From Chitinophagales bacterium (GTDB taxonomy: Bacteria > Bacteroidota > Bacteroidia > Chitinophagales > S012-47), in assembly GCA_015487695.1 (NCBI GenBank), contig WFPF01000021.1, positions 1 through 64,000 of the forward strand: a DNA stretch of 64,000 bases, in the 5' to 3' direction. Positions 1 to 64,000 of this stretch are shown piece by piece. The notes beneath the pieces are model-generated. The model was given only the letters and a program-made list of their open reading frames with translations. It ran no database searches and was not told where the DNA came from. Made by a program: the position numbers and the translations under genes. The stretch's first letter is position 1. Each line of letters begins with the position of its first letter.

Positions 1-1
1 C

Positions 2-2239
2 CGCCCGATTATCCACCGCATGGCGGCAAGGCAGAAAATCGGAGGCAGCCTGCAGGCCACTCACCGGGGCCTGGAGATAACGGCCAGCGGAGAGGAAGCT
101 GCGCTCAACACTTTTCTGCACCTGCTTCGTGAAGAAGCTCCGGCAGTGGCCCGTGTCGAAGTTTTCGAAGCAAAAGAAATTCCATTGCTTGATTTTTCCG
201 CTTTCATCGAGAAAAGAGCCGAAAAAAGCGGGCCGGTAGAAAGTCCCCTGCCCCCTGACCGCGCCATCTGCCCGGAGTGCCGCAAAGAGCTGGAAGACCC
301 CCGCAACCGCAGATACCGCTATCCCTTTATTTCCTGTTCCGATTGCGGGCCCCGCTATTCGATCATCCGTGACTGGCCTTTCACCCGGGCACACAGCTCT
401 TTTGCTCCTTTTGAGCCCTGCCCGGCCTGCCAGTCCGAATTTCACGATCCCGAAAACAGGCGCTATCGCTACCCGCTTATCTCCTGCCCTGATTGCGGCC
501 CTCCGTTTACCCTTTATGACTGCCGAAGCGGAGAGAACCGGGTCCTCTCTTTCGAAGAGTTGCCCGAACTCCTTCTGGCGGCACTGCAGGCCGGAAAAAC
601 CCTGGCCATAAAGGATACGGGAGGATATCTGCTGATAGCCGATGCCTGCAACGAACGGGCCGTCAAACGGCTCAGAGAAAGAAAGCAATATGCCTGCAAG
701 CCCTTTGCCCTGCTTTATCCTTCTCTCGAAATGATTGAAAAGGACTGCGAGCTCTCCGCCAAAGAAAAAGACCTCCTGCAGAGCAGCGATGCGCCCATCG
801 TTATTCTGAGGCGAAAGACCGAAGCCGGAAGCGGAATTTCCCTTGAAGCCATTGCCCCCGGCCTTCATACGCTGGGCATTATGCTGCCCAACAGTCCGCT
901 GCTGACACTGATTTCGCAGGCAATAAAAAGGCCCCTGGTAGCCACCAGTGCCAATCATGCCGGCAGCCAGATGCTCTATACCGAAAAAGCAGCACTGAAT
1001 ATCCTGCCGGCTTATGCGGATCTCATCCTCAGCCACCGGGTCAAGCTGCAACTGCCCCAGGATGATACAGTGCTGGCCGTCAGTCCGAAGCACGGACAGG
1101 TCATTCTCAGGAGGCGGGGCCGCGGCCGGGCTCCGGACTATCCGGCCTGGCAGCTCCGCCACAGCGATGCAAGCAGTGCAGCCATGGGAGCCGACATGAA
1201 GAGCGCTTTTGCCCTGCTTCAAAAGGGGTGCATTCATCTAAGTCAGTACTTGGGCAATCAGGCCAGCGAGGAGTCGCGCAGGGCATTTAAAAAAACCATT
1301 CTGCACCTGGCAAAAGTGCTCAGCTTTAGCCCGCAAAGCATTCTTCTCGACAGCCACCCCGATGCTTTTTCTACCGAAATGGGCCGTGAGCTCGGCCGGC
1401 ACAAATACCCCTTTTATTTCTTTCCCCATCACCGGGCTCATTTTGCGGCCGTTCTTTCGGACCACCGGCTCTTTGACAAGGATGTTCTGGGCATCGTATG
1501 GGACGGTTACGGCTGGGGCGAAGACCGTTCGATATGGGGCGGAGAATGGTTTCTTTACAAAAAGCGAGAAATGCGACATATTGCTCAGCTCTCCCCCTAT
1601 CAGCTGCTGGCCGACAGTGCCATGGTGCTCGAACCCCGCATATCGGCACTTTGTCTTTTCGGTTTCGTAGAGGGTGCCGATGCTTTTCTGAAGCCTTTTT
1701 TCGATGAAAAGGAATGGAAACATTATCAGGCCATCCGGCAGCGCGGCCGCTGTCCCTTCACCACCAGCATGGGCCGAATATTCGATGCCGTGGCTTCCAT
1801 TCTTCAGATTGCCGGGCCCTGCAATTCTTTTGAGGGAGAGGCTGCCATCAAGCTCGAGCAGGCCGCCAGCAATGCCTACCTGCGCGGCATCATGCCCGAG
1901 TCCTATCACATCGAATGGGGCCGGGAAATATCGATCCGGCAAATGCTCCGTGAAATCATCATCGACATCAGGCGCGGACTGGATCCCGAAGAGATTGCCC
2001 TCCGGTTTCATGTAAGTCTGGCCCATCTGGCCTGTGAGTCTGTGCGCGAAACAGGAATCCGGCATGTCGTCTTTGCCGGGGGCGTTTTTCAAAACAGCCT
2101 CCTCCCCGATCTGCTGCACGATCTGTCCGGTAAAGAAACAAAGTTGTATTTTGCCCGCCACAGCTGCCCCAATGACGAAAGCATTGCCCTCGGTCAGACG
2201 GTGCTTCACTTACTCAAAAAATATCCCGATGTCTTCTAG
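2..2239 (+). CDS. hypF: Carbamoyltransferase HypF (5'-truncated by window edge)
   Basis: Frame is open to the window edge, giving RPIIHRMAAR (acylphosphatase-like N-terminus). Two CxxC-x18-CxxC zinc-finger units (CPECRKEL..CSDCGPRYS, CPACQSEF..CPDCGPPFT), then a YrdC-like and a Kae1-like domain. Confidence 0.93.
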   Translation, partial: RPIIHRMAARQKIGGSLQATHRGLEITASGEEAALNTFLHLLREEAPAVARVEVFEAKEIPLLDFSAFIEKRAEKSGPVESPLPPDRAICPECRKELEDPRNRRYRYPFISCSDCGPRYSIIRDWPFTRAHSSFAPFEPCPACQSEFHDPENRRYRYPLISCPDCGPPFTLYDCRSGENRVLSFEELPELLLAALQAGKTLAIKDTGGYLLIADACNERAVKRLRERKQYACKPFALLYPSLEMIEKDCELSAKEKDLLQSSDAPIVILRRKTEAGSGISLEAIAPGLHTLGIMLPNSPLLTLISQAIKRPLVATSANHAGSQMLYTEKAALNILPAYADLILSHRVKLQLPQDDTVLAVSPKHGQVILRRRGRGRAPDYPAWQLRHSDASSAAMGADMKSAFALLQKGCIHLSQYLGNQASEESRRAFKKTILHLAKVLSFSPQSILLDSHPDAFSTEMGRELGRHKYPFYFFPHHRAHFAAVLSDHRLFDKDVLGIVWDGYGWGEDRSIWGGEWFLYKKREMRHIAQLSPYQLLADSAMVLEPRISALCLFGFVEGADAFLKPFFDEKEWKHYQAIRQRGRCPFTTSMGRIFDAVASILQIAGPCNSFEGEAAIKLEQAASNAYLRGIMPESYHIEWGREISIRQMLREIIIDIRRGLDPEEIALRFHVSLAHLACESVRETGIRHVVFAGGVFQNSLLPDLLHDLSGKETKLYFARHSCPNDESIALGQTVLHLLKKYPDVF

Positions 2240-2281
2240 CGTATCAAAGTCCTTCACCCTTTTCAATCCGTTTTTAAAACC

Positions 2282-2797
2282 ATGAACTCCTCTCCTTTGC
2301 TGATTCTCGTTATGGGTCTGCCGGGAAGCGGAAAAAGTTACTTTTCAGAACACCTGGCCGAAAAAATGAATGCGCTTTACCTCAGCTCCGATAGGGTACG
2401 TGCTGAGATGAAGCTGATGGGAAAGTATGACGAAGAGAGCAAGCAAAAGGTATATGACCGCCTGGAGGAGCTGGCACGCGAAGCCCTGCAAAACGGAGAG
2501 GCCGTGCTGGTGGATGCAACTTTTCATAAAAAGAAGCGGAGAGCACAGTTTGCTGCCCTGGCCCGTGAGACGGGGGCCCGGCTGAAGATAATCCGCATTG
2601 AAGCCGATGAAGCGCTTATCCGTGAACGGCTGCAAAAACCCCGGAAAGAAAGCGAAGCCGACCTCTCCGTTTACCGGAAATTGAAGAAAGAATTTGAGCA
2701 GGTTGAGCCAGGTCATCTTTCTTTGCCCTCAGGAAGAGATAATTTAGCAGAAATGCTGAGACGGGCAGAAGATTATATTCGGACAGAGAAGGCATAG
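2282..2797 (+). CDS. P-loop kinase, COG0645-like (AAA family ATP-binding protein)
   Basis: Walker A GLPGSGKSYFSEHLAE near the N-terminus; 171 aa; directly upstream of a COG2187-like gene. Confidence 0.85.
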   Translation: MNSSPLLILVMGLPGSGKSYFSEHLAEKMNALYLSSDRVRAEMKLMGKYDEESKQKVYDRLEELAREALQNGEAVLVDATFHKKKRRAQFAALARETGARLKIIRIEADEALIRERLQKPRKESEADLSVYRKLKKEFEQVEPGHLSLPSGRDNLAEMLRRAEDYIRTEKA

Positions 2798-2815
2798 CTT
2801 GTCGAAACACATCGC

Positions 2816-3826
2816 ATGAACAAGGACGAGATCTCGCAAATTCTTTTGAATCAGGCTTTCCCGGATACGGGAAAACACCTCGAAATGATCGAAACCCACA
2901 TCTCATGGGTCATCCTCAGCGATCACTTTGCCTTTAAAATAAAAAAGCCGGTCAAATATTCATTTTTGGACTTCTCTACGCAGGAACTTCGCAGGAAGTA
3001 CTGCTACAATGAAGTCGCACTCAACAGACGTCTTTCGCCCGATATCTATCTCGGGGTCATTGAAATCCGGTCGGACGGGGAATCTGCCACAATAGGAGAC
3101 GGCCCGGGAGAAGTCATTGACTATGCGGTTCAGATGAAACGTGTACGCACCAATGCCCGCATGGACCTCATGTTGATTCGAAAAAAAGTGAAGCGCGATC
3201 ATGTAGATCGCATCGCCCGCACCCTCGTAGATTTTCATCAAACGACCGAGGTCATTCACAAGAAAATCGAGAAGGAAAAAATTATAGGGGACTTTAATGA
3301 TCTTCAAAGTGTAAAACCCTTCCTCCGCGAAAAACTGGGCAATGTGGCTGTCAACCTCATCGACCGCTCACTGGAATGTGCCGGCAAGTTTGTTCACCGC
3401 TTCGGAGACTTGATGCAGCTTCGCTCGGACCAGGGCTTTGTGCGCGATGGCCATGGCGACCTGCACACAGGAAATATTTTCCTTCTCTCGAGGCCGGTCA
3501 TCTTTGACTGCATTGAGTTCAACGATGATTTCCGTCAGATTGACGTGCTCGATGAGGTCGCCTTTCTATGTATGGACCTTGAGCGTTTCGGCAGGAGGGA
3601 TCTGAGCCATGCTTTTCTTGAAAAATACCTTGCCGAAACCCACGTGCTCCGCAATGAGGCCGAAGGGCGCCTTTTCCTTTTCTTTAAACTCTACCGGGCC
3701 AACGTAAAGGCCAAGATACAAGCTATCAAAGCTCAAAATGCTTCATCCGGGCGGGCCATGAAAAAACACCTCGTCAGTGCCGACATTTACCTGCATCTGA
3801 TGTCCGATTATCTGGCGGTGCTCTGA
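2816..3826 (+). CDS. Aminoglycoside phosphotransferase family protein (COG2187-like)
   Basis: Kinase-like motifs HGDLHTGNIF and VIFDCIEFNDDFRQIDVLDEVAFLCMDLE. Confidence 0.85.
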   Translation: MNKDEISQILLNQAFPDTGKHLEMIETHISWVILSDHFAFKIKKPVKYSFLDFSTQELRRKYCYNEVALNRRLSPDIYLGVIEIRSDGESATIGDGPGEVIDYAVQMKRVRTNARMDLMLIRKKVKRDHVDRIARTLVDFHQTTEVIHKKIEKEKIIGDFNDLQSVKPFLREKLGNVAVNLIDRSLECAGKFVHRFGDLMQLRSDQGFVRDGHGDLHTGNIFLLSRPVIFDCIEFNDDFRQIDVLDEVAFLCMDLERFGRRDLSHAFLEKYLAETHVLRNEAEGRLFLFFKLYRANVKAKIQAIKAQNASSGRAMKKHLVSADIYLHLMSDYLAVL

Positions 3827-4578
3827 ACACTTACCCTCCCGGCCAACTCTTCGGCAATAAGCGGCAGGCTCTTTTCAAGTTCTTCGTAGCTATCTATGAT
3901 AAAATACTCTTCCTGATACCTTTCCTTGATATAGGGGGTCTTCAGAATTTGTCTTACATCATAGCGATGCCTGGGCAAATCGGCCTGAAGGCAATAATCG
4001 CTCTCCCCGTTTGATGACAAAATGCCCGCTCCGTAGATCTTCAGCGCTCCTTTCTCTCTTATCAGGCCAAACTCCACGGTATACCAATAGATACGCGAAA
4101 GCAATTCCACGGCTTCCGGATTTTCAATCCAACGGAAGGCAATGTGGCTCAACCCCTCCAGGAAAGAAGAAAAATCCTGATTCGCCAGCAGGGGCACATG
4201 CGCAAATACATCGTGAAACATGTCCGGCTCTTCGAGATAATCGAGCTGGTCCATGCTGCGAAGCCAGGTGCTTGCCGGAAAGAAGCGTCCGCGAAGCATT
4301 TCGAAAAAAGTGCGGTTGTCGACAATTCCGGGCACTCCCCTCAGGCGCCAACCCGTAAGTTTTTCCAGCCGCTTGTTCACTTCATTGAAATCGGGGATAC
4401 AGGTCTCCTGAAACCCCACAAGATCAAGGCCGTTTAAAAACGCGGCCGAAGCTTTGTTGGGCAGCTTTTTCATCTGCCGCCTGTACAATATCTGCCATAC
4501 GCTGTGATCTGCGACACCGTATGCCGCATAGTCCTGCTTTAGCTCCCGGATGCCTTCAATGGTCTTCATTTCTTCCAT
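3808..4578 (-). CDS. phhA: Phenylalanine-4-hydroxylase
   Basis: Aromatic amino acid hydroxylase signature PDMFHDVFAHVPLLANQDFSSF, plus YWYTVEFGLI and YGAGILSSNGE. Confidence 0.95.
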   Translation of the reverse strand: MEEMKTIEGIRELKQDYAAYGVADHSVWQILYRRQMKKLPNKASAAFLNGLDLVGFQETCIPDFNEVNKRLEKLTGWRLRGVPGIVDNRTFFEMLRGRFFPASTWLRSMDQLDYLEEPDMFHDVFAHVPLLANQDFSSFLEGLSHIAFRWIENPEAVELLSRIYWYTVEFGLIREKGALKIYGAGILSSNGESDYCLQADLPRHRYDVRQILKTPYIKERYQEEYFIIDSYEELEKSLPLIAEELAGRVSVQSTAR

Positions 4579-4600
4579 CTTTTTATTGGTTTTTATAAAT

Positions 4601-4633
4601 AAAAAAACCCGGCTTCGAATGCTCGAAGCCGGG
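4601..4633 (-). terminator. Intrinsic terminator in the 5' leader of phhA (candidate attenuator)
   Basis: Minus-strand CCCGGCTTCGA-GCAT-TCGAAGCCGGG followed by TTTTTTT: 11-bp perfect stem, 4-nt loop, about 23 nt upstream of the phhA start. Confidence 0.9.
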
Positions 4634-4658
4634 TGCTCATTTCTTTCAAAATATTACA

Positions 4659-4724
4659 CTACGATCCTGCTCCGAGTCTGGCCGGGTTCAGATAATAGTA
4701 ATAATAATTGCTGCAATTGATCAT
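4659..4724 (-). CDS. Putative Tyr-rich leader peptide MINCSNYYYYYLNPARLGAGS
   Basis: ATG ATC AAT TGC AGC AAT TAT TAT TAC TAT TAT CTG AAC CCG GCC AGA CTC GGA GCA GGA TCG TAG read on the minus strand; lies between the SDR gene and the phhA attenuator terminator. Confidence 0.8.
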   Translation of the reverse strand: MINCSNYYYYYLNPARLGAGS

Positions 4725-4764
4725 TTCAGGGCTAAAACTATGCATTCCCTTTCAGTTTCGGAAA

Positions 4765-5526
4765 TCAAGTGTCTGTTTTTTTATCGACCAGGGTAGCACT
4801 TGCCTGATCCGCTGGCAAAATGAGCAGATCGGCTACATTCACATGCCCGGGGCGGGAGACAATGTACCAAATGCTGTCGGCCACATCCACGGCCTCCAGC
4901 GGCCGGTAGCCCTGATAAACAGCCTCTGCCTTTTCGTGATCACCTTTGAAACGCACTTCCGAAAATTCGGTATGGACCAGCCCCGGATGCACGGCCGAAA
5001 CCCTGACCCCCGTACCCAGAAGATCCTGGCGCATGGCACGGGTAAGACCATCCACGGCAAACTTAGTGGCCACATAAACATTGCCCCTCGGATAAGCCTC
5101 CTTGCCGGCTATAGATCCGATATTCACTACCTGCCCGCGGCCCCGCTCCACCATGGCCGGAAGCAGCGCCCGGCTCAGATAAAGCAGTCCTTTGATGTTT
5201 ATATCAATCATGGCTTCCCAGTCTTCGATCCGGCCTTCATGAATCAGGTCAAGTCCGTGGGCATTTCCTGCATTATTGATCAATATGTCAATCTCCTGAA
5301 ATGCTGCCGGCCTGCTTTGCAAAGCTTCCGTCATGGCCTCGCGATCACGAATGTCAAAGTCCAGCGTACACACATCGGTCAGTTCCGAAAGTTCCTCCTG
5401 TAAGGCCTGAAGACGATCGGCCCTGCGAGCGCACAGAACCAAACGAATTCCGTTTCTTGCAAATATGCGGGCCGTTTCGCGGCCAATTCCCGAACTGGCC
5501 CCACTGATAAGTGCTGTTCTTTTCAT
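4765..5526 (-). CDS. SDR family NAD(P)-dependent oxidoreductase
   Basis: MKRTALISGASSGIGRETARIF (GxxxGIG), NNAG and YVATKFAVDGL catalytic motifs. Start placed at 5526 rather than the longer ORF start. Confidence 0.93.
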   Translation of the reverse strand: MKRTALISGASSGIGRETARIFARNGIRLVLCARRADRLQALQEELSELTDVCTLDFDIRDREAMTEALQSRPAAFQEIDILINNAGNAHGLDLIHEGRIEDWEAMIDINIKGLLYLSRALLPAMVERGRGQVVNIGSIAGKEAYPRGNVYVATKFAVDGLTRAMRQDLLGTGVRVSAVHPGLVHTEFSEVRFKGDHEKAEAVYQGYRPLEAVDVADSIWYIVSRPGHVNVADLLILPADQASATLVDKKTDT

Positions 5527-5561
5527 GTCAATGCTTTTATTTTTTTCTATGAGCGTAGGCG

Positions 5562-5594
5562 CAAATTTAACATATGAATAGTTGTTTATATTTG
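5562..5594. promoter_or_regulatory. Divergent pair of Bacteroidota -7 boxes (TAnnTTTG)
   Basis: Minus-strand TAAATTTG (5569-5562) toward the SDR gene; plus-strand TATATTTG (5587-5594) toward the DUF3365 gene. Confidence 0.55.
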
Positions 5595-5611
5595 CATTAA
5601 AGCTTAAAAAG

Positions 5612-6214
5612 ATGCAAATGCTTAAAATTCTCACGGCCTTCTTTCTGTTGAGCCTTTTTTTCGCTGCTTGCGAAAAAGAAGGCAATCATCGTTTGCTGGA
5701 AAGCCGGGCCCTGGAACTGGGTACCCAAATCAGTGATTCCACGCAGAAGGTGCTGGCCGGAAATTTGAAAAAAGCCATTGCCGAAGGCGGGGTTTTTCAT
5801 GCCATCGAATATTGCAATCTGGAGGCCATGCCCATCACCCGGAAGATGGAAGAAAAATATGGTGTCAAAATCAAACGCAGCTCGCTGAAAGTGCGCAATC
5901 CGCAAGACCGCCCCGATGAAAACGAATTGAGCCTCTTGCGTCATTTTGACTCACTGGCAACTGCGGGGGCTCCGATGACCCCTGCCATTCGCTGGCTGGA
6001 CGATGATCATCTTCTTTATGCACGCCCCATCATGCTCAACAAAGGATTGTGCCTTAGTTGCCACGGAGAGGTCGGATCGGCTGTTTCAGACAGTCTGTAT
6101 GCTTTCATCCGCTCCAAATATCCCGAAGACCGGGCAACCGGCTACAAGCTCAATGATTTCAGAGGAATGTGGAGCATTGTCTTTGATGAAGATCAACTGG
6201 AAAAGGCGGATTAA
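5612..6214 (+). CDS. DUF3365 (Tll0287-like) c-type haem protein, lipoprotein
   Basis: Lipobox-like signal LLSLFFAAC; haem motif CLSCHG; start at MQMLKILT. Confidence 0.8.
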   Translation: MQMLKILTAFFLLSLFFAACEKEGNHRLLESRALELGTQISDSTQKVLAGNLKKAIAEGGVFHAIEYCNLEAMPITRKMEEKYGVKIKRSSLKVRNPQDRPDENELSLLRHFDSLATAGAPMTPAIRWLDDDHLLYARPIMLNKGLCLSCHGEVGSAVSDSLYAFIRSKYPEDRATGYKLNDFRGMWSIVFDEDQLEKAD

Positions 6215-6873
6215 TAAGGGTCTTCCAGTTCGCGGGCTTTTTGCAGGTCTTCGTCCGAAGCAAAGTAGCGAAAACGAATAAAAAGAATGGCATCCACAAG
6301 GAAGTGGGCCGTCATTGCCGCATAGATGCCGACATACTCGAAAAGGTAACCCAGGCCCGCACTCACAACGACCATAAGCACTCCGTAAAGGCTCATCTTC
6401 AGGTTCATGGGATTGAGGTAGCCGTGCAGCGCCACAAAGAGTATGGCCGTGGGCCAGATGCCGATAAAAGGCTGCAGCGCACCCCTGAAAAGCAGCTCTT
6501 CGCCAATGCCCGCAGCAAGGGAAAGAAAAAGCAGATCGCCCACTTGCAGCTGCGCATCGTCAAGCAGTTTGGTAAAAAAAATACGTGCCTCATCAAGAAT
6601 AGAGGTGTTGATGAGCCAGAGCAAATTGAGGCTGGCAATCAGGCCGAAGAAAGCTCCGCGAAACAACTGATAGGGCAAGGGACCGCCAAAACTCAAAACA
6701 CCCCGTATGCCACCCGGGACGAATATATGGATGAGGGTCAGCCCCAGCCCTCCCAGCCCAAAGAGCGTGACGAGCCCGATAATAAAAAATGAACGCCTGT
6801 TTACTTTCAATATGCGCCTTATTGACTCACAATTACTTCGTATTGATTTCAATGCGATTGCTGGCCGTACCAT
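6211..6873 (-). CDS. CPBP family intramembrane metalloprotease
   Basis: GEELLFRGALQ motif and later conserved His within multiple TM segments. A TTG start at 6810 would avoid overlap with the upstream gene. Confidence 0.8.
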   Translation of the reverse strand: MVRPAIALKSIRSNCESIRRILKVNRRSFFIIGLVTLFGLGGLGLTLIHIFVPGGIRGVLSFGGPLPYQLFRGAFFGLIASLNLLWLINTSILDEARIFFTKLLDDAQLQVGDLLFLSLAAGIGEELLFRGALQPFIGIWPTAILFVALHGYLNPMNLKMSLYGVLMVVVSAGLGYLFEYVGIYAAMTAHFLVDAILFIRFRYFASDEDLQKARELEDPY

Positions 6874-7693
6874 TCACACTTTTCAGTCCCTGCGTCACTT
6901 TCATCTGCAAATCCTGCACAATCAATCCATGACGTGTCCAGCCGCTCTTTCGATCTACATTCAACTCGCCATCCAGCTGACCCGATACTTCTATCATCAC
7001 GTTCACAGAATCCTGAGCACTTGGATATACTTTGCCTTCCAACTCCAGAACAACCTCATTTTCATCCACTCTCTTCACCGTGTATTTCGTTTCGACACTC
7101 AGGCCGCTTTCGTCATCAGTAACAATTTTTCGTGTCCAGCTGTCGCCTCTTCCCACCGCTTCTTCAGGAAAAACGGGTACCACATTCTGGATATATTGCT
7201 TGATATCGGTTGCATTGCTGAAGGCACCCATGACCTGCCCCATTTCCGAAGACTCATCCTTCATTTCCATCACATTTCCGTAGCGATCAAACTTTACGGT
7301 AAAGGACTCTCCGATGATTCCACTATATATTTCCACCATTTTATCGGCACCAATGCCCTTGGCCTCCCCGGGTTTCTCAGAGTCATACTCCACGGCACCG
7401 GTCATCGGGTTTTGCATTTTCATATAAATGCGATTGTAGGTGAATTGCACCAGCACAGCCGTATCCGAAACCTCGGTGGGTATCATGCTGTATTCCACAT
7501 TCATATCGAGCGGAATACTCATTCCGAGCATCTTCGTTTCGGAATGAATATCCATGGTTGAGATCGTTTCCCTTCCCTGCTCCGGTTGAAAAAGGAGTTG
7601 CACTTTTTCATTGCTTCCGCCCGACTCTTCGCTGCACGAGAAAAGAAGGAGAAGTACGACCAGTCCTGCGATTGATTTGAATGCTGTTTTCAT
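6833..7693 (-). CDS. DUF6263-like lipoprotein
   Basis: Signal peptide plus LLLFSCS lipobox; similar in layout and motifs to the protein at 8752..9594. Confidence 0.6.
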   Translation of the reverse strand: MKTAFKSIAGLVVLLLLFSCSEESGGSNEKVQLLFQPEQGRETISTMDIHSETKMLGMSIPLDMNVEYSMIPTEVSDTAVLVQFTYNRIYMKMQNPMTGAVEYDSEKPGEAKGIGADKMVEIYSGIIGESFTVKFDRYGNVMEMKDESSEMGQVMGAFSNATDIKQYIQNVVPVFPEEAVGRGDSWTRKIVTDDESGLSVETKYTVKRVDENEVVLELEGKVYPSAQDSVNVMIEVSGQLDGELNVDRKSGWTRHGLIVQDLQMKVTQGLKSVNGTASNRIEINTK

Positions 7694-7717
7694 ATTCTTT
7701 ATAGTTGATGATCAAAA

Positions 7718-8740
7718 TTAATTATTTGCGTTCTGAAAAGATTTGCTGCGCAATGCCGCATTGAGGCGTATATCCATCCAAAACAAATTGATATCGGCCA
7801 CATGAAAGACCCTGGTGTATTTATAGGGAAAGGGAAGATTGTCGGTTGAAATACGCAGCACATGGTCTTCGCAAACTGCAGAAATTATCTCCGGATATAT
7901 TTTTTTAAACTTTCCGTCCAGTGCTCCTTTGTGATCTGCAAGAGCCGTACGGTCTCCTTCAAATTGCCAGCTTATCGGGTTTATGCAGTCTCCTTTTTCG
8001 TAGAATTTCCCTGCTCGCAAGCGGCCTCTGTCGGAGAAAGTATTCCAGGAAACGAAACAGCGGATATCCCCGGGCTCCCGGCACGGTGGCACGCCTCCGG
8101 TTTCTGTTTGATTCACAGGCCAGCCCGGCAAATAGGCAACAATCAGCTTCCTGTACAACTCTTCCCGCGGGTTAAAAAATTCGTTCAGGAGCATTTGTCC
8201 GAGCATGGCACCCTGACTATGCCCCACGATGATCAGCGGACGGCCTTCATTCCAGTGATTCAGATAATAAAGAAATGCCGCACGCACATCGGAATAAGCC
8301 AGCCCGACCGCCTGTCTTTTTGATATGCTATCGTTTACGAAAAAGCCCGAATACGTCATCTGACGGTAAAAGGGGGCAAAGACTCTGCCGGCTGCATTGA
8401 AGGTGCTCGCCTGAAAGAGAACTGCCGTAGAAGTGGTTTTCTCCCTCGTCCTCAGATCTTCGAGGGCTGCATTCCAATGAGGCCCGTGATAGGTTGTAGG
8501 ATGAATATAAAACACATCGGCCTCCGCGGTCTCCTGCCTGTCAGCCAGGCCGCTTCCGGCCGGCAGGGTATCGGCCTTGTCATGAGAAAAAGGCGTGGCT
8601 GCCCAGCTCCCGGGCTGTGAGTAATCGGGTGCTGCAGGCACAGAGGCAGGGTCGAAAGGGGTGGACTGCAAATGCCATACCCGGCAGGACCCGAGACTCA
8701 GCATAAGCGGAAAAAGAAGGAACAGCAATCTGGAATACAA
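7718..8740 (-). CDS. DUF3089 family alpha/beta-hydrolase-like lipoprotein
   Basis: VFYIHPTTYHG, GHSQGAMLGQMLL nucleophile elbow and RCFVSWNTF. Confidence 0.8.
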   Translation of the reverse strand: MYSRLLFLLFPLMLSLGSCRVWHLQSTPFDPASVPAAPDYSQPGSWAATPFSHDKADTLPAGSGLADRQETAEADVFYIHPTTYHGPHWNAALEDLRTREKTTSTAVLFQASTFNAAGRVFAPFYRQMTYSGFFVNDSISKRQAVGLAYSDVRAAFLYYLNHWNEGRPLIIVGHSQGAMLGQMLLNEFFNPREELYRKLIVAYLPGWPVNQTETGGVPPCREPGDIRCFVSWNTFSDRGRLRAGKFYEKGDCINPISWQFEGDRTALADHKGALDGKFKKIYPEIISAVCEDHVLRISTDNLPFPYKYTRVFHVADINLFWMDIRLNAALRSKSFQNANN

Positions 8741-8751
8741 TGTATTAAGGC

Positions 8752-9594
8752 TTAGTCAAGTCGTTTTATTTCCGTGGTAGATTCGGTGCTAGCAGTCATT
8801 TCCATGCCCTGCATATTCATCTCCATATCCATGGACTGGCTTGTATTCATTTCCAGCAACATGCCCGTTTTCCGCTCTACCGTCAGCTCTCCTGTCGATT
8901 CAAAATTGGAAATGGTCATTGAGACCCCGTTGCTTTCCATTTCCTGATTCTCAGGGATACTTGTGCTCATATCCAGAACAATATCATCCGTGTTGATGCT
9001 CTTGATCGTGTAGGTAATCGTAGATTCTATGCCAATAGAACCGGAAGTCTGCTTTACCGTCCAGCTCTGTCCTTCTTTCAGTTCTCCTTCGGGAAAGGCA
9101 ATGACCACGCTTTTAATAACCCCTGACGGATCGGTACCCTGCATCATGCCTCCGGCATCACCCAGATTCTCGGCTCCTTCCAGCTTGATGACATGCCCGG
9201 TGGCACTGATCCATGCGTCAAATTCTTTGTTTTTTAATTCTTCCAGCGTGTTGGCAATCATTTTTGTGTTTTGATCTGCGTTCCCTTCATTATAGGTGTT
9301 GCTGTTGTACTCAATCTTACCGCTCATCGGGTTGGATTGTGAGATCATGAGGCTGTCGTAGCTCATTTTCATATGAAATGTGGTATCCATCTTTTCAACG
9401 GTATTCAGTGCGAAGTATGTCTTCACGTTCATCTCGATATTCATGCTCATCATGGCCATGTCCATCTCCGTGTTGCTCATGTAGTGATAGACCTCCCCTA
9501 CTTTCGGATTAAACTGGAGTTTGGCTGTCGAGCCGCAGGAAGAAACAAAAAATAGGGTCAGCATACCCGTAAGTGCAATAATCCATTTTCTCAT
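8752..9594 (-). CDS. DUF6263-like lipoprotein (paralogue of 6833..7693)
   Basis: Lipobox LFFVSSCGS; shared motifs such as NPMSGKIEYNS versus NPMTGAVEYDS, and AFPEGELKEGQSWT versus VFPEEAVGRGDSWT. Confidence 0.6.
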   Translation of the reverse strand: MRKWIIALTGMLTLFFVSSCGSTAKLQFNPKVGEVYHYMSNTEMDMAMMSMNIEMNVKTYFALNTVEKMDTTFHMKMSYDSLMISQSNPMSGKIEYNSNTYNEGNADQNTKMIANTLEELKNKEFDAWISATGHVIKLEGAENLGDAGGMMQGTDPSGVIKSVVIAFPEGELKEGQSWTVKQTSGSIGIESTITYTIKSINTDDIVLDMSTSIPENQEMESNGVSMTISNFESTGELTVERKTGMLLEMNTSQSMDMEMNMQGMEMTASTESTTEIKRLD

Positions 9595-9773
9595 AGAACA
9601 ATAGGTTTAAAAGGTGTTGATTTAGAACTTCAGGTTTTTCATTATCACCTGCTTATATATCTCTTTGCCGTGCAGGTTCGATTGAAGGCACTAAATTAAG
9701 GAATCCCGTCACGCTTTATTTTATATCGACCGCAAAAAAGCCGGGCAGCTGGCAAAATGAGTAAATTTGCAGC

Positions 9774-10820
9774 ATGGCAGAAGAAAGCAAAAAAGAAAAA
9801 AGAACGGAGATTGCCGAATACGGTGAATTCGGTTTGATTGAACACCTGACCAAAAATGCCGTGCTGCGCAACAAAAGCAGCATCAGGGGTGTGGGCGATG
9901 ATGCTGCTGTGATAGCAGCCGGTGATAACGATGTAAAAGTGGTCAGTACAGACATGCTCGTGGAGGGCATTCACTTTGACCTGAGCTACCACCCCTTGCA
10001 GCACCTGGGGTACAAGGCGGTAGTGGTCAATCTTTCAGACATCTACGCCATGAATGCCATTCCGGAACAGATCACAGTCTCGGTGGCCATATCCAACCGC
10101 TTCTCGGTGGAAGCCATGGAAATGCTCTATGAAGGCATTCTGGCTGCCTGCGACAAATACGATATAGACCTTGTGGGAGGAGACACTTCGGCCTCAAACA
10201 AGGGCTTCATCATCAACATCACAGCCATAGGCCATGCGGCAAAAGACCGGATCGTATATCGCAACGGGGCCCGCCAGGGAGACCTCATAGCAGTTAGCGG
10301 TGATCTGGGATCTGCCTTTCTGGGCCTTCAGATTCTGGAGCGGGAAAAGCAGATTTTCATGGAAAACCCTGAAATTCAACCCGATCTTGAAGGCGAAAAA
10401 TACCTTGTGGGCCGCCAGTTGCTGCCGGAAGCCCGGAGGGATATTATCGAGTACTTTGAAGACTTGAAATTCAAGCCCAATGCCATGATCGACATATCGG
10501 ACGGCCTCTCATCCGATGTCATTCATATATGCAGGCAGAGCGGGGTGGGATGCGTACTCTATGAGGAGAAATTTCCCGTATCGGAAGAGGCGCGGGCAAG
10601 GGCTATGAAATTCAATATTCCCACTTCTACGGCCGTACTCAACGGAGGAGAAGATTACGAACTGCTTTTCACCTTCCCGCCTGAATGGAAAGATAAAATC
10701 GAAAAGCATCCGGATTTTTCCATTATCGGTTACACCACAAAAGCTTCGGCCGCTTATACCCTTAAAACACCGTCAGGACAGGTGCATCCGCTGGAGGCCC
10801 AGGGCTGGAAGCATTTATAA
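9774..10820 (+). CDS. thiL: Thiamine-monophosphate kinase
   Basis: GVGDDAAVI, STDMLVEGIHFDL, AVVVNLSDIYAMNA, GGDTSASNKG and MIDISDGLSSD. Confidence 0.96.
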   Translation: MAEESKKEKRTEIAEYGEFGLIEHLTKNAVLRNKSSIRGVGDDAAVIAAGDNDVKVVSTDMLVEGIHFDLSYHPLQHLGYKAVVVNLSDIYAMNAIPEQITVSVAISNRFSVEAMEMLYEGILAACDKYDIDLVGGDTSASNKGFIINITAIGHAAKDRIVYRNGARQGDLIAVSGDLGSAFLGLQILEREKQIFMENPEIQPDLEGEKYLVGRQLLPEARRDIIEYFEDLKFKPNAMIDISDGLSSDVIHICRQSGVGCVLYEEKFPVSEEARARAMKFNIPTSTAVLNGGEDYELLFTFPPEWKDKIEKHPDFSIIGYTTKASAAYTLKTPSGQVHPLEAQGWKHL

Positions 10821-10826
10821 GCCGAA

Positions 10827-13800
10827 TCAGAGTACTTTTTCGCCCAGTCGTTTCATGCGGATGGACGCCATATCAACGAGCAAATACATGACCGGCACGA
10901 TGATGAGTGTCAGGAATGTGGCAAAGGACAATCCGAAAATGACCGTCCATGACATGGGTCCCCAGAAAATGGCACTGTCTCCGCCAAAGTAAATATCGGG
11001 CTTCAAAGCCGTCAGCAGTCCGTAGAAATCAATGTTAAATCCAATGGCCAGCGGAATCAGCCCGAGCACCGTGGTAATAGCCGTCAGCAACACGGGACGC
11101 AACCTGATTTGTCCGGCCTGAATGATGGAGTCCTTTATTTCGTGGAAGGGCAGAAGTTCTCCATCGGCCAGGCCCAGTTCTTCCCGCCTGCGTTCTCTCG
11201 ACAGTTTGATGAAGTCGATGAGCACGATGGCATTGTTTACCACAATGCCCGCCAGGGAAATGATGCCAATACCCACCATCAAAATACTGATGTCGATCTG
11301 GAAGATGGCAAAGCCCAGGAAAACCCCGATGGTACTTAGGATCACGGAAAACATGATGATCAACGGGCTGACAAAAGAGTTGAATTGTGAAACGATGACA
11401 AGGAAAATGAGGAACACGGCAATCATCATCGCTTCCTGCAGAAAAGCCATTGACTTGGCCTGCTCTTCCTGCTCTCCGGTAAATTTATATTCATATCCTT
11501 TGGGCATATCATATTCTGACAACAGCGCCTTGTACTGCGCTACAATATCATTTGCATTGTAGCCCTCTATCACATTGGAGTAAATGGTGATTACACGGTT
11601 TTGATCCTTTCGCTTGACGGTTCCCAGTGTCGAGCTGTTGTGAATCGTCACTACCGATGATATAGGCACCTGCTTAATGCGGCCCGAGGCAGGATCTCTG
11701 AATGTAATGGGCATGTTGAGCAGCGTACCCAAGCGGTAGCGCTGTTCGTCCTTCAGTCTGACATTGATGGGGTAATCGTCTTCACCGATTTTATACTTAT
11801 CAACTTCCTTTCCAAACAGGGCCGTGCGAATGGCCATCGCAATGCTTGCCGTAGACAATCCGTATCTGCGGGCCGCTTCCCGGTTGATATCTACAATTAA
11901 TTCCGGCTTATTCACTTCCACATCTGTTTTCAACTGCTCCACGCCCGGTACATTGGCCGATTCAAGAAATTGAATCATATCATCAGAAAGGCGCAGCAAT
12001 TCGGCATAGTCCTCTCCGGTCACTTCGATGCTGATGGGCTTTCCAACCGGTGGGCCCATGGCATTTTTTTCGACTGAAATGTTCTTTACTTCCGGAATAT
12101 CACGAACTGCTTCCGATATTTTTTGCATCACGAAACTTGTAGAAACATCCATGAATTTTATCCGCTCCCGGTATTCGAGAAAAGAAACCGTAACCCGGGC
12201 TTTGTTCGGTGAACTGCCCTGCTGAAAGCCCCTTGAAGGATCGCCTGTCCCCTCGCCCACCTGGGCCACCACCGCCTCGACAATCGCCTGATAGGGACGA
12301 ATCACATCATTTACCCGCTTTTCAATCTCCTTTGTGACTTTGTTCGTGTATTCAATATCGGTTCCGTCAGGCATTTCAATGAATACATTGACATAGTTCG
12401 GATTGTTATCGGGGAAAAAAGTCACTTTCGGTGTTTTCTGAATAAAAAACATGAGGGAAAAGACGAGAAGGGCAATCACACCAATAAAAAACAACACCGG
12501 GCGAATGCCCGACAATGCAAATTCCAGGGAACGGGTATACGCCTTGACCAGCCAGATCATAAAGCGCTCCTGGAAAAAGCGGGCGGCCGGCTTCAGCAAA
12601 AAGCGATATACTACTCGCAGCGTAGAGGATGCTATCAGCAGCCCTCCCATCAGGGGGGCAGCCCCGGATGCCGAAAGGAATACACCAAGAAGCAGTATAA
12701 TCATAGTCCAGATCCAAAATCGTGGAGAGCCCTTGCTGAATTTGTAATCTTCAATTTTTATGAATTTCGAAGTCAAAACCGGATTGACCACCAATCCGAC
12801 AAAGAGGGAGGAGGAAAGCACAATGATCAATGTGAGTGGTAAAAACTTGAAAAACTCACCGATCATGGATTTCCAAAAAAGCAGCGGAACGAATGCCAGC
12901 ACCGTGGTAACCGTTGAAGAAATGATAGGCATGGCCACCTCTCCGGCACCTGCTCTTGACGCCTTTGCCTTGCTATAGCCTTCGCTGTAAAGCCGGTAGA
13001 TGTTCTCTACCACAACAATTCCGTTATCTACCAACATACCAAGGGCCAGAATCAGAGAAAAGAGTACGATCATACTCAGTGTATTGCCCGTATAGTAAAG
13101 AATCGTAATTCCCAGAAACATGGACAAGGGTATGGCCGTGCCTACGATCGAGGCATTGCGGATACCCATAAAAAAGAGAAGCACCAGTACCACCAGGAGA
13201 ATTCCGGAAATAATGCTGTTTTCCAGGTTCTTCACCAGATTGACGGTAAACTTCGATTGGTCATTTGTAATGATGACATGCAAATCCTTTGGCAATACCT
13301 TTCTGCGGGCCTCTGCAATGATTTTCTTTATCGATTTGGACGCATTGATCAGATTTTCCTTGCTTTTCTTTTTAATGTCAAGGCTCACTACATTTTTTCC
13401 ATCCAAACGGGCAAAACTGGTGGGCTCCATATTTCCGAACTCCACCTGCGCTATATCGCCCAGCGTCACGATTTTCTGTTTCTCATGCTTAACGATGATC
13501 CCTTCCATCTTCCGATAGTCGCTAAACTCCCCGGTGATCCGAATGGTCCTGCGGCTGGCCACGTCACCGTCAATACTCAGGATATTTCCTCCTGAAAGGG
13601 TCACATTCTCAGAAGTAATGGCATTTTCGATGTCCTTGAAACTGACACGCAAAGCAGCCATTTTATCAAGGTCCACAATCACTTTTACTTCCTTCTCTGG
13701 CAGGCCACGGAGGTCAACTCCGGATATTTCACTCAGATTTTCGATCTCATCCTGCAAATATTCTGCATAGTGCTTCAGCTCTTCGAAACTGAAATCGCCA

Positions 13801-14261
13801 TAGAGGTTGACGTTCATCACGGGAAACTCTGAGAAGTCAAGCTCAAAAATATTCGGATCGGCCGGCAGGTCATTGGGCAGATCCTTCTTGGCCTTGTCCA
13901 CGGCATCTTTCACATCGTAAAGCCCGTCACGCGGATCGACATCATATTCGAATTCAACGACAATTGTGCTGTAATCCTGAATAGATGTGGAGGTCATCTT
14001 GCTGATGCCCGAGAGCTTTTTTATTTCCTTCTCAAGCGGTCGGGTCACCAGGTTCTCCATGTCGATGGGCGAGTTGCCCGGATAACTGACTCCGACAAAG
14101 ATGGTGGGTTGCTTTACTTCCGGAAAACTCTCTTTGGGTATGGCCGTGTATGACATCCAACCTGCGATAATGATGATAAAAAGCATCACAAATACACTGG
14201 TTGAATTCTTGAGCGCCAGATTGGAGAGCCAGAATTCTTTTATTCTTTCCTTTTTCGTCAT
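10827..14261 (-). CDS. Efflux RND transporter permease (AcrB/HAE1 type)
   Basis: 1144 aa RND architecture: TM1, two large periplasmic loops, GMLVDNGIVVVENIYR and GIVVNNAIVLIDF motifs. Confidence 0.96.
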   Translation of the reverse strand: MTKKERIKEFWLSNLALKNSTSVFVMLFIIIIAGWMSYTAIPKESFPEVKQPTIFVGVSYPGNSPIDMENLVTRPLEKEIKKLSGISKMTSTSIQDYSTIVVEFEYDVDPRDGLYDVKDAVDKAKKDLPNDLPADPNIFELDFSEFPVMNVNLYGDFSFEELKHYAEYLQDEIENLSEISGVDLRGLPEKEVKVIVDLDKMAALRVSFKDIENAITSENVTLSGGNILSIDGDVASRRTIRITGEFSDYRKMEGIIVKHEKQKIVTLGDIAQVEFGNMEPTSFARLDGKNVVSLDIKKKSKENLINASKSIKKIIAEARRKVLPKDLHVIITNDQSKFTVNLVKNLENSIISGILLVVLVLLFFMGIRNASIVGTAIPLSMFLGITILYYTGNTLSMIVLFSLILALGMLVDNGIVVVENIYRLYSEGYSKAKASRAGAGEVAMPIISSTVTTVLAFVPLLFWKSMIGEFFKFLPLTLIIVLSSSLFVGLVVNPVLTSKFIKIEDYKFSKGSPRFWIWTMIILLLGVFLSASGAAPLMGGLLIASSTLRVVYRFLLKPAARFFQERFMIWLVKAYTRSLEFALSGIRPVLFFIGVIALLVFSLMFFIQKTPKVTFFPDNNPNYVNVFIEMPDGTDIEYTNKVTKEIEKRVNDVIRPYQAIVEAVVAQVGEGTGDPSRGFQQGSSPNKARVTVSFLEYRERIKFMDVSTSFVMQKISEAVRDIPEVKNISVEKNAMGPPVGKPISIEVTGEDYAELLRLSDDMIQFLESANVPGVEQLKTDVEVNKPELIVDINREAARRYGLSTASIAMAIRTALFGKEVDKYKIGEDDYPINVRLKDEQRYRLGTLLNMPITFRDPASGRIKQVPISSVVTIHNSSTLGTVKRKDQNRVITIYSNVIEGYNANDIVAQYKALLSEYDMPKGYEYKFTGEQEEQAKSMAFLQEAMMIAVFLIFLVIVSQFNSFVSPLIIMFSVILSTIGVFLGFAIFQIDISILMVGIGIISLAGIVVNNAIVLIDFIKLSRERRREELGLADGELLPFHEIKDSIIQAGQIRLRPVLLTAITTVLGLIPLAIGFNIDFYGLLTALKPDIYFGGDSAIFWGPMSWTVIFGLSFATFLTLIIVPVMYLLVDMASIRMKRLGEKVL

Positions 14262-14272
14262 TGCTTCAGGTT

Positions 14273-15436
14273 TTAGTAAAGCGGTTTAATTTTTTCTCCT
14301 TCGCTTACCTTGTCATAGCCTTCCACTATCAGAAGGGTACCGGGTTCGATTCCTTCTTTTACCAGTGAATGTTTCTCATCACTGTATTCCAGCTTTACCA
14401 TTTCCTTATGTGCTGTGGTGTCTCCGTTGTGTATGCGCACCGTGTAGAGATAACTACCTTCTTCCTGAAAAAAGACAACCCGGGTCGGCACAACCAGTGC
14501 CTCTTTTTGCCTGAAATCGAAGAGGCGGATATTGGCCAGCAGATTGGGCTTTAGTTCTCCATTCGGATTGTGAATTTTAACAATCACCTTAAAGGTTCGG
14601 TTGTCTTTGTCGATGGCCTGCCCCACCGCGTCAATGGTTGTATGGATCTGCAAGCCGATTACCGGGAAATCAACGAGCACCGAGTCGCCTTTTCTGAATT
14701 TCCCGACATAGCGCTCAGATACTTCGCCCACCACTTTAATATCGGCTACGTTGATCACCGTCAGAAGCGGAAAACCCGGAGAAAGCATTTCACCGGCTTT
14801 TACCATTAAGTCGTCCACCATTCCCGTAATTGGCGATTTGATAATGTATTTATCAAGCTGAGCCCTTAGCGTGGCCATTCTTTTTTCCAGTGATTCTTTC
14901 GCATTCTTCGCCTGCAGATACTGCATTTCCGAGCCGATGCCCTGCTCCCAGAGCCGTGATTGCTTTTCGAATGTCTGGGCTGCCAGCTCATAGGCTGTTG
15001 AAAGCTCATCCAATTGCCTCCGCACCATTTTATCATCGATGCGGGCCAGTTCTTGACCCTTCACCACTTTGTCACCCACCTCTACATAAAGGGCAATAAT
15101 TTGGCCCGGAACCTCCGAGCTGATTTTGACATAGTCATCGCTTTCCACATTGCCCGGTATCTGAATGAAATGCTTAAAATCCTGTTTGCCTATCTCCTTT
15201 ACCCTGACAGTAACGGCTGCCTTGCCTTCACCTTCTTCCGCAGACATATTGTCTATCTCTTCTTCCAGCGCTCTGACCTTCTGCTTGATCTCTATCAATT
15301 CCTTTTGGTACTGAGCCAGTTGCTTTTTCTTGTCTTCGAGCGTCCGGGGTTCCTTGCTTTGTTTGCAGGCACCCAGCCCCAGCAGAAAGAGAAGGGACAA
15401 TAAAGTAAGAGTTGCTTTTATTTTCATTTTGCTCAT
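14273..15436 (-). CDS. Efflux RND transporter periplasmic adaptor (MFP)
   Basis: Lipobox LLGLGACK, coiled coil, lipoyl-like half motifs and barrel; operonic with RND and TolC. Confidence 0.95.
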   Translation of the reverse strand: MSKMKIKATLTLLSLLFLLGLGACKQSKEPRTLEDKKKQLAQYQKELIEIKQKVRALEEEIDNMSAEEGEGKAAVTVRVKEIGKQDFKHFIQIPGNVESDDYVKISSEVPGQIIALYVEVGDKVVKGQELARIDDKMVRRQLDELSTAYELAAQTFEKQSRLWEQGIGSEMQYLQAKNAKESLEKRMATLRAQLDKYIIKSPITGMVDDLMVKAGEMLSPGFPLLTVINVADIKVVGEVSERYVGKFRKGDSVLVDFPVIGLQIHTTIDAVGQAIDKDNRTFKVIVKIHNPNGELKPNLLANIRLFDFRQKEALVVPTRVVFFQEEGSYLYTVRIHNGDTTAHKEMVKLEYSDEKHSLVKEGIEPGTLLIVEGYDKVSEGEKIKPLY

Positions 15437-16761
15437 TTTATTTCAAGTAACTTTTCAAGTTCGACTTTGGCCAGCAACAAGCGGTAGAGGGCATTGATGT
15501 AATTGCTGCTGCTGTTAAAATAGGTACTGCGGGCATTGTCTACTTCAAGACTTGAACCCACACCTTCCTCATATTTTTTTACACTGATATCAAATATCTT
15601 TTTGGCCAGCTCCATATTGCTGCGGGCATTATCCAGTTGCTCACTGGCGTTCAGATATTCAGCTTTGCGCTGCTCTATCTGCATTTTATACGCTTCGGCC
15701 GCCTGGTCCCGCTTGTTAATCATTTGCCGCTGACTGATTTCTTCCTTTTGAATACCGGAACGCTTGCGGAAGCTGTCCCAAATCGGGATATTCAATGAAA
15801 CCCCCCAAACCGCTGTCTCATACCAGGGCTGGTTCTTATCAAAAAAGTTGAACTCATTGCGCTGTGCATTCTCCGAAGCAGAGATAAAAAGATCCGCCTG
15901 GGGCAGGTAGCCCGCTTTCAGGTTTTTTATATTCAGTCCGGTCAGCGAAATGCTTTGATTGAGAATATCGTTCTGCAGGGTATGTTCAAAATTGGCCGGA
16001 CTTTCGACCAGCGTTAGATCTGTAGAAACGAAGGCGGAAATGCTGTCACTTAATACAATTTCATCTTCGTACGGATAGCCCATCTGAAACTTTAAGAGCC
16101 CAAGTGATAGTTTTTCCTGCCGCTTCAAGGTTTCCAGTTGCTGTCGCAGCGTACTGAGTGACAAATAGAGCCGATCTACTTCTATTTCCTCAATAAAACC
16201 TTCGTCAAACATTGCTTTGCTTTCACGATAGATGTCCTCCAGTGTCCTCAGGTTTTGCTCCAGTATCTCTATGTTTTTTCGTGTAATCAGAACTCCGTAA
16301 TAGGCCTTGGCAACACTTGCCCTAACCTCAAACTTGGAGGCCTCATATTGCTTCTTCGAAAGGTCCTTGTACATTTCAGCCGCCTTCAACCCCACGAAAT
16401 AGTTTCCGTTGAAGATCATTTGGCTACCGTTGATGCTGGCGTTGAGATTATTGCTCGTGCCAAATTGTACTTCCGCAAATTCTCCGGGTTTACCTCCAAA
16501 GAATTCGGCCGGTATCAAACTTACCGGCAAGGCCAGGAAGTTCTGATACTTCACTTGTGCACTGATTTGCGGCAGCCCCGAGGCCAGTTGTTTTTTTACA
16601 TCCTGCGATGCTTTGCCTACTTCATAATAAGCATCTTTCATCTCCCTGTTATGCTCATAGGCATAAGTTACAGCCTCGTCAAGAGTGAATGTTTTATCCT
16701 GCGCCAGCAGCAGCACGGAGGCCAAAAGGCCTATCAGGGTAAAGGCAACTTTAATCCTCAT
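15433..16761 (-). CDS. TolC family outer membrane protein
   Basis: Signal peptide, LDEAVTYAYEHNREMKDA, repeated TolC helical halves. Confidence 0.95.
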   Translation of the reverse strand: MRIKVAFTLIGLLASVLLLAQDKTFTLDEAVTYAYEHNREMKDAYYEVGKASQDVKKQLASGLPQISAQVKYQNFLALPVSLIPAEFFGGKPGEFAEVQFGTSNNLNASINGSQMIFNGNYFVGLKAAEMYKDLSKKQYEASKFEVRASVAKAYYGVLITRKNIEILEQNLRTLEDIYRESKAMFDEGFIEEIEVDRLYLSLSTLRQQLETLKRQEKLSLGLLKFQMGYPYEDEIVLSDSISAFVSTDLTLVESPANFEHTLQNDILNQSISLTGLNIKNLKAGYLPQADLFISASENAQRNEFNFFDKNQPWYETAVWGVSLNIPIWDSFRKRSGIQKEEISQRQMINKRDQAAEAYKMQIEQRKAEYLNASEQLDNARSNMELAKKIFDISVKKYEEGVGSSLEVDNARSTYFNSSSNYINALYRLLLAKVELEKLLEIK

Positions 16762-17347
16762 AGTTGTATTTTTTATTCAGGTACTTTCGCCCGCTCTCCG
16801 AAACAATCGCATACAGTTGCAGTTTTATAATCTCATCATATACAGTCGTAATATCATGCCCAAGCTTTTTAAATACAGACGGGTCGCTGTAAACATCAAC
16901 TTTTGCCAGCTGATGAAAAGCTACCACTTCAGGTATAAGGTTCTTTCTGAAAAGGCCCTCCTCCATCCCGCGCCTGATCTTTTTCACAAGATGATTGGTG
17001 AGAAAGCCATCAATGTGCTCTTTAAAAATCATCCAGCCTTTGGGATAATATTTTTTCAAATCAAAAAGAATAGAAGAATGGAAGTCCCGCTGTAATTTGA
17101 TGTGGTCATTTGCAATAGCCAGCCAGCATTCTATCGCATTTTCTGATTGACGTTCTGCCTTTTCAATTAATTCCTGTGCTTTTTTCAGGTGGTGCGATAC
17201 GACTTTATAAATCAGATCTTCCTTGCTACCGAATTTTTCGTACACGGTTTTCTTTGATATCCCCAGTTCACGGGCAATATCATCCATGGTCACGCTTTTG
17301 AGACCATATTTCAAGAAAAGATGTGAGACTTGTTCTATGCTGTTCAC
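16751..17347 (-). CDS. TetR/AcrR family transcriptional regulator
   Basis: N-terminal HTH ITMDDIARELGISKKTVYEKFGSKEDL; first gene of the efflux operon. Confidence 0.93.
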   Translation of the reverse strand: MNSIEQVSHLFLKYGLKSVTMDDIARELGISKKTVYEKFGSKEDLIYKVVSHHLKKAQELIEKAERQSENAIECWLAIANDHIKLQRDFHSSILFDLKKYYPKGWMIFKEHIDGFLTNHLVKKIRRGMEEGLFRKNLIPEVVAFHQLAKVDVYSDPSVFKKLGHDITTVYDEIIKLQLYAIVSESGRKYLNKKYNYED

Positions 17348-17362
17348 GCTGAAAGTTGAGCA

Positions 17363-17415
17363 GCAAATTTATAAACAGGAAACTCAGGAAACTATTAAAA
17401 CCAGCAAAGTTTCCT
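17363..17415 (-). promoter_or_regulatory. Promoter/operator of the TetR-TolC-MFP-RND operon
   Basis: Minus-strand -7 box TAAATTTG (17370-17363). Two adjacent copies of CAGGAAACT (17375-17383, 17384-17392) and an inverted copy AGTTTCCTG (17407-17415). Confidence 0.6.
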
Positions 17416-17442
17416 GCGGTTAACGTTTATTAACAGGAGAGG

Positions 17443-18219
17443 CTAAAGGCTGCGCTTTCGGACTACCTGTACGGACAGCACAAAAAAGATAAGCGCATAA
17501 AAAACAGCCAGGATCATGTATTCATTCCAGGCTTCATTCTGAAGCTGCAAATCCATTCCGGAGACCAAATCCGCATAGGGGGTAGAAATCAGATTGCTTA
17601 ATGTCTTGGACGGGAAATACCTGGTGAAATCAGCATCAATACTCAGGCGCAATATGGCCTCCATAAATACTGCATATGCCAGAAAGAACATTGTCGCTAT
17701 AGCTGTTTTGCGGAAAAGATAGGCAATAAAAGCAGCCATAGACATAAGTCCGAATGCATGCAGAAAATAGCTCAGCATAAAACCAATATTCTTAAATATC
17801 AAAGCACTCGTAATCGTCACGCTATTGGCCCATCCCATCAGCAATCCGACAAAGAACATAAATACAGTCGCACCCAGGGCAATTACAATAAGAAGAAGGT
17901 ACTTGGATATAACCAATTGTGTACGGCTCAACCCGTCTATCAGGTTTTGCTTGGCCGTACCAAAGGAAAATTCATTCCCAATTAATAAGATCATTACAAT
18001 CCCAAGTCCAAGATTTAAGAACTTTCCTATGAAAGCCACATTTTGCCATACATACGGAAATTTGAGTGTTTCCTGTCCAAATATTTGAAACGGTCCGAAA
18101 CTAAAATTATGAAGGGACAAAAACAACGTTGTTGCGGCCAGGAAATAGCCAAGCATCAGTATCTTAAATGCGGCATATCCCGATACCTTCAAATACTCTA
18201 TTTGCAATAATTTCCTCAT
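17443..18219 (-). CDS. ABC transporter permease (ABC-2 type)
   Basis: Six hydrophobic segments; start overlaps the stop of an ABC ATPase gene. Confidence 0.85.
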   Translation of the reverse strand: MRKLLQIEYLKVSGYAAFKILMLGYFLAATTLFLSLHNFSFGPFQIFGQETLKFPYVWQNVAFIGKFLNLGLGIVMILLIGNEFSFGTAKQNLIDGLSRTQLVISKYLLLIVIALGATVFMFFVGLLMGWANSVTITSALIFKNIGFMLSYFLHAFGLMSMAAFIAYLFRKTAIATMFFLAYAVFMEAILRLSIDADFTRYFPSKTLSNLISTPYADLVSGMDLQLQNEAWNEYMILAVFYALIFFVLSVQVVRKRSL

Positions 18220-19103
18220 TGATTGGTCAGTTCCAGGAATTGTTCTTCCAGTGTTTTTCTTCTTTCCCGCAAATGTGTCAAATAGATGCCCTGCTCAGCA
18301 AGTATACGATTAATCTCCTGAGGAGATTTTTTCGTTTCCACAACCAGCATCGAATTCAGACTTTGAATGATTCTCAACCCGTCCTGATCTTCAAGTATTT
18401 TTAAAAGATCCATTTCGCTTCCGGCTGATAGTTCAATCACTCTAACTCTATCCAGCTCCGATCCCCTCAGCGTTCGCAATTCCAATAATTTTCCATTTTT
18501 CATTACTGCTACATCCGTACATACCTTTTCAACTTCATCAAGCAGGTGGCTGGCCAAAATGATGGTTTTACCATTTGTAGCAATATCCCTGATCAAGCTT
18601 CTGATATCCGCTATTCCGTTGGGGTCCAAACCATTGGTCGGTTCATCCAGTATCAAAACATCAGGATCTGAGACAAGTGATGCAGCAATAGCAAGCCGTT
18701 GTTTCATGCCTGTGCTAAATCCCTTTACCTTCGAATTTCTTCTTTGAAAAAGCCCTACCTGTTTCAATACATCATTAATTCTGTTTTCGCCCTTTTCTTT
18801 AATCCTACAAGTAATTTCCAAATTCTTTACCGCTGACAAATAGGGATAAAAGTTCGGTTTTTCAAGTAAAGTACCAATGCGCTTTCTTGCCATTGTAACG
18901 GGAACACCTCCAAACCATTCGTATTGACCCGCATCCGCCTTTACCACATCCAATATCATGCTGAGCGTTGTCGTTTTACCGCTTCCGTTAGGACCCAACA
19001 ATCCAAGTACCTGGCCGTGAAAGACAGTGAGTGACAATTCCCTTACTGCTTTAATTCTTCCGTAACTTTTACTGAGATTTGTAATTTTGAGCACTTCCCG
19101 CAT
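18216..19103 (-). CDS. ABC transporter ATP-binding protein
   Basis: Walker A GPNGSGKTTT, signature FSTGMKQRLAIA, Walker B VLILDEPTNGLDP. Confidence 0.96.
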   Translation of the reverse strand: MREVLKITNLSKSYGRIKAVRELSLTVFHGQVLGLLGPNGSGKTTTLSMILDVVKADAGQYEWFGGVPVTMARKRIGTLLEKPNFYPYLSAVKNLEITCRIKEKGENRINDVLKQVGLFQRRNSKVKGFSTGMKQRLAIAASLVSDPDVLILDEPTNGLDPNGIADIRSLIRDIATNGKTIILASHLLDEVEKVCTDVAVMKNGKLLELRTLRGSELDRVRVIELSAGSEMDLLKILEDQDGLRIIQSLNSMLVVETKKSPQEINRILAEQGIYLTHLRERRKTLEEQFLELTNQ

Positions 19104-19150
19104 GATCTTATAAAAGTAATCAATCAGATTTTCTTAATAATAGATTTAAC

Positions 19151-19762
19151 TTGATTTATAAGTATGACCCATATCAGTTAATTGCAGGAACCGATGAAGC
19201 CGGCAGAGGCTGTTTGGCCGGCCCAGTTGTAGCAGCTTCAGTCATTTTACCCAAAGGACGATACTACCGAAAATTGAATGACAGTAAATTGCTGAATCCC
19301 CGCTTGCGCGAAAGTCTTTACAAAGAAATAACGAGCACAGCAATCTCATGGAAGGTTGTCTTCAAGAGCCATCATATCATTGATACAATCAATATTTTAA
19401 ATGCGACCCATGAAGCCATGTATGAGGCGGCATTGTGTCTGGATCCCCGGCCAGAAATCCTTCTTGTTGACGGGAATTCATTTAAGAAAGATTCCTCAAT
19501 TCCTTACGAATGTAAAGTCAACGGTGATGCTATCTATGCCCCCATTGCAGCAGCATCCATTCTTGCGAAGGTATCACGGGATCATTTCATGGCTCGCTTA
19601 TCCCGGCATAAGAAATACCGGGTATATGGTTGGTCTGAAAACAAAGGATACGCAACATCTTCACACATTGAAGCCATTAAGAACTTTGGATTCAGTGATC
19701 TACATCGGAAGAGTTTTATAGTAAAATCACTTCAGTTAAGCCTCTTCTCAAAAAAGCAATAA
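19151..19762 (+). CDS. rnhB: Ribonuclease HII
   Basis: AGTDEAGRGCLAGPVVAASVIL, LNDSKLL and AAASILAKVSRD. Confidence 0.95.
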   Translation: MIYKYDPYQLIAGTDEAGRGCLAGPVVAASVILPKGRYYRKLNDSKLLNPRLRESLYKEITSTAISWKVVFKSHHIIDTINILNATHEAMYEAALCLDPRPEILLVDGNSFKKDSSIPYECKVNGDAIYAPIAAASILAKVSRDHFMARLSRHKKYRVYGWSENKGYATSSHIEAIKNFGFSDLHRKSFIVKSLQLSLFSKKQ

Positions 19763-19790
19763 AAAAACCCCTGGTAAAAATACCAGGGGC
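19761..19790 (-). terminator. Intrinsic terminator downstream of the PorP/SprF gene
   Basis: CCCCTGGTA-AAAA-TACCAGGGG stem (19768-19789) with A7 on the plus strand, i.e. a T-tract on the minus strand. Confidence 0.85.
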
Positions 19791-19813
19791 TCTATTCCTA
19801 AAATCTGAATTCT

Positions 19814-20761
19814 TTATTGTGCAGGAGCTTCCTCCATTACAGGTTCTTCCTCATTGCTAGGCCTTACACCAAAAACATTGTCAAACTTTTGCTTTCCAAA
19901 TGTAACTCCGAATCCAACCTCATGTGATCCCCATGAAACAGACTGGAAGTCTCCGCTATTCATATCATACGAATAGGTAAACTGCCATTTATTATTCACA
20001 TTAAATCCGGTCATCAGTGTAATGCCAGAACCCGCAAATTGCGATCCGTTAGGACCTCTCCATCCGGCTCCCAACATCAATTGATTATCGACAAACCATG
20101 CTCTCAGATTAATATCCACCTGTGTTTTTGCATTGGGCACAATTTTGGCCATAAGCATTGGTTCCAGATTCACAGTTCCGAGCTCAAAGATATAGCCACC
20201 GGAAAGGTAGATATGCGGCTCCAGTTTTTTTACATCCGCTCCTGTAATCTGAATCAACTGAGGAACACTGATTCCGACAAAATGTTTTTTGCTGTAGTGC
20301 ATAACTCCCAGTGAAAGATCACCCAATCCACCATCAAAACCATCCAAGGGTTCCGGTGAATAAATGTCCACCAATTCTCTGTTCAAACGATAGTTTACAT
20401 ATCGTGCACCCAATCCAATAGACAAGTTGTTTCTATCCATATCAATATGATAGGCATAATTAAACTGTACACCCGTGCTTTGTTCAGGCCCGATAACATC
20501 AGTTACCATATTAATTCCAATACCACTACGTTCACCCATAACTCCGTGAACACTTGCGGAAGATGTTACAGCAGCACCGGGAATTCTTGTAAAATCACTT
20601 CTTACTCCTATTCTGCCTGTCCACTGCCCGTTGCTACCGGCAGCTGCAGGATTAATCAAAAGGTAGTTAAAGCGATAATTACTTCTCAATGGGTCTTGCT
20701 GGGCCTGCATAGCAGAGGATACCAAGAACAAGAGAGCAAAAGCAAATAATAATTTTCTCAT
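19814..20761 (-). CDS. Type IX secretion system membrane protein, PorP/SprF family
   Basis: QQDPLRSNYRFNYLLINPAAAGSNGQWTGRIGVRSDF is typical of PorP/SprF N-termini; adjacent to a type B CTD adhesin. Confidence 0.92.
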   Translation of the reverse strand: MRKLLFAFALLFLVSSAMQAQQDPLRSNYRFNYLLINPAAAGSNGQWTGRIGVRSDFTRIPGAAVTSSASVHGVMGERSGIGINMVTDVIGPEQSTGVQFNYAYHIDMDRNNLSIGLGARYVNYRLNRELVDIYSPEPLDGFDGGLGDLSLGVMHYSKKHFVGISVPQLIQITGADVKKLEPHIYLSGGYIFELGTVNLEPMLMAKIVPNAKTQVDINLRAWFVDNQLMLGAGWRGPNGSQFAGSGITLMTGFNVNNKWQFTYSYDMNSGDFQSVSWGSHEVGFGVTFGKQKFDNVFGVRPSNEEEPVMEEAPAQ

Positions 20762-20798
20762 GTTTTATGTTTTAATCAGATTCTTTCTAAGAGTTGAT

Positions 20799-23700
20799 TT
20801 ATCGTTTAATAGTAATTGTACCTCTGTGGATATTGTTGCCCTGGACATTGAGGGTTAATATCCAATAATATGTACCATCCGGCAGACTTGATCCGTCCCA
20901 GGCATCCTGCCCGACATTGTCAGCTTCATATACCAGCTGACCATATCTGTTAAATACTTTCAGATTATTATTCGGGAAGAATGACAACTCTTCGATAAAC
21001 CAGGTGTCATTCACACCATCGCCATTCGGAGTGAAGAGGTTCGGAGGATTAATGGGCAGATTTACATCTACAACCACCGTAACCACATCACTATTTGTAC
21101 ATCCCCACTGATTCGTAGCTGTTACTTCGAATGTCGTAGTTTGAGTTAATCCTATAACATCCGGATTCAAAGCTGACGGATCACTCAAACTTGTTGTCGG
21201 ATCCCATGAATAGCTATAATCACCATCTGCGGTAGCATCGAGTACCGTGTTTTTGCTGAGATAAACAAACTTATCCGGACCGGCATCGATAACCGGCAGC
21301 GGATGTACATCTACAATCTGGAACGTAGAATCCGTACAACCTTTCTCATCCGTATAGATATACTTGATATCATGTTTGCCAACACCTGCAGCTGCAGGGA
21401 CAAAGGTTGAACCAAAAACACCATCACCGAGGAACACACCGCCCGTTGGATCACCCATCAGTATTTGTATGCTGTCATCGTAACAGAAGTCCGTTGCCAG
21501 ACCAACAATGGATACATCCGGCAATGGATTAACAGTTACCAGCATTGAATCCGAATCCGTACAATTGTTTTGATCAGTAACCGTCAATATATATCTAGTA
21601 GTACTCGTAGGTGAAGCAATTGGGTTTTCTACCTGTTCATCATTCAATGTTTCAAGCGGTGACCATGTATACTGATAGGGTCCAACTCCATTTGAAGCTG
21701 CCGGTACGGCACCAATCATAATGCTTTCACCGATACAAATTTCCTTATCAACTCCAGCATGAGCCCTTGGGTTTTCATTTACAAACACAGTCATTGCATC
21801 GCTTCCTTTACAGCCCTTGGCATCTGTAACAGTTACAGTAAAGTTCGTTTCTGAGTTGGGTCCGGCCAACGGATTAGGCAAGGTCTCATCGTTCAATCCG
21901 ATATAAGGAGACCATGAATAATCATATGGTGCTTTTCCTCCGTCAGCGGTAGGCTGACCACCGATCATTACAGTTTCGCCTTTACAAATTGTTTGATCGG
22001 CACCTGCATCTACAATTGGCAATGGGTTCACTATAACCTCAACCATATCTTCACCCACACAACCTACACCATCCGTAACGGTCAGTGTGTATATGGTAGA
22101 AGAAGTAGGAGTCACAGTCGGGTTGGCCACATTAGGTGTAATCAATCCAACAGTCGGGCTCCATGAGTAGCTATAAGGAGGAATTCCATTTGTAGCCGGT
22201 GCCAGTCCACCAATTTTGGTGGCATCTCCTACACATATTTCATCATCTGCCCCGGCATCAACAAAGACGGCCGGTCTTACAATCACATTAACAACATCCG
22301 TAGAAGTACATCCACTTGCATCCGTAACAGTTACCGAATAGGTTTTTGTAATCGGATTTGCATTAGTGTTGTTATATGAGAAGGTCGGATTTGCAATAGC
22401 CGTACTATTCAGACCATCAGCCGGTGACCAACTATACGTATAAGGTGCGGTCCCACCGTTTCCGGTCGGAGCTCCACCCAATGCAATAGCCACATCGCTA
22501 CAAACAGTCACATCATTACCGGCATCAGCAACTGGAGAAGGTTTAACACTTACGATCACCTGATCCATATCTGTACAACCGTTCGCATCTGTAACCGTTA
22601 ATGTATAAGATGTAGTCACTGACGGATTAGCAAGCGGACTTGCCAGAGTTGCATCATCCAGGCTTGCAGCCGGACTCCAGGAGTAAGTATAAGGAGGTGT
22701 TCCACCACTTGCAGAAGGAGTACCACCGATATAAACCGGCTGGCCATCGCAACTCACAACGTTATCCCCGGCATCTGCCGTAGGTGCTTCACGTACTTCC
22801 ACGGTCACTGCATCACTGGCAGAACATCCGTTATTGTCAGTTACAGTAACTGTATATGTAGTGGTAGCAGCAGGACTTGCCATAGGATTGGGATCTACGG
22901 AAGAGCTCAATCCTGATGCAGGTGTCCATGAATAATTATCTATAAAGCCATTGTTGCTTACTCCGGGTGTTCCGGTTGGGTTTCCACCGATTTGAACAGC
23001 TGAGCCTGCACATACGGTCATGTCAGCCCCGGCATCAACCGTTGGAATATCGTTAACCGTAACGACTGTTGAATCTCTATTGTAACAACCTCTGGCATCA
23101 ATCACATCGTAATAAACAGTATGGTCTCCCACACCTGCAGCCGCTCCGCTAAAGGTTCCGGCAGCAGGGTCTACAATTCCGTCTCCACTCCAGGTACCGA
23201 AAGGAGTAACGGCAGTCATCATGATTGTTTCATTCAAACAAACCGGACCTGCAGGATTGATTGTAGCATCCGGGCGAGGATGTACATTCACTGTGAAAGT
23301 GTCGCATGCCGTACATCCGAAATCATTGGTATAGCAGTAAACGATTTGGTGTTCACCCACACCTGCCAGAGCAGGATCAAATAAGGTGTTTCCGGGTACT
23401 GCCGATCCACAAATCGGGTTGGCGTAATAAATATTACCACTCCAAACCCGTGGTTGGAATACCGCACCAAAAGGATAGGCATTACCCGTTCCTTCCAGGA
23501 ACTGAATGGCATCATCCTCTGCGAATACATTTCCGACAGCAGAACCATTAAAGTAGTTCATACCTGTACCATTGGTAACCGTCACATAAAATGCCTGTGT
23601 GGCACCCGGATCAATGGTTACCGACATATTTTGCAATCCAAGAGGTGTCGGATTATCAAGACCGGCACCGGCAACTGTAGTAGTAGCAACCAGTGTCCAT

Positions 23701-25727
23701 GCGCTTGCATTCGTTTCCGAACCTACATGGGAACCGGCTTTTGTATAAACCTCTACGTTCCATGTACCACCGTCAACGTTAATATCAAAATCAACTATGG
23801 CAATTTTCTTTTTGGCAACAATATCAAACATGTTACCTGACTGACCATTGTTGGTGCTAAATGTCGTCTCAAGGAATCCTCCGCTGCCACCAATCTGGTC
23901 TAAGCATCTGGTAGAATCAATTACAACCACTCCGGGGCCTGAAATGGCACCTCCGGCAGGTTGAATATCAATTGTATCCGGATCGTCATAAATACAGTAA
24001 TCTGTCTGAAGACCGGCAATACCCGCTTGCGGTGCAGGATTTACTCTTACCGTAACCGTTGAAGACTGTACGCATCCGGCAGTATCCGAAGCGGTAACTG
24101 TGAAAACAAACTCACCGGTATCACTCGGGGTGAAAATAGGATTAGCTGATGTTGGATCGTCCAGATCTGCAGCCGGAGCCCACGAATAGCTAATCGGACC
24201 GCTTGCACCTGAAGCTGTCGGATTGCCTCCCAACATGTACGACTGATCGCTGCAAATGGTAGAGTCTTTGCCAGGATTCAATCTCATACATCCAAACTGG
24301 CCACGCAGCGAATAAGCAATTCTGAAGTTTGCAAACTCTACCGGAGTCCAGGCACCACCGGCATTGAACAATATTCTTCTCTTAAAGAAAAGCGTATTAC
24401 TAAAGGCAAGCGAAATATTGTTGTTGCCAACCTGCGCCAACGAAATGGCATAGGTATCAGGCTGAAGGATGATTCCACCTTCTGCAATTGGAATATCATA
24501 CCATATGGCTGCACTTCCCTGCACCTTATATATTGGTGATTCATAAACCAGCGAATCCGGTACATTATTTACGCATTTGTACACTTTCACCTGGAAAGGA
24601 TCTCCAACAGTCGGGTAAGCTTGTGTGGCTGTATTTCCGAGTTGGAATTGAATATTGGTAAGTATGGTCTCATAGCGATTATGGAAAACCTGTGCCAGTT
24701 CTCCAGCCGCACCGTTAAATCCAATGCCATTTACGTAGTTGCTGTCATCACGCGCATAAATATCATTTGAGAAACCTTGTCTCCAGGGAACTACCGAGTT
24801 GTTGCCCAACCAGGCATCGGGTTCGTTCATGGTAATGCTATGCTGAATAATCCATGTACCGGGAAAGAAAGGAATAAAACCACCGCCCGGCCATTGAAAT
24901 TCAAAAGTCTCTCCCGGATTCAAATTAACGGGATCAGAACTTTCATTCACCGAGGTACCCGAATTGAGTTCGGTTATGGTTGTGGTAATCACAACTCCGG
25001 TCAATGGGTCTGTACCGTAGTTTTCACCAATAGCTTTTACGTTATGAGGAGTTTGCGCATAAGGGATTAGAGTATACTCCACGGTATCATACCCTCTCAA
25101 CACTCTGGCATCATATTGAAAAGGAATTTCGCCTCTCACAAGTATATTGTCGACAGAAACACCGTCTGACCATCCGTTGTCTTCATATTCAAAACGAAGA
25201 CGCATATCCGGATTGACGTAGGGCATCAGGTCGAGTGTGCGGGTAAAAAAGCCAAAGTTGCTGGCACTTGGCTTGTCATCATCCTCATCATATATCTCCA
25301 TCCATTTGTATCCGTTCCAAACATAAATGCGGAAATGCGCATCAATGGGCGGTACATTACCACCACTGTTTTGCGTTTCCGTCATGTTGTAATCAAATAC
25401 AAGCTGCACATTGTTCAAACCTGTTGCATCAAAATTGGAAGTAGTGACATACGCCCAGTTTGGAGGGTTTGGTGCTGCAAAGAAATCATCGAACACCATG
25501 GCACAAGTACCATTCAGGCTTCCGCCTGCTTGCCCGTTTTTGTTGTACACCCAACCGATTGGGCCTTCCACAATTGTATCAGTCCATCCTGTCGGTGCAC
25601 TAGCGCTACAATTGTTAAAGTCCTCAAACAACAAGGTGTCAATTACCGGCTGCGCATATGCGGCAGACGAAGTAAGGACCAATGTAAGTGCCAGAATTGA
25701 AAGGCTTTTGTAAAATATCTCCCTCAT
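20799..25727 (-). CDS. Giant repeat-containing secreted protein with gliding-motility-associated C-terminal domain (T9SS type B)
   Basis: 1642 aa, signal peptide, tandem PKD/Ig-like repeats, C-terminus FTPNGDGVNDTWFIEEL...VFNRYGQLVYE...WDGSSLPDGTYYWIL. Confidence 0.93.
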   Translation of the reverse strand: MREIFYKSLSILALTLVLTSSAAYAQPVIDTLLFEDFNNCSASAPTGWTDTIVEGPIGWVYNKNGQAGGSLNGTCAMVFDDFFAAPNPPNWAYVTTSNFDATGLNNVQLVFDYNMTETQNSGGNVPPIDAHFRIYVWNGYKWMEIYDEDDDKPSASNFGFFTRTLDLMPYVNPDMRLRFEYEDNGWSDGVSVDNILVRGEIPFQYDARVLRGYDTVEYTLIPYAQTPHNVKAIGENYGTDPLTGVVITTTITELNSGTSVNESSDPVNLNPGETFEFQWPGGGFIPFFPGTWIIQHSITMNEPDAWLGNNSVVPWRQGFSNDIYARDDSNYVNGIGFNGAAGELAQVFHNRYETILTNIQFQLGNTATQAYPTVGDPFQVKVYKCVNNVPDSLVYESPIYKVQGSAAIWYDIPIAEGGIILQPDTYAISLAQVGNNNISLAFSNTLFFKRRILFNAGGAWTPVEFANFRIAYSLRGQFGCMRLNPGKDSTICSDQSYMLGGNPTASGASGPISYSWAPAADLDDPTSANPIFTPSDTGEFVFTVTASDTAGCVQSSTVTVRVNPAPQAGIAGLQTDYCIYDDPDTIDIQPAGGAISGPGVVVIDSTRCLDQIGGSGGFLETTFSTNNGQSGNMFDIVAKKKIAIVDFDINVDGGTWNVEVYTKAGSHVGSETNASAWTLVATTTVAGAGLDNPTPLGLQNMSVTIDPGATQAFYVTVTNGTGMNYFNGSAVGNVFAEDDAIQFLEGTGNAYPFGAVFQPRVWSGNIYYANPICGSAVPGNTLFDPALAGVGEHQIVYCYTNDFGCTACDTFTVNVHPRPDATINPAGPVCLNETIMMTAVTPFGTWSGDGIVDPAAGTFSGAAAGVGDHTVYYDVIDARGCYNRDSTVVTVNDIPTVDAGADMTVCAGSAVQIGGNPTGTPGVSNNGFIDNYSWTPASGLSSSVDPNPMASPAATTTYTVTVTDNNGCSASDAVTVEVREAPTADAGDNVVSCDGQPVYIGGTPSASGGTPPYTYSWSPAASLDDATLASPLANPSVTTSYTLTVTDANGCTDMDQVIVSVKPSPVADAGNDVTVCSDVAIALGGAPTGNGGTAPYTYSWSPADGLNSTAIANPTFSYNNTNANPITKTYSVTVTDASGCTSTDVVNVIVRPAVFVDAGADDEICVGDATKIGGLAPATNGIPPYSYSWSPTVGLITPNVANPTVTPTSSTIYTLTVTDGVGCVGEDMVEVIVNPLPIVDAGADQTICKGETVMIGGQPTADGGKAPYDYSWSPYIGLNDETLPNPLAGPNSETNFTVTVTDAKGCKGSDAMTVFVNENPRAHAGVDKEICIGESIMIGAVPAASNGVGPYQYTWSPLETLNDEQVENPIASPTSTTRYILTVTDQNNCTDSDSMLVTVNPLPDVSIVGLATDFCYDDSIQILMGDPTGGVFLGDGVFGSTFVPAAAGVGKHDIKYIYTDEKGCTDSTFQIVDVHPLPVIDAGPDKFVYLSKNTVLDATADGDYSYSWDPTTSLSDPSALNPDVIGLTQTTTFEVTATNQWGCTNSDVVTVVVDVNLPINPPNLFTPNGDGVNDTWFIEELSFFPNNNLKVFNRYGQLVYEADNVGQDAWDGSSLPDGTYYWILTLNVQGNNIHRGTITIKR
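21520..23045 (-). repeat. Six tandem PKD/Ig-like domain repeats (about 85 aa / 255 bp each)
   Basis: Recurrent pattern DAGxDxxxCxGxxxxIGGxPTxxGGxxPYxYSWSPxxxLxxxxxxNPxxxPxxTTxYTxTVTDxxGCxxxDxVxVxVxPxP; diverged units also flank the array. Confidence 0.85.
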
Positions 25728-25792
25728 GTCGCTATTTTTTGTGAGATTTTAGGTTTAGTCGTTTAATTATATCTACTGTTGAATACTTGATC

Positions 25793-26179
25793 TTACTGAC
25801 CCTGAAGCAGGGCTTTATATATCGTCAGTTTGTTTTCTACAGCTGTTCTCATCTCCTGGGAAAGGTTGGGATCGAGAAGCATCTTTTCAAAATTGTCAAT
25901 AGTGGCCTGCAGGTCACTTTTCTGGGCCGCATTCAAAGCCGTAGTAGTAGAGCCATTATTTGTGTTCTGACCACCGTTATTGGTGCTGACAGCAGCTCCC
26001 AATTCCAATACGGGTGAAATATTTTGATCAATACCCGCTTGTTTGGCGGCTTGCACGTCTGCCGGATCTTGTGTGTTTCCACCATTGGGGTTAGCTGATT
26101 GTGCCTGTACGGAAAGGGATGCAAACAGCACAAATACAATGAATAATGCCGTTCTTCTGAGTAATTTTCTAATGATCAT
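25793..26179 (-). CDS. Small secreted hypothetical protein
   Basis: Signal peptide ending ...SVQAQ, low-complexity N/G/T stretch, helical C-terminus; probably operonic with the adhesin. Confidence 0.6.
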   Translation of the reverse strand: MIIRKLLRRTALFIVFVLFASLSVQAQSANPNGGNTQDPADVQAAKQAGIDQNISPVLELGAAVSTNNGGQNTNNGSTTTALNAAQKSDLQATIDNFEKMLLDPNLSQEMRTAVENKLTIYKALLQGQ

Positions 26180-26706
26180 ATATTCGCCTTTTAGGTAATG
26201 ATTTTATGAATTGCTACAATAATTTTTCCACATTTCGGGTGTTAAATATATCAAAAATTTCATGCGTAGAAGGCGTTTCACAATAAAAATTTATTCATGA
26301 ACCCTTGCTACACATCAAAGTTTTTGAGAACCTCACACCTTATCAATTTTAATTTAAGGCCGGATCGGTTCAACACTCCAAAATACGCAATCATCAAAGT
26401 ACAATCAGAGCCAAAATTAAAAAAATGAAAATATATTCTGAACCATTGTTCTAAATTTAATTCCACCTCCCTGCTTTATTAACCACTTTATAAGACACTT
26501 TGCTTTATTTCCGCCTTTCTTTTCCTTTCTTAAAGCGCTTCAATCCCTTTGTTTACGGGCATTCTTTAGCTGCAGGCATTCCCTTTCGTTAATGAATTTA
26601 TATATAAAAATTTATTTTTAAAAACTTCCCGCAACACACCGGACCATGAGTTGCATTTTTTGATTTTTTACTTTTTCATAATGTTTAGTTTTGCGATTCA
26701 AATATC

Positions 26707-27807
26707 ATGCATCAAATGAAACGCACACCTTTCTACAATAAACACCTCGCACTGGGCGCCCGGATGGCTCCTTTTGCCGGATATGAAATGCCCATTTCCT
26801 ATTCAGGAATTAATGATGAACACCTTACCGTAAGGTCCGCAGTCGGGGTATTTGATGTTTCACATATGGGCGAATTCAGGATAAGTGGCAAAGAAGCGGA
26901 GCGCCTGGTACAGAAAGTGACATCCAACGATATCTCCAAACTGACCCCGGGCCGCGCACAGTACAATTGCATGCCCAATGAAAATGCGGGTATAGTCGAT
27001 GATCTGATTGTCTATAAAATTGCGGACGAGGACTACCTGCTGGTAGTAAATGCCTCCAATATCGAAAAAGACTGGAACTGGATTATTGCTCACAATGACT
27101 TCGATGCCCAAATGCAAAATTTATCGGATGACTACGCTCTTCTTGCGGTTCAGGGGCCTAAAGCAACAGAGACCTTGCAAAAGCTAAGCGACATCAACCT
27201 ATCGGATATTCCGTTTTATCACTTTGCCAAAGGGCGGCTTGCGGGCATCGATGATGTCCTGATCTCGGCCACCGGTTATACCGGCTCCGGGGGCTTTGAG
27301 CTGTACTTTGCCCCTTCTGCCGCAGAAGAAATCTGGGATTCCATCATGAAGGCAGGTGAAGATTTTGGCATCAAGCCCATCGGCCTGGGGGCACGTGACA
27401 CGCTGCGACTCGAAGCGGGTTACTGTCTTTATGGCAATGACATTGATGATCACACCAATCCCCTTGAAGCCGGACTGGGCTGGATTACCAAGTTTGTGGA
27501 GGGCAATGACTTTGTTGCCCGCAAACAACTGGAAGAGATCAAGAAAGAAGGTATCAAGCGAAAACTTGTGGGCTTTAAAATGAAGGCCAAAGGTATTCCA
27601 AGACACGGCTATGCCATTGTTGACTCTGAGGGCAACGACATCGGACATGTGACATCAGGCACCATGTCGCCCATGCTGAAAGAAGGCATCGGAATGGGTT
27701 ATGTACAAAAAGCCTTTGCCACTCCGGGAACAGAAATTTACATTCGGGTAAGAAACAAAGACCTGGCAGCAGAAGTAAGCCGGCCTCCTTTTGTGCCGCT
27801 AAAATAA
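26707..27807 (+). CDS. gcvT: Aminomethyltransferase (glycine cleavage T protein)
   Basis: [74 protein letters not shown]. Start could be 26716. Confidence 0.97.
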
Positions 27808-27818
27808 GCGGATGGCCG

Positions 27819-28373
27819 TCAGGGCCAGATAAAAAACCCTGCTGAAATCAGGAAGAGCTGCATATGCCGGCTGTCCAAGGAATTCAGTTCTTTCCCGAAT
27901 TTGTCAAAATAACCCAGCCACGACATGCTGATCGTAAGTCCGTAAGTGTCCTCCGGCTTCCAGATGAAGACGCCACCCAGTTTCAGCAGAAAAGCCTGGC
28001 TCTTCAAATCGCCCCGGTTGTAGTTCATGGTTCCATAGCCGGTACCTGCGAAAGGCTCAAGACGTGCTTTTTCCGATTTTTTCCCGGCATATGAAATCTG
28101 AATATTGTATCCCCGGTATGCCGCCTCCGCGATTCCGGCAAAGTTGGCCGAATAGGGCCTGAAATTCAGTACATCCAGATTGGCTCCGATAACAATACCA
28201 TCGGAGCGCTGATAGGAAAATCCCATCTGATAGCCCAGCCTGCTTTCAAATTCGTAGCGAAAAAAATCATCGTATCGCGGCACTCCGTAGAGTGCTCCGA
28301 CTGCAAGCCTTGGCTGTGACACAAGAGAAAGAAAACTTCCCGTACAAAAGAGCAGTAGAATCATTCTTTTCAC
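27819..28373 (-). CDS. Hypothetical outer-membrane beta-barrel-like protein
   Basis: Signal peptide and alternating beta-strand-like segments. Confidence 0.5.
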   Translation of the reverse strand: MKRMILLLFCTGSFLSLVSQPRLAVGALYGVPRYDDFFRYEFESRLGYQMGFSYQRSDGIVIGANLDVLNFRPYSANFAGIAEAAYRGYNIQISYAGKKSEKARLEPFAGTGYGTMNYNRGDLKSQAFLLKLGGVFIWKPEDTYGLTISMSWLGYFDKFGKELNSLDSRHMQLFLISAGFFIWP

Positions 28374-28399
28374 CTGACCAAAGATAAAGGCCCTGATTT

Positions 28400-30169
28400 C
28401 TAGTTCATCAAGGGCAGTGTCATTATTTCCGTTAAGCGGTATACCGGATAGCGCTGATGACTCTTTTCGTAGTAGGGCGAATGCGTATAAATAAACTGCA
28501 ACTGTTTCCGCTTGCTCCGGGCAAACTCTTCATCCTGCGCTTTTTTCTCTTCAAAACGCAAGCGCAACACTTCATCCTTTCTGAGAATTTCTTCGGCACT
28601 GATATCAAATACATAATCGCTGAAATATTCTTTCTGCATCAGTATTTCATCGAAAAAATTCCAGCGAAACCAGGAATCCACGGCCCGGGGTTCGAGCATC
28701 TCCACAATATAGCGGTTGCTCTCCTGGTCGGGAAAGACCACATAGTCGCCCATATAAACCGGTATTTCCTGCACTTCTTCTTCTACCCTCAGGTCGGTGT
28801 GGGCATAATGCCCCTCCCATGGAAAGTCAAGCGTTTTTACATCCCTGATATAATAGCAGTGCAGAGAGAGTACCGTATCCTTGTCCATTCGGTAAAGCTT
28901 CACTCCGTTCATTTTTAAGCGTTCCACGGGCTCGCGCCAGGCTTGCGGAATTATATAGGCTACGGGTTTGCGTACAGAATCTGTGGCACGGTAGCTGTCA
29001 TAATAGCGAACAGGCCGGGTAAAGGGTTTGCTTTGATCATAATAGAGCTGCATCAGGCCGGTCACACGGCTCTTTCTGTAGCTCGCTTCGTATCCTTTGA
29101 AATCAATCATCCGGTAGTGCAGTGTATCCGGTTCCCAGTTCAGGTCAAACTGTTCCTGCCGGCTGACTTCCCGGTCGGCTTCTTTTTTCCGGGCGATAAT
29201 TTCCTCCGCATCTTTGTTTGCCTCTTCGGTAATGGCCCGGATCAGTGCATACGTTCCCCGCACTCTCTCCTCAAAACTTTTCAGCATGTGGGCTTCGGAA
29301 ACAAAGCCGATGGTATTGAACAGTGCCGTGTATCCCGTAGAATAACGGGGTGTTTCGATAAATGCCCGTATTCCGCTCTCAGGTGTGCGCTTCACGGAAA
29401 AAACGTAGGGTGTCATCTCAAAACCTTTCTCCTTCATCGATTTGTAAAGGGCAGGCTCCAGGTCATTGCTCAGATATTCAGCCAATACAGGATGAAGCTT
29501 GTCTTTCTGTGTGGAGATGAGAGTCATCACATACTGATAGTCGGCTCCGTCAGATGTGTGTGTATCCAGGAAGAGCTCCGGCTTCCAGCTTTGATACATA
29601 CGAATGAAGGCATGGGTATTCAGGGCTTCGGCTTTCGCAAAATCACGATTCAGATCCAGATTGCGCGCATTGCCTCTGAATCCCTGTTGCACCGGCCCCT
29701 GCTGATTGGCTCTTGTGCAGCAGCTTCGGTTCAGCGAGCCGCCCACATTGTAAATCGGAATAATGCAAAACACCACGTTCTCCAGCAAATCATCGTCCAG
29801 ACGGCCTGTCACCAGATCCCTGACCAGCATCATCGAGGCGTCCACACCGCATGACTCGCCCGGGTGAATGGCATTCATGATCATAAACACCAGTTTCCCG
29901 TTCTTCCTGGCTTCTGCCGGACTGAAGTATCCGTCTTTCGAAAGTACGACCAGTCTGATGGGCTTGCCGATATCCGCCTCGCCATATTGCAGCACTTTGA
30001 TCTTTCCCGGATAGACTTCGGACAGCCTTCTGTAAAAGTCGTTGCTTTGCCGGTAGCTTGCCGATTCTTTCCTGCCGCTTTCTTCAAATGGAGTCAGCCA
30101 GCCGCTCTGGGCCGGAAGCAAATAGGAAATAAAGAAAAAGAAGAGAGCCGCTACAAGTCTATGCTTCAT
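28400..30169 (-). CDS. M14 family zinc carboxypeptidase-like protein
   Basis: Zinc ligand region AIHPGESCG, then NLDLNRDFAKAE and LFLDTHTSDGADYQY. Confidence 0.85.
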   Translation of the reverse strand: MKHRLVAALFFFFISYLLPAQSGWLTPFEESGRKESASYRQSNDFYRRLSEVYPGKIKVLQYGEADIGKPIRLVVLSKDGYFSPAEARKNGKLVFMIMNAIHPGESCGVDASMMLVRDLVTGRLDDDLLENVVFCIIPIYNVGGSLNRSCCTRANQQGPVQQGFRGNARNLDLNRDFAKAEALNTHAFIRMYQSWKPELFLDTHTSDGADYQYVMTLISTQKDKLHPVLAEYLSNDLEPALYKSMKEKGFEMTPYVFSVKRTPESGIRAFIETPRYSTGYTALFNTIGFVSEAHMLKSFEERVRGTYALIRAITEEANKDAEEIIARKKEADREVSRQEQFDLNWEPDTLHYRMIDFKGYEASYRKSRVTGLMQLYYDQSKPFTRPVRYYDSYRATDSVRKPVAYIIPQAWREPVERLKMNGVKLYRMDKDTVLSLHCYYIRDVKTLDFPWEGHYAHTDLRVEEEVQEIPVYMGDYVVFPDQESNRYIVEMLEPRAVDSWFRWNFFDEILMQKEYFSDYVFDISAEEILRKDEVLRLRFEEKKAQDEEFARSKRKQLQFIYTHSPYYEKSHQRYPVYRLTEIMTLPLMN

Positions 30170-30513
30170 GAATTCAGTTTTTTATTGCTTTTATGCCGGG
30201 TTCCGTCCCGCGTTGTCTTTTTCAGCAGATTTTTTTCGATGGCTTCGCTGAGGTTCACCCCGGTCTGATTGGCAAGGCATATTAAGACAAACAATACATC
30301 GGCCAGTTCATCAGCCAGCTCCGCTTCTTCTTCGCTTTCTTTAAATGACTGCTCCCCATATTTGCGCGCAATGATCCGGGCCACCTCGCCCACCTCTTCG
30401 CTGAGTATGGCCATGTTCGTGAGTTCATCAAAATATCGAACCCCGTGGGCTTTGATCCAGTCATCTACCTTTTTTTGTAATTCCTCAACGGTCATTTTCG
30501 AGCCTTTTTTCAA
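30166..30513 (-). CDS. MazG-like nucleotide pyrophosphohydrolase
   Basis: EEVGEVAR and EEAELADELADVLFVLICLANQTGVNL (EExxE...ExxD). Confidence 0.88.
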   Translation of the reverse strand: MKKGSKMTVEELQKKVDDWIKAHGVRYFDELTNMAILSEEVGEVARIIARKYGEQSFKESEEEAELADELADVLFVLICLANQTGVNLSEAIEKNLLKKTTRDGTRHKSNKKLNS

Positions 30514-31066
30514 TCCTGATCAATTTTTTCTGCAAAAGCGTATCAACGGGATTGTCTATTGTTTGCTTTAATATTTCCCTGTATTCTTCGTGGTCGCGGT
30601 ATTTGTTGAATGAATGGAAAAGCAGATCGAAGGGGGTCAGTTGCAGAATGAGGAAAATGACCGGATACACCAGGAGTCGTGCGTACAAGGGAGACAATTG
30701 CCTTCGGATCGAACGGTCATTCTTTTTGATCATCACGCGGTAGAGCAGAAGGATCATCATCACAGCGGTTCCAAAAGAAAAACCCAGCATGAGCAGATTC
30801 CCGCCATTGGGCCAGAAACGAAAGGTGTAAATCACACCTACCAGTCCGACAGATATGATCCAAAGACCAAAGAAATAAAGCATGCGCATGCTTCGAGTAA
30901 CCTGCTTGTTGAACAAAACCAGCGTTCCGGAAAGAAGATAATAGAGCGCCAGAGCCGAGCACGAGAGCACCAGCAGGCGTTCGGCCATTTCGACCTGAAA
31001 ATACTGAAGCCCGATGCTGAGCAGGGCAAAAACAATTAAACCGGGTTCCATCCAGTTTTTTTTCAT
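30485..31066 (-). CDS. Hypothetical membrane protein
   Basis: At least four hydrophobic segments; embedded in the dtd/mazG operon. Confidence 0.6.
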   Translation of the reverse strand: MKKNWMEPGLIVFALLSIGLQYFQVEMAERLLVLSCSALALYYLLSGTLVLFNKQVTRSMRMLYFFGLWIISVGLVGVIYTFRFWPNGGNLLMLGFSFGTAVMMILLLYRVMIKKNDRSIRRQLSPLYARLLVYPVIFLILQLTPFDLLFHSFNKYRDHEEYREILKQTIDNPVDTLLQKKLIRIEKRLENDR

Positions 31067-31518
31067 TCCTTATTTTTTGTGTCAATTACAATCGTCACCG
31101 GCCCGTCATTGAGCAGTTCTATTTGCATATACGCGCCAAATTTTCCGCTTTCTATCTCCCTGCCCAGTTCTTCCGACAGCGCCCTGATCATACTTTCATA
31201 AAGGGGCTCGGCCCTGCCGGGCGAAGCCGCCCGGATGAAGGAGGGCCTGTTTCCTTTTTTGGTGGAGGCATGCAGCGTAAATTGACTTACCAGCAATATA
31301 TTGCCTGCTTCCAGGTCTTTTACCGATACATTCATAATTCCCTTTTCATCCGCAAAAATTCTGAGTGCCGCGGCTTTGCGGGCAAGCCACTTTACATCTT
31401 CCTGCTCATCGGCCTCTTCAATGCCCAGCAACATGAGCAATCCGGGTCCTATTTCACCAAGTGTCTTTCCCTCGCTGCTCACACGTGCAAAACGCACCCT
31501 TTGAATGACCGCTCTCAT
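31063..31518 (-). CDS. dtd: D-aminoacyl-tRNA deacylase
   Basis: MRAVIQRVRFARVSSEGK, LLVSQFTLHASTKKGNRPSFIRAA and GKFGAYMQIELLNDGPVTIVID. Confidence 0.97.
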   Translation of the reverse strand: MRAVIQRVRFARVSSEGKTLGEIGPGLLMLLGIEEADEQEDVKWLARKAAALRIFADEKGIMNVSVKDLEAGNILLVSQFTLHASTKKGNRPSFIRAASPGRAEPLYESMIRALSEELGREIESGKFGAYMQIELLNDGPVTIVIDTKNKE

Positions 31519-31519
31519 T

Positions 31520-32449
31520 TTACCATTTTTTCAATTCCTGCAGATCAAAAACTATGTGAAGGTAATTTTCATACCGCGAAAATGCGATCTCCCCTGCCTG
31601 AACGGCTTCAATCACTGCGCATCCCGGTTCGTTGATGTGAATGCAGTTGCTAAAACGGCATTCGTGCATCCGTGCTTTCATTTCCGGAAAATAGCCGGCC
31701 ACTTCTCCGGGCTCCAGATCGGCTATGGTCATCTCCTTCACACCCGGAGTGTCTATCACGTATCCTCCTTCTTTTATTTCAAACATCTCGGCAAAGGTCG
31801 TAGTGTGCTTCCCCTTGCCCGTCTGCCTGGAAATATCTCCCGTCTTCAGTTCGAAATATGGATACATGGCATTGATCAGCGTAGATTTGCCAACTCCGGA
31901 ATGTCCGGCCAGCAGAGACGTGTTGCCCTGCAGCACGCTTTTAAGTGCTTCCAGGCCTTCCCCCTTTGTCGCACTCACGAGCATGCAGGGATACCCCAAG
32001 GGCTCGTAAATCCCCTTGAGCATCTCATAGCGCTCCATGTCTTCGCTGCCGTACAAATCCTTTTTATTGAAAACCAGCACTGCCGGCACGTGATAGGCTT
32101 CACAGGAAACGAGAAAGCGATCCAGAAAACCCGGCTTCACATTCGGAAAACGGATGGTCGCCACCAAAATCGCCCGGTCGAGATTTGCTGCAATAATATG
32201 CCGGCCGTGCCGCATACGGGTTGACATGCGCAGCAGATAATTTTCTCTGGGATATATCTTGCTGATTATTCCTGTCTTTTGATCCGGCTCGATTTCCACC
32301 TCCACGCGGTCGCCTACTGCTATGGGATTGGTAAAGCGCTCCCTGTCCTGTTTGAATTTCCCCTTCAGGCGACAGTTCACCCGCTGACCGTCATCTTCCA
32401 GTTTGACGGTATACCAACTTCCTGTCGATCGCATGACCAGTCCTTTCAA
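31520..32449 (-). CDS. rsgA: Ribosome small subunit-dependent GTPase A
   Basis: Circularly permuted GTPase: NKKDL, GHSGVGKSTLIN, DTPG; C-terminal zinc motif CRFSNCIHINEPGCAV. Confidence 0.97.
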   Translation of the reverse strand: MKGLVMRSTGSWYTVKLEDDGQRVNCRLKGKFKQDRERFTNPIAVGDRVEVEIEPDQKTGIISKIYPRENYLLRMSTRMRHGRHIIAANLDRAILVATIRFPNVKPGFLDRFLVSCEAYHVPAVLVFNKKDLYGSEDMERYEMLKGIYEPLGYPCMLVSATKGEGLEALKSVLQGNTSLLAGHSGVGKSTLINAMYPYFELKTGDISRQTGKGKHTTTFAEMFEIKEGGYVIDTPGVKEMTIADLEPGEVAGYFPEMKARMHECRFSNCIHINEPGCAVIEAVQAGEIAFSRYENYLHIVFDLQELKKW

Positions 32450-33225
32450 AGCTTTTCTTTCATTTTTGTCCGGGGTTTCCCCGGGATTGATTTCAGAGCC
32501 TTCTTCAGTTCAGGCATCAGTTGCGGGTCGTTTTCAATGGCATTGCCCACGACTATGATATCGGCCCCGGCCGATGCAATCTGCCGGGCAAGAGCTGCGC
32601 TGCGAATGCCGCCTCCGATGAGCAGGGGATTCTTCGTTTTTTTACTCAATTCGCGAATCATGGAAAAGGGAACATGATGCTCGGCACCACTGCCTGCATC
32701 AAGATAGGTGAGCGACATCCCCATAAACTCACCGGCCCAGGCCGTGGACAAGGCGAGGTCGTTTTTCGCAGCCGGAATGGGCAGACTCTGTGACATATAA
32801 TGTGCAGTGGTCAGATTGCCGCTTTCTATCAGCATATAGGCCGTAGAGATCACTTCAAGTGCACTCTCCTTCAGAAGCGGAGCAGCCTCTACCTGCCTTC
32901 CGATGAGCAAGTCGGGATTGCGGCCTGAAATAAGGGAAAGGAAAAGCAGGGCATCGGCAGCGGGAGCTATTTTTGAGCCCGGCCCGGGGAAAAGGATCAC
33001 CGGTACAGAAGTGCAAGCCTTGAGTTCTTCCACCGTTTCATTCAGGCGCATGGCCGAAAGGTGACTGCCACCCACAAAAAAATAATCGGGCAAAGCCAGC
33101 GGCTCGCTTTTCAGATATTCCAAAAAGACGTCCACATCAAACTTATCCGGATCGATGAGCACAGCCAGGCTTTTCAGACCCTGCGCTTTTTTCTTCTTTA
33201 TGTTTTCAAGTATGTTTCCGGGCAT
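32446..33225 (-). CDS. Geranylgeranylglyceryl/heptaprenylglyceryl phosphate synthase
   Basis: LAVLIDPDKFD, YFFVGGSHLS, VPVILFPGPGSKI, YLDAGSGAEHHVP and LLIGGGIRSAALARQIASAGADIIVVGNAIE. Confidence 0.93.
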   Translation of the reverse strand: MPGNILENIKKKKAQGLKSLAVLIDPDKFDVDVFLEYLKSEPLALPDYFFVGGSHLSAMRLNETVEELKACTSVPVILFPGPGSKIAPAADALLFLSLISGRNPDLLIGRQVEAAPLLKESALEVISTAYMLIESGNLTTAHYMSQSLPIPAAKNDLALSTAWAGEFMGMSLTYLDAGSGAEHHVPFSMIRELSKKTKNPLLIGGGIRSAALARQIASAGADIIVVGNAIENDPQLMPELKKALKSIPGKPRTKMKEKL

Positions 33226-33306
33226 GACAAATTCTTGAGAGGCAAATATAATTGATTCCGGGGCTGAATAAGCGGCCCGGGAGGAAGTGCCAGCCTGCTA
33301 CAACGG

Positions 33307-34068
33307 TCAGATCACCCTGACGGCCTCTGCCGGTATCCATCCCTGCTTATCGTCACTCAGTTGTATCCGGTACCACTGTCCGGCCGCATCGAGCACTTTC
33401 ACTTTGCTGCCTTCGTGAATGATAAACAAATCGGTAGCTGAGCGGCCCGGTTCACTTTTTACGTATGCATTGGGGGCAAAGACGATGGCCTCCCGGCTGT
33501 TTTTGTTGATCCGGTAGTTTTCAATATTGAGGAAAAAAACCAAAAGGGTCAGAAAGAGAAAAAACAAGGCAGAGAAGAAGGCAAAGACGCGTATCCTTCG
33601 CCTGCCTGAAAAGAGATACGGCACAGCCAGAAAAAAAGCAATCCAAATCAACACGGTGGAAATCAGGGCCCATTGATCGGCCGAGCGGCTCCGCAGCAGA
33701 TCGCGCCACCATACACTGATCACACTCCGTTTCGGAGCTTCCATCTTATCCACAGTCCGCAGGCGGGCAAGCTGAAGGTTAAATCGCGCATCTTCAAATC
33801 GCGGATTCAGTTTCAGGGCTTTTTCATAGTTGTAGATGGCCGGGGCAATTTCACCGAGGCGGTAGTGGGCATTCCCCGCATTGAAGTAAAGCTCCGCGGA
33901 TTCATACCCGAGGTGCAGAACGGAGTCGTAATAAACGGCTGCCGAATCAAAGGCCCCCGACTGATAGTAGGCATTTGCTTTTTCGAAAAGCTGCCCGGGA
34001 TTTCCGGCCCAGACCAGCCCGCTACCCGCAAGCCAAAACAGAATGAGTATTAAGATGCTTTTTTTCAT
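33307..34068 (-). CDS. BatE-like TPR/SH3-domain protein
   Basis: TPR units (AELYFNAGNAHYRLGEIAPAIYNYEKALKLNP), TM helices, C-terminal SH3-like domain; last gene of the Bat operon. Confidence 0.85.
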   Translation of the reverse strand: MKKSILILILFWLAGSGLVWAGNPGQLFEKANAYYQSGAFDSAAVYYDSVLHLGYESAELYFNAGNAHYRLGEIAPAIYNYEKALKLNPRFEDARFNLQLARLRTVDKMEAPKRSVISVWWRDLLRSRSADQWALISTVLIWIAFFLAVPYLFSGRRRIRVFAFFSALFFLFLTLLVFFLNIENYRINKNSREAIVFAPNAYVKSEPGRSATDLFIIHEGSKVKVLDAAGQWYRIQLSDDKQGWIPAEAVRVI

Positions 34069-35819
34069 ACTTGCAACTCCTTTTCAAATCGATTAATCCA
34101 CGAACGGGCCCTTTCGAGCATTTCGCTGCGCGACAATCCCGCCTGCGATGGAGCATACACGGCTGCGCGGCAATTGTCCAGAAGTGTTTCCAGTTCTTCG
34201 GCCCTCAGCGGATCGATGCCGAGGCTTTCAAACTTCCTGCGAATTCCCTCCTGTGTCTGCTCCGAGCGATCGAGGTGGATGCGCTCACCGAGATAATCCC
34301 AAAGGATATTGGGTATGGCTTCAAAATAGTCTTTGTCGCTCAGCTCTTCTCCGGCCAGGCTGTTCAGTTTCTTCAGCGCCTTGCGGGCTGCTTTTTTCTG
34401 ACGTATCTGCTCGGCACTGCCGGCTGCCTTCATTCTTTGCCTGCGAATCAAAAGAAGCAGGATAAAAAGCAGGACCGGAGCCAGCATGAGGGCATAATAG
34501 CGGGGGGAGGCAAAATAAGAGAGTCCGCTGCGCTTCAGTTTGGTTTCGGTATGTATGTAGCGTATGTCCTGATCGAGCAATTCTATATCTTCCTTCGAGA
34601 GTCCGCTGATGGCATTTTTTCCGCCCGGACTGCTTTGGGCCTCTCCGCTTACCCGTATCTCATAAGAGCGGGTATGCGCCTTTTTGTATTCACCCGTGGC
34701 CGGATCAAACCAGGCAAATGTCAAAGAGTCCAGTTTGTACGTACCTCTTTGCCTCGGTACCAGTAGGTATTCATAGCTTTTCGTTCCGCTCAGTACATCA
34801 CCCCGGGTGCTTATGCGCTCGTTTATCTTTGGATCATACACCTCAAAATCATCGGGCAGACGGGGCTCGGGCAGATCGATGAGCTGAATATTGCCCGTAC
34901 CGCTGATTTTCACCCTGAGCGTGAGCGGTTCATTTACCGCTGCCTCATCCGAACTCAGGGTGGATTCAATTCTGAAGTTTCCCACGGCTCCGTTGAACTC
35001 GGGAGGCGCTCCTGCGGGCAGTTCTTTCACTTTCAGTTTTACGGCATTGCTCGTAAGCTTTATTCTCCGCGTATCGAAAAAACCGTATTGCACATCCACC
35101 GTCATCCGGGCGGGGTCAATCACCAGTTCCCCGCTTTTTTGCGGGAAGAGAATCAATTTTCGGACTACCGCAGTGCGATAATTGACCCCATTGATGTTCT
35201 GAGTTTTGACCTCGGGTTTTTTTATCTCTATATCCTTGCTCCAAAAGCCGTTCAGCTTGCTGGCCGGCATCTCATAATTGCTGATCCCCGATCGGAAGTA
35301 GAGGGTGTAATACAAAACCAACTGCTCGCCCCGGTATACTTCTTTTTTGCTCAGATGCGCCCGCAAAAAAATATCTTTTTTGGGAAAGCCGCTCACATCG
35401 GCCCCGCCCGGTGCTTTTCGCTTCGGCAGGGTACCTGATTTCACCACTTTTATGTGAATGGGCCGGGTACTGAGTGTTCCGTTCCCGCTTCGGAGCTCAG
35501 CCGCCTCAATGACCTTGTCGCCTGTTCCGGAAGGACGAATCAGATATGTGATTTTCAGTGTTTTCTTTATTTCCTGGCGACCGTTGACAATCTGCACGCT
35601 CATTTGTGAAGAACGGCTGCTGCTGATTACCTGAAAGTCGCTGAATGCGGGCGGAGTAAGGTTTCGTTCTTCTCCGTTTTCGATTGTAATTGTGTAGCGC
35701 AGCAGCTCCCCCTCTTCAATGGTGTTTTTGTTCACCTCCGCACGCAGGTCGGCCTGCTGGGCACTTGCAGAGCCCAGACTTATCATCAGTAATACAACGG
35801 CCAAAATACTCCTCATCAC
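34065..35819 (-). CDS. BatD family protein (aerotolerance-associated)
   Basis: LRAEVNKNTIEEGELLRYTITIENG; BatD-type domains, TM segment; position in the operon. Confidence 0.88.
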   Translation of the reverse strand: MMRSILAVVLLMISLGSASAQQADLRAEVNKNTIEEGELLRYTITIENGEERNLTPPAFSDFQVISSSRSSQMSVQIVNGRQEIKKTLKITYLIRPSGTGDKVIEAAELRSGNGTLSTRPIHIKVVKSGTLPKRKAPGGADVSGFPKKDIFLRAHLSKKEVYRGEQLVLYYTLYFRSGISNYEMPASKLNGFWSKDIEIKKPEVKTQNINGVNYRTAVVRKLILFPQKSGELVIDPARMTVDVQYGFFDTRRIKLTSNAVKLKVKELPAGAPPEFNGAVGNFRIESTLSSDEAAVNEPLTLRVKISGTGNIQLIDLPEPRLPDDFEVYDPKINERISTRGDVLSGTKSYEYLLVPRQRGTYKLDSLTFAWFDPATGEYKKAHTRSYEIRVSGEAQSSPGGKNAISGLSKEDIELLDQDIRYIHTETKLKRSGLSYFASPRYYALMLAPVLLFILLLLIRRQRMKAAGSAEQIRQKKAARKALKKLNSLAGEELSDKDYFEAIPNILWDYLGERIHLDRSEQTQEGIRRKFESLGIDPLRAEELETLLDNCRAAVYAPSQAGLSRSEMLERARSWINRFEKELQV

Positions 35820-36676
35820 CAGTCCTTTTCGCTTTTTCTTTTCCGGGTTCTTCCCGCTTTTTTCCGCAACATTTCTTCCTGGATTTTTCCCTCCTGCCTT
35901 TCCAGCGCTTTCAACAGTCTTTCGGCTTGTTTCGGATCTATCTGCACGGGCTGCCGCTGACCTTCCTCTTTTTCCTGCTGCGATTGCCCTTTCTCATTCC
36001 CTCCCGATTCTTGCTCTTTCTTCTCTCCCTGATTGCTTTCCTTCTGTTTTTGTTCTTCCTGATTCTGCTTGTCTTTTTGCTCCTGATTTTCTTTGTCCTG
36101 CTGCGACTTGTTTTTTTGGTTCTCTTGATCTTTGTTTTCCTGATTCTTTTCCTTCTGATCCTGTTTTTGATCCTGCTTCTGATCCTCTTTTTGATCCTGT
36201 TTTTGCTGATTCTTCTTATTTTCCTGTTCCTGCTTCTGCTGTTCTTCCTTCTTCAATTTGCTGATGGCGTACGCCAGATTGTAACGTGTATCCTCGTCAT
36301 CCGGCCTGAGCTTCAGTGCTTCTTTATAGGCTTTTACGGCCTCCCTGTACTGATCCTGTGCAAGATAAGTGTTGCCCAGATTGTGCCATGCACGGGCTTT
36401 GTCCGTTTTAGTGCGGGCAGCACTCAGTGCATTGAGATAAGCCTGTTCGGCTTCTTTCCATTTTTCGGATTCATAGTATACATTGCCCATGTTGAAATAT
36501 GCCGCATACTTATCTGTTTCCAACCCGGCCGCTTCTTCATAAAATGCCAGTGCTTCATCCGTTTTGCCCGCTTCCACGGCCCGGTTGCCCTCCCTGATGA
36601 GTTCGCGCGCATCCTGGGCCCTCAGCTGAAGGACTGCCAGAAATAGCAATAATATGAGCATCCCGTTTCGCATCAT
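35816..36676 (-). CDS. BatC-like TPR protein with long Q/K/E/N low-complexity tract
   Basis: TPR repeats (AYFNMGNVYYESEKWKEAEQAYLNAL...) followed by QKQDQKEDQKQDQKQDQKEKNQEN.... Confidence 0.85.
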   Translation of the reverse strand: MMRNGMLILLLFLAVLQLRAQDARELIREGNRAVEAGKTDEALAFYEEAAGLETDKYAAYFNMGNVYYESEKWKEAEQAYLNALSAARTKTDKARAWHNLGNTYLAQDQYREAVKAYKEALKLRPDDEDTRYNLAYAISKLKKEEQQKQEQENKKNQQKQDQKEDQKQDQKQDQKEKNQENKDQENQKNKSQQDKENQEQKDKQNQEEQKQKESNQGEKKEQESGGNEKGQSQQEKEEGQRQPVQIDPKQAERLLKALERQEGKIQEEMLRKKAGRTRKRKSEKDW

Positions 36677-37731
36677 TCAAACAAATTTAATTTTCTCCAC
36701 CATCTCGCCCTGCGTGGCGAAAGCAATAACTCAAACAAGAGAAAGATCAATCCCAGGGTAAGCGGAAACTGATAATATGAAACATAATTGTCGAGCGAAA
36801 CTTCCTCAAGTTCTTTCTTGTCCAGCGTATCGAGGCTTTTGAGCAAATCAGGCAGCGGGTTGTTGCTGCCGGCCAGCTGATAATAGTTGCCTCCGCCAAG
36901 AAGGGCAATTTCGCCCAGTATCTGCTCATTAAGCTTGCTTAAAATGATATTTCCATTTTCATCCTTCTTGTAGCCTCGCAGGTAGCCGCCCGAATAATCG
37001 GGAATGGGAGCCCCTTCAGCGGTACCCACTCCGATGGTGTAAATCACAATGCCCTCTTCTCTCGCACTTTTTACGGCTTCTTCCACATCCCCTTCATGAT
37101 CCTCACCATCGGTGATGATGATCAAAGCCTTATATCTTTTCTCGCCTTTTTCAAAGGCTTCGCGTGCAATGCGAATGGCATCGGCAATGGCTGTGCCCTG
37201 GGTAGGCACAATATCGGGACTCACCGAACGGAGAAATAGCTTGGCAGCACTGTGATCTACCGTCAGGGGCATCTGCAGGTAGGCATGGCCGGCAAATACG
37301 ATCAGCCCGACACGGTTGCCTTTCATCTTGTCAAGCATATTGCTCACAAACTGCCGTGCCCGCAGAAGTCTGCTCGGTGCCACATCTTCGGCCATCATGC
37401 TCTTCGATACGTCAATGGCTACCATCACATCGATGCCGCGTTTTTTTGCTTTTGTTTTCTCCTTGCCGATCAGCGGGTTGGCCAATGCCAAAATGAGAAA
37501 GACAAATGCCAGCATGGACAATGTCACTTTGAGCCAAAGCCGGCCTTTCGAAAATTCGGGTACCAGCTGACGAAGCAGCGGGACATCACCAAAAGTCTTC
37601 CAGTCGCGCTGCCGCAGATAAGATGCCAGCAGAAAGAGCAACAGCATCAGCGGCACGATGGCCAGCAGGCCCAGATACTCCATATGTTCAAATCTCAACT
37701 CTTCCATTAGCTCGTAAAGGTTCTGAACCAC
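36673..37731 (-). CDS. BatB-like VWA domain membrane protein
   Basis: MIDAS motif DVMVAIDVSKSMMAEDV; GTAIADAIRIA; IIITDGEDHEG. True start may be internal (MEYLGLLAIV). Confidence 0.92.
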   Translation of the reverse strand: MVQNLYELMEELRFEHMEYLGLLAIVPLMLLLFLLASYLRQRDWKTFGDVPLLRQLVPEFSKGRLWLKVTLSMLAFVFLILALANPLIGKEKTKAKKRGIDVMVAIDVSKSMMAEDVAPSRLLRARQFVSNMLDKMKGNRVGLIVFAGHAYLQMPLTVDHSAAKLFLRSVSPDIVPTQGTAIADAIRIAREAFEKGEKRYKALIIITDGEDHEGDVEEAVKSAREEGIVIYTIGVGTAEGAPIPDYSGGYLRGYKKDENGNIILSKLNEQILGEIALLGGGNYYQLAGSNNPLPDLLKSLDTLDKKELEEVSLDNYVSYYQFPLTLGLIFLLFELLLSPRRARWWRKLNLFE

Positions 37732-38720
37732 GTAAAACGAAGCAATAATTCAAGCCCGAGAAATAAAAGGGCCAGCCAAAGCAAGGCATGAAACTTATCG
37801 ATGGGGCGCGGAATGCTGCTCACCTGCACCCTCGATTTTTCCATGCGATCGATTTCCCTGTATATCTCGCGAAGGCTCTCCTTGTTGGTAGCCCTGAAAT
37901 ACTGTCCACCGGTCATATCCGCTATTTCTTTCAGGAGATCTTCATCAATTTCCACTTTCACATAATCAAAGACCAGACTACCGTCAGGTCGCTTGGCAAC
38001 GGGCGATAGTGCCTTGCCCGCAGAGCCCACTCCGATTGTATAGACCCGGATGCCATAATTGACCGCCAGCTCTGCAGCCGTTACCGGGTCTATTTCCCCC
38101 GAATTGTTGACCCCGTCTGTCAGTAGAATAACCACCTTGCTGTTTCCTTCGCTGTCTTTGAGGCGGTTGACAGCCGTTCCCAATCCCGAACCAATGGCCG
38201 TTCCGTCCTCTAGCATGCCTGTTTTTATCTCATCCAGGAGATTGAGCAAGACCTTGTGGTCGATGGTGACGGGGCACTGCGTAAATGCTTCCCCGGCAAA
38301 AACCACCAGGCCGATGCGGTCATTCTCACGCTCGGAGATAAATTCCTTGGCCAGTTCTTTGGCTGCTTCAAGGCGGTTGGGCTTAAAATCGCGAGCCAGC
38401 ATACTGGATGACACATCCAGCGCCAGCACAATATTGATACCTTTTGTTTCCACTTCGCTCTCATATTGCGGCAGCACCGGCCGGGCCAGCGCAGTCACGA
38501 TGGCGGCAAGGGCCAGCATCCTCAAAGCAAAGAGCGAGTGATAGGCCCGCGTCCGGAAGCTGCGTAAATTTCCGGCCATCTCTCCGCCTCCCGAAAATCG
38601 AAGCAGCGGGAGACGCTTCAGGTAGCGATAGCCATACCAAATGACCAGCAGCGGAATAAGGAAAAGCCCAAAGAGCACCCAGGGATACATAAAGGTGATA
38701 TGACTCCATTCGTTCATCAT
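37707..38720 (-). CDS. BatA-like VWA domain membrane protein
   Basis: MIDAS motif NIVLALDVSSSMLARDFKPNRL; DGTAIGSGLGTAVNRL; VILLTDGVNNSG. Confidence 0.93.
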   Translation of the reverse strand: MMNEWSHITFMYPWVLFGLFLIPLLVIWYGYRYLKRLPLLRFSGGGEMAGNLRSFRTRAYHSLFALRMLALAAIVTALARPVLPQYESEVETKGINIVLALDVSSSMLARDFKPNRLEAAKELAKEFISERENDRIGLVVFAGEAFTQCPVTIDHKVLLNLLDEIKTGMLEDGTAIGSGLGTAVNRLKDSEGNSKVVILLTDGVNNSGEIDPVTAAELAVNYGIRVYTIGVGSAGKALSPVAKRPDGSLVFDYVKVEIDEDLLKEIADMTGGQYFRATNKESLREIYREIDRMEKSRVQVSSIPRPIDKFHALLWLALLFLGLELLLRFTWFRTFTS

Positions 38721-39652
38721 GACACCACCTCCTCTTCCCGTACTTTAGTTTCTTCAATAAATGCACGCGCCCGCTCCATGACTTCCACATTCTGATCCCG
38801 TGTGGGCAGGCCCCTGGCAAATTTTACGATATCGGCAATGGTCAGAATGCTTTTCAGATTTTCGAGTTCGCGCTGCCGTATATCGGTCTTGCTCATAAAA
38901 GTCAGCAGCTCATTGCTTGTCGACTCAAGAGCCGGAATACCAAATCTCTTTTCGATGTATTCCCTAACGATATCCGAAACCCGGTCGTGATATTCTTTCA
39001 CTTCTCCTTTTTGCCAGAGTGATTCCATCTCCAGTTTTTCAAGTTTTTCCAGGGCTATCACATGGGCCGGGCGGGTATCAACCTTTTCGGGGGCTTCCGT
39101 TGCACTTTTCTTTCTCTTCTTCCACCACCATATCAATGCAGCCAGCACGAGAAGCAGCAATACCCCTATATACCAGAGCAGATATTCCGTCCATGCCCGC
39201 GGAAAGCGGATTAGCGGCTTGATCGGACGATAGGCTGCGCTGGTGTCTACCTCTATGAAATCGACCGTTACAGGAATTTCGGGCGTATGCAGGGTATCCC
39301 GGGTAGCTCCGCCTATGGCTAAGGGAACGGGCAGAGAAGGAATGCGCAACTGCCCGCTGTCGAAAGCGGCCAGGATATAATCTTTGCGGTAGACAAATGA
39401 ATCGGGATAAACCTGCTCGGCAAATGTGGAATCACGAACAGGCTCAAACGGGGCCCACTCGGGCGAAGCCGGTGGCCAGAGCACGGTGAGTGGCGTATCG
39501 CTTTTCAGCTCAAGCGAAAGAGTGACTTGCTCACCGATTCGCAGATGGGCCGTATCTACAGAAGCCGACAAGCTCACCTTCTGTGCTCCCAGGTAAAGGG
39601 GAAGCATCAGAAAGAATACCCCAATTGCCGTATGACGAACAACGCTATGCAT
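38717..39652 (-). CDS. Bat-operon membrane protein (DUF4381-like)
   Basis: Signal peptide, Ig-like N-terminal region, one TM, cytoplasmic tail with YHDRVSDIVREYIEKRFGIPALESTSNELL. Confidence 0.75.
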   Translation of the reverse strand: MHSVVRHTAIGVFFLMLPLYLGAQKVSLSASVDTAHLRIGEQVTLSLELKSDTPLTVLWPPASPEWAPFEPVRDSTFAEQVYPDSFVYRKDYILAAFDSGQLRIPSLPVPLAIGGATRDTLHTPEIPVTVDFIEVDTSAAYRPIKPLIRFPRAWTEYLLWYIGVLLLLVLAALIWWWKKRKKSATEAPEKVDTRPAHVIALEKLEKLEMESLWQKGEVKEYHDRVSDIVREYIEKRFGIPALESTSNELLTFMSKTDIRQRELENLKSILTIADIVKFARGLPTRDQNVEVMERARAFIEETKVREEEVVS

Positions 39653-40517
39653 GTTCTCTTTTCTTAAACATCCTCAGTAATTCCTTCACATACGGCTCAT
39701 TGGTTTTCAGCTGAACCGTATCCTTGCCGTTGCGGGCAAAACTGCGCCTGAAATAATCTTCATAGCGCAGGTAATGTTCGCGCATTTTTCTTCGGACTTT
39801 GCGGCTGCTGCTGTCCAACCAGAAAGCCTTGCCCTGCTCCGGGTCCCAGGCCGGAATCAGGCCGGCCCGCGGCAGCTTGATTTCGGCCGGGTCAATCACC
39901 TGTATTCCTACCACATCATGCTTGCGGGCAGCAATGCTGAGACTGTCCGAATAATTATCCGTAAAGAAGTCGGAGAGAATGAAGAGAATGCTCCTTTTCT
40001 TGATAATGCTGTTGAAAAACTCAAGCGCCACCCCGAGCTCGCTGCCCGTTCCTTCGGGCTTCAGCTCGATGAGCTCACGTATGATGCGCAGAATGTGAAA
40101 GCGTCCTTTTTTTGGCGGGATGAATTTTTCAATGCGGTCGCTGAAAAAGATGACCCCCACTTTATCATTGTTGCTGATGGCCGAGAAAGCCAGCACGGCA
40201 CTCACTTCGGTGATCAGGTCTTTTTTAAATTGCTGCCTGCTTCCGAATCGCAGCGAGGCACTGACATCGATCATCAGGATCACTGTCAGCTCCCGCTCTT
40301 CTTCAAATATTTTCACATAAGGCGTATTGAGACGGGCTGTCACATTCCAGTCGATGTTTCTCACATCGTCTCCGTACTGATATTCGCGCACCTCACTGAA
40401 GGACATACCCCGGCCCTTAAAAACCGAGTGATACTCGCCCGAAAAGATGTGGTTGGATATCCCTCTGGTTTTGATCTCTATCTTCCGTACTTTCTTCAGC
40501 AATTCTTTCGTATCCAC
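39645..40517 (-). CDS. DUF58 domain-containing protein
   Basis: IFSGEYHSVFKGRGMSFSEVREYQYGDDVRNIDWNVTARLNTPYVKIFEEERE. Confidence 0.95.
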   Translation of the reverse strand: MDTKELLKKVRKIEIKTRGISNHIFSGEYHSVFKGRGMSFSEVREYQYGDDVRNIDWNVTARLNTPYVKIFEEERELTVILMIDVSASLRFGSRQQFKKDLITEVSAVLAFSAISNNDKVGVIFFSDRIEKFIPPKKGRFHILRIIRELIELKPEGTGSELGVALEFFNSIIKKRSILFILSDFFTDNYSDSLSIAARKHDVVGIQVIDPAEIKLPRAGLIPAWDPEQGKAFWLDSSSRKVRRKMREHYLRYEDYFRRSFARNGKDTVQLKTNEPYVKELLRMFKKREHA

Positions 40518-40550
40518 GCCTGCTTTCGCTTAATTATTGTCAAAAATGGA

Positions 40551-41552
40551 TCAGGGCACCTCTACCTTGTTCAGGATTTTCGTGATAATGTCTTCGGAGC
40601 TGATGTTTTCGGCTTCGGCCTCGTAGGTGATGCCTACCCGGTGGCGCATCACATCGTAGCAGATGGCCCGCACATCTTCGGGAATCACATATCCGCGGTG
40701 CTGTATAAAGGCATAGGCTTTTGACGCAAGAGCCAGGTTGATGCTTGCCCGCGGAGAGCCTCCATAGGCTATCAGGGCTTTCAGGTCGGGCAGGCCAAAG
40801 CGATCGGGATAGCGGCTGGCCAATACAATATCGAGAATGTAGTTTTCAATTTTTTCATCCATATATACTTCATGGATGGTGTTGCGCGCCCGGATAATTT
40901 CGGCCGGCTTCACGACCTGATTTATTTTTTCATCATTTTGCCGGAGGTTTTTTCGCATGATCAGCCGCTCCTCTTCGCGCTCGGGATAGCTGATGATGAC
41001 CTTCAGCATGAAACGGTCGACCTGGGCTTCGGGCAACGGATAAGTGCCTTCCTGCTCGATGGGGTTTTGCGTGGCCAGCACAAGAAAGGGATCCGGCAGT
41101 TTGTAGCTGCTGTCGCCAATGGTCACCTGATGCTCCTGCATGGCTTCCAGCAGGGCACTCTGAACCTTGGCCGGGGCCCTGTTGATCTCATCGGCCAAAA
41201 CAAAATTGGCAAAGACGGGCCCTTTTTTTTCTACAAATCGGTTTTCGGCAGGGTTGTAAATCATGGTGCCGATCACATCGGCCGGAAGCAAATCGGGGGT
41301 AAACTGTATGCGGCTAAACTTGGCATTTACAGCCGAAGACAGGGTCTTGATCGCCAAAGTCTTGGCCAGGCCCGGCACGCCTTCCAGAAGGATGTGCCCC
41401 TCGGTGAGCAAGCCGATCAACAAGCGCTCAATCATATAACGCTGACCGACTATCTTTTTGCTGATCTCCAGATTGAGCAGATCAATAAATGCGCTTTCCA
41501 CCTTGATCCGTTCGTTCAACTGCTGAATATCTATTGCATTCTCGGTTTCCAT
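40551..41552 (-). CDS. MoxR family AAA ATPase
   Basis: GHILLEGVPGLAKTLAIKTL, VLADEINRAPAKVQSALLEAMQEHQVTI and LATQNPIEQEGTYPLPEAQVDRFMLKV. Confidence 0.97.
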   Translation of the reverse strand: METENAIDIQQLNERIKVESAFIDLLNLEISKKIVGQRYMIERLLIGLLTEGHILLEGVPGLAKTLAIKTLSSAVNAKFSRIQFTPDLLPADVIGTMIYNPAENRFVEKKGPVFANFVLADEINRAPAKVQSALLEAMQEHQVTIGDSSYKLPDPFLVLATQNPIEQEGTYPLPEAQVDRFMLKVIISYPEREEERLIMRKNLRQNDEKINQVVKPAEIIRARNTIHEVYMDEKIENYILDIVLASRYPDRFGLPDLKALIAYGGSPRASINLALASKAYAFIQHRGYVIPEDVRAICYDVMRHRVGITYEAEAENISSEDIITKILNKVEVP

Positions 41553-41571
41553 CTTACTATTTTTTTAAAAA

Positions 41572-41579
41572 CAAAGCTA
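41572..41579 (-). promoter_or_regulatory. Putative -7 box of the moxR-bat operon (TAGCTTTG)
   Basis: Minus-strand TTTTGG-AGAAAACAGATGTTGT-TAGCTTTG about 20 bp upstream of the moxR start; fits TTTG...TAnnTTTG. Confidence 0.5.
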
Positions 41580-41673
41580 ACAACATCTGTTTTCTCCAAA
41601 ATAGTGCCTCGATGCTCTCCTCTTTAACTTGCTTTAACAGTATATGCTTAAACGCTTGCCCGGCAGGCATTTA

Positions 41674-42555
41674 TCAGAAATCATAACTAAACCCGATATT
41701 CCAGACCTCTCTCAACTGCAGCCCCCTGATTTGTGTGCTGTTTCCCTGGTCATCCGTTTTGGAGATCAGTACATCGTGATCATAAATGAGCTGGAAGGTC
41801 AGGGCCGTGCTGATGTATTCGTTCACTTTCAGATTGAGCTTGTTCAGACTGTTTACATCCATGTTCCGAATCTTGTCGAGGTAATTGGAAAACAATTCGA
41901 TGCTGCTTGAGAAATGTACATTTTTCATCAATTCCTTATCCAAGTTCAAACGCAGATAAGCACCCGGCTCGTAGCGGTTTTTTGATCCCGCAGTCAATCC
42001 GTAATTCTCCGGATTGATATTCTCTATGTCTCCCACATGGGTCCATTTCAGCGTGATAGGCGAAAAAAAGAGATGAAAAAAGTCACCGGGCTTGTGATCG
42101 ATGCCGATGGAAAAGAGCGTAAAAGCCGGGGACATGAAAGCCGATATAAGCACGCTGTCACCGGGCAAAGCAAAGCCCCGGTCAAACTGTGTACGAAAAT
42201 TACCATTAACAGCCAGCCCCGTCTTTTCACTCAATCGTTTCGAATAGAGCGTGTTGAAGATGATTTCATCATCGCTTTTGCGCACATCCGACCCGATTCT
42301 CACCTTGCCATAAGCAAGGTTAAGTTCATTGTTCCATTTCGACTTTTTCCCCTCATGCTTCAGAAAAAGCCGCGCGCCAAAGCTGATGGCCAGGGTGTTT
42401 TCTCCGCCTGCCACCCAATTGCTGTAAGCGGCCTGGCTGATCATGCTTTGCACATGGCCCCCGTGTCGCCAGCCCGCTGTACTGTCTGCCTGAGCCCATG
42501 CAATCGTGCCGACAAGAAGCAGGGCTCCTGTAATTACAAACTTCAATTTCTTCAT
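41674..42555 (-). CDS. DUF3078 domain-containing outer-membrane protein
   Basis: W..GG...I....YSNWVAGGENTLAISFGARLFLKHEGKKSKWNNELNLAYGKVRIG typical of DUF3078. Confidence 0.85.
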   Translation of the reverse strand: MKKLKFVITGALLLVGTIAWAQADSTAGWRHGGHVQSMISQAAYSNWVAGGENTLAISFGARLFLKHEGKKSKWNNELNLAYGKVRIGSDVRKSDDEIIFNTLYSKRLSEKTGLAVNGNFRTQFDRGFALPGDSVLISAFMSPAFTLFSIGIDHKPGDFFHLFFSPITLKWTHVGDIENINPENYGLTAGSKNRYEPGAYLRLNLDKELMKNVHFSSSIELFSNYLDKIRNMDVNSLNKLNLKVNEYISTALTFQLIYDHDVLISKTDDQGNSTQIRGLQLREVWNIGFSYDF

Positions 42556-42563
42556 ACCTGCCC

Positions 42564-43382
42564 CTATTCTTTAATAAGGTGAACATCCATTTGCGGAAAG
42601 GGTATGTTCAGGTTTTTCTTCGGGAAGACCTTGTACACTTCCTCGTTCAGAGAAAAATAAACATCCCAGTAATCGGCTGTTTTCACCCATACACGCAGTG
42701 TGATATTAACGGAGGAATCGCCCAGGCTTGCAAGCGCAATCAGCGGTTTAGGGTCTTTCAGTATTCGCTCATCGGTTGCTATTATTTCTTCCAGTACTTT
42801 CTTTGCCCGGTCGTAATCATCGCCATAGGCAATGCCGATGGTCAGGTCTACCCTGCGCTGTGATTCGCGGGTATAGTTGACCACCGAACCCGTGGATACC
42901 GGCCCGTTGGGAAGCAGTATCACTTTGTTGTCCACGGTTTTTAATACGGTCGCAAAAATCTGTATTTCATCGACTACGCCCAGATGGCCGTCTATTTCCA
43001 CCAGGTCATTGACCCTGAAAGGCTTGAGCAACAATATCAGCACACCACCGGCAAAGTTTTGCAGCGTGCCAGAGAGTGCCAGGCCCACAGCCAGACCCGC
43101 TGCACCGAGAATGGCAATAAAGGAAGTCATGGCAATGCCCACCATCGACATTACACTGATGACCAGCAAGACCTTGAGCGAGGCCGATATCAGCGAACGC
43201 AAAAAGGGGCGGAGCGAATCGTCCACTGCGCTCTTTTTCATCATTTTATCACTCAGGCGGGTAATGCGCTTGATTATCCAGAAACCCAGAAACAATACCA
43301 GCAGGGCACCCAGGAGTTTCGGACCGTAATTCAAGAGAAAGTCAAGCAGCCAGTCAGACATTTGATCGGTATCGAAATTCAT
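42564..43382 (-). CDS. Small-conductance mechanosensitive channel (MscS family)
   Basis: ILGAAGLAVGLALSGTLQNFAGGVLILLLKPFRVNDLVEIDGHLGVVDEI (TM3 and beta domain). Confidence 0.95.
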   Translation of the reverse strand: MNFDTDQMSDWLLDFLLNYGPKLLGALLVLFLGFWIIKRITRLSDKMMKKSAVDDSLRPFLRSLISASLKVLLVISVMSMVGIAMTSFIAILGAAGLAVGLALSGTLQNFAGGVLILLLKPFRVNDLVEIDGHLGVVDEIQIFATVLKTVDNKVILLPNGPVSTGSVVNYTRESQRRVDLTIGIAYGDDYDRAKKVLEEIIATDERILKDPKPLIALASLGDSSVNITLRVWVKTADYWDVYFSLNEEVYKVFPKKNLNIPFPQMDVHLIKE

Positions 43383-43485
43383 AACATGTGATTTAGGAGA
43401 GCTTTACAATTCAATTAATAAACTGCAAATAAAAGCATTTCAGCCCTTTTTTTATTTGATATTAGCAATGTCCAATTGCCGTCTT

Positions 43486-43908
43486 CTACCCTTTTTTCAA
43501 CAAATCTCTTATCTCTGCAAGCAGTTGCTCTTCTTTACTCGGGGCCGGGGGTGCTGCAGGTGCTGCTGCTTCTTTCTTTTCCATCTTCTCTTTCATCTTA
43601 TTGTAAGACTTGACGACCATAAAAACAGCAAAAGCCACAATGAGAAAGGTGATGATGCTGTTGATAAAAACTCCGTAACGAATTGCCACTTCAGCCGATG
43701 CGGCAGTATTGGCAGCTTCGGCCACAGCCGGCTTCAACACAATTTTCAACTGAGAAAAATCCACCCCTCCCATCAACTCACCGACCGGAGGCATAATGAC
43801 ATCGTTGACGAGGGATTTGACAATTGCACCGAAATAAGTTGCCAGGATCAGACCTACAGCCATGTCCATGACATTGCCTTTCGATATGAATTTTTTAAAT
43901 TCTTTCAT
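43486..43908 (-). CDS. mscL: Large-conductance mechanosensitive channel
   Basis: MKEFKKFISKGNVMDMAVGLILATYFGAIVKSLVNDVIMPPVGELMGGVDFSQL. Confidence 0.97.
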   Translation of the reverse strand: MKEFKKFISKGNVMDMAVGLILATYFGAIVKSLVNDVIMPPVGELMGGVDFSQLKIVLKPAVAEAANTAASAEVAIRYGVFINSIITFLIVAFAVFMVVKSYNKMKEKMEKKEAAAPAAPPAPSKEEQLLAEIRDLLKKG

Positions 43909-44080
43909 GGTTCACGTTTTTTAGGTTAGAGGTTAGGAAATAAATATAATTCAAAGATGTGAAATCCCGGTATATATACACGAGCCGGTCTGCTATATAT
44001 AATGACTTTATTTATCTGCGCCATCTTGGCATATTCCTTAAATTCGCCACTGCTTTAAATCAACAATAAAACCGGGCTCC

Positions 44081-44983
44081 ATGAAAAGAAAAGCAATTCT
44101 TTACCTCTCCCTCATTTTTATTTCTTTTGCCGGCCGGGCTCAGTTCCCGGAGGGTGGCAACAAACTGCTTGTCGCTTTGGGTCGAAGCACGGGAGACTCC
44201 GTAGTGGCCGCAATGAACGAGCTCGTAAAAGCCGATCCGAAAGCTGCCGGGATAACCCTGGAAATGGATGGTAAAAAACTGCTTGCCTTCACGCTTTTCA
44301 ATGTGAAAAACAAAGAGCATGCACGTTATGCAGGGGTCTGGCCTTTCGGACTTGACAGCAATACCAATAAAGAGATCATTTCATTTGCTTTTGGAGCGCC
44401 CGAAAAAGCGGATGAAAAAGAACAGCGCTATGAATATGAGTTGCCGGGTGTCGAAATGCAGTTTCAGTTTAAGCACGGGCAATTGAGCGAAGCCCGCTTT
44501 GCCTGGTCGGAGTCGTACCGGGAAGCGGGAAAGCCCGTTCAGCTCAGGGAAATTCAGGACTACATCAACCGGAAATTCAGAAAGCGCATCTATGCCAATG
44601 GCGACTGTGTGGAGGGCGACTGCAAAGACGGACACGGAAGCATGATCTGGCGCAATCAGTTAAAGTATACCGGTGATTTCAAACACAAATTTGCCCATGG
44701 TCAGGGTCGCATTGACTATCCCAAAGGTGGCTATTACGAAGGGGAATTCAAATGGGGATATCCGCATGGCAAAGGAGTTGAAGTGAGTGCTTCGGGTCAA
44801 AAATGGGTAGGGCCGTTCAGCTATGGCGAAAGGGATGGCGAAGGAACGCTCACTTTGCCCGATGGCACTGTAATGAAGGGTTCATACAGCAATAAGAAGA
44901 TGAACGGAGAATGGCAGATCACTTATCCCTCGGGGCAGCAGGTCACCGTGACGTATCTGGATGGAAAGCTGATAAAAGATTAA
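44081..44983 (+). CDS. MORN-repeat secreted protein
   Basis: Signal peptide; C-terminal repeats YTGDFKHKFAHGQGRIDYPKGGYYEGEFKWGYPHGKGVEV....GEGTLTLPDGTVMKGSY. Confidence 0.85.
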   Translation: MKRKAILYLSLIFISFAGRAQFPEGGNKLLVALGRSTGDSVVAAMNELVKADPKAAGITLEMDGKKLLAFTLFNVKNKEHARYAGVWPFGLDSNTNKEIISFAFGAPEKADEKEQRYEYELPGVEMQFQFKHGQLSEARFAWSESYREAGKPVQLREIQDYINRKFRKRIYANGDCVEGDCKDGHGSMIWRNQLKYTGDFKHKFAHGQGRIDYPKGGYYEGEFKWGYPHGKGVEVSASGQKWVGPFSYGERDGEGTLTLPDGTVMKGSYSNKKMNGEWQITYPSGQQVTVTYLDGKLIKD

Positions 44984-44998
44984 GCAAAGGCAGCCACC

Positions 44999-45838
44999 CT
45001 ATTCAAAATATCTTGACTCCAGAAAATGCCAGGCTGCGAGAGCTGCCAGCCGTGCCGTGCGATTGTCGATATCAAAGCGGGGGTTGAGTTCATAAATCCC
45101 AAGTGAAATTACTTTTTCATTGCGCCCTGCCACGCGCATCATGGCGAAAATTTCGGCCGGGCTAAATCCAAACGCTGCCGGGGCCGAAACACCCGGTGCA
45201 TATGCCTCCTGCACACTGTCAAGATCAAAACTGAGCACCACATAATCAACCCTCGAAGACAAGTCACGGAGGGCCGTGCCGAAGGCCTTCACTTTATCAA
45301 CCGCCTCAAGGCTGTTCATCGTGACGATGCCTACTTCCTCCTTCAATGCAAACTCCCAGAGTTCGGAGCCGTTGCAGTGCTCCCCAATGCCAAACTCCCA
45401 TAAATTTTGCGCTTTTATCACGCCTTCCTTAATGGCCAGATAAAAAGGCGAACCGCTGAGAATAAGCGGATTGGGTTTGCGTAAATCAAAGTGCGGATCG
45501 ATATTGAGGCAGGCCAAAGAGGCCGGGGGAAAGCGCTCACGGATGCCCTTCAAATGTGCGTAGGCATAATCGTGACCTCCGCCCACCACAATGCTCGTAT
45601 CGTGAAAGCGATGAAGCGCGGTGAGCGCAGAGGCGAAGTTCCGGTGGCTCTCTCCTATTTGATCGGCAAGTGGCGCATCACCATGATCTTCGAGGAGCTC
45701 CTTTACCGGAAATCGGCCGTTCCACTTTTTCCAGGCCTTCCTGAAAGCCGAAGGTCCATCGGCCGCACCTATTCTCCCACGGTTATTTCCTACCGCACGG
45801 TCATCTGCGCAGCCAAGCAATGCCACCCGATTATTCAT
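44999..45838 (-). CDS. Arginase/formimidoylglutamase family hydrolase
   Basis: Metal ligand motifs GGGHDYAYAH, NIDPHFDLR and SFDLDSVQEAYAPGVSAP. Confidence 0.85.
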   Translation of the reverse strand: MNNRVALLGCADDRAVGNNRGRIGAADGPSAFRKAWKKWNGRFPVKELLEDHGDAPLADQIGESHRNFASALTALHRFHDTSIVVGGGHDYAYAHLKGIRERFPPASLACLNIDPHFDLRKPNPLILSGSPFYLAIKEGVIKAQNLWEFGIGEHCNGSELWEFALKEEVGIVTMNSLEAVDKVKAFGTALRDLSSRVDYVVLSFDLDSVQEAYAPGVSAPAAFGFSPAEIFAMMRVAGRNEKVISLGIYELNPRFDIDNRTARLAALAAWHFLESRYFE

Positions 45839-45915
45839 CCGCTTAAATTTTTGTAAAAGTAAAGAGGCTTGGCTTTTTAATGAAGACCTGCCCGGCCCTT
45901 ATCATTCCTTTACTG

Positions 45916-46320
45916 TCAGCGTTGCAGTTCAGTCTGCAGCCAGCGCAGCATAAACTTGCGGTAGCTTCTTTTAAGGTCATTGTACAGTTCGTTGAAACGC
46001 AGCATGCGGTCGCTCAGCAACTGATGGATTTTCGCATGGAAGGCATCGTCTTTGTCTTCCCCCTTCTTAGCATGTACTGCCATTTCTTTTTCGTGTTCCC
46101 GTATATCATGTATCAGTTCATCAATGACCTCTTTTTCGCGGATAAATTGATTTTGAAAATGTTCTACGCGGGCAAGCATCTCCTTGTCTTCCAGCAGGCC
46201 GACAATATCACCCAGTTCTTTTTCAAATATTTCAATTTCGTCTCTGGCGAACTCCAGTTCCTCCATCCATAGCTTGTGGTCATTGTGTAAGTGTTCCAGT
46301 GCTAAAACTCGTACATCCAT
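45916..46320 (-). CDS. Hypothetical helical/coiled-coil protein
   Basis: Highly charged helical sequence without recognisable domain; 134 aa. Confidence 0.5.
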   Translation of the reverse strand: MDVRVLALEHLHNDHKLWMEELEFARDEIEIFEKELGDIVGLLEDKEMLARVEHFQNQFIREKEVIDELIHDIREHEKEMAVHAKKGEDKDDAFHAKIHQLLSDRMLRFNELYNDLKRSYRKFMLRWLQTELQR

Positions 46321-46460
46321 GGCGATTTAATTTTGGAGTAAACATAAAAGGCTTTTCTGCTACCAACTATGATTAAAGTCAATTTGATCGCAATATGGAA
46401 TACCGGCTGCCGGCTTCCCTTTCTGCCACTCCACTGATTTGATTTTTTGGCTTATATTAG

Positions 46461-46474
46461 CTAACGATCGTTCG
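46461..46474. promoter_or_regulatory. Putative PaaR-type TetR operator CTAACGATCGTTCG
   Basis: Perfect 10-bp palindrome AACGATCGTT with C/G flanks, 15 bp upstream of the TetR start that precedes paaABCD. Confidence 0.65.
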
Positions 46475-46488
46475 TATTTTGATTTGCC

Positions 46489-47088
46489 ATGAAAAACGCC
46501 CTCCTGAAAAACGCAAAGCCCCGAAAGGCGCAGATAAAGGAAAAAGCCGGACAACTTTTCGGTGAGCGTGGCTATTCGGCCGGCTCGATGAGACAATTAG
46601 CGCGGATAGTGGGCATCGAAGCTGCCAGCCTTTACAACCATTATGCTTCGAAAGAAGCCATACTCAGTGAAATCTGCGAGGACATGGCAGCGCAGTTTTT
46701 GCGTTCGATAGAACCTCTGGCTGCTGCCGAGATGCGCCCCGACCTGCAGTTGCAGAAAATGATGCGCATTCATCTGGATGTGGTTTTACAAAACCGCTAC
46801 GCGGCCACTGTTTTTTTTCATGAGTGGCGATATTTGGAAGAGCCCTATCTGAGCAATTTTAAAGAAGCACGCAAACGCTACCGCGATATTTTCGGGAAAG
46901 TGCTTTCACGGGGTGCTTCCGAGGGCTATTTTGCCATTGACGATCTGCGGATTACCCTTTCGGTTCTTTTTTCATCCATGAACTGGGCGTTTGAACAATC
47001 AGGCGATCCGGAAATGAGTGCCGAAGAAGTAGCCGACAGGATTTACAAAATCATCAGCAGGGGAATTTTAACAGACAGAAAGATATAA
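46489..47088 (+). CDS. TetR/AcrR family regulator (PaaR-like)
   Basis: HTH GYSAGSMRQLARIVGIEAASLYNHYASKEAIL; 15 bp upstream of paaA. Confidence 0.9.
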   Translation: MKNALLKNAKPRKAQIKEKAGQLFGERGYSAGSMRQLARIVGIEAASLYNHYASKEAILSEICEDMAAQFLRSIEPLAAAEMRPDLQLQKMMRIHLDVVLQNRYAATVFFHEWRYLEEPYLSNFKEARKRYRDIFGKVLSRGASEGYFAIDDLRITLSVLFSSMNWAFEQSGDPEMSAEEVADRIYKIISRGILTDRKI

Positions 47089-47103
47089 TAAAATCGAAAG
47101 CCT

Positions 47104-48090
47104 ATGTATGGAGGTGGATATATTCCCGGACAGGAAAACGAAAAGCCCGATCAATTTCAGGATGATCCGGTAAAACTTAAAGAATTTGAAGAGCGCATTG
47201 ACCGGGGCGAAAAAATTGAGCCCCATGACTGGATGCCCCGGGGATACCGGAAGCAGCTTATCCGGATGATTGAACAACATGCCCACAGTGAAATTATCGG
47301 GGCATTGCCCGAGGGCACATGGATCACGCGTGCGCCCGGTTTCAGAAGAAAGATGGCCCTTATTGCCAAAGTTCAGGACGAGGTGGGCCATGGGCAACTG
47401 CTTTACAACGCAGCCGAAACACTTGGAAAAAGCCGGGAAGAAATGATGGCCGACCTGCTGAGCGGCAAATCAAAATACTCCAATGTATTTAACTATCCGG
47501 CCAAAACATGGGCCGATGTGGCGGTCATCGGATTTCTGATTGACGCTGCCGCCATCGTCAACCAGGTAGCCAACTCCAAGGGCTCATACGGGCCCTACTG
47601 CCGTGCCTTGGAGCGCATATGCTATGAAGAATCCTTTCACCTCAAACAGGGGCATGATGCCTTTGTGGCATTGGCCACCGGTACAAAAAAACAACGGGCC
47701 ATGCTTCAGGATGCCGTCAATCGCTGGTACCGGCCCATCATTCACTTCTTCGGCCCGCCCGATGTAGCCTCCGTGCACACAGAGAAGCTGATGCGCTGGA
47801 AAGTAAAGATGATGAGCAATGATGCCATGCGCAATCAGTTTTTAAGTTCGTACGTACCCAAAGTGAGAGAACTGGGAATTGACTTCCCGGATCCAAATCT
47901 GCGCAAAAATGCAGACGGAACCTGGAGTTTTTCCGATCCGGATTGGGATGAATTCAAAAGGGTGGTGCGCGGTGACGGGCCCTGCAACAAAGAACGCCTG
48001 GCCGTAAGGAAATGGGTAGAAACGGAACATCGTTGGATTCGCGAAGCTTTATTTAATCCAAGCGCAAAATATACGCTGCCCCTTTCATAA
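47104..48090 (+). CDS. paaA: 1,2-phenylacetyl-CoA epoxidase subunit PaaA
   Basis: Diiron helices [35 protein letters not shown] and [15 protein letters not shown]. Confidence 0.97.
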
Positions 48091-48100
48091 TATAGTAACT

Positions 48101-48493
48101 ATGGAAAAATCACTTGATCCTAGAATTCAGCGCCTCGACATTCAAAGGGAAGAGCCAAAAACGCCCGATATAAAAACTCATGAATATTGGAGTACCTATG
48201 AAGTTTTTGTCCAGTCCAAGCGGGGCAAACAGCATGTGCATGCAGGAACGGTGCATGCTCCGGATCCCCAATTGGCATTGGTTTTTGCCAAGGAGCAATT
48301 CGGAAGGCGGCAACATTGTGTAAATATGTGGGTCGTTGCCACCACAGAAATCTTTGCTTTCCGATATGACGATTCGGATATGTTTGAGACAGTGCCCGAA
48401 AAACTCCATCGTGAACCGGGTGGCTATAAAGTGCGCGACAAGATTGAAGCCTACAGAAAAAAAATATCACAGCAAAAAGCAGATAAATCATGA
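48101..48493 (+). CDS. paaB: 1,2-phenylacetyl-CoA epoxidase subunit PaaB
   Basis: STYEVFVQSKRGKQHVHAGTVHAPDPQLALVFAKEQFGRRQHCVNMWVV. Confidence 0.95.
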   Translation: MEKSLDPRIQRLDIQREEPKTPDIKTHEYWSTYEVFVQSKRGKQHVHAGTVHAPDPQLALVFAKEQFGRRQHCVNMWVVATTEIFAFRYDDSDMFETVPEKLHREPGGYKVRDKIEAYRKKISQQKADKS

Positions 48494-49242
48494 ACAAAGA
48501 GGCCGCAAAAGAATTGATGCTGAAAATGGCAGATGATGCGCTCATCTACGGACATCGCCTCAGCGAGTGGACCGGAATCGGACCCATTCTGGAAGAAGAT
48601 ATTGCGTTCAGTTCCATTTCGCAGGACAAAGTAGGCCACGCATGGCAACTCTACCAACTTCTCGAACAGGACTTCGGCATGCCTGATCCGGATCGCCTGG
48701 GTTTCGAGAGAAAAGAATCCGAATACAAATGCAGCCAGCTGAATGAGCTGTATACCCGCGACTACGCCTTTGCACTTATTCGTCATTTCTTTATGGATCA
48801 TGCCGAATTTATCCGATACAGCCTCCTTCGGGCTTCCTCTTATGAATCCCTGGCACAACTGGCCAAGAAAGTAAGGGGCGAAATAAAATATCACGTGTTG
48901 CATGCCGATACCTGGGTGAAGAAACTGGGAGCAGCCACGGAAGAAAGCCACAGCCGCATGCAGGCCGCATTGAATGAAGCCTTTCCCTATGCACTGGGGC
49001 TTTTTGAGCCCGGCCCGTTTGAGCAGGAACTCATTGACTCGGGTGTTTTCATCGGTGAAGGACAACTGCAAGCCGAATGGCTGGACGAGATAAGGCCCAT
49101 CATTGAAGAAAGCGGCCTCCAGCTGACTTCAAATACCGAAGCAATTACGGGTGGCCGCAGCGGCAATCACAGCAGCGACCTGGCCCCCCTGCTCGAAGAA
49201 ATGAGTGAAGTAATATGCTCGGAGCCGGGCGCCAGTTGGTAA
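48490..49242 (+). CDS. paaC: 1,2-phenylacetyl-CoA epoxidase subunit PaaC
   Basis: LGHRLSEWTG-type N-terminus (IYGHRLSEWTGIGPILEEDIAFSSISQDKVGHA); KYHVLHADTWVKKLG. Confidence 0.96.
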   Translation: MNKEAAKELMLKMADDALIYGHRLSEWTGIGPILEEDIAFSSISQDKVGHAWQLYQLLEQDFGMPDPDRLGFERKESEYKCSQLNELYTRDYAFALIRHFFMDHAEFIRYSLLRASSYESLAQLAKKVRGEIKYHVLHADTWVKKLGAATEESHSRMQAALNEAFPYALGLFEPGPFEQELIDSGVFIGEGQLQAEWLDEIRPIIEESGLQLTSNTEAITGGRSGNHSSDLAPLLEEMSEVICSEPGASW

Positions 49243-49250
49243 AAAACCCC

Positions 49251-49754
49251 ATGGATATGACCCAGGAAAGCATCGAAAAGATAAAAGAAATATGGCAGGC
49301 CCTCAAGGGGGTCGAAGATCCTGAAATCCCCGTCATATCCATTGTTGACATGGGAATCGTTACCGATGTGACCATTGACGAAACGGGCCGGGTCATGGTA
49401 GAAATGACTCCGACCTTTACAGGTTGTCCTGCCATTGAGGTAATGAAAAAAGGGATAGAAAAAAAACTGTCGGAACTCGGAGTGAAAGATTACAGGGTAG
49501 CGCTTAACTACAAGACAACCTGGACCAGCAATCGCATCACCGAAGAGGGGCGCGACAAACTGGAGAAATTCGGGCTGGGCAGGCCTGCCTCACACGAGGG
49601 AGAGCCCGGTATGGAAGCCATTGCCAGCGCCCGTTGCCCCCATTGCGGCAGCGAAAACACTACGCTCAAATCAGTCTTCGGTTCCACCCTCTGCCGTTCC
49701 ATACATATTTGCCACGATTGCAGGCAATCTTTCGAAAGATTTAAGCCGGTATAG
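49251..49754 (+). CDS. paaD: PaaD-like DUF59 (MIP18) protein, phenylacetate degradation
   Basis: GVEDPEIPVISIVDMGIVTDV, TPTFTGCPAIEVM; C-terminal Cys cluster CPHCGSENTTLKSVFGSTLCRSIHICHDC. Confidence 0.94.
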   Translation: MDMTQESIEKIKEIWQALKGVEDPEIPVISIVDMGIVTDVTIDETGRVMVEMTPTFTGCPAIEVMKKGIEKKLSELGVKDYRVALNYKTTWTSNRITEEGRDKLEKFGLGRPASHEGEPGMEAIASARCPHCGSENTTLKSVFGSTLCRSIHICHDCRQSFERFKPV

Positions 49755-49784
49755 CAAAATTGCTCTTTTCATTAATTTTGCACT

Positions 49785-50072
49785 ATGGAAACCAGGATTG
49801 TAACCCGCCATCCCGAACCGGGCAAAGAAGGCGCCAACATCAGCAAGGCCATTTACGACCAGCTGAAAGCAAGTATTTTGGCTGTGCTTCATGACCTTGA
49901 GTCCCTGCCCGAAAAGGAACTTCCGCAAAGGGTGGCGGAAAATCTGGAAGATGACGTTCCGGGAGATCTTAACTGGTACATCGAAACCGTCAAGCTTGAC
50001 TTGCTTGCCCGCGAACTCATAGAATACGAGCCCGGAAAACCCACCCATTTGCGCGAAAAGACCTTTTTCTGA
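49785..50072 (+). CDS. Hypothetical protein, possibly DUF6958 family
   Basis: KVxLDL-type ending (NWYIETVKLDLLARELIEYEPGKP); 95 aa. Confidence 0.5.
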   Translation: METRIVTRHPEPGKEGANISKAIYDQLKASILAVLHDLESLPEKELPQRVAENLEDDVPGDLNWYIETVKLDLLARELIEYEPGKPTHLREKTFF

Positions 50073-50222
50073 TTTTCTTTCAGGGCAAATTCTTTTCTTT
50101 TTTATCCGGATGACAATACTGCAGGTTGTTTTACAGGCCTCTGCAATGCTTCTGCAATATCCCCGTCTTTGAGACGGAGTAAGAATTTCAATTTTAATAA
50201 AAAGAATATCTCCCGAAGGCAA

Positions 50223-50759
50223 TCATTTTATCTCCAGGGTATCGCTGCCCAGCTTTTCGTGATAGATGCGCTCGTTTTCTTTATCAAAGCAGACAAAAAA
50301 GACTTCATTTATCCGGCTTCCCCTGCGCAGATACTCCGCAACGCTACGGATGGCTATGTCGGCAGCCCGTTCCTTCGGGAATCCGTAGATACCCGTGCTA
50401 ATATTGGGAAAAGCAATCTGCTGTACACCCAGTTCTTCGGCCAGCCTCAGACTGTTTTTATATGCATTAGCCAAAATCTGATCTTCCCCATTATCGCCTC
50501 CTCTCCAGACGGGGCCTACCGTATGAATGACATATTTTGCCGGAAGTTTCCCGCCCGTGGTGTACATCGCCTCTCCCGGTGGCAGCAGGCCGTGCTTTTC
50601 AGTCCACTTTATACATTCTCTGAGAATTTGCGGTCCCCCGGCCCCGTGAATGGCACCATCTACTCCGCCCCCTCCACGCAGCGAGGAGTTCGCTGCATTG
50701 ACAATCGCCTCTGCCGGCAGCCGGGTAATGTCTCCCCGTATCAGACGAATCGTTGCCAT
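50223..50759 (-). CDS. Macro domain O-acetyl-ADP-ribose deacetylase-like
   Basis: [53 protein letters not shown]. Confidence 0.95.
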
Positions 50760-50776
50760 AGGCCATCATTTAGCGC

Positions 50777-51151
50777 TTAAGCAAAAAATCTGGAAGCCGA
50801 ATGCCCTCCGTAAACAAAGAGAAGGCCGAGCACATTGCTAATAAGGATGTATGAAAGGGCACTGCTCCACTCTCCGGCTCGCATCAGGTTCATACTTTGC
50901 ATGGTAAAGCTGCTGAACGTGGTAAAACTCCCGAAAAGACCTATGAATAGAAATACCCGCCATTGCACTCCGATCTCGTAACTCTCGGCCAGGCCCAGGG
51001 CAAAACCAATGAGCAGGCTCCCCAGCATATTTACAAACAAGGTTCCGTAGGGATACTCGACAGCCATCAGGCGCTGCACTGCGGCCACACTATAATACCG
51101 GCCAATGGTACCGATGATGCCTCCAGCTACCAGATATAGCAAACTGTTCAT
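50777..51151 (-). CDS. crcB: Fluoride efflux channel CrcB/Fluc
   Basis: GGIIGTIGRYYSV, YGTLFVNMLGSLLIGF and GLFGSFTTFSSFTMQ. Confidence 0.96.
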   Translation of the reverse strand: MNSLLYLVAGGIIGTIGRYYSVAAVQRLMAVEYPYGTLFVNMLGSLLIGFALGLAESYEIGVQWRVFLFIGLFGSFTTFSSFTMQSMNLMRAGEWSSALSYILISNVLGLLFVYGGHSASRFFA

Positions 51152-51152
51152 T

Positions 51153-53078
51153 TTAATGTTCTTGAATCTCTGTACTTAATATCAAATCTCCTTTATAAAT
51201 TTCATTGACCACATCCATTCCTTCCACCACTTTCGCAAAAATGGTATAATTCGGATCGAGATGCGGCCGGGGAAGGTGCGTAATAAACCACTGTCCGGTT
51301 TCCGTATCCCGGCCGTCACTTGCAAAACCGACCATACCCGCTGCGTCAAAATGGAGAAATCCGGTTTCGGTACGAATGGGAGCCAGGTCGTCATTGTATC
51401 CGTCTCCAAACTGGCTTCCACCCTGAATTACATGGGGATAAACCACACGGTGCACCACGCTGCTGTCATAGTATCCGCTCCGGCACAAATCCCAAAAACG
51501 CCAGACCGACATGGGTGCGGCTTCGGTGTACATCTTCATTTTCACATCTCCCTGCCTGCAATGAAAGAGGATAAAAAAGCTGTCGGGCAGGTCTGAAATT
51601 TCTTTCCAGTCGGGCCTGGCAGGCGGTGCCAGGTAATATTCCCGCTCGTCTGTTGCCAACCCTTTGATGGCTTTGATGGCATGCATAAAAGCATACTCCA
51701 CTCTCGGCTTGAGGGCTTCCTGCAACAGTTCTTCCAGCCAATCACTTTCGTCAATCCATTCGTACGCCCGGATATTGGTATCAGCCAGGAGCTCAGCCCC
51801 ATAGACCATCAGCGGATCGCGCCCCGAACGAATCATAAAAACACTGTAGCCGGCCACATGCTGTCTGACACTGTCGGGCACCGGGTGCGTTTTGTAGTGG
51901 CTGCGCATGCCATCCAGTATTCGATAGGCAACCACGGGCTCCTGGTCCATGTAGGCGGCTCTGAGCAATTGCGGTGCATAGCGGTCAGCATATTTTGTAA
52001 GCAAAGCATAAAGGTCTGCCCGGGCTTGCGGGTTTTTAAAATTCCGGGCTGCCGCCAACAAAGATTGACAAGAGGCATCCGAGGCGTTCTCGGATTGCAG
52101 CCAGCCCTTAAAAAGGTAGACCAGCAAGTGCTCATTTTGCTCTTTTTCCAGTCCTTCCCGGAAGAAGGGGCGGTCGCTTGAATCGGCCGTTACAGCCAGC
52201 CAGTTCATAATATTCAGCCGGATATGCAGGCTGCTGTCGGCCAGGTAATGACGGGCAATATCTTTCAGAAATATGCCGGACGGGGTAAAACAAAGTTGCT
52301 CCAGACAACGGAAACGAAGAAGGTCATTGCGTGCCTCAGGGAGCAGGGCCAGCAGAAAATCGGACTTTCGCTTCAGCGGAAGCGCCTGGAGGGAAGTAAG
52401 GAGATAGCTTTTCGTTACCGGATCGTCACACTCATTGATCAGGGCCTTTATCTCCATTTCATAGGGTATTACACTGCGATAATCAGCCGTTCGGGTGTCG
52501 CCCAGATAAAATGAAATAGCTCTTTTTGTTTTGGGGGATTTGCTCTTTGCAAATAGCTTGATGCTGCGTGAGATGGCATTGGCTGAAAAAACACCCAGGC
52601 GGTACATGCCATAGGCCCATCCCCTGATCTCTTCTTCGGTCTTAAGCTCCACGGCCGTCAGATATTTTAAATGTCTGACATCTCCGCACTTGCCATATGC
52701 TTCGAGCATGGCAGCACGGGCTTTCGGCTGCGTTTCCCGCTCGATACCTTCCTGCAAGGCCGGGAGGCTTTCCTTTCGGGCAAACTGGCCCAGCGAATAG
52801 GCAGCGCCCTGCCTCACAGCCCACGAGCTGTCGCGCAGCAGTGCTTCCAGTTTTTCTCTGATTTCGGGGGTATACATCGTATGAAAAAGAAAGGCCGCCC
52901 GCGAACGGTATTTCTCGTTTTCATGATTCAGAAAAGCAGCCAGGGCCAGGGTGTCGCGTGTGAGTGCCGCATCGTAAACAGAGCGTAGGGTTTCGTCCTG
53001 CTTAAATATATTGCCCGGCTTCTCGCTGCAGCCCCAGAGTGAAGAGATCAGCACGATGAACCATAATATCTTCCTCAT
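51153..53078 (-). CDS. HEAT-repeat / cyclophilin-type peptidyl-prolyl isomerase fusion lipoprotein
   Basis: Lipobox SSLWGCSEK; HEAT-like repeats; C-terminal PPIase SVWRFWDLCRSGYYDSSVVHRVVYPHVIQGGSQFGDG...GQWFITHLPRPHLDPNYTIFAKVVEGMDVV. Confidence 0.9.
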   Translation of the reverse strand: MRKILWFIVLISSLWGCSEKPGNIFKQDETLRSVYDAALTRDTLALAAFLNHENEKYRSRAAFLFHTMYTPEIREKLEALLRDSSWAVRQGAAYSLGQFARKESLPALQEGIERETQPKARAAMLEAYGKCGDVRHLKYLTAVELKTEEEIRGWAYGMYRLGVFSANAISRSIKLFAKSKSPKTKRAISFYLGDTRTADYRSVIPYEMEIKALINECDDPVTKSYLLTSLQALPLKRKSDFLLALLPEARNDLLRFRCLEQLCFTPSGIFLKDIARHYLADSSLHIRLNIMNWLAVTADSSDRPFFREGLEKEQNEHLLVYLFKGWLQSENASDASCQSLLAAARNFKNPQARADLYALLTKYADRYAPQLLRAAYMDQEPVVAYRILDGMRSHYKTHPVPDSVRQHVAGYSVFMIRSGRDPLMVYGAELLADTNIRAYEWIDESDWLEELLQEALKPRVEYAFMHAIKAIKGLATDEREYYLAPPARPDWKEISDLPDSFFILFHCRQGDVKMKMYTEAAPMSVWRFWDLCRSGYYDSSVVHRVVYPHVIQGGSQFGDGYNDDLAPIRTETGFLHFDAAGMVGFASDGRDTETGQWFITHLPRPHLDPNYTIFAKVVEGMDVVNEIYKGDLILSTEIQEH

Positions 53079-53180
53079 ATTAACGGCAATTTAGTGGATT
53101 TTTCAGCAAGTCTGAGAAACAATCAAAACGGACAGATGACAGATCCGGAATCTTTGCATTGCAAAGCGGACCCTCATCTT

Positions 53181-54503
53181 CTATCTGCAAATTTCCGAAT
53201 CCCGTTTCTTTTTTCTTTGCTGCCTTCCCGGCCTTTTATACACCCTCAGGATAAGACGGTTGGCGTGGTCATAGGTGAAATAACTCCACGCCCAGTTGAT
53301 GAAAACCACGGCTCTGTTTCTAAATCCGATGAGCTGCATGATGTGAATAAACATCCAGATAAACCAGGCAAAGAAGCCCCCGAAAGTGCTATTAAAAATA
53401 TCAGCCACGGCTTTGTTTCTGCCGATCGTGGCCATGGCGCCTTTGTTTACATATTTAAAAGGCCGGGGACTTTTGCCCTGTGCCAGCATATTCAGTGTGC
53501 GGGCCAGGTGAACGCCCTGCTGCATAGCCACCGGAGCGACCATCGGCAGACCGTGAGGGTAGCCCTCATGCACCTGCAGCGCCACATCGCCAATGGCAAA
53601 TATGTTTTCAAATCCCTTAACCCGGTTGTATTCATCCACCTCAATGCGATTGCCACGGGCTATCAGCTCCTGCGGCAGCCCTTTGACAATGGCTCCTTTG
53701 ACACCGGCTGTCCAGATAAAGTTCTCGGTTGCTATTTTGGCTCCGTTGCTGCTGCATGCCAGCTTTCCGTCATAGTCGGTAATCGCTTCTTTGAGTCTGA
53801 TATTTACACCCATTTTCTGAAGGTAACGGGCTGCCTTTTCAGAAGCTTCGCTGCTCATGGTGGCCAATACCCGCTCCGACATTTCGAAGAGGTATATTTC
53901 CATTTCTTTAAAATTCAATTCCGGATAATCTTCGGGCAACACCCACTTCCGCATCTCGGCAATGGCACCGGCCAACTCCACACCTGAAGGTCCGGCCCCA
54001 ACGATCACCACATTCATCAGGGCTTCCTTTTCGCTCTCTCGGGTACAGAGCAGGGCCCTTTCAAAATTTTGCAGAAGCAAGCTGCGAATATCGAGCGATT
54101 CGAGCAGGCTTTTCAGGGTCAGCATCTGGTCTTTTCGCGATTCCAGCCCAAAGAAATTATTGGTGCTTCCGGTGGCTATTACGAGGTAGTCGTACTCCAG
54201 ACTACCGATCGAACTGTAAATTTTGTTTTGTCGATGATCGATACAATCCACTTCCCCCATCCGGAAATAAAAATGAGTTCTGTGCTGAAAGATTTTGCGC
54301 AGCGGGAATGCGATTGAGTCAGGCTCCAGGCCGCCCGTAGCCACCTGGTAGAAGAGCGGTTGAAAGGTGTGGTAATTGTTCTTGTCGAAAAGAACTACCT
54401 GAAAATTCTTACGCAGCAGTGCCCCGGTCAGTTTAATCCCACCAAAGCCACCTCCAATGATTACTACACGTTTTTGTCCGGGTTCGGGTGCGGGTATGGG
54501 CAT
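53181..54503 (-). CDS. NAD(P)/FAD-dependent oxidoreductase, type II NADH dehydrogenase-like
   Basis: RVVIIGGGFGGIKLTGAL, HTFQPLFYQVATGGL and FAIGDVAL; C-terminal amphipathic/hydrophobic segment. Confidence 0.93.
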   Translation of the reverse strand: MPIPAPEPGQKRVVIIGGGFGGIKLTGALLRKNFQVVLFDKNNYHTFQPLFYQVATGGLEPDSIAFPLRKIFQHRTHFYFRMGEVDCIDHRQNKIYSSIGSLEYDYLVIATGSTNNFFGLESRKDQMLTLKSLLESLDIRSLLLQNFERALLCTRESEKEALMNVVIVGAGPSGVELAGAIAEMRKWVLPEDYPELNFKEMEIYLFEMSERVLATMSSEASEKAARYLQKMGVNIRLKEAITDYDGKLACSSNGAKIATENFIWTAGVKGAIVKGLPQELIARGNRIEVDEYNRVKGFENIFAIGDVALQVHEGYPHGLPMVAPVAMQQGVHLARTLNMLAQGKSPRPFKYVNKGAMATIGRNKAVADIFNSTFGGFFAWFIWMFIHIMQLIGFRNRAVVFINWAWSYFTYDHANRLILRVYKRPGRQQRKKKRDSEICR

Positions 54504-54530
54504 GATGCTGATCCCTTTGTTTTCTCCAAT

Positions 54531-55577
54531 TTAGAAAATTCTCACCGGCACCCCGAACATGATCAGAAACATCTGAATAAGCAAGCCGAGAAGGAAGAGT
54601 CCGCCAAAGGTCCGGTTTTGAAGAAAAGCATAGGATGAAAACCAAAGCGGCCACACATCTTCGGGATAGTCTGCCGGTCGCTCTTTGGGCTTGTCTTTCC
54701 CAAAGAGGGGCAGTATATTTTTGAAGAAACTGGGCAGGGCAAAGAGGGTAATAAGCATCGGCCAGCCAAAGAAGCCTTTGATGACCATGGCTATGACCAG
54801 AATAAATTGCAATGCTATCATTCCAATTACTGCATATCGTGCGGCTTTTTCGCCCAGCAATACCGGCATGGTACGAACCCCTTTCGGCTTGTCCCAGGGA
54901 ATCTTGTCAATGTGTTTTCCGAAAAGAACGGCTGTCGGGCCGAGGGCGTAAGGCAGCGAAGCAATGGCCACATCCCAGCTCCACTGACCCGTGATGGCGA
55001 GATAACCTCCACCGATCATCAGCGGGCCCCATACCAAAATCACCGTAGGCTCTCCGAGTCCGAGCCATTTCAGGGGCCAGTTGTATGCAAAGAGGAGTAC
55101 AAATCCGACAAGGAAAAAGGGCAATACCGAAAGGCCTGCCTGCCAGGTGAGATAGATACCTGCCAGCACCGCCAGGATACCTGTCAGCAAAGCCATTTTT
55201 ACAGATTGCCGCTGCGTAATCAGTCCGTCTTCTACAGGCTGGGTGCCGTAGAGGGTACGAAAGGCATTCCCTTTGTCAACGCCTTTGCGATGATCGCTCA
55301 GGTCGTTTAATATATTGTTGGTAGCGTGGGCCATGGCCAGGCCAAAACAAAGAATGAGAAAACGGGGCCAGTCGAACATGCCGTCAAAGGCAGCAAATAT
55401 CCCGGCAATTATGGCAGAAAAAAGAGTCATCAAAATAACGGCCGCACGGGTAGATATCAGCCAGCGCGAAAAACTGTCGAGTGCGTCCCATTCGCTTTTT
55501 GATTTGACCCGGGGTATCCCTATCATGGCCTGTTTCCACATTTCCCAATTTGGATGCAATAAGTTGTACTTTTTCAT
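54531..55577 (-). CDS. UbiA family prenyltransferase
   Basis: NNILNDLSDHRKGVDKGN (NxxxDxxxD) and second Asp motif region; about nine TM segments. Start placed at MKKYNLLHP. Confidence 0.88.
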   Translation of the reverse strand: MKKYNLLHPNWEMWKQAMIGIPRVKSKSEWDALDSFSRWLISTRAAVILMTLFSAIIAGIFAAFDGMFDWPRFLILCFGLAMAHATNNILNDLSDHRKGVDKGNAFRTLYGTQPVEDGLITQRQSVKMALLTGILAVLAGIYLTWQAGLSVLPFFLVGFVLLFAYNWPLKWLGLGEPTVILVWGPLMIGGGYLAITGQWSWDVAIASLPYALGPTAVLFGKHIDKIPWDKPKGVRTMPVLLGEKAARYAVIGMIALQFILVIAMVIKGFFGWPMLITLFALPSFFKNILPLFGKDKPKERPADYPEDVWPLWFSSYAFLQNRTFGGLFLLGLLIQMFLIMFGVPVRIF

Positions 55578-55689
55578 ATCCTGATTTCTTTTCTCCTGCG
55601 AATTTACTTCTATTATTTCAATGCCTGTCATCACCTCCTGAGATTTTAACCCTGTCACTTTCCTCTATGCAATTCATGCCTTTCTGCCT

Positions 55690-55697
55690 TATCTTTG
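55690..55697 (+). promoter_or_regulatory. Putative -7 box TATCTTTG upstream of the TPP riboswitch
   Basis: Matches TAnnTTTG, about 34 bp upstream of the riboswitch P1 stem. Confidence 0.5.
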
Positions 55698-55730
55698 TGT
55701 TGAAATTTGTTCTTTCAATTTTTGCCCAAA

Positions 55731-55811
55731 CACACCGGGGTGTCTGCCAATGGCAGGCTGAGATGATACCCGTAGAACCTGATGCAGTTCATACTGCCGT
55801 AGGAAAGTGTG
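55731..55811 (+). promoter_or_regulatory. TPP riboswitch (THI box)
   Basis: cacac-CGGGGTGTC..GGCTGAGATGATACCC..GAACCTGATGCAGTTCATACTGCCGTAGGAAA-gtgtg; conserved CUGAGA, ACCUGA and GUAGGAA motifs with closing P1. Confidence 0.95.
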
Positions 55812-55884
55812 ACCCACACCCTTCTGCGCTTTATTCTCTCTCCGGAGTGTTTGCGGATTTCGATCATCTGTAAAAACCGGAATT

Positions 55885-58188
55885 ATGAAAAAGGCGCTTT
55901 TTCTATTTGTTCTTATTTTATCCGCATGGATACCTCTTTCGGCTCAGTCGCTGAGCGGTTATGTGTACAGCCGAAGCGAAAACACTCCGCTGCCCGGAGC
56001 AGAGGTGCTTGTGAAAGAAACGAACACGGGAAGTACTTGCGACCCGAAGGGCTATTTTGATATAAAACTGAAGCCCGGAGAATATACTTTGCGTGTGAGC
56101 TACACGGGCTACCGGACATCGCTGCGAAAGATTCGCCTGAAGGCCGGAGAGCATTTGTCGCTTCGTTTTTACCTTGATGCTGAATCGCAGCTTCTGGAGT
56201 CGGTGACTGTTGAGGCTGTGAGGGCGGCAGAAGACGCTCCGATTGCACAGCGCACCCTCGGCAAAAAAGAAATTGAAAAAATATTCAGGGGCGAGGATGC
56301 ACAATTTTTACTGCAGGAACTGAGTCCTTCAATTACGTCACATTCCGAGGCCGGCACGGCTTTCTCAAATTACGGAGCTATGCGGCTGAGGGGCATTGAC
56401 CAGACCCGTATCAATATCACCCTCAACGGAGCTCCGCTTAACGACATGCTCGATCAGGGCGTGTTTTTCTCCAATTTCACCGACTTTGCCAACAGCATAC
56501 AGTCGGTTCAAATCCAGCGGGGAGTAGGATTCAGTTCGAACGGAACGGCCTCCTATGCCGGTTCTGTCAATTTCGAATCCGAAAACATTTTTACAGACAG
56601 AGCCCGTGCAGAGGTGCAAGTCAATGCAGCTTCTTTTGGCACCATGCGCGGAAGTGCCGAGATTTTCAGTGGCCCACTGAATGAAAAGTTTGCTTTTTAC
56701 GGACGGATGAGCAGTTTCCAGACGGAAGGCTATCGCTACCACAGCGGCAGCGAGTCATGGTCCATGTTTTTCAGTGCCGGATACCGGGGAGAAAAAGACT
56801 TGTTGAAAATAACCGCCTTCAATGGCCGCAGCCGCAATGAACTGGCCTACTTCCCGGTCCCGCTTCCACTGATTCAGAATGACCCGCGCAGCAATATCAA
56901 CTTTGAACAGGATCGCGATCAATTCGGACAGAATTTCCTTCAAATCCAGTACAGCCGCTCGGTATCGAGCAGCACAAGCTATCACGGCTCCCTTTATTAC
57001 GGTGGAGCGGGCGGTGATTTCCCTTTCGGATATGGCGACAGCCTGGGAAATTTTGCCGGTCAGATTAATTACCCGCTTCAAAACAGACATTACGGGTTTT
57101 TCGGCACCCTCCACCATGAGAAAGAAAAAATCCAAATAAAAAGTGGAGTGCATGCTTATCTTTTTAAGCGCAAAAACTGGGAAACGCTTCTGCCCGACAA
57201 TGTGAATACGATTTATAATGACCGTTCGCAGAAGAGCGAGATAAGTGCTTTTGTCAATGCCCGCTATATCTTGAGCAAACGTTTTTCGCTTTTTGGCGAT
57301 GTACAGCTGCGAGAAAGCACAATGAAGTTTGAAGCAGACCCGCGCATCCTCCCGGCCACCGTTAACATTCCGCCTTATCAATATTTCTTTATCAACCCGA
57401 AAGCGGGGATGAACTATAAATTTGGTAAAAACACCCTTGCCTATTTCTCTTTCGGAAGAACAGGAAGGGAGCCCACTAAATTTGACATTTTCGGTGGTAG
57501 CACGCGGCTTGACAGCAGCAACCTGGCTGCCGTACAAAAGCAGAATTTGATTCTGCCCGAATATGTAAACGACTTCGAAGCAGGATTCCGCTACCGCAGA
57601 GAAAGGCTGAAGTTGAATGTCAATTTCTTCTGGATGGACTTTCGCAATAAAATTGAGCCCATTGGCGAACGCCTGATCTGGGTTCAGCTCCGAAAGAATG
57701 TGCCCCGCAGTTATCGCAGGGGGATTGAGGCAGAAGGAAGCTGGAAGAGCCCGGGCGGATTTTATAGCGATGGATTCATTTCCCTGATGGATGCCCGCAT
57801 TAAAGCATATGATCCGGACAATGACGACCTCGACCTGGTCTATCACAATGTAAGGCCTGCACTTACTCCGCCCCTGCTCTTGCAATTGCGGGCAGGAAGA
57901 AAATTCCTTCGTCAATTTGATTTCTCCCTGGCCGGCCGTTACACAGCCGCAATGTATATCGAACCGACAAACCGGGCAGATTGGACCGTCCCGGCTTCAT
58001 TCGTTTTGAATGCCCGGCTGCTTTACAGTCCTTCCGAAAGGGTCGAGGTCAGCATACAGGCACGCAACCTGTTAAATGCGCTATACTACAATTACGGTGA
58101 GATTGCCTATTACGAAGGGAATATGCTACCGGCATATTTTGTAGAAGCTCCGAGAAATTTCAATATTTTGCTTCGTTTCGCTTTTTAA
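55885..58188 (+). CDS. TonB-dependent receptor, probable thiamin or thiamin-precursor transporter
   Basis: CarboxypepD_reg-like N-terminus (LSGYVYSRSENTPLPGAEVLVKETNTGSTCDPKGYFDIKL), plug domain, barrel ending ...NILLRFAF; TPP riboswitch in leader. Confidence 0.93.
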   Translation: MKKALFLFVLILSAWIPLSAQSLSGYVYSRSENTPLPGAEVLVKETNTGSTCDPKGYFDIKLKPGEYTLRVSYTGYRTSLRKIRLKAGEHLSLRFYLDAESQLLESVTVEAVRAAEDAPIAQRTLGKKEIEKIFRGEDAQFLLQELSPSITSHSEAGTAFSNYGAMRLRGIDQTRINITLNGAPLNDMLDQGVFFSNFTDFANSIQSVQIQRGVGFSSNGTASYAGSVNFESENIFTDRARAEVQVNAASFGTMRGSAEIFSGPLNEKFAFYGRMSSFQTEGYRYHSGSESWSMFFSAGYRGEKDLLKITAFNGRSRNELAYFPVPLPLIQNDPRSNINFEQDRDQFGQNFLQIQYSRSVSSSTSYHGSLYYGGAGGDFPFGYGDSLGNFAGQINYPLQNRHYGFFGTLHHEKEKIQIKSGVHAYLFKRKNWETLLPDNVNTIYNDRSQKSEISAFVNARYILSKRFSLFGDVQLRESTMKFEADPRILPATVNIPPYQYFFINPKAGMNYKFGKNTLAYFSFGRTGREPTKFDIFGGSTRLDSSNLAAVQKQNLILPEYVNDFEAGFRYRRERLKLNVNFFWMDFRNKIEPIGERLIWVQLRKNVPRSYRRGIEAEGSWKSPGGFYSDGFISLMDARIKAYDPDNDDLDLVYHNVRPALTPPLLLQLRAGRKFLRQFDFSLAGRYTAAMYIEPTNRADWTVPASFVLNARLLYSPSERVEVSIQARNLLNALYYNYGEIAYYEGNMLPAYFVEAPRNFNILLRFAF

Positions 58189-60149
58189 TAAGCGCTCAGG
58201 AATATTTTGGCGTATTCGCGGCTGCCGTTGGCATGCTGAAGTACAAGCAGATACAATGCCGGCCCGGGCAGGTAACCCATATTGAGGCGGATGGTATTGC
58301 TTCCTTTGATCACATCTTCGCAATGACGCGAGAGAATCCAGCGGCCACTGTCATCGTAGAGGCTGATATCCACCGCTTCGCCCTGCATACCGGAGAAGCG
58401 AAGCGACACCTGGTCGCGAACCGGGACCGGAAACACGAAAAGACCGCTACCGGTCTTGTCTTCCAAACGTACACTTTCAATAGATGACCGGTCTATAATC
58501 CGGCCGTCCGAAAGCTCCAAGATTCGGTAGTACAACTCTTTCTCCGACTCCGGATACTGGCGGTCATAAAACTCCAAAAAGCCTTTCTTTGCGATTTCGC
58601 CACCCACGGTGTCAATGTTTTCAAACGCTTTAAAGTATCCCGCTTTTCGCTGGATGACATATTCGTATGCAGGATTCGGATCGGTCACACTCCATTTGAG
58701 ATAAATCCCTTTGTTTTCCGTGTATTTCACGATGAATTCCTTGATGGGAAGCAACGCTACCGGATCGCGATAGAAGCTTGAAATAGTTTGAAAATTGGTG
58801 GCATTGCAGTTATCCGATACCAGCACGGTCAAAACAATTACAGTGGAATCGGCCAGGCCTGAGTCTGGTGTGAATACCACGATGCTGTCGTAGGGGTTGG
58901 AAAATGTGCCGGGTACATTGGCCGACCAGGAAAAAGTAACATTTCCCTGTGAAGAGGCGACCGAAACACCAAAAGTATCGCCCGACATGGTAATGATGGG
59001 AGAAGAATTGATAACGGACACTTCGAGGGATTTTTCGTGCCCTGTGAGAAGAAGGAAATTGAAAAAGGCACGTTGAGCGGCAATCTGATCGCTGAGCGGA
59101 CCTTTGGTATTGTCATGCCCGGCCTGATACATGACCCTTCCATAGCTTGTATCGTCAAATGCGTAGCCGTAAATCATACGCACGCCCTGTTGTGATCCGG
59201 TATCATCGCTGGTCACCATCAGTTTTTTCGCTCCGCTGTTCCAGCCTCCCGTGCTGAGTGGCTTGTACCATTGTTCCGATCCGTTGTTCATGGCTCCGTC
59301 AGCCGTGCCCAGAAACTGCATGACCGGGTCGTCTCCGATTCCGGGTGCAAACCCTAGCGGGGTGCTTGGATTCTTGTTGTGCGATTCGCTAACCCATCCA
59401 CATTTTGAGGTTTTATAGCATTGCAAACCATCCTGTGAAAGATAATTGTATTGCTGAGGAGGTGTCGATGTATCCTTTATCGACTCAAGCACAGACACGG
59501 CATGGCATGAAGCCCAGAGATAGCCTCCTCCAATGATAAAATCATACAATTCTTTATGAGTAGACCAGGTAGGATCTGCATGGGGCATGACATATACCCC
59601 GTCACAGGGTGTGAGATCCTTGGGCAAACCCATGCGGTAGGAGCTGGAGGGAATGCCGGCATTGGTATAAAACGGCACCACTTTCGACCCGTTGTCCAGG
59701 TCCAAAACCGTGGTGGGAAAAGAGGTAATCGTGAAATAAACAGGAAGAGAAATGGCTGAAACGGTCGTATCAATAAGTACACCCATGGTGTTCTGCCAGT
59801 AATTTACCACAGAGTCCACCTCGGGCGTGATGAACGTTTCGGGAATAATAAACGGGCCTGCCCGGTAATCCCGTCCATTGTGGGTAAAATCCACGCTGTC
59901 TTTTTCTTTGCCCGGTTTGATAATCCATTTGACCGATACATTGAAATTTTCAACGAGATCGTAAATCAATCCATAAGGTTTCAGGTGGGTGGCAATGCTC
60001 GGGTTGGGATCTCCCATATCGATGATGTAGCTTCCGCTGGGTATGGTCTCATACTGGCCCTTCGCGGTGATCCCCGAAAAGAGCAAAATCAGAGCCAAAA
60101 AGGCAAGGCGTATGAGGGGCGGCCTGAAAGCCATGAAGAAGTTTTTCAA
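58185..60149 (-). CDS. T9SS type A sorting-domain protein with a possible GATase-like N-terminal region
   Basis: C-terminal sorting domain VFPVPVRDQVSLRFSGMQGEAVDISLYDDSGRWIL...YLLVLQHANGSREYAKIFLSAY; signal peptide; GGGYLWASCHAVSVLE. Confidence 0.75.
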   Translation of the reverse strand: MKNFFMAFRPPLIRLAFLALILLFSGITAKGQYETIPSGSYIIDMGDPNPSIATHLKPYGLIYDLVENFNVSVKWIIKPGKEKDSVDFTHNGRDYRAGPFIIPETFITPEVDSVVNYWQNTMGVLIDTTVSAISLPVYFTITSFPTTVLDLDNGSKVVPFYTNAGIPSSSYRMGLPKDLTPCDGVYVMPHADPTWSTHKELYDFIIGGGYLWASCHAVSVLESIKDTSTPPQQYNYLSQDGLQCYKTSKCGWVSESHNKNPSTPLGFAPGIGDDPVMQFLGTADGAMNNGSEQWYKPLSTGGWNSGAKKLMVTSDDTGSQQGVRMIYGYAFDDTSYGRVMYQAGHDNTKGPLSDQIAAQRAFFNFLLLTGHEKSLEVSVINSSPIITMSGDTFGVSVASSQGNVTFSWSANVPGTFSNPYDSIVVFTPDSGLADSTVIVLTVLVSDNCNATNFQTISSFYRDPVALLPIKEFIVKYTENKGIYLKWSVTDPNPAYEYVIQRKAGYFKAFENIDTVGGEIAKKGFLEFYDRQYPESEKELYYRILELSDGRIIDRSSIESVRLEDKTGSGLFVFPVPVRDQVSLRFSGMQGEAVDISLYDDSGRWILSRHCEDVIKGSNTIRLNMGYLPGPALYLLVLQHANGSREYAKIFLSAY

Positions 60150-60361
60150 GCTTTATTTACGCCTTCGCCAACAGATGGTTTCGTATTTTAATATTTATAA
60201 TTTGTCAGTAATGGTAAGGGTTACAGCATTTTTTTTCATTAAAAAAACATGGGAAAACTCTATAGCCGTGTATTCTCAACACACACAGCCGATTTTCAAC
60301 CATTTAAAAGGGGTTGATTTGATGCCTTTTCTAAGAGAAAAAAGTTGAAAAAAAATCATAA

Positions 60362-60397
60362 GAAAGCCCCGGACAATAAAAAATTGCCGGGGCTTTC
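60362..60397 (-). terminator. Intrinsic-terminator-like hairpin downstream of the DUF3347 gene
   Basis: GAAAGCCCCGG / CCGGGGCTTTC 11-bp stem, followed on the minus strand by a T-rich tract (atgattttttttt). Confidence 0.7.
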
Positions 60398-60415
60398 TTC
60401 CAAATGATACTGTTT

Positions 60416-61003
60416 CTACTTCTCAGCAATCACCTCTTTCACGCTTCCGCAATGAAGCATTTTGTCACCGAAATATGGATTGAATATTTCCTCATTTTCA
60501 CTCAGCCAGTAAGCACCTTCATGGTCCATGGCCATGGGGCAATACTGTTTGTAAAGCGTCATACCCATATCGTGATTTCTGGCAAGATTCGCGACCGGGT
60601 CGGAAAGGCCGGCAAAAAGACTTCGTTGCGCGGCTATGTCTCCGCTGTTTGCTATTTTTTCGATGCGTGACCGAAAATCTGCAAATGCTTCTCCACCTTC
60701 AATGCCTTTTGTTTCTTCCAGCATTTCTTTTGCGGCTGCCGATGCGGCTGTCGCATCTGTTCCTACCAGTGCTTTCTTGATCTTCAAATAGGCATTCACT
60801 ATTGTTTTTGCCTCATCATCACTGACATTCATGCTGCTTTCTTCGTGCTGCTCTCCGGCACTGTGCATATGCGCATCTTCTCCCTCTGTTGCATGAGTTT
60901 CCTGAGTTTCACCTGATTCATTGGCACTGCACGAGGATGCGATGAACGTAAAGCTGAACATGGCCACTGCGACCACCATTAAATTCCAATTAAACTTTCT
61001 CAT
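60416..61003 (-). CDS. DUF3347 domain-containing lipoprotein
   Basis: Lipobox FTFIASSCSA; His/Glu-rich segment; DUF3347-like CPMAMDHEGAYWLSENEEIFNPYFGDKMLHCGSV. Confidence 0.85.
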   Translation of the reverse strand: MRKFNWNLMVVAVAMFSFTFIASSCSANESGETQETHATEGEDAHMHSAGEQHEESSMNVSDDEAKTIVNAYLKIKKALVGTDATAASAAAKEMLEETKGIEGGEAFADFRSRIEKIANSGDIAAQRSLFAGLSDPVANLARNHDMGMTLYKQYCPMAMDHEGAYWLSENEEIFNPYFGDKMLHCGSVKEVIAEK

Positions 61004-61039
61004 TTTTTAAAACTTTTAAATGATTACAAAATATAAAAT

Positions 61040-62779
61040 CTATTCTTGAATGCTCCCAACGACTGAGCCGCAATTGAGCATCATTTTCCCGAAATACGGA
61101 TTGGCCACTTTTTCAAGATCATTGATCCAGTAGGCACCCTGATCCTGGTTGGCCATCGGACAGAAGAAAAGGTAAAGCTGTTCTCCGGCACCAAAGGCCT
61201 TGGCCGCCCGCGCTATTTCCCTCGACAGGTCAATAAATGCCTTGCGTTGTTCATCGATTGAAGCAGCCTTGCTGATAAGGTCAAGCGCCTTGCTGATCGC
61301 TGCCTGACGTCCTTTCCAATATGATTCGGGTACCCGCGGCAATCCCGATCCTTTTTGGGGAGGCAGCAACTCGAGCATGCGTTTTGCTGCTTTCCCGGCA
61401 CCCTCCACATCCGCATTAACCAGCGACTTTTGCAAATCGAGATAATGCTTCATGACAGCACTCCACAATTCCTTGAACTGGTCGGGTGTCTGCTTGCGAT
61501 AATCAGGCACATCTATAAACGGATCCTCGGCATCCGGAGGCTCCTGATCCATCATACTGGGTTTGTCGGCCAGTTCCGAAGCAGCATCCACCATGTAGGT
61601 ACCGTTTACCACAATTTCTTCTCCCGGTTCGAGGCCCGATTTGATAATGTAGGATTCACCCAATGCAGGCCCGAGCACGACCTCTCTCATGCGAAAAGCC
61701 GGTGCTTCGCTGTCCTTCACCTTGATATAGACCACAGATCTGCGGCCGGTCCACAAAACAGCCTGCCTCGGAACCACAATGGAAGAGCTTCCCGAATTAA
61801 GGCGTGCCTCCACATGGCCTACAACGAACATTTCAGGCTTCAAAAGGCTTTCCGGATTGGACAATTCGGCCCTTACCTCGGCTACCCTGGTTTTTTCGTC
61901 TATCACCGGGTCGATATAGTTGATTTGGCCTTTGAATTTCTTGCCGGGGAGCGACTTGACGGTAAACTCCACATTTTGTCCCTCTTTAATCCATACAAGA
62001 TCATCCTCGTAGGCATCAAACAATACCCAAACACTGCTCAGGTCAGCCATTCTGTAAAGCTCCTGACCCAACTGTACATAATCGCCCGCATTGATTTTTT
62101 TCTCGATCACATAGCCTGACCTGTCGGCCAGAATCGGAAACTCTTCCTGAATTTTGCCTTCTTCTTCCAGGGCCCGTATTTGCTCGTCCGTCAGTTTCCA
62201 GAGTTTGAGTTTTGTACGTGCTGCCCGCAGCAATACTGGGTTGCTTTTTTCGTACTTTTTTGCTTCGAAAAGTTCTTCCTGTGCGCTTACCAACTCGGGA
62301 GAATAGTAGGATGCCAGCGGTTGTCCGGCCTTTACGTACTCACCGGTAAAGCTTACATACAGCTTTTCAATCCGCCCCGGAAAGTGGGAAGTTTGGCTGA
62401 ATATCTTCCGCTCATCTTCCGAAATACGACCGTTGAGTGTCAGAATCTTGGTTACGCTGTTGCCTTTCACGACCGCTGTTTCCACGTTGGCGAGCTTCAA
62501 CGCCCTTTCCGACATTTTCAGGGTGAGAACATCCGATCCTTTTTCCTCTTTGGCTACCGGTATCAGATCCATACCGCAAATCGGGCACTGCCCGGGTTCG
62601 GGCTGACGAATCTGGGGGTGCATTGAGCAGGTCCAAATTTGACCTTCCTCATGCTCGTGCCCGTCTGTTTCCGAAACGGCAGTTGATTGTGTGTCACTTC
62701 CTCCGGTCATCCGGCCTATCCATATGCCTGCAATCAAGACGAATATGACGGCAAAGGCAATTTTCATTTTATTTTTCAT
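61040..62779 (-). CDS. Efflux RND periplasmic adaptor with heavy-metal-binding and C-terminal DUF3347 domains (CusB-like)
   Basis: WTCSMHPQIRQPEPGQCPICGMDLIPV; adaptor core; C-terminal CPMANQDQGAYWINDLEKVANPYFGKMMLNCGSV. Start placed at MKNKMKIAF. Confidence 0.92.
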   Translation of the reverse strand: MKNKMKIAFAVIFVLIAGIWIGRMTGGSDTQSTAVSETDGHEHEEGQIWTCSMHPQIRQPEPGQCPICGMDLIPVAKEEKGSDVLTLKMSERALKLANVETAVVKGNSVTKILTLNGRISEDERKIFSQTSHFPGRIEKLYVSFTGEYVKAGQPLASYYSPELVSAQEELFEAKKYEKSNPVLLRAARTKLKLWKLTDEQIRALEEEGKIQEEFPILADRSGYVIEKKINAGDYVQLGQELYRMADLSSVWVLFDAYEDDLVWIKEGQNVEFTVKSLPGKKFKGQINYIDPVIDEKTRVAEVRAELSNPESLLKPEMFVVGHVEARLNSGSSSIVVPRQAVLWTGRRSVVYIKVKDSEAPAFRMREVVLGPALGESYIIKSGLEPGEEIVVNGTYMVDAASELADKPSMMDQEPPDAEDPFIDVPDYRKQTPDQFKELWSAVMKHYLDLQKSLVNADVEGAGKAAKRMLELLPPQKGSGLPRVPESYWKGRQAAISKALDLISKAASIDEQRKAFIDLSREIARAAKAFGAGEQLYLFFCPMANQDQGAYWINDLEKVANPYFGKMMLNCGSVVGSIQE

Positions 62780-62792
62780 TTTATTTCTGTTT

Positions 62793-63998
62793 TTATTGTC
62801 CCAATATATATTCCAATCCGGCCCGGCTCTTGTGCTGACCGGCCAACGATTTCTCAAAGGCAAGCTGATATTTAAGCAGTTCCTCGTCCATGCGCAACAA
62901 CTCGATAAAGTCGCCCTGACCCGTGCTGTATTCGCTGGTCAGAATACGCAGTGCATGGCCCGCCTTCTGATACAGGCCCTGGTATAGGACGCTGTTGTCA
63001 ATGCTGCTTTCAAGATCAAAGCGGTATTTCTCATAAAGTGAAATCAGCAGTTCCTCGCGGCCCGTTTTTTCAAGTTCGTATCGCTTATAATTCAGCCGCG
63101 CCTCTTCCTCGGCAGCCCTGTATTTTTTCCGGTAAATAGGAATCGAAGCACTGATCATGGGCATCAATACATTTCTTCCGTTTCCGGCCAGCTCTACATC
63201 GCTTCGCTTTCCGATCCATACATAGTCGATGCCGGCTCCAAACTGAGGCATCCCCGACTTTTTGGCCAAACTTTCTTCAAAAGCGGTCATTTCCAACCTT
63301 TTTGCCAGGGCTTCAAGCTGCGGGTTTTGCGCCAGCTCTTCGGCACTTATATCCAGAATATCCTTTTCCAGAACCTCAAGGGTATCGGCAATTTCGACCG
63401 AATCGCCCGGTGCGCGGTGCAGCAGTGCATTAAACTTAACCGTCAGAGGCTTGATCTTTTTAAGCAAAATCTGCTGCTCGGTTTCCAATGATTCGATGCG
63501 CATCTGCACCCGTATCAAATCGGCCATGCTTCCTTTTCCGTTTTCATATTTCACTCTCACCATATTCTCATAGGAATGGAGCAAATCAAGGTTTTCGCGA
63601 ACTATCTCAATCTCCCTGTACAATTCATACAAATCGTAGTAGCTGCTTTTCACTTCAAAAAAGAGCTGGTTTCGATAGTCGATAAACTCCGTGTATTTCA
63701 GCTCTGCATAGCTTGCAGCAAGCATGCCGCGCTCCTTGAGTGTGCCAAACCACGGAAACTGCTGCGTCAATGAGAGCTTTGCATTTTGTGGTCCCACGCG
63801 CGTCTCTACCGGACTGATAAAGTAGGCAAAGGAAAGACGCGGATCGGGAAGAGCCGCTGCCTGGGTGACGCGTTGCATCGCTGATTCGTACGCCTTGTAA
63901 CGGGCCTGCAGGGTAGGATTGTTTTCCCCGGCATAGCGCAGGTAGGCATCCAGTGTCTGCGCGCGCAAGCTGCCGGAGGAAAAAAATAAGAGCATAGC
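62793..63998 (-). CDS. TolC family protein (CusC-like), probably 5'-truncated at the window edge
   Basis: TolC-like helical repeats; frame is open to the window end and the apparent Met start gives only a short signal-like segment. Confidence 0.85.
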   Translation of the reverse strand, partial: AMLLFFSSGSLRAQTLDAYLRYAGENNPTLQARYKAYESAMQRVTQAAALPDPRLSFAYFISPVETRVGPQNAKLSLTQQFPWFGTLKERGMLAASYAELKYTEFIDYRNQLFFEVKSSYYDLYELYREIEIVRENLDLLHSYENMVRVKYENGKGSMADLIRVQMRIESLETEQQILLKKIKPLTVKFNALLHRAPGDSVEIADTLEVLEKDILDISAEELAQNPQLEALAKRLEMTAFEESLAKKSGMPQFGAGIDYVWIGKRSDVELAGNGRNVLMPMISASIPIYRKKYRAAEEEARLNYKRYELEKTGREELLISLYEKYRFDLESSIDNSVLYQGLYQKAGHALRILTSEYSTGQGDFIELLRMDEELLKYQLAFEKSLAGQHKSRAGLEYILGQ

Positions 63999-64000
63999 CA

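Follow-up and report, generated by a model that had tools for sequence, protein, structure and literature searches.

A short tyrosine-rich open reading frame and an intrinsic terminator upstream of phhA were found, on comparative sequence grounds, very probably to form a ribosome-mediated transcription attenuator by which phhA is regulated according to the charging of Tyr-tRNA. Support came from the anatomy of the leader, its conservation, specific complementarity between its parts, stem covariation and promoter placement. Attenuation had been proposed in an initial annotation of the same DNA, and the comparison across phhA loci bore this reading out. The window (the whole stretch of DNA analysed, 64,000 nt) carries the leader and phhA on its minus strand.

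Leader, terminator and phhA in the window

Features were placed as follows, in window positions.

3808-4578, minus strand: phhA, phenylalanine 4-hydroxylase, 256 aa, ATG at 4578; Pfam PF00351 (Biopterin_H), 3.3e-46
4601-4634, minus strand: intrinsic terminator, 12-bp stem, GCAU loop and T7 run; from folding, terminator scan and stem covariation
4629-4622, minus strand: antiterminator 3' strand GCUUCGAG, overlapping the 5' arm of the terminator
4676-4669, minus strand: antiterminator 5' strand (segment 2) CUCGGAGC, beginning ~15 nt past the last Tyr codon
4724-4659, minus strand: leader ORF MINCSNYYYYYLNPARLGAGS, 21 aa, stop UAG at 4661-4659; Tyr-run ORFs homologous to it precede phhA at 35 further loci
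4706-4692, minus strand: five proposed regulatory Tyr codons, TAT TAT TAC TAT TAT, read in the leader ORF
4733-4740, minus strand: probable promoter -7 element TAGTTTTA (consensus TAnnTTTG), predicted start ~4728
4761-4764, minus strand: probable promoter -33 element TTTC (consensus TTTG), 20-nt spacer to the -7 box

The 21-aa minus-strand ORF with five consecutive Tyr codons was present base for base where the initial annotation had placed it, and the alternative pairing that it had described, between CUCGGAGC (4676-4669) and GCUUCGAG (4629-4622), showed the claimed complementarity. An alternative in-frame ATG at 4745 gives a 28-aa ORF; the 21-aa reading was preferred because the probable -7 box (4740-4733) lies downstream of that ATG. 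The GC-rich hairpin with its U7 tract upstream of phhA, ACCCGGCTTCGA-GCAT-TCGAAGCCGGGT (4634-4607, minus strand; T run 4607-4601), was likewise confirmed, with 12 pairs when the outer A-U is counted, and was the top terminator-like site within the 15 kb scanned. Its position directly 5' of phhA, also claimed at the outset, was secured by the Biopterin_H match and the ATG at 4578; phhA is apparently monocistronic on the ORF map and the next gene is convergent. End-product codons in a short ORF and a predicted terminator before the structural gene, both marks of an attenuator, are thus in place.

The 147-nt leader folded with z = -4.4 against dinucleotide shuffles. Stabilities of the antiterminator and terminator were comparable in the window leader (-19.5 and -22.5 kcal/mol). 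Attenuators may carry a protector (1:2) hairpin that sequesters segment 2 while the leader is untranslated; in the minimum free energy fold of this single leader, the Tyr codons were paired with RNA around the stop codon. When the 64-kb window was scanned for short ORFs with at least four identical codons in a row followed by a terminator, only the phhA leader was found; a second line from the scan was the same DNA in another frame. Elsewhere in the 2.77-Mb genome, (TAY)4 occurred at seven further places; each was inside an open frame longer than 200 codons, and none was followed by a terminator.

Distribution of the leader across Bacteroidota

Sampling of phhA loci covered relatives, 395 genomes of the class and a species-wide genome collection. 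A Tyr-run short ORF and a terminator lay upstream of phhA in at least 36 Bacteroidota loci, the window included, which represent many families and share a common order of parts: Bacteroidota-type promoter, Tyr-run ORF, antiterminator segment, intrinsic terminator, phhA. Conserved Tyr-run ORFs in related phhA leaders, a check suggested together with the original claim, were thus found at 35 other loci. Within the order and class, a Tyr-rich short ORF and a strong terminator lay directly upstream in 24 of 82 phhA loci, 23 detected by the scanner and one (MNTQHNNYYNYYPVPLEPAGTALLR, L230) by a covariance model; 12 further loci came from the species collection, where carriers included Roseivirga, Fulvivirga, Marivirga, Hymenobacter busanensis, Solirubrum and marine bacterium AO1-C. 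The leader peptides were otherwise very different (e.g., MNFTHNTYYYYYQAPKGIGNGSVMHMM, MKRQNTYYYYHLILNKN, MNSKYYYYYYYRITPFGVGVVCS). In the leader alignment, positions 1 and 2 of the Tyr codons were nearly constant and the third alternated between T and C.

Specificity was assessed with a strict rule (at least 3 Tyr codons, strong terminator within 100 nt) applied to both strands of the loci in hand, and no match fell outside phhA upstream regions. A class-wide search with the pattern (TAY)4-N40-70-CCSGDTTC returned, among matches with a short Tyr ORF and a terminator, already known phhA leaders only. Three scanner hits (L008, L114 and a second L125 frame) were discarded as false positives, being on the wrong strand or Phe/Trp-rich chance ORFs. 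No leader was seen in any of the nine pseudomonadotal phhA loci examined. The trait required at least 12 changes on the phhA tree and is therefore patchy, repeatedly gained or lost. Many phhA genes lack both the Tyr run and the terminator, a pattern that the initial annotation had counted against attenuation, but the parts co-occur where the leader is present.

Pairing and covariation

A ribosome leaves RNA free from ~12 nt beyond the codons on which it stalls. The antiterminator segment begins ~12-16 nt past the last Tyr codon across loci. For the swap test, a 12-nt window was slid along each leader and its duplex energy computed with the terminator 5' arm of its own locus and with those of other loci. 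Energy peaked at offset +12, where the sliding window spans +12 to +24 nt (own arm -10.3, swapped arms -7.7 kcal/mol), and only at offsets +6 to +15 did the own arm pair better than swapped arms. Summed across 30 non-redundant loci, own-arm pairing reached -364 kcal/mol, whereas permuted arms averaged -279 (sd 12), and 0 of 20,000 permutations were as good; this permutation is conservative because relatedness improves the swapped arms. Changed yet complementary pairs were observed across loci (AGAACCGA/CCGGTTCA, AGGGCTGT/CCGGCCCA, AGAATCGGC/CCCGATTCA, CTCGGAGC/GCTTCGAG). Own-arm pairing was no better than swapped pairing in several loci (L021, L047, L052).

Covariation of both stems had also been suggested as a check. 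For the terminator the result was positive: among 28 aligned leaders, 93% of cells were paired and both-side changes occurred in 7 of 10 pairs (0 of 500 shuffles). For the antiterminator it was positive by the own-arm permutation and only marginal by alignment covariation, with 14 of 500 shuffles reaching the score on the MAFFT alignment. The weakness of the latter was attributed to MAFFT not keeping the pairing register, and the swap permutation was used instead. A mutually exclusive antiterminator that would be exposed by a stall at the Tyr codons is thus indicated by own-arm specificity, with marginal covariation. In most loci the leader stop codon lies 15-48 nt past the Tyr run, and therefore a terminating ribosome would be expected to overlie the antiterminator segment, wholly or in part.

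Promoter and 5' end

Promoters were scored against the model TTTG-N19-22-TAnnTTTG, which the window promoter matched at 8 of 10 positions, with a predicted transcription start at ~4728, 4 nt upstream of the leader ATG. The Bacteroidota consensus TAnnTTTG has been placed at -12 to -5 in a Flavobacterium psychrophilum transcriptome report (PMC9723704). A score of at least 9/10 just upstream of the leader ATG was obtained for 46% of homologous leaders versus 2% of shuffles, and the -7 box often ended 4-8 nt before the ATG. From this position, a 5'UTR of ~0-12 nt is predicted for the leader mRNA wherever a promoter match exists; the value for the window is ~4 nt. Initiation upstream of the leader ORF, as expected of an attenuator, is thus predicted from promoter enrichment.

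Tyrosine supply

TyrA (PF02153) was not found in the host genome (98.7% complete), with 14 of 14 control genomes positive. Because no TyrA is recognisable there, phhA is probably the host's route to Tyr, and the end-product logic originally put forward (Tyr starvation inducing Tyr synthesis) is strengthened. Phenylalanine hydroxylase is usually viewed as a catabolic enzyme. Termination at abundant Tyr would be in keeping with a biosynthetic rather than a catabolic role of phhA. Genetic support for phhA as a Tyr biosynthesis route exists in the Bacteroidota species Echinicola vietnamensis (PMC7311316). The TyrA-less host genome also encodes a 4-hydroxyphenylpyruvate dioxygenase (G000:C63:2551-3615), and Tyr made by PhhA may also feed homogentisate in this host.

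A strong TyrA match was present in 1 of 23 scanner-positive leader genomes versus 18 of 57 leaderless phhA genomes (Fisher p = 0.009, kinship ignored); independent pairs on the phylogeny are too few, and the anticorrelation is not established once phylogeny is considered. Weak TyrA matches in some leader genomes were set aside, their N-termini resembling, by eye, pyrroline-5-carboxylate reductase or related Rossmann proteins. The leader was absent from most sampled phhA genes, including some in genomes likewise lacking TyrA.

Leaders for other amino acids

The 395 genomes were searched with a covariance model built from the phhA leaders. The phhA leaders ranked top, and weaker matches showed the same architecture with other codons before matching biosynthetic genes: TTIITIITT before aspartokinase (L227), NIISNLIIVI before ilvD (L231), IIIIIII before the acetolactate synthase small subunit (ilvN-like; L234), HHYHHH before hisG (L236), LLLTIILVVLVIII (Leu/Ile/Val) before ilvE (L239), and YFTFFYFYF before DAHP synthase with tyrA ~5.5 kb downstream (L233, L240). 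Two other matches, L237 and L238, were weak, resembled ordinary terminators and were rejected.

The Phe/Tyr-rich leaders (MLITAAIYFTFFYFYFRSQNRIGAVYC...) with a terminator before DAHP synthase lie at G185:C6:458590-458700 (minus strand; L233) and G154:C1:199514-199627 (minus strand; L240), with a further one at G323:C39:255729-255841; these are in TyrA-bearing genomes. At L240, a -7 box TACATTTG ends 4 nt before the ATG. Separately, an MKFRTTKNWWWACETS leader with a terminator at L027:333-432, before a trpE-like ORF (471-1613), was read as a Trp leader; it gave no Rfam RF01692 match in a permissive scan.

Whether these leaders share a compact, nearly leaderless attenuator design across Bacteroidota, serving Tyr (phhA), Phe/Tyr (the DAHP synthase-tyrA region), Thr/Ile, Ile/Val, His and Trp, is judged evenly balanced. 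The traits of such a design might be a -7 box 4-8 nt from the leader ATG and a leader ORF whose end encodes the antiterminator. If it holds phylum-wide, tyrosine would have in the phhA leader its first leader peptide specific to it alone, and presence of this leader would point to lineages that have exchanged TyrA for phenylalanine hydroxylase as their biosynthetic route.

Proposed mechanism and alternatives

We infer ribosome stalling, readthrough and the sense of the response as follows. Transcription would start a few nt before the leader ATG (at the ATG in some relatives), with immediate ribosome loading. When charged Tyr-tRNA is scarce, the ribosome would stall on the Tyr codons, leaving RNA from ~+12 nt free to capture the 5' arm of the terminator; polymerase would then continue into phhA, and Tyr would be made from Phe. 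When Tyr is plentiful, the ribosome would reach the stop codon and cover the antiterminator segment, so that the terminator hairpin could form and transcription would end ~23 nt before phhA.

TnaC-like stalling, triggered by the nascent peptide or by binding of a ligand (Tyr or Phe) and not by codon-level readout of tRNA charging, is improbable. Tyr runs might stall in the exit tunnel, and residues past the run recur in subgroups (e.g., PSG.GTGVY, GxGNG), but these C-terminal recurrences coincide with the antiterminator RNA segment, conservation across loci extends to the Tyr codons but not to the residues flanking the run, and the codons of the His, Ile/Val and Thr leaders fit the pathway served by the downstream gene, as expected under codon sensing. 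Slightly less credit is given to a sensor of general translation slowdown or of Phe starvation, in which the Tyr codons would serve merely as a weak sensor: Phe codons are absent or rare in most leaders, where runs of 3-7 Tyr codons dominate, even though Phe is the substrate of PhhA and the Phe-Tyr-Phe leader aroR of Corynebacterium glutamicum is reported to respond to Phe, not Tyr (PMC11802643). That the hairpin, ~130 nt downstream of the stop codon (4765) of an SDR gene on the same strand, terminates that upstream gene and the Tyr ORF is a chance reading is scarcely credible and is contradicted by the comparison across loci: such an ORF and terminator also precede phhA at 35 or more other loci, with unrelated sequence further upstream in many of them, a probable Bacteroidota promoter separates the SDR gene from the leader ORF, and ORF-hairpin spacing and specific complementarity are conserved.

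Relation to known systems

No Rfam family reached its gathering threshold in the window leader, and permissive E-value scans of this leader and 19 other loci gave sub-threshold matches only; scores for Thr_leader, MicC and similar families were dismissed as looking like generic terminator matches. No T-box was found by Rfam, the sole gathering-level match in the window being a TPP riboswitch (RF00059, 68.9 bits, 55726-55823, plus strand).

Ribosome-mediated attenuators control the proteobacterial pheA/pheST (pheL, pheM), trp, his, ilv, leu and thr operons. Like the phhA leader, these combine end-product codons in a leader ORF, alternative antiterminator/terminator pairing and a biosynthetic target. 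The phhA leader differs in its Tyr codons, its phenylalanine hydroxylase target and its Bacteroidota host, and also in a 5'UTR of ~0-12 nt where a promoter match was found and an antiterminator segment that overlaps the end of the ORF. We know of no pure Tyr leader among attenuators of the proteobacterial type. Tyr T-box riboswitches of Firmicutes read Tyr-tRNA charging by direct tRNA binding, with no leader ORF; as in the mode proposed for the phhA leader, charging is read through a terminator/antiterminator choice. The Bacteroid-trp RNA (RF01692), which from its name we take to be a trp attenuator, is also a Bacteroidota leader, with Trp in place of Tyr, and had no match at the phhA loci scanned. 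It has been described as a cis-regulatory leader and listed as not a riboswitch (Weinberg et al., 2010, PMC2864571). The C. glutamicum aroR leader before aroF (PMC11802643) shares aromatic codons and aromatic amino acid genes with the phhA leader, but is actinobacterial and has a different target. In F. psychrophilum, 'strong clues' for leader peptide attenuation before amino acid operons were reported, in a main text that mentions neither phhA nor tyrosine (PMC9723704). Amino-acid leader attenuators are therefore already known in Bacteroidota, from RF01692 (PMC2864571) and the F. psychrophilum transcriptome (PMC9723704).

The literature search covered open-access work and gave no description of a Tyr leader or of phhA attenuation. 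The finding would add tyrosine, and an enzyme mostly seen as catabolic, to the range of ribosome-mediated attenuation, and a Tyr leader constitutes regulatory evidence for a biosynthetic phhA in the bacteria that bear it. With the searchable phhA-leader model, further amino-acid leaders come to light in Bacteroidota, where translation is initiated without Shine-Dalgarno sequences. Set against these systems, the Tyr/phhA attenuator is likely new: its mechanism class is known, and its amino acid (Tyr), its target (phhA) and its nearly leaderless leader ORF would be new.
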